DNA from: Archangium sp.
Lineage (GTDB): Bacteria > Myxococcota > Myxococcia > Myxococcales > Myxococcaceae
Assembly: GCA_016793585.1 (NCBI GenBank)
Contig: JAEUJR010000256.1
Coordinates: forward strand, 1-15,940
DNA length: 15,940 nt
Direction: 5' to 3'
Under the pieces are notes generated by a model. It was not told the DNA's origin, made no database searches, and worked only from the letters and a program-made list of their open reading frames with translations. The position numbers and the translations under genes are program-made. Positions 1-15,940 of the stretch are shown one piece after another (positions within the stretch are counted from its first letter, which is position 1; each line of letters begins with the position of its first letter).

Positions 1-363
1 ATCGCTCTCGAGGCCGAGCTTCTTCGCGAAGTCGGCGCTGCCGTCACCCAGCATGCGCACCTTGCCGAACGCTCCGAGCTCTTTGCCCCACGCGGCCATC
101 ACGTAGCCGTCGTTCACCGACACGCACCACACCTCGTCGACCCCCTTCGCCTTCAGCGCGGGCAGCTGCTCGACGTAGCCGGGCACGTGCTTCGCGCTGC
201 AGGTCGGCGTGTACGCGCCGGGCAACCCGAAGATGACGATCTTCTTCCCCTTCGTCGCCTCGGCGACCGACACCTTCTCGGGAGAGAGCGGGCAGGTGTC
301 TCCGAAGGCCTTGGACTCGTAGAGGGTCGCGTCGGGGAGCTTCGTTCCAGGAGTGATGGGCAT
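1..363 (-). CDS. Prx5-type peroxiredoxin (AhpC/TSA-redoxin family), C-terminus outside window
   Basis: This cytosolic thiol peroxidase should reduce hydrogen peroxide or organic hydroperoxides, using a thiol donor such as glutaredoxin or thioredoxin. Only the first 121 residues are present because the gene runs off the left edge. The peroxidatic-cysteine motif PGAYTPTCS lies at residues 48-56 with Cys55 as the catalytic residue, and the following WCVSVND stretch is typical of the Prx5 branch. A family member is usually about 160 residues, so roughly 40 are missing. The ATG at 363 is chosen because it places the motif at the usual depth, and TAGGGC, a possible -10 element, ends six bases upstream of it. 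The gene is divergent from the MFS gene at 444. Family assignment is firm; the exact reductant is not visible. Confidence 0.93.
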   Translation of the reverse strand, partial: MPITPGTKLPDATLYESKAFGDTCPLSPEKVSVAEATKGKKIVIFGLPGAYTPTCSAKHVPGYVEQLPALKAKGVDEVWCVSVNDGYVMAAWGKELGAFGKVRMLGDGSADFAKKLGLESD

Positions 364-369
364 GGGGCA

Positions 370-375
370 GCCCTA
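370..375 (-). promoter_or_regulatory. Candidate -10 element of the peroxiredoxin gene
   Basis: TAGGGC reads toward the peroxiredoxin and ends six bases before its ATG. A -10 at this distance would start transcription at or next to the start codon. No convincing -35 is seen and no Shine-Dalgarno sequence lies between. Similar strings, TAGGGC and TAGGAC, occur upstream of the GTG at 8142. Confidence 0.35.
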
Positions 376-428
376 CCACCAGCCGTGCAGGGGAGCATGG
401 TTTTGGGGCGCGCCCGCGATCGCTGGTG

Positions 429-434
429 TACAGC
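429..434 (+). promoter_or_regulatory. Candidate -10 element (TACA box) of the MFS gene
   Basis: TACAGC is followed by nine bases and then the ATG at 444, with no Shine-Dalgarno sequence. The same TACA-to-ATG spacing occurs before the genes at 2055, 3866 and 8016 (minus). A TTGGGG at 403-408 is a weak -35 candidate at a poor distance (20 bases). The reading as a promoter is inference from recurrence. Confidence 0.45.
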
Positions 435-443
435 ACCCGCGTC

Positions 444-1730
444 ATGACGGCGCCCCCCGCGACCGAGACGCCCTCGATGGCGCTGACCAGCCGGCAGTGG
501 GGCATCGTGCTGCTCGTCGCGGCGCTGCAGTTCGTGAACATTCTCGACTTCGTCATCGTGATGCCCATCGGCCCGCGACTGGCGCAGGCGCTCGACTTTC
601 CGTCGTCGCACCTGCCGTGGATGAACGGGAGCTACACCGCGACCGCGTCGTTGATGGGCCTGCTGGGCGCGCTCTTTCTCGACCGGTTCGACCGCCGCAA
701 GGCCGTCGGCGTCGCCGTGTTCGGGCTCGTCATCGGCACGGCGTTGTGCGGCTTCGCGGGCAGCTTCACCACGTTGCTCGTCGCGCGCAGCCTCGCCGGC
801 GCTTTCGGTGGGCCTGCGACCTCGCTCTGCTTCGCCATCATCGCCGACACGATTCCGTCGCACGTGCGCGGCAAGGCGATGGGCACGGTGATGGGCGCGT
901 TCTCGGTCGCCTCGGTCTTCGGCGTCCCCTCAGGGTTGTGGATGGCGGAGCACTTCGGCTGGCGCGCGCCGTTCTTCACGGTCGCGGCGCTCGGCGCGGT
1001 GGTGCTGGTGGTGTCGGTTTTTCTGCTGCCGCCGCTGCGTGGGCACCTGGGCGCGCCGCGCCGCACGATTCCCGACATCATCTCGCTGGTGAGCGAGCGA
1101 AACGTTCAGCTCTCGTTCTTGATGACGGCCATCGTGATGTCGGCGGGGTTCGTGCTGATCCCCAACATCGCGTCGTACCTGCAGTTCAACCTCGGCGTGC
1201 CCGAGTCGCACATCAAGTTCGCGTACCTGTTCGGTGGCATCGCGAGCTTCATCGCCACGCAGCTCGGCGGGCGGCTGGTCGATCGGTTCGGCTCGTTCCG
1301 CGTGGGCACCGGCGGCACGCTGCTCGTCATCTGCGTCATCTTCTTCTTCTTCTATCTGCCGCGGGAGTCGCTCGCGTCGTGGCTGGTGTTCGCCTCGTTC
1401 GGCGGCTTCATGCTCGCGCAGGGCTTTCGCAACGTCTCGTACAACACGCTCACCACCAAGGTGCCCGACCCTGCGCGCCGGGCCACGTTCCAGAGTCTGC
1501 AGTCGGCGGTGCAGCACGCGGCGACGTCGCTGGCGGCCTTCAGCTCGGGGCTCATGCTCACCGAGATCGCCCGCACGCCGCTGGCGACCGACTTGCCCGG
1601 CCGACCGCCCCGACAGCTGGTGGGCATGTCGACGGTGGCGATGGTGTCGATGACCATGTCGCTGCTGATTCCCCTGCTGCTCTTCATCGTCGAGAAGCGC
1701 GTGGTGCCGGCGAAGCGGGCCGGGCCCTGA
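444..1730 (+). CDS. Major facilitator superfamily (MFS) transporter, DHA1-like
   Basis: This is a 428-residue inner-membrane secondary transporter, probably a proton-coupled exporter; the substrate cannot be read from sequence. About twelve hydrophobic segments are seen. The MFS motif A follows segment 2 (GALFLDRFDRRK, residues 75-86), and the first segment contains LDFVIVMPIGP, common in drug/metabolite exporters of the DHA1 group. The central cytoplasmic linker lies around residues 190-205. The ATG at 444 is preferred over an in-frame GTG at 426 because it follows a TACA box at the spacing seen for other genes here and gives a short polar N-terminus. The neighbour on the left is a divergent peroxiredoxin, and a possible small gene starts eight bases after the stop. 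The superfamily is firm; the substrate is unknown. Confidence 0.92.
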   Translation: MTAPPATETPSMALTSRQWGIVLLVAALQFVNILDFVIVMPIGPRLAQALDFPSSHLPWMNGSYTATASLMGLLGALFLDRFDRRKAVGVAVFGLVIGTALCGFAGSFTTLLVARSLAGAFGGPATSLCFAIIADTIPSHVRGKAMGTVMGAFSVASVFGVPSGLWMAEHFGWRAPFFTVAALGAVVLVVSVFLLPPLRGHLGAPRRTIPDIISLVSERNVQLSFLMTAIVMSAGFVLIPNIASYLQFNLGVPESHIKFAYLFGGIASFIATQLGGRLVDRFGSFRVGTGGTLLVICVIFFFFYLPRESLASWLVFASFGGFMLAQGFRNVSYNTLTTKVPDPARRATFQSLQSAVQHAATSLAAFSSGLMLTEIARTPLATDLPGRPPRQLVGMSTVAMVSMTMSLLIPLLLFIVEKRVVPAKRAGP

Positions 1731-1738
1731 CGTCGAGC

Positions 1739-2008
1739 GTGGCAGAGGTCGCGAAGATCGTCAGGGCGCTCCGAGCCGATGGTGATTGGGTCGAGCCTGC
1801 CGGCCGTGCCGCCGAGCTCGAGCAGCGGGTGCTGGTCCAGACGGGGAACTGCGGGGGGCAGGTGGAGTGTCTGAGTCTTGGTGCAGCGACCTGGGCCCAG
1901 CGCGCAGCGAGAACCCACGACCCGGATGACCTCGCGCAAGCCGAGCGTGCCCGCCGCGCCGCCGACGAGGCCCGGGCGCGTGAGCGGCTCCGCGAGACGC
2001 CTCCCTGA
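1739..2008 (+). CDS. Possible small hypothetical protein (89 residues)
   Basis: A GTG-started frame of 89 residues begins eight bases after the MFS stop. The product is hydrophilic. It has a compact N-terminal part containing GDWVEPAGRAAELEQRVLV and TGNCGGQVEC (two cysteines, near residues 43 and 48), and a charged Ala/Arg/Glu-rich C-terminal helix. Codons have mostly G or C at position three, but less strongly than in neighbouring genes. Competing frames on the opposite strand are long and low-complexity, which is what high GC alone produces. I do not recognise a family. The short distance to the MFS gene suggests cotranscription. If it is not a gene, this would be a 300-base gap, unusual for this compact region. 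Confidence 0.5.
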   Translation: MAEVAKIVRALRADGDWVEPAGRAAELEQRVLVQTGNCGGQVECLSLGAATWAQRAARTHDPDDLAQAERARRAADEARARERLRETPP

Positions 2009-2015
2009 GTCTCGA

Positions 2016-2045
2016 TTGATCCCCGGGCTGATCCTCGGCTACACG
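2016..2045 (+). promoter_or_regulatory. Candidate sigma-70-type promoter of the helical envelope-protein gene
   Basis: TTGATC (2016-2021) and TACACG (2040-2045) are separated by 18 bases. The TACA box is followed by nine bases and the ATG at 2055, giving a predicted leader of only a few bases. No Shine-Dalgarno sequence is present. This is the best -35/-10 pair of the TACA set on the plus strand. Confidence 0.5.
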
Positions 2046-2054
2046 CGCCGCTCC

Positions 2055-3830
2055 ATGAAATCCTTCTCTCGCCTGTCGTTGCTGTCCCTCTGCCTCGCCG
2101 CCGTTCTCGCCACCGCGCAAGACGAGGTCGAGGTCGCCACGCCGAAGTCTGCGGCGACGACGGAGGCTGGCACCGGTGGCCGCAAGCCCATCACCAAGGG
2201 TGACCGCGAAGCCGCCATCAAGGCCGAGGCGCAGCGCAAGAAGGACGAAGAAGAGGCCGCCAAGAAGGCCGCCGAAGAGAAGAAGAAGGCCGACGAAGAG
2301 GCCGCCCGCAAGCTCGCCGCCGAGAACGACGCCCGCAAGAAGGCCGAAGAAGAGGCTCGCGCGAAGGCGGAGGCCGAGGCCAAGCGCCTGAAGGCGGAGC
2401 AGGAGGCCATCGAGGCCAAGAAGAAGGCCGAAGAAGAGAAGAAGGCCAAGGCCGAGGCCGAGAAGCTTCGCCTCGAAGAAGAGAAGAAGAAGCTCGAGGA
2501 GGACAAGAAGCGCCTCGCCGAGGAAGAGAAGAAGCGCAAGGAAGACGAGAAGAAGGCGGCTGAAGAGAAGAAGAAGGCCGAGGCCGAAGAGAAGAAGCGC
2601 CTCGCCGCCGAAGAGAAGGCGAAGAAGGAAGAAGAGAAGAAGCTCGCCGAAGAGAAGAAGCGCGACGAAGAGCTCGAGAAGAAGCGCCAGGAGATCGAGA
2701 AGGTTCGCGTCGAGCTCGAGAAGAAGAAGAGCGAAGTCGAAGAGAAGCGCCTGAAGGAAGAGCAGGCCAAGCTCGAGGCCGAAGAGAAGAAGAAGAAGGC
2801 CGAAGAGGACAAGAAGAAGGCCGAAGAAGAGGCCCGCCTCGCCGCCGAAGAGAAGAAGAAGAAGGAGGAGGAGTTCAAGAACTCCGCCGAAGAGAAGAAG
2901 CGCGTCGCCGAAGAGGAGCGCAAGAAGAAGGAAGAAGAGAAGAAGGCCGCCGCCGAAGAGAAGAAGCGCCTGGCCGAAGAAGAGAAGGCGAAGAAGAAGG
3001 CCGAGGCCGAAGAGAAGAAGCGCCTCGCCGACGAAGAGAAGAAGAAGAAGGAAGACGAGAAGAAGTTCGCCGCCGAAGAGAAGAAGCGCCTCGCCGACGA
3101 AGAGAAGAAGCGCAAAGAAGACGAGAAGAACGCCGCCATCGAAGCCAAGCGCCTCGAGGCTGAAGCCAGGAAGCTCGAAGAGGAGCAGAAGAAGGAAGCT
3201 GCGCGTCTGGCCGCCGAGGCCGCCAAGCAGCCTGCGCCGTCGAGCGAGCCCAGCCGCCGCGTGATTCGCCCTGGCGAGACGCCGCCTCCGTCGCAGAACG
3301 TCGCGGCCACCACGCCGCCTCCGTCGAACACCAACACCACGCCGCCGCCGTCGTCGAACCCGCAGCCCTACGGCTCGAACACTGCGCCCGCGAACAACAC
3401 GCCTCCGCCTGCCGGCACGCAGCCCAAGACGCAGGCGCCCGACGCGTACCTCGGTGGCAAGGCCTCGGTTGGGGCGATGATCCCCGCGCGCTCGCTCGAC
3501 GAGGCGAAGAGCGACCCGCGCTTCTCGGCGGCCGGCCTCGTCGAAGACGCCCGCGTGAAGGTCATCTCGGTGACCGACAAGTTCCCGTACTACGGCATCG
3601 CCAACAACGGCTGCGGCTCGGGCAAGAGCTTCGTGATGTCTGAGCTCATCTCGCCCTTCGACGGTCTGCCCGCGGGCATTCCCGTGGTGCTGCGCATCGA
3701 AGACCCCACGCTGGGCCCCGCGCGCGCCGGCTCGAACCTCGCGTTCTCGGGCCTGCGCCGCGCCGGCAAGGCGCCCGACGGCACGTTCGTCTACTGCGGC
3801 AAGGGCACGGCCTTCCCCGTTCGTCGGTAG
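2055..3830 (+). CDS. Exported protein with very long charged (KE-rich) helix, Pro-rich linker and unknown C-terminal domain
   Basis: The 591-residue product starts with a signal peptide (residues 1-21; likely cleavage after ATA, before Gln22). Residues about 52-392 are almost only Lys, Glu, Ala, Arg and Leu in runs such as EEKKRLAEEEKKRKEDEKKA. This is the pattern of a single alpha helix or long coiled coil, which as a helix would span roughly 50 nm. Residues 393-462 are Pro/Thr/Asn-rich and probably disordered. Residues 463-591 form a compact domain with two cysteines (Cys520 in NNGCGSG, Cys581 in VYCGKG) that could pair in the periplasm. I do not recognise that domain. The overall plan resembles TolA-type envelope spanners, but there is no N-terminal membrane anchor apart from the signal peptide and no TolA C-terminal signature that I can see. 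tatB starts 35 bases downstream with its own TACA box. Confidence 0.85.
   Translation: MKSFSRLSLLSLCLAAVLATAQDEVEVATPKSAATTEAGTGGRKPITKGDREAAIKAEAQRKKDEEEAAKKAAEEKKKADEEAARKLAAENDARKKAEEEARAKAEAEAKRLKAEQEAIEAKKKAEEEKKAKAEAEKLRLEEEKKKLEEDKKRLAEEEKKRKEDEKKAAEEKKKAEAEEKKRLAAEEKAKKEEEKKLAEEKKRDEELEKKRQEIEKVRVELEKKKSEVEEKRLKEEQAKLEAEEKKKKAEEDKKKAEEEARLAAEEKKKKEEEFKNSAEEKKRVAEEERKKKEEEKKAAAEEKKRLAEEEKAKKKAEAEEKKRLADEEKKKKEDEKKFAAEEKKRLADEEKKRKEDEKNAAIEAKRLEAEARKLEEEQKKEAARLAAEAAKQPAPSSEPSRRVIRPGETPPPSQNVAATTPPPSNTNTTPPPSSNPQPYGSNTAPANNTPPPAGTQPKTQAPDAYLGGKASVGAMIPARSLDEAKSDPRFSAAGLVEDARVKVISVTDKFPYYGIANNGCGSGKSFVMSELISPFDGLPAGIPVVLRIEDPTLGPARAGSNLAFSGLRRAGKAPDGTFVYCGKGTAFPVRR
2212..3215 (+). repeat. 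About 1 kb purine-biased, low-complexity coding tract
   Basis: The plus strand is dominated by GAA, GAG, AAG and GCC codons, giving long runs of purines and many near-repeats of units such as GAAGAGAAGAAG. It encodes the charged helix of the gene at 2055. Units are imperfect and codon choice varies, so this is not a recent clean tandem duplication. Such tracts are prone to slippage and misassembly. Confidence 0.85.
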
Positions 3831-3842
3831 CCGTCGGTGGCC
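3823..3842 (+). repeat. Tandem 10-base repeat upstream of tatB
   Basis: GTCGGTAGCC and GTCGGTGGCC stand directly in tandem (9 of 10 bases equal). The first copy contains the TAG stop of the preceding gene. The second copy also forms a small hairpin, GTCGG-TGG-CCGAC, at 3833-3845. The pair lies where a -35 element for the tatB TACA box would be expected. An operator role is possible but not shown. Confidence 0.4.
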
Positions 3843-3850
3843 GACCCGGC

Positions 3851-3856
3851 TACAAC
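3851..3856 (+). promoter_or_regulatory. Candidate -10 element (TACA box) of tatB
   Basis: TACAAC is followed by nine bases and the tatB ATG at 3866. No good -35 is visible: TAGCCG lies 17 bases upstream and matches poorly. No Shine-Dalgarno sequence precedes the ATG. Confidence 0.45.
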
Positions 3857-3865
3857 CCGTGCGCG

Positions 3866-4294
3866 ATGCTGAACATCGGCACGGGCGAAATCATCTTCAT
3901 CGCGATCGCGGCCCTGCTCATTCTGGGGCCGCAGAAGCTGCCTGAGTTCGCCCGCACCATCGGCAAGCTGGTGCGCGACTTCCGCCGGCAGACCGACGAC
4001 GTGCGCAACACCGTCGAGCGCGAGTTCTACAAGATGGACCAGGAGCTGACCAAAGAGGTCCCCGCTCCGGTGCCCCAGCCTGCGCAAGACGCCATTGCCC
4101 ACGGGCACCACGCGGGCGAGCTGCCTGACGCGTTGCCCGCGCCGGAGGCCGACCTGTCACAGGTGATGAAGGGCGCGCCAGCGGCCGAACCGGTCGCCCT
4201 GCCTGCTCCGCTCGAACCCGTCGCCGTGGCTCCGACGGTCGAGGCGGCCGTTCCTGCTCCCGCTCCCACCGAGCCCTCGCCCGAGAAGCCCTGA
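3866..4294 (+). CDS. tatB: Twin-arginine translocase subunit TatB (TatA/B family)
   Basis: This inner-membrane component of the Tat system, which exports folded proteins with an RR signal peptide, works with TatC in the substrate receptor. The 142-residue product has one membrane helix (about 6-20) with a polar Glu8 near its periplasmic end. The hinge LGPQKLPEF follows (20-28), then an amphipathic helix to about residue 60, and an Ala/Pro-rich tail. Glu directly after LP, as in LPEFART, is usual for TatB rather than TatA, so I call it TatB. A TatA role, or both roles, cannot be excluded because no second TatA/B gene is in the window. The stop lies eight bases before the tatC start, which supports one operon. 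Confidence 0.88.
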   Translation: MLNIGTGEIIFIAIAALLILGPQKLPEFARTIGKLVRDFRRQTDDVRNTVEREFYKMDQELTKEVPAPVPQPAQDAIAHGHHAGELPDALPAPEADLSQVMKGAPAAEPVALPAPLEPVAVAPTVEAAVPAPAPTEPSPEKP

Positions 4295-4302
4295 GCGCCG
4301 AC

Positions 4303-5556
4303 ATGCCCGCCGCGGCCGTGACCCCCGACGAATACAAGATGAGCCTGTTCGAGCACCTCGCCGAGCTTCGAACGAGGCTGCTCCGCGTCACCATCGCCGT
4401 CGTGGTGCTCGGCATTCTCTCGCTCACCTTCGCGCGGGAGATCTACGGCTTCCTCATGCGGCCGGTGCTCATGTCGCTGCCGTCGGCGTCGGCGCAGCTC
4501 ATCTACACGTCGGCCATCGAAGAGCTGAACGTGCTGATGAAGATCGGCCTCTACGCCGGCGTGTTCATGAGCACGCCGGTGCTGCTCTGGCAGATCTGGA
4601 GCTTCGTGGCGCCCGGCCTCTACGACAACGAGAAGAAGCTGGCCGCGCCCTTCATCGTCTTCGGCACGCTGGCCTTCATCGCCGGAGCCGCGTTCTGCTA
4701 CTTCGTGTTGTTGCCGCAGATGTTCCAGTTCCTGCTGCAGCGTGAAGACGTCGCGGTCATCACCCAGCGCATCGACACCGGCCGGCTGCGCGAGCAGGAC
4801 GCGATGCGCTACCTCTCGCTCGGCGACCTCGACCACGCCAGCGCGCTCGCGAGAACGGCGGTGGGCGATCTCGAAGCGGCGGGTGAAGGCAAGACGACCG
4901 ATCAGGGCATGGGCCTGTCGCTCATCAGCAAGCGCAGCGTCGACGTCCTCGCGCGCCTCGATGGCCTCGGCCGGCTGATCGACGCGACTCGCTCGGGGTA
5001 TGGCGAGGCGTCGCGACCGGTGCTCGCGCAGGTGATGGGAAAGCGGCTCGAGGCGGTCGCTGCGTTCGGGCTCGGTGAGTATGACAAGGCGCAGTCACTC
5101 GCCGACGAAGCCGCTGCGATTCTGGCCGGAGTGGCGAGCGCGCGCGCGAACGACTTCGCCGAGCTGTGGAAGCTGGAGCGCACCCTGAGCGTCGGCACCG
5201 CCACCGTCGAGAGCATGAACTGGACGAAGCCGATGCTCTCGATGAGCGAGCAGCTGTCGTTGGTGCTGGTGCTCGAGCTCGCCTTCGGCCTCATCTTCGA
5301 GCTGCCGCTGGTGATGATGGTGCTCGGCATGGTGGGGCTCGTGTCGTCGGCGTTCCTCTTCAAGTACCAGCGGCATGCGCTGGTGCTGTGCCTCATCGCC
5401 GCGGCCATCATCACGCCCACTGGCGACGCCGTGAACCTGGCGCTCATGGCCGGGCCCATGCTGCTCTGTTACGAGCTGGGCGTCGTGCTGGTGTGGCTCG
5501 TCGAGAAGCGCCGCAAGAAGCAGACACCGCCCGATTCGAACCTCACCACCACCTGA
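4303..5556 (+). CDS. tatC: Twin-arginine translocase subunit TatC with large insertion in the second periplasmic loop
   Basis: TatC is the six-helix receptor for RR signal peptides in the inner membrane. The N-terminal HLAELRTRLL (18-27), the loop WQIWSFVAPGLYDNEKK with conserved Glu110, helix 4 with the FELP motif, and the ITPTGDAVN stretch before helix 6 are all typical. The product has 417 residues, whereas usual family members have about 230-260. The excess is a single block, residues about 147-306, between helix 3 (ending at LPQMFQFLLQ) and the segment MLSMSEQLSLV that begins helix 4. It should therefore face the periplasm. The block is helical and contains two TPR-like helix pieces, LGDLDHASALA near 173-183 and LGEYDKAQSLA near 257-267. 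The frame is open through the junctions, so this is not a frameshift. tatB precedes it, and an exported protein gene starts nine bases after the stop. Confidence 0.94.
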   Translation: MPAAAVTPDEYKMSLFEHLAELRTRLLRVTIAVVVLGILSLTFAREIYGFLMRPVLMSLPSASAQLIYTSAIEELNVLMKIGLYAGVFMSTPVLLWQIWSFVAPGLYDNEKKLAAPFIVFGTLAFIAGAAFCYFVLLPQMFQFLLQREDVAVITQRIDTGRLREQDAMRYLSLGDLDHASALARTAVGDLEAAGEGKTTDQGMGLSLISKRSVDVLARLDGLGRLIDATRSGYGEASRPVLAQVMGKRLEAVAAFGLGEYDKAQSLADEAAAILAGVASARANDFAELWKLERTLSVGTATVESMNWTKPMLSMSEQLSLVLVLELAFGLIFELPLVMMVLGMVGLVSSAFLFKYQRHALVLCLIAAAIITPTGDAVNLALMAGPMLLCYELGVVLVWLVEKRRKKQTPPDSNLTTT

Positions 5557-5568
5557 GGAGGCCTCATG
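5556..5568 (+). promoter_or_regulatory. Ribosome binding site GGAGG of the SRPBCC gene, inside a palindrome
   Basis: GGAGG is followed by CCTC and the ATG at 5566. GAGGCCTC is a perfect 8-base palindrome covering most of the Shine-Dalgarno sequence, and the tatC stop lies just before it. The same 12 bases, GGAGGCCTCATG, precede the amine oxidase at 12406. It fixes the start codon of this gene. Confidence 0.7.
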
Positions 5569-6474
5569 GTGTTGCTGGCCGTGCTCGCCGCCGTTCCTGC
5601 GCCGCTCGAGGTGTCGCGGCGCGTGCAGGCGCCACCCGCCGCGGTCTACAAGACGTTCACCACGCGTGACGGCCTCGTGCGTTTCCTCGCGCCAGACGTT
5701 CGGTTTTCGCTCACCCCGAACGGCCCGTTCGAGGCGCTCTTCGTGCCTGACGCGCCGGCCGGCCAGAAAGGCGGAGAAGGCTGCCTCGTGAAGTCGTGGG
5801 TCGACGGCAAGTCGTTCACCTTCACGTGGAACTTCCCTCCGTCGCTGCCCTCGCTGCGTGAAACCAACGCGCGCACCGCGGTCGAGGTGACGTTCGTCGC
5901 GCAGGGCTCGGGCACGAAGGTGACGCTCACCCAGCGCGGGTGGAAAGAGGGCGCCGACTGGGCCGCGGGCCGGGCGTACTTCGAGCGCGCGTGGAACATC
6001 GTGCTGGCCAGACTCGCTCGCGTGATGGCGGGCGGCTCCATCGACTGGAAGCACGCGTGGGCGCCCATGCAGGTGAACGCGCTGGCGTTTCTGCAGGGGG
6101 CGTGGCGGTCGACGACCGAGACGGAGATCACCGAAGAGACGTGGCTCGTCGATGGCGCGAGTGGCGGCATGTGGGCTCGCGAGCGGCGGGTCGGCGAGGG
6201 CGCCGGCCGCGCCGACTTCACCGAGGTGGGCGAGCTCGAGTCTGCGGGTGACGAGGTCTTCTTGTCGGTGCGCATGCTCGGCGCCGGGCTGGGCCATCAC
6301 CCGAAAGACCGCGCGCGCTTCGTGCTCGAAGCGCTCGACGATCAGACCGCGCGCTTCGTCGAGACGAAGAAGAACGGGCTGGTGCTCACGTACACGCGCG
6401 CGGGCGACGAGCTGCACATCGAGCTCGCGTTTCCGAAGGGCACCGAGCGCCGCCTGCTGAAGCGCGTGCTCTGA
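5566..6474 (+). CDS. Exported SRPBCC (AHSA1-like) and DUF6265-like two-domain protein
   Basis: The 302-residue product starts with a short hydrophobic stretch (about 2-13) that may be a signal peptide, but it lacks an N-terminal positive charge. Residues about 16-155 match the SRPBCC/AHSA1 (START-like) fold: VSRRVQAPPAAVYKTFTT at the start, a central FTFTWNFPP strand, and TKVTLTQRGW before a C-terminal helix. Residues about 170-302 look like DUF6265: FLQGAWRS, then ETWL, GGMWARERRV and a final LHIELAFPKG. SRPBCC domains bind hydrophobic ligands in a deep pocket; no catalytic residue is evident. The gene follows tatC by nine bases with a strong GGAGG, so it is probably cotranscribed. It ends one base from the stop of the opposing DUF2378 gene. 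The domain calls are from memory of the families; the role is unknown. Confidence 0.82.
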   Translation: MVLLAVLAAVPAPLEVSRRVQAPPAAVYKTFTTRDGLVRFLAPDVRFSLTPNGPFEALFVPDAPAGQKGGEGCLVKSWVDGKSFTFTWNFPPSLPSLRETNARTAVEVTFVAQGSGTKVTLTQRGWKEGADWAAGRAYFERAWNIVLARLARVMAGGSIDWKHAWAPMQVNALAFLQGAWRSTTETEITEETWLVDGASGGMWARERRVGEGAGRADFTEVGELESAGDEVFLSVRMLGAGLGHHPKDRARFVLEALDDQTARFVETKKNGLVLTYTRAGDELHIELAFPKGTERRLLKRVL

Positions 6475-6475
6475 A

Positions 6476-7009
6476 CTACTCCCACGTCGCGCGAAAGCTC
6501 GAGTGCGTGTCGGTCAGCCCCGTCATGCGAACCCTCACGTTCTTCGCGCCCGCGACGCCGAGCGCCGTCTCGAAGAAGCCCGGGTAGCGGTGGGGCAGCG
6601 TCACTTCGTTCATCGTCAGCTCCCAGTCTTTCGGGCCGTGCACGACGTACGAGGTATCGAGGAAGTTGGTGGCCGTGCGAAAGCTGGGGGTCGCGCGCTG
6701 AATGCTCCGCTCGGGGCCGATGAGGCGCATCATCGCGAACATCGCCTTGCCGACGACCGTGTCGCCGTACACCTGAACGAGCCGCACGCCGAAGTGGTTC
6801 TGCCGCTGTTCGTGAGAGAGCGACGGGTCGAAGCGGCTCATGGCCAGCTCGATGCCGGCGTACCAGGTCTCGACGGGGTAGGCGGGCAGCAGGTGGTCGG
6901 GGTCGATGCCCAGCGCCTTGAGGCGGTTCATCGTCTCGACGTCGATGGGCGAGAGAATGCGCTCGAGGCTCTGAATGAGGGAGGAGAACGCGACGCGCGG
7001 CTCGGCCAT
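6476..7009 (-). CDS. DUF2378 family protein (myxobacterial paralogous family TIGR02265-like)
   Basis: The 177-residue soluble product has no signal peptide or membrane segment. The pattern LGIDPDHLLPAYPVETW (33-49), then a helix with HFGVRLVQVYG (72-82) and the C-terminal strand-rich half ending in SSFRATWE, fits DUF2378. I know this family as expanded in myxobacteria and of unknown biochemical function. It starts 11 bases after the kdsD stop, so the two are likely one transcript; no good Shine-Dalgarno sequence precedes the ATG, which suggests translational coupling. The stop TAG is one base from the stop of the convergent gene, leaving no room for a separate terminator. Family is fairly certain; function cannot be inferred beyond the kdsD link. 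Confidence 0.83.
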   Translation of the reverse strand: MAEPRVAFSSLIQSLERILSPIDVETMNRLKALGIDPDHLLPAYPVETWYAGIELAMSRFDPSLSHEQRQNHFGVRLVQVYGDTVVGKAMFAMMRLIGPERSIQRATPSFRTATNFLDTSYVVHGPKDWELTMNEVTLPHRYPGFFETALGVAGAKNVRVRMTGLTDTHSSFRATWE

Positions 7010-7020
7010 GAAGGCGTTGC

Positions 7021-8016
7021 TTACACCACGCGGGCCGCGAGCAGATCTTGCACGTCGACGAGGCCCACCGGCCGGCCATGCGAGTCGACGACCGGCAGCT
7101 GATCGACCTTCGTCTCGCGCATCATCGCGGCGGCCGTCAGCACGAGCTCGTCAGGGCCGATGGTGCGCGGCCGCTTGGCCATCACCGACGACACCGCGTT
7201 GCCCAGCTCGATGTGGCCCTGCTCGGCGAGCCGGCGGAAGTCGCCGTCGGTGAAGATGCCGACGAGCTTGCCCACGCGGTCGATGACGTTGGTCGCTCCG
7301 GGGCGGCCGGGCGTGTTCGTCATCACCACCAGCGCCTTCGAGATGCTGGCCGAGTCGCGCACGAGCGGGTTGGCGTCTCCGGCGCGCATCACCTCTTTCA
7401 CCTTCAGCACGCTGCGGCCCAGCTTCCCGCCGGGGTGAAAGTGCGCGTACCGCTCGGGCGTCAGCTCCCGCTGCCACGCGAGCGTCATCGCCAGCGCGTC
7501 ACTCATCGCGAGCAGCGCCGCCGAGCTCGCGGTCGGTACGAGCCCGATGGGGCAGGCCTCGTCGATGGCGCCGATGTCGACGACCACGTCGCTGCCGCGC
7601 GCGAGCGGCGACTTGGGGTCTGAGGTGAGCGCCACCACCTTCACGCGCTGCCGCTTGAGCGGAACGAGCAGGCGCAGAATCTCTTCGGTGGTGCCCGAGT
7701 TCGAGAGCGCCACCACCACGTCACCCGTCGCCACGCGGCCCAGATCGCCATGCGCGGCCTCGGCCGGGTGCAGGTACAGCGACGGCACGCCCGTCGACGC
7801 CAGCGTCGCCGAGAGCTTCTGCGCGATGAAGCCGGGCTTGCCGATGCCCATCGTCACCACGCGGCCCTTGCACGCGCCGAGCAGCTCGAGCGCCTCGATG
7901 AACGAGTCACCCAGCTTCGACGAGAGCGAGGCGATGGCGCGGGCTTCGGTGTCGAGCACCGTGCGGGCCCAGCTCAGCTGCGCCCTGCGCGTCGAACGTC
8001 GTCGGGAGGCGGCCAT
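7021..8016 (-). CDS. kdsD: Arabinose-5-phosphate isomerase, KdsD/KpsF family (SIS + two CBS domains)
   Basis: This cytosolic enzyme interconverts D-ribulose 5-phosphate and D-arabinose 5-phosphate, the first step toward Kdo for lipopolysaccharide. The 331-residue product has the usual family length. The SIS domain (about 20-200) contains GIGKPG (57-62), HPAEAAHGDLG (83-93), SNSGTTEEI (105-113) and FHPGGKLGR (193-201). Lys60, Glu112, Glu153 and His194 align, with an offset of one, to the residues I recall as important in E. coli KdsD. Two CBS domains follow at about 205-265 and 272-331. The ATG at 8016 is preferred over an upstream in-frame ATG at 8100 because a TACA box lies at the common spacing and the extra residues look unlike the family. 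A KpsF (capsule) paralogue cannot be ruled out, but no capsule genes are nearby. Confidence 0.93.
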   Translation of the reverse strand: MAASRRRSTRRAQLSWARTVLDTEARAIASLSSKLGDSFIEALELLGACKGRVVTMGIGKPGFIAQKLSATLASTGVPSLYLHPAEAAHGDLGRVATGDVVVALSNSGTTEEILRLLVPLKRQRVKVVALTSDPKSPLARGSDVVVDIGAIDEACPIGLVPTASSAALLAMSDALAMTLAWQRELTPERYAHFHPGGKLGRSVLKVKEVMRAGDANPLVRDSASISKALVVMTNTPGRPGATNVIDRVGKLVGIFTDGDFRRLAEQGHIELGNAVSSVMAKRPRTIGPDELVLTAAAMMRETKVDQLPVVDSHGRPVGLVDVQDLLAARVV

Positions 8017-8025
8017 CGTGAGGGG

Positions 8026-8054
8026 CCTGTACGACTCCTGCGCGCGCGTTTCCA
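8026..8054 (-). promoter_or_regulatory. Candidate sigma-70-type promoter of kdsD
   Basis: On the minus strand TGGAAA (8054-8049) and TACAGG (8031-8026) are 17 bases apart. Nine bases separate the TACA box from the kdsD ATG at 8016, the same spacing as at 444, 2055 and 3866. The -35 matches TTGACA at four of six positions. An AGGAG lies just upstream of the TACA box, too far from the ATG to act as its ribosome binding site. Confidence 0.5.
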
Positions 8055-8091
8055 CCACCTCCGAAATTGCCCATCTGCCCGCGTGCGTCCG

Positions 8092-8135
8092 TAGGGCCAC
8101 CGGTGTAGGACCCGCCCGGCCTTTTTTCCTCGGAG
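8092..8135 (+). promoter_or_regulatory. Leader region of the glycosyltransferase gene: -10 candidates and Shine-Dalgarno
   Basis: TAGGGC (8092-8097) and TAGGAC (8106-8111) are possible -10 elements. A T6 run (8122-8127) and GGAG (8132-8135) follow, and GGAG stands six bases before the GTG at 8142. Unlike the TACA-box genes, this gene therefore has a normal leader with a ribosome binding site, which fixes the GTG start. A TTGCCC at 8067-8072 is a weak -35 for the first element (19-base spacing). Confidence 0.45.
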
Positions 8136-8141
8136 CCGAAC

Positions 8142-10448
8142 GTGTCTACCGACGCCGTGAAGGAACCCGACACCCTGACCGAAGCGCTGCTCGGCAAGGA
8201 GCTGCTCAACCTGCCGTTGCTCGCGAAGTTCAAGGCGTGGCCGGTCGCGTACCGCACCACGCTCGTGGCGGCGTTGATGGCGTCGCTGGTGCTGCTCCCG
8301 TACCTCGGCGCCGTCGGCCTCTGGGACCCATGGGAGACGCACTACGGCGAAGTCGCGCGCGAGATGGTGCAGCGCAACGACTACGTGCACCCATACTGGG
8401 AAAACGCGTGGTTCTTCTCGAAGCCCGCCTTCACCATGTGGATGATGGCGCTCGGCCTGCAGGCGGCCAACGGCGGCCCCATCGTCGGTGTGCTCGTCGG
8501 TGGCGTGCTGCTCGCGCTCGGGCTCGCGCTCTTCCTCGGCAAGGTCAACGGCAAGTCGCAGCTCAAGGAGTTCTGGGGCTCGGTGCTGGCGCTGCCCGGC
8601 GTCTTCGTGCTGCTGCTCGGCGTCTGGGGCTTCGTGGCCACCAGCCCGTGGAAGTTCGCGCAGGTCGCCGGTGGTGATGGCGCGATGCCGCTGTTCACCG
8701 AGTGGGGCTTTCGCCTGCCGTTCGCGGGCTTCTCGATCGTCGCGGTCTCGTTGCTGACCTACGCGCTGACGCGCACCGTGAGCGCCCGCGCCGCACTGGC
8801 GACGGCCGTGGTGCTCGTCACCATGCCCCTCTACTTCCTCATCTCGCGCCAGGCCGTCACCGACACGCCCTTCGTCAGCGCGCTCATCGCGGGCATGGCC
8901 TGCACGATGGTGGGGCTGCTCGACCGCGAGTCGAAGTACCGCTCCGAGTTCTGGTACGCCGCGTACGCTTTCTTCGCCATCGCCACCCTCGCCAAGGGCC
9001 TGCTCGGCTTCGGCCTGCCGATGGTGACGATGATTCTGCTCGCGACCATCTGGCTGGGCTGGGCGCCGTCTGACACGCCCGAGCACTTCAGCCTCAAGGC
9101 GCACCTCGACTGGGCGATGAAGTACGCGCTCAAGCCCGTCGGCATGGCCGCGGGTGTCGGGCTCGTCGTCGGCTTCATCGCGATGAGCATTGGTGACTCG
9201 CAGCGCACGGTCTTCATGGCGGTGCCCATTCGCGAGAACAACACCGCGATGCTGTCGGCGCCGCAGTGGCTCGGCATCATGTGGGGCTCGCTCGCGTTCT
9301 GGGCGGCGGCCACGGTGTTGATGGGCCTCGAGCTCAAGAAGATCACCGAGCGCCCGCCCGCGCTCTTCGCGCTGATGTGGGAGATGCGCCTGGGCACGGG
9401 CCTCTTGCTGTTCCTGGCCATCGCGCTGCCCTGGTACTACCGCATGTTCACCTTCGGCTCGGTGGACGACGAAGGGAAGCTCTTCTGGTTCCGCTTCATC
9501 ATTCACGACCACTTCGCGCGCCTCGGCTCGGGCGTGCACACCACCACGCCGGGCGGTGACTTCACCTACTTCATCCTCCAGGGCGGGTACGCCTCGTTCC
9601 CCTGGGTGCTGCTCATTCCCGGAGCGTTCGCCACCGTCGGTCGCCTCAAGCTGCGCTACGCGACGGCCGCCGATCTCACGGGCCTCATCGGCGTGCTGTG
9701 GTTCGCGGTCGCGTGGGGCCTCATCGGCGCCTCGGCCACCAAGTTCCACCACTACGTGATTCCGATGTTGCCGCCGATCGCCATCCTCATCGGCATGTTC
9801 ATCGACCGCGTGTGGGAAGAGGGCATCGAGCAGCACGCCATGGTGATTCTGCTCGGCGTGCCGTTCGCCATTCTCGTCGGCAAGGATCTCGCGACGACGC
9901 CCAAGAACTTCACCGATCTCTTCGTCTACAACTACGACCGTCCGTACCCGCAGATGATCATGGATGCGCCGGCCTTCGGGTCGACTCCGCTCAAGACGAC
10001 CATGGGCTACGGCTTCGCGTTCGCAGGCCTCGTCGCGGGCCTCTTCGCGTACTGGCGCTCGAAGGTCTCGATGTTCACGACGGGGTTGGCGACCGCGCTG
10101 GTCTTCGCCCTGTGGTTCAACTGGGGCCACTGGGTCGATCTCTCGCACCACTGGACGCAGCGAGATCAGTTCTGGCGCTACTACACGAACCGCCGCCCCG
10201 GAGAGCCCATCGCCGCCTTCCTCATGAACTGGCGTGGCGAGACGTTCTACTCGCGCAACCAGGTCAAGCAGATCAAAGACAACGCGAACGTCGGCATGTT
10301 CAATTACGCGGCGCAGCCCGGCCGCGAGTGGGCGCTCGTCGAGCACGCGCGCCTCGGCATTCTCAAAGGCGCAGTCGGGCCCGACAAGAACGTCACGCTC
10401 ATCGACAAGGACCTGAACAACAAGTTCGTGCTCGTCACCATCGAGTAG
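8142..10448 (+). CDS. ArnT/PMT-like (GT39/GT83-type) membrane glycosyltransferase with two extra membrane segments
   Basis: This inner-membrane enzyme should move a sugar from a polyprenyl-phosphate donor to an acceptor on the periplasmic side, such as lipid A, a glycan or a protein. In the first periplasmic loop LWDPWETHYGEVAREM (60-75) gives the Asp62 and Glu70 pair typical of the GT-C fold. FSKPAFTMW (92-100) corresponds to the KPP region, and KFHHYVIPMLPP is the late loop motif of the ArnT group. The 768 residues exceed the usual 500-600. The extra length lies mainly at about 112-180 and 311-414, each with about two hydrophobic segments. The gene starts with GTG behind GGAG and is divergent from kdsD. 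This context suits lipopolysaccharide modification, but the acceptor and sugar are not shown by sequence. Confidence 0.88.
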   Translation: MSTDAVKEPDTLTEALLGKELLNLPLLAKFKAWPVAYRTTLVAALMASLVLLPYLGAVGLWDPWETHYGEVAREMVQRNDYVHPYWENAWFFSKPAFTMWMMALGLQAANGGPIVGVLVGGVLLALGLALFLGKVNGKSQLKEFWGSVLALPGVFVLLLGVWGFVATSPWKFAQVAGGDGAMPLFTEWGFRLPFAGFSIVAVSLLTYALTRTVSARAALATAVVLVTMPLYFLISRQAVTDTPFVSALIAGMACTMVGLLDRESKYRSEFWYAAYAFFAIATLAKGLLGFGLPMVTMILLATIWLGWAPSDTPEHFSLKAHLDWAMKYALKPVGMAAGVGLVVGFIAMSIGDSQRTVFMAVPIRENNTAMLSAPQWLGIMWGSLAFWAAATVLMGLELKKITERPPALFALMWEMRLGTGLLLFLAIALPWYYRMFTFGSVDDEGKLFWFRFIIHDHFARLGSGVHTTTPGGDFTYFILQGGYASFPWVLLIPGAFATVGRLKLRYATAADLTGLIGVLWFAVAWGLIGASATKFHHYVIPMLPPIAILIGMFIDRVWEEGIEQHAMVILLGVPFAILVGKDLATTPKNFTDLFVYNYDRPYPQMIMDAPAFGSTPLKTTMGYGFAFAGLVAGLFAYWRSKVSMFTTGLATALVFALWFNWGHWVDLSHHWTQRDQFWRYYTNRRPGEPIAAFLMNWRGETFYSRNQVKQIKDNANVGMFNYAAQPGREWALVEHARLGILKGAVGPDKNVTLIDKDLNNKFVLVTIE

Positions 10449-10493
10449 CCGCGAGCGGGAATCGCGCGGCGCTTTGGGCAGTTCGAAGGGTCC

Positions 10494-11429
10494 ATGTCAG
10501 GCATTCGCGTCGAGGGACTCGAGAAGCGCTTCGGCGCGCGAACGGCCGTCGAAGGCCTGACGTTCGAGGTGCGCCCGGGCGAGGTGTTCGGCCTGCTCGG
10601 GCCCAACGGCGCGGGCAAGACCACCACGGTGCGCATGCTCACGGGCCTGCTCACGCCCTCGAAGGGCCACGCGTCGGTGTGTGGCGTCGAGCTGCCGCTG
10701 AAGTCTGACGACGACGGTGTGGCGCTGCGCAAGAAGGTGGGTCTGCTGACCGAGCAGCCCGGGCTGTACGACCGCTTGAGCGCCCGCGAGAACCTCGAGT
10801 TCTTCATGCGGCTCAACGAGGTCGACGAGGTGGCAGCGTGGAAGCTGGCCCACGCGCTGCTCGAGCGGTTCGGCTTGAAGGGCCGCGAAGACGAGCCGGT
10901 GGGCGGCTTCTCGAAGGGCATGCGGCAGAAGCTGGCCATCGTGCGCGCGCTGGTGCACTCGCCCGAGGTGGTGTTCCTCGACGAGCCGACGTCAGGGCTC
11001 GACCCCCAGTCGGGGCGCGTGGTGCGTGACGCCATCGCCGAGCTCGCCAACGAAGGCCGCACGATGGTGCTGTGCAGTCACAACCTGCCCGAGGTCGAGC
11101 GGCTGTGTTCTCGCGTGGCCGTCGTCAAGAACCGGCTGCGCACGGTGGCGAGCTTGACCGAGCTCCGCCGGGAAGGGCTCGCGCTCGACGTGCAGGTCGA
11201 GGGTGACGCCTCGGCGTGGAGCGGGGCGCTCTCGAAGTTGTCCTTTCCCGTCGGGCATCAGGCCGAAGGCAGCCGGCTGCGGGTGATGCTCGATCGCGAA
11301 GAGCAGTCACCCGACGTCATCGCGTGTCTCGTACACGCCGGAGCGCGCATTCACTCTGCCCAGCGTGCGGCGCGGCCCCTCGAAGAGGCGTACCTCGAGC
11401 TGGTGCGTGAAGAGGCCGAGGCGCCATGA
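10494..11429 (+). CDS. ABC transporter ATP-binding protein (ABC-2/NatA type)
   Basis: This 311-residue cytoplasmic ATPase powers the membrane partner encoded next. Walker A is GPNGAGKTT (36-44), the Q-loop is near Gln88, the signature is FSKGMRQK (139-146) in place of the classical LSGGQ, Walker B is VVFLDEP (159-165), the D-loop is SGLD (167-170) and His196 is the switch histidine. The FSKGMRQK form is common in NatA/CcmA-type exporters. Residues about 215-311 form the C-terminal extension usual in these exporters. The ATG at 10494 follows GAAGGG, closely spaced by three bases. The last codons overlap the permease start by ATGA, showing tight coupling. The substrate is not readable. Confidence 0.94.
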   Translation: MSGIRVEGLEKRFGARTAVEGLTFEVRPGEVFGLLGPNGAGKTTTVRMLTGLLTPSKGHASVCGVELPLKSDDDGVALRKKVGLLTEQPGLYDRLSARENLEFFMRLNEVDEVAAWKLAHALLERFGLKGREDEPVGGFSKGMRQKLAIVRALVHSPEVVFLDEPTSGLDPQSGRVVRDAIAELANEGRTMVLCSHNLPEVERLCSRVAVVKNRLRTVASLTELRREGLALDVQVEGDASAWSGALSKLSFPVGHQAEGSRLRVMLDREEQSPDVIACLVHAGARIHSAQRAARPLEEAYLELVREEAEAP

Positions 11430-12223
11430 GCTTTCGACTCTCGCGGGCGCTGGCCGTGTATCGGAAAGACCTGCTCGATCTGCGCAAGAACCGCGGGCTC
11501 TTGTGGTCGATGCTCGCGCTGCCGCTGGTGATCGTGGTGACGCCGCTGGGCGTGGTCTTCGCCTATGTTCGCAACCCGAACGACCCCAACCTGAAGGCCA
11601 TCGCGCTCTACTACGACCTCACGGTCGACCTCGCGAACACGGCGCGCTTCCTCGTCGAGAAGGTGCTGGCCGACTGGTTCGTCATCTACCTGGTGATGCC
11701 GGTGTTCGTGCCGATTCTCATCTCGTCGCACGCGGTGGCAGGCGAGAAAGAGAAGCGCACGCTCGAGCCGCTGTTGGCCTCTCCAGTGACGCCGCTCGAG
11801 CTCGTCATCGGCAAGTCGCTCGCGTCGCTGGTGCCGAGCGTCATTCTCTGCACGCTGGCGTTCTTCCTGCTTTGCGTCGGCGTCGACGTGGTGGCGTGGC
11901 CGCTCGCGAAAGAGCTCGTGCTGCCCAACGGCATGTGGCTGTTCGGCGTGTTCGTCATCGCGCCGCTGTTCGCGTTCTTCGGCAACGGCGTGGCGGTGCT
12001 GTTGAGCGCCCGCGTCGGAGACTCACGGCTCGCGCAGCAGCTCGCGGGGTTGATGGTGTTGCCGCTCATCGGGCTCGCCGCGGGTCAGTTCGCCGGCTGG
12101 CTCAAAGCCGGCACCGGCTACTACGCGCTCATCGGAGGGCTGGTGCTGTTGCTCGATCTCGTGATCGTCGTCGTCGCGCGCAGGTTGTTCGATCGCGAGC
12201 GCCTCATGAGTCGCTGGGGCTGA
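11426..12223 (+). CDS. ABC-2 type transporter permease
   Basis: The 265-residue inner-membrane protein has about six hydrophobic segments and is the partner of the preceding ATPase. After the first segment comes a periplasmic stretch, then ISSHAVAGEKEKRTLEPLLASPVT (about 102-125). This GEKE-RTLEPLLASP pattern is the cytoplasmic coupling motif of ABC-2/NatB permeases. The start ATG shares ATGA with the stop of the ATPase gene. Half-size ATPase plus one permease implies two copies of each in the working exporter. The cargo is unknown; nothing in the flanking genes points to antibiotic or polysaccharide export specifically. Confidence 0.92.
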   Translation: MSFRLSRALAVYRKDLLDLRKNRGLLWSMLALPLVIVVTPLGVVFAYVRNPNDPNLKAIALYYDLTVDLANTARFLVEKVLADWFVIYLVMPVFVPILISSHAVAGEKEKRTLEPLLASPVTPLELVIGKSLASLVPSVILCTLAFFLLCVGVDVVAWPLAKELVLPNGMWLFGVFVIAPLFAFFGNGVAVLLSARVGDSRLAQQLAGLMVLPLIGLAAGQFAGWLKAGTGYYALIGGLVLLLDLVIVVVARRLFDRERLMSRWG

Positions 12224-12405
12224 CGCTCACCGCAGTTGGAAGAGCAAGCTCGGAACCCGCGTGGAACTGCGAGCTCCACGGGAAAGCGGATGGGAACCTC
12301 GTCGAGCAGCTGAACCGGAACGCTCATTTCGAGAACGAGAATACGCTCCTGAAGAAACCTTGCAGGCCTCCGTCGGTGGCGCGATGTCTTCACCCGGGAG
12401 GCCTC
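12224..12405 (+). promoter_or_regulatory. Intergenic region upstream of the amine oxidase: GGAAC cluster, hairpin and TGAAGA/CCTTGCAG element
   Basis: This 182-base gap has no coding frame I support. GGAAC occurs four times (12252, 12263, 12293, 12317). CGTGGA (12260-12265) pairs with TCCACG (12275-12280) around a nine-base loop; there is no T run, so it is not a clear terminator. TGAAGA-AA-CCTTGCAG lies at 12350-12365, 48 bases before the ATG counted from CCTTGCAG. A near copy, TGAAGA-G-CCTTGCAG, is at 15414-15428 before the SPFH gene. GGAAC is the usual -35 core of ECF sigma promoters, but no matching -10 is clear. Confidence 0.35.
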
Positions 12406-12408
12406 ATG
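12396..12408 (+). promoter_or_regulatory. Ribosome binding site of the amine oxidase gene
   Basis: GGGAGG followed by CCTC and ATG at 12406 defines the start. The string GGAGGCCTCATG is identical to that at the SRPBCC gene start (5566). Confidence 0.65.
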
Positions 12409-13893
12409 ACTCGTCGACTGTTCCCTCGTCTGAAGCGACTCGCTGGTGTTCGTCCCACCACGCTCGATCGCCGCACGGTGCTGGCGGGCCTCGGCGCTTC
12501 TTCGCTCTTTGCGTGCGTGAAGCGTGACGGCCTCATTCGCACCGAGGCTCCCTCTCGCGTCGCCATCGTCGGCGCTGGTCTCGCGGGCCTCTCGTGCGCC
12601 ACGCGCCTGCTCACGAAGGACATCGGCGTCACCGTCTACGAAGCGAACAAGCGCGTGGGCGGCCGCACGTTCACCGATCGCACCAGCTTCCCCGGCCGCA
12701 CGGTCGATCTCGGCGGAGAGTTCATCGACTCGTGGCACGACCAGCTGCGCGGGCTCGTCACGGCGCTCGGGCTCGAGCTCGAAGACACGTGGGAAGACGA
12801 CTCGGTCGCCGAGACGCTCGCGTACGTGCACGGCGACATCCTCACCGAAGACGAGCTCGAGCTGTTCGAGCAGCGCATGAAGCAGCAGGTCTCGCTCGCG
12901 CTCGCGTCGCACCCGTTCGACCCCGCCGACGTCACCTACAAGAAGTCAGACGCGTTCGATCGAGCGCTCGACGCGATGTCGGCCGCCGAGTGGCTCGACC
13001 GCGCCGGCATCGAGCGAGACAAGGTGCGCAGCATCTTCGAAGCAGGCTTCCTCTCGCTGTACGGAGGCGGCCTCGAAGAGGCGAGCGCGCTGGTGATGCT
13101 GCAGGAGATCATCGGCTCGGGCGCCGACAGTGACGAGCGCTTCCTGGTGCGCGGTGGAGCAGGGCAGGTGGCCGAGCTGCTCGCGCAGCGCTTCTCTGCC
13201 GACGTGCTCAAGCTCGAGCACAAGCTCACGAAGGTGAAGCAGCTCGCCGACGGCAAGGTGCAGCTCACCTTCGACGTCGCGGGTACGCAGAAGGTCGAGA
13301 CGGCCGAAGCGGTGGTGCTCGCGTTGCCCTTCAGCACGCTGCGTGAGGTCGAGATCGACGCGCCGCTGTCGGCCGCGAAGAAGAACGCCATCGCGAAGCT
13401 GCACTACGGCGCCGGCAGCAAGCTGTGCGTCGGCTTCACCGGCAAGCCGTGGCGCGCGCTCGACTCGTCGGGCACGGTGCTGTCCGACTCCGCGTTCCCC
13501 TACTGCTGGGACGAGACGCGCATGCAGGACAGCGAGAACGGCGTCATCACGTTCTTCACTGGCGGCTACGAGGGCCGGGTGCTCGCGCAGGTCGACCTCG
13601 CCATTCAGCGCGCGGGCCTGCTCGAGGTGCTCAACCGCGTGTTCCCCGGCGTTCGGTCGGCAGCGCGCGCCGAGAACGTGCTGGTGACGTGGGCCGACGA
13701 GCCGTTCGCGAAGGGTGGCTATGCCCTCTACGCGCCGGGGCAGGTGACGACGATGCGCGGCTGCGAAGGTGAACGCGAAGGCAAGCTCTTCTTCGCCGGC
13801 GAGCACACCAGCCTCGAGGCCCAGGGGTTCATGGAGGGCGCCGTGCGCAGCGGAGTTCGGGCCGCGAGGGAGATTCGCGAGCTGCTCGACTAA
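12406..13893 (+). CDS. FAD-dependent amine oxidase (flavin monoamine oxidase family), predicted Tat lipoprotein
   Basis: The 495-residue enzyme should oxidise an amine, giving an aldehyde or imine and H2O2. RVAIVGAGLAGLS (50-62) is the FAD-binding Rossmann motif, VYEANKRVGGRTF follows as the second FAD motif, and LFFAGEHTSLEAQGFMEGAV (starting near residue 461) is the C-terminal FAD and substrate segment. The N-terminus has a twin-arginine pair in DRRTVLAGLGASSLFAC, with Arg22-Arg23, and a lipobox SLFA-Cys37. It is thus predicted to fold with FAD in the cytosol, leave by Tat and be lipid-anchored. The RR motif is not a perfect SRRxFLK. No cysteine is seen in a flavin-linking SGGC motif, so FAD is probably non-covalent. 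The substrate amine is unknown. Its stop overlaps that of the opposing gene. Confidence 0.9.
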   Translation: MTRRLFPRLKRLAGVRPTTLDRRTVLAGLGASSLFACVKRDGLIRTEAPSRVAIVGAGLAGLSCATRLLTKDIGVTVYEANKRVGGRTFTDRTSFPGRTVDLGGEFIDSWHDQLRGLVTALGLELEDTWEDDSVAETLAYVHGDILTEDELELFEQRMKQQVSLALASHPFDPADVTYKKSDAFDRALDAMSAAEWLDRAGIERDKVRSIFEAGFLSLYGGGLEEASALVMLQEIIGSGADSDERFLVRGGAGQVAELLAQRFSADVLKLEHKLTKVKQLADGKVQLTFDVAGTQKVETAEAVVLALPFSTLREVEIDAPLSAAKKNAIAKLHYGAGSKLCVGFTGKPWRALDSSGTVLSDSAFPYCWDETRMQDSENGVITFFTGGYEGRVLAQVDLAIQRAGLLEVLNRVFPGVRSAARAENVLVTWADEPFAKGGYALYAPGQVTTMRGCEGEREGKLFFAGEHTSLEAQGFMEGAVRSGVRAAREIRELLD

Positions 13894-14684
13894 GGCGCGA
13901 GCTTCACCTTCGAGGCGTCGACCTTCAGCACCAGCTCGAGCAGCTTCGCCGACAGCTGCTGGGCCTGCTTCATCTGCGCCTCGTCGTTGCGCTCCTTGCC
14001 CTCGGTGAAGATGGCGAGCGGCAGGCCTGTGAAGCCGATGAGCGTCTCGTAGAGCTGCTGCTTCTCTTTCGCCGTCGCCTTCGCGAAGTCGGGTGACTCG
14101 TCGAGCGTCTGGGTGATGGCCGTGAAGAGCGCCTGGCTCGCCTCGTCGCTCGGCTCGTCGGCGCCGGTGGCGATGGTGGTGTTGCCGATGATGAAGAACG
14201 CGAGCGCGCCCGCCACGTTGTTGCGCCACGGCTTCGTCTCGGGCTGCGCCTCGAAGGCCTCCTTCGTCGCCGTGGTGAGCAGGGTGATGGCGGCCTTCTC
14301 TTCGGGCGTGGTGCCCAGTGAGTCGCCGAGCTGTTTCGCTACGCCGTTGGCCTTCGTGGGTTTGAAGGTGCCCAGGTTCTTCGGCGCGGGCGGCGGCGTG
14401 TTGACGGTCAGCCCTTCGGGCGCCTTCGACGGCTGCCCGCTCTTCACCTCGCGCTCGGCCTTCTCGACGGCGGCGAGCCCGAACTTCTTGATCATCGCCT
14501 GCCGCATCATCGTGCGCTGCATGTTCAGCTGCATCGAGTTGTAGATGTTCTGCGTCGCCATCGCCGAGCCGAACGAGCCGTACACGGTGCCGTAGCCCGT
14601 GTTCCACCCGCCGGCGTTCGAGTTCCACGTCTGGGCGAGAGCAGGCGCAGCGACAATAAGCACCACGAGGCGGAGCAGGTTCAT
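13890..14684 (-). CDS. Exported protein of unknown function (Met/Gln-rich N-terminal helix)
   Basis: The 264-residue product has a signal peptide (residues 1-18, MNLLRLVVLIVAAPALAQ, with cleavage likely after ALA). A Gly/Asn/Thr-rich segment follows (WNSNAGGWNTGYG), then a helix rich in Met and Gln, YNSMQLNMQRTMMRQAMIKK (about 48-67). A Pro-rich linker (about 90-105) joins a mostly helical C-terminal domain. This order reminds me of DUF6683-type secreted proteins, but I cannot verify that. The start is 14 bases after the stop of the methyltransferase gene, so they probably share a transcript. The stop TAG overlaps the TAA of the convergent amine oxidase by two bases. The function is unknown; periplasmic or outer-surface location is inferred from the signal peptide. 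Confidence 0.82.
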   Translation of the reverse strand: MNLLRLVVLIVAAPALAQTWNSNAGGWNTGYGTVYGSFGSAMATQNIYNSMQLNMQRTMMRQAMIKKFGLAAVEKAEREVKSGQPSKAPEGLTVNTPPPAPKNLGTFKPTKANGVAKQLGDSLGTTPEEKAAITLLTTATKEAFEAQPETKPWRNNVAGALAFFIIGNTTIATGADEPSDEASQALFTAITQTLDESPDFAKATAKEKQQLYETLIGFTGLPLAIFTEGKERNDEAQMKQAQQLSAKLLELVLKVDASKVKLAP

Positions 14685-14698
14685 GACTCGAGTCTGCC

Positions 14699-15328
14699 TC
14701 AGGCACGCGCCTCGACGAAGACCTCGGCCCACTCGACGGGGCTCCACACCTTCCCGGGCTCGACGCGGAAGTCGGAGAAGCCCGCTTCGCCGAGCAGCTG
14801 ACACCACTGCGTCACCGAGAAGATGCGAACCTCTTCGAGCCCGAAGACGGCGTTCTCGACGAGATCGATGGCGCCCCAGCCAAAGAGGTGATCGCGCCTC
14901 GGGTCGACGAGCACCATCAGCCCGCCGGGCTTCAGCACGCGCCGCATCTCGCACAGCGCCTTGAAGTGATCAGGGTAGTGGTGAAACGAGTTCGTGCAGA
15001 CGAGCTTGTCGAACGCGCCATCACGAAACGGCAGCCGGCCCGCGTCGCCCCGCAGCAGCCGCCCGGCCAGCTGCGCTTCGCGCTTCGCCGTCGTCAGCAT
15101 GCCCTCGGAATAGTCGAGGCCGATGGCGATCGCTCCCGCCGCCGCGAGCTGGGCCGCGCCGTCTCCGGGGCCACAGCCGAGATCGAGCACCACCTGCCCG
15201 GGCACCACCCGCAGCTTCTCGATGGCCATGCGCTGCACCCGCCGCAACGCCTGACCGAAGAGGTTGTTTCGATAGAACTTCGACCAGACGTCGAAGAACC
15301 GGCCGTGCTTGTGGAGCCGCTCGTCCAT
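14699..15328 (-). CDS. Class I SAM-dependent methyltransferase (UbiE/Methyltransf_11-like)
   Basis: This 209-residue cytosolic enzyme should transfer a methyl group from S-adenosylmethionine to an unidentified small molecule or lipid. Motif I is VVLDLGCGPGDG (46-57), the acidic residue after strand 2 is Asp72 in GLDYSEGM, an Asp95 loop (GDAGRLPF) follows, and LVCTNSFHHYPD (109-120) is motif IV. LKPGGLMVLVDP (132-143) is the post-motif strand. The N-terminal part (RFFDVWSKFYRNNLFGQ) resembles UbiE-like quinone or phospholipid methyltransferases, but is too general for a substrate call. The ATG at 15328 starts just where similarity begins; a good Shine-Dalgarno sequence is not seen. It is followed by the exported protein gene in a likely operon. 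Confidence 0.88.
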   Translation of the reverse strand: MDERLHKHGRFFDVWSKFYRNNLFGQALRRVQRMAIEKLRVVPGQVVLDLGCGPGDGAAQLAAAGAIAIGLDYSEGMLTTAKREAQLAGRLLRGDAGRLPFRDGAFDKLVCTNSFHHYPDHFKALCEMRRVLKPGGLMVLVDPRRDHLFGWGAIDLVENAVFGLEEVRIFSVTQWCQLLGEAGFSDFRVEPGKVWSPVEWAEVFVEARA

Positions 15329-15478
15329 ACGACGAATCCCACCATGGGGAGCCCCTCGATTCCCGTGCTTTCCGGGTGGGCAGGCGCATGCAATGGTTCG
15401 CGCGCTTGATCGTTGAAGAGCCTTGCAGTGTCACTTCCGGCGCCACGGTTTCCCCGGGCGCCCACGCTGGAGGATGGG
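15329..15478 (+). promoter_or_regulatory. Divergent intergenic region between the methyltransferase and SPFH genes
   Basis: These 150 bases separate two divergent genes and must hold both promoters. On the plus strand TTGATC (15406-15411) with TGTCAC (15429-15434) 17 bases downstream is a weak promoter pair. TGAAGA-G-CCTTGCAG (15414-15428) overlaps it and resembles 12350-12365. On the minus strand no clear -10 is found. A GGGG-AG-CCCC palindrome lies at 15346-15355. GGAGG at 15469-15473 is the ribosome binding site of the SPFH gene, five bases before its ATG. Confidence 0.4.
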
Positions 15479-15940
15479 ATGGGATTTCTCGATAGCCTGA
15501 AGAGCGAAGCGAAGCGCAACTTCGTCGCTCGCGCCGACGACGCCAAAGATCAGATCATCTACAAGTTCCCCGAACGCAACATTCGGGCCTTCACCCAGCT
15601 CACGGTGCAGGCCGACGAGATGGCGATGTTCGTGAAGGACGGCGTGGTGGTCGGCAAGCTGGGCCCCGGCCGCCACAACCTCGAATCGAACAACATTCCG
15701 TTCCTCTCCAAGCTGCTCGAGAAGGTCACCGGCGGCGACCTGTTCATCGCCGAGGTCTACTTCGTCAGCACGCGTGAGATGACGCAGGTGAAGTTCGGTG
15801 GCCCCATCGGCGACGCGCGCGACCCCGAGACGGGCCTCGCCATCGGCACCATGGTGTACGGCGACTTCGCGCTGCGCGTCATCGACCCCGAGAAGCTCAT
15901 CGTCGGCATGGTCGGCCTGCAGAAGACCGACAACGAGAGC
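15479..15940 (+). CDS. SPFH/Band 7-type protein, YdjI-like (C-terminus outside window)
   Basis: The first 154 residues are present; the gene runs off the right edge. The start MGFLDSLKSE, the segment DQIIYKFPERNI (about 29-40), VQADEMAMFVKDGVVVGKLGPGRHNLESNNIPFL (about 50-83) and the strand LFIAEVYFVSTREMTQVKFG match the YdjI branch of SPFH proteins (PF13421, 'SPFH domain-Band 7'). There is no signal peptide or membrane helix in the visible part, which fits this branch. In Bacillus, YdjI recruits membrane-stress partners; the role here is inferred only from family. Full-length members often end in a zinc-ribbon or Gly-rich tail, which cannot be checked here. The ATG follows GGAGG closely. Confidence 0.88.
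   Translation, partial: MGFLDSLKSEAKRNFVARADDAKDQIIYKFPERNIRAFTQLTVQADEMAMFVKDGVVVGKLGPGRHNLESNNIPFLSKLLEKVTGGDLFIAEVYFVSTREMTQVKFGGPIGDARDPETGLAIGTMVYGDFALRVIDPEKLIVGMVGLQKTDNES

What the first reader, a model, noticed from the sequence alone, without database searches (positions are those of the whole stretch)
4741..5220. TatC carries an insertion of about 160 residues with TPR-like helices in its second periplasmic loop
Seen: tatC is open for 417 codons and both the N-terminal three-helix part and the C-terminal three-helix part are canonical. The excess is one block, residues about 147-306, between helix 3 and helix 4. Known: in typical TatC (230-260 residues) this loop is short and lies next to the TatA/TatB contact surface on the periplasmic side. 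The block holds two helix pieces of TPR style (LGDLDHASALA and LGEYDKAQSLA). Inference: a periplasmic cap that could gate the translocase, bind emerging Tat substrates, or dock a periplasmic partner such as the helical protein encoded just upstream. I do not know of a described function for such an insertion.
Basis: partly seen in the sequence, partly recalled or inferred. Interest (0 to 1): 0.7.

Follow-up and report, generated by a model that had tools for sequence, protein, structure and literature searches.

The report
Myxobacterial TatC with periplasmic helical cap
A protein-export membrane protein of this myxobacterium carries an extra helical domain on its outer face; the same domain has already been solved by crystallography and cryo-EM in a relative, where three copies join into a cap, so the find is real but largely known.

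The parts
3866..4294 (+). tatB-like gene (142 aa), directly upstream of tatC
   Evidence: Pfam TatA_B_E 39.1 bits, cut-off 21; NCBIfam tatB 52.9 bits, under its cut-off of 56.5
4303..5556 (+). tatC, 417 aa, with insert in the second periplasmic loop
   Evidence: co-linear with 9e03_A over residues 13-408, E 2.5e-140
4738..5220 (+). inserted periplasmic domain, TatC residues 146-306
4720..4818 (+). predicted helix 1 of the modelled stretch (residues 140-172; the first ten modelled residues have mean pLDDT 63)
4819..4851 (+). LGDLDHASALA: turn between helices 1 and 2 plus start of helix 2; G174 invariant in 33 aligned rows (32 distinct)
4828..4875 (+). predicted helix 2 (residues 176-191)
4924..5070 (+). 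predicted helix 3 (residues 208-256)
5071..5103 (+). LGEYDKAQSLA: turn between helices 3 and 4 plus start of helix 4
5080..5223 (+). predicted helix 4 (residues 260-307)

Best explanation
The block is the same inserted periplasmic domain that is solved in Myxococcus xanthus TatC. Three TatC copies sit together in the (TatBC)3 core; their inserts fold as helical hairpins, join as a homotrimer and form a cap over the periplasmic face. Most likely it works as a clamp: it adds TatC-TatC contacts, holds the trimer and closes the centre, while signal peptides bind at the usual TatBC site and substrates cross at the edge of the complex. Shown for M. xanthus by others: fold, homotrimer, periplasmic place, added contacts. 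Shown here: homology, position, fold match of a model, a pattern that fits one gain, constraint. Inferred: that the window's insert trimerises too, and that stabilisation is its selected role.
Against: No mutant or deletion of the insert was found, so the role is inference. The insert diverges faster than the core (mean entropy 1.87 bits against 0.83 and 0.63; dN/dS 0.26 against 0.17 and 0.08); only 1 of 161 insert positions (G174) is invariant in 33 rows, which is little for a demanding interface. E. coli and N. salsuginis TatBC form the same trimer without this domain. The single-gain branch has support 90, under the tool's mark of 95. Trimerisation of the window's domain was not tested.
Confidence: 0.6

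Rival explanations
1. Docking platform: the cap binds a periplasmic partner (chaperone, peptidase, envelope protein) that takes over exported proteins.
For: A solvent-exposed helical domain on the exit side is a plausible binding surface. The C-terminal part of the upstream helical protein is found beside tatB in 16 of 32 distinct insert-bearing loci.
Against: That neighbour is not constant: of the 32 distinct loci, 12 lack it in the fetched flank (in 6 of them, L069 among these, an MFS gene lies upstream of tatB) and 4 could not be judged because the contig starts in or close to tatC. Several flanks were short. No partner is known to me.
Confidence: 0.17
2. Gate or substrate-handling lid that opens during transport.
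For: It sits over the periplasmic face of the core.
Against: The paper argues that substrates do not pass through the centre and that the ordered domain would block it; a 2026 review uses the M. xanthus loops as an argument against a central pore (PMC13186574, one passage).
Confidence: 0.08
3. Near-neutral passenger: an old insertion tolerated because it folds on its own.
For: Fastest-evolving part of the protein; sister families of the same order have TatC without it.
Against: No loss seen: the 97 genomes with a TatC match in the four families all match the insert; dN/dS 0.26; ordered trimer in M. xanthus.
Confidence: 0.13
4. Assembly or frame artefact, or a TPR solenoid.
For: Two LG[DE] strings resemble the TPR inter-helix turn (my recollection of the TPR consensus); TPR_2 at E 0.16 for the whole protein and 0.022 for the insert alone.
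Against: Co-linear solved homologue; 55 database proteins; no TPR hit over the cut-off in the 25 inserts scanned; two of four helices far longer than TPR helices.
Confidence: 0.02

Closest known systems
Myxococcus xanthus TatC (PDB 9e03, 9e0s; PMC13323110)
   Different: 9e03 lacks 4 residues in the loop between helices 2 and 3; oligomer of the window's domain not tested
Nitratifractor salsuginis TatC (PDB 9e02)
   Same: TatC with a large periplasmic insert
   Different: Insert in another loop, called unrelated and disordered by the authors
Prototypical TatC (E. coli 9dzz, A. aeolicus 4b4a)
   Same: TatC core, matched on both sides of the insert
   Different: No such insert
TPR proteins
   Same: Helix-turn-helix with a Gly at the turn (TPR consensus recalled)
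   Different: Helices of 33, 16, 49 and 48 residues, no repeat passing a curated cut-off

Membership tests
TatC (PF00902 / TIGR00945) | Profile score over the curated cut-off | tested here: met
   206.2 against 25.1 bits; 175 against 132.7 bits
TatC (PF00902 / TIGR00945) | tatA/B-like gene adjacent (usual, not strictly defining) | tested here: met
   3866-4294, TatA_B_E 39.1 against 21 bits; below the tatB equivalog cut-off by 3.6 bits
M. xanthus-type TatC with trimeric loop-2 domain | Insert at the same place, homologous in sequence | tested here: met
   9e03_A co-linear over 13-408; 9e0s_A E 6.6e-39
M. xanthus-type TatC with trimeric loop-2 domain | Same fold | tested here: met
M. xanthus-type TatC with trimeric loop-2 domain | Homotrimer of the inserted domain | not testable with these tools
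   Reported for M. xanthus only
M. xanthus-type TatC with trimeric loop-2 domain | Periplasmic location | not tested
   Follows from homology to 9e03 and known TatC topology; no separate topology prediction was run
Tetratricopeptide repeat | Repeat profile over the curated cut-off | tested here: not met
   Best for the window 15.3 against 27 bits; TPR_2 at E <= 1 in 3 of 25 inserts (24 distinct), best E 0.022
Tetratricopeptide repeat | Tandem short two-helix units (34 residues, recalled) | tested here: not met
   Model helices of 33, 16, 49 and 48 residues
Receiver (CheY-like) domain, for the loop-1 insert noticed in family f8 | (beta-alpha)5 fold | tested here: met
Receiver (CheY-like) domain, for the loop-1 insert noticed in family f8 | Pfam Response_reg over the cut-off | tested here: not met
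   3 of 55 members at E <= 1, best 0.1; none of 5
Receiver (CheY-like) domain, for the loop-1 insert noticed in family f8 | Phospho-acceptor Asp and conserved Lys | tested here: not met
   Position 122 at the end of strand 3 is D in 11 and S in 33 of 55; position 171 after strand 5 is D/E/S/A/Q in 53 of 55. Positions were picked by eye from the model; the catalytic residues are recalled

The most novel reading that the evidence does not exclude
The Myxococcota have built up the periplasmic face of TatC at least twice, with unrelated domains in different loops: a helical trimerising cap in loop 2 (Myxococcaceae and allies, this window) and a receiver-fold domain with a degenerate phosphorylation site in loop 1 (family f8). 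If both act on the Tat core from outside, the periplasmic face would be a site for control of Tat assembly that the E. coli model lacks.
Probability: 0.2. Interest if true: 0.6.

Novelty: new member of a known kind. Interest (0 to 1): 0.25.

Why it matters
The domain solved in one species marks a whole lineage and was probably gained once, so natural with- and without-insert TatC proteins exist inside one order for comparison. The ordered cap also bears on the debate about whether Tat substrates pass through the centre of the core. The separate receiver-fold insert, if confirmed, is an unexpected domain for a periplasmic loop and deserves its own study.

Tried and rejected

Limits and rows dropped. 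Of the 53 loci, 20 gave a hit to the insert in tblastn; the rest were insert-free TatC or fragments. L019 and L022 (partial) and L056-L061 (loop-1 inserts) were left out of the 33-row conservation count. The tree used 71 loci plus the window; 31 of the 53 loci went in; it is a quick search with SH-aLRT only, and warns of long branches. The dN/dS figures rest on 6 close sequences (15 pairs), Nei-Gojobori, without codon-bias correction. Of the 120 proteins listed (2074 matches in all, most not listed), 55 went into A4; all 55 have 139-144 residues across the loop-1 stretch, the other 65 were not checked. The match table was cut: it prints the TatC place for 66 of the 97 insert genomes, and in those 66 the insert match lies on the same contig (compared by eye); G001 is covered; for the other 30 the place was not compared. 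In G149 the gene is split over two contigs.

Full report
What is there. The window carries a tatB-like gene (3866-4294) followed by tatC (4303-5556, 417 aa). Pfam and NCBIfam find a good TatC match in two stretches. In an alignment of 72 TatC proteins, the window has 161 residues (146-306) where the 40 proteins without this insert have 6-9.

It is already solved in a relative. A sequence search of the PDB gave 9e03_A, Myxococcus xanthus TatC from a TatBC cryo-EM structure, co-linear over residues 13-408 (E 2.5e-140), and 9e0s_A, the isolated M. xanthus periplasmic domain (residues 139-321, E 6.6e-39). The paper is PMC13323110 (Deme et al., Nat Microbiol, June 2026; I read the outline and abstract, the section on the TatBC complex and passages). 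It says that the M. xanthus insert folded as a homotrimer, solved by crystallography, is ordered in the complex, augments the TatC-TatC contacts, and would additionally block a central route. It calls the Nitratifractor insert unrelated and disordered. A 2026 review (PMC13186574, one passage) uses the M. xanthus loops as an argument against a central pore. The PDB entries were released on 2025-08-27.

Distribution. In 195 sampled genomes of the phylum, PF00902 matched 179. A profile of the insert (A3) matched 98 at E <= 0.001: 97 at E 2e-22 or better, and G045 weakly in a 165-aa frame. By family the 97 are f1 90 of 96, f14 1 of 1, f15 4 of 5 and f16 2 of 2. The 7 other genomes of these families gave no TatC at all, so no insert-free TatC was seen there. 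In 67 of the 97 the insert match lies on the contig of the TatC match (66 printed, G001); for the other 30 the printed list was cut and I did not compare places. The families are unnamed in these calls; named loci with the insert are mostly titled Myxococcaceae, Archangium/Archangiaceae, Myxococcus or Myxococcales. The other families of the same order (f9-f13) and the rest of the phylum gave no insert match apart from G045. I read the insert sequence itself in 14 of these genomes (L062-L075) and in the nearest, G001. On a tree of 72 TatC cores with the insert columns left out, the 32 loop-2 insert rows are one side of a branch, SH-aLRT 90, which is under the tool's mark of 95. That fits one gain within the order but does not prove it; the root was not tested.

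Constraint. The insert evolves faster than the core: mean entropy 1.87 bits against 0.83 (residues 13-145) and 0.63 (307-405), with 1 of 161 positions invariant in 33 rows, 32 distinct. It is still under purifying selection: dN/dS 0.26 against 0.17 and 0.08 over 15 pairs of close kin.

Neighbour. The conserved C-terminal part of the helical protein upstream of tatB was found in 16 of 32 distinct insert-bearing loci; 4 could not be judged, and 12 lack it in the fetched flank, 6 of them with an MFS gene upstream of tatB. One of these 6, L069, encodes a TatC that is identical to 9e03 at 385 of 392 residues. So this protein is not a general partner of the insert.

Function. The best-supported reading is a clamp that holds the TatC trimer and closes its periplasmic centre. 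The fold, trimer and contacts are shown for M. xanthus by others; homology and constraint are shown here; the physiological role is inferred. My literature searches (full text of open-licence PMC papers only) listed no paper that by title or abstract start tests the insert; most of the listed papers I did not open.

Verdict. Real, correctly located, rightly read as a periplasmic cap, wrong on TPR, and already described structurally. Interest 0.25.

Noticed in passing
L056-L060 (genomes G016-G019); proteins P0059-P0178: TatC of Myxococcota family f8 has a ~130-residue insert in periplasmic loop 1 with a predicted receiver (CheY-like) fold and a degenerate phosphorylation site; the insert was checked in 5 loci and in 55 of the 120 listed proteins.
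   Followed up: partly
L061 (G052): A TatC of family f10 has about 73 extra residues in the loop-1 region that by eye do not look like the f8 domain.
   Followed up: no
L020 (BNCN01000001.1): Record titled Comamonas sp. KCTC 72670 carries an M. xanthus-type tatC that sits with G138 at SH-aLRT 100; probably a mislabelled or contaminated record.
   Followed up: no
window 2055-3830: Predicted secreted protein: signal-peptide-like start, long K/E/A-rich charged stretch, conserved C-terminal part; no Pfam match at E <= 1; next to tatB in 16 of 32 distinct related loci.
   Followed up: partly
genomes G081, G086, G093, G117, G122, G135, G159: No TatC match by family or protein search although rated 89-100% complete; assembly gaps, masking or true absence not resolved.
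   Followed up: partly
window 4819-4851 and 5071-5103: The two hairpin turns of the insert share an LG[DE] pattern, which may mean that the domain arose by duplication of one hairpin.
   Followed up: no
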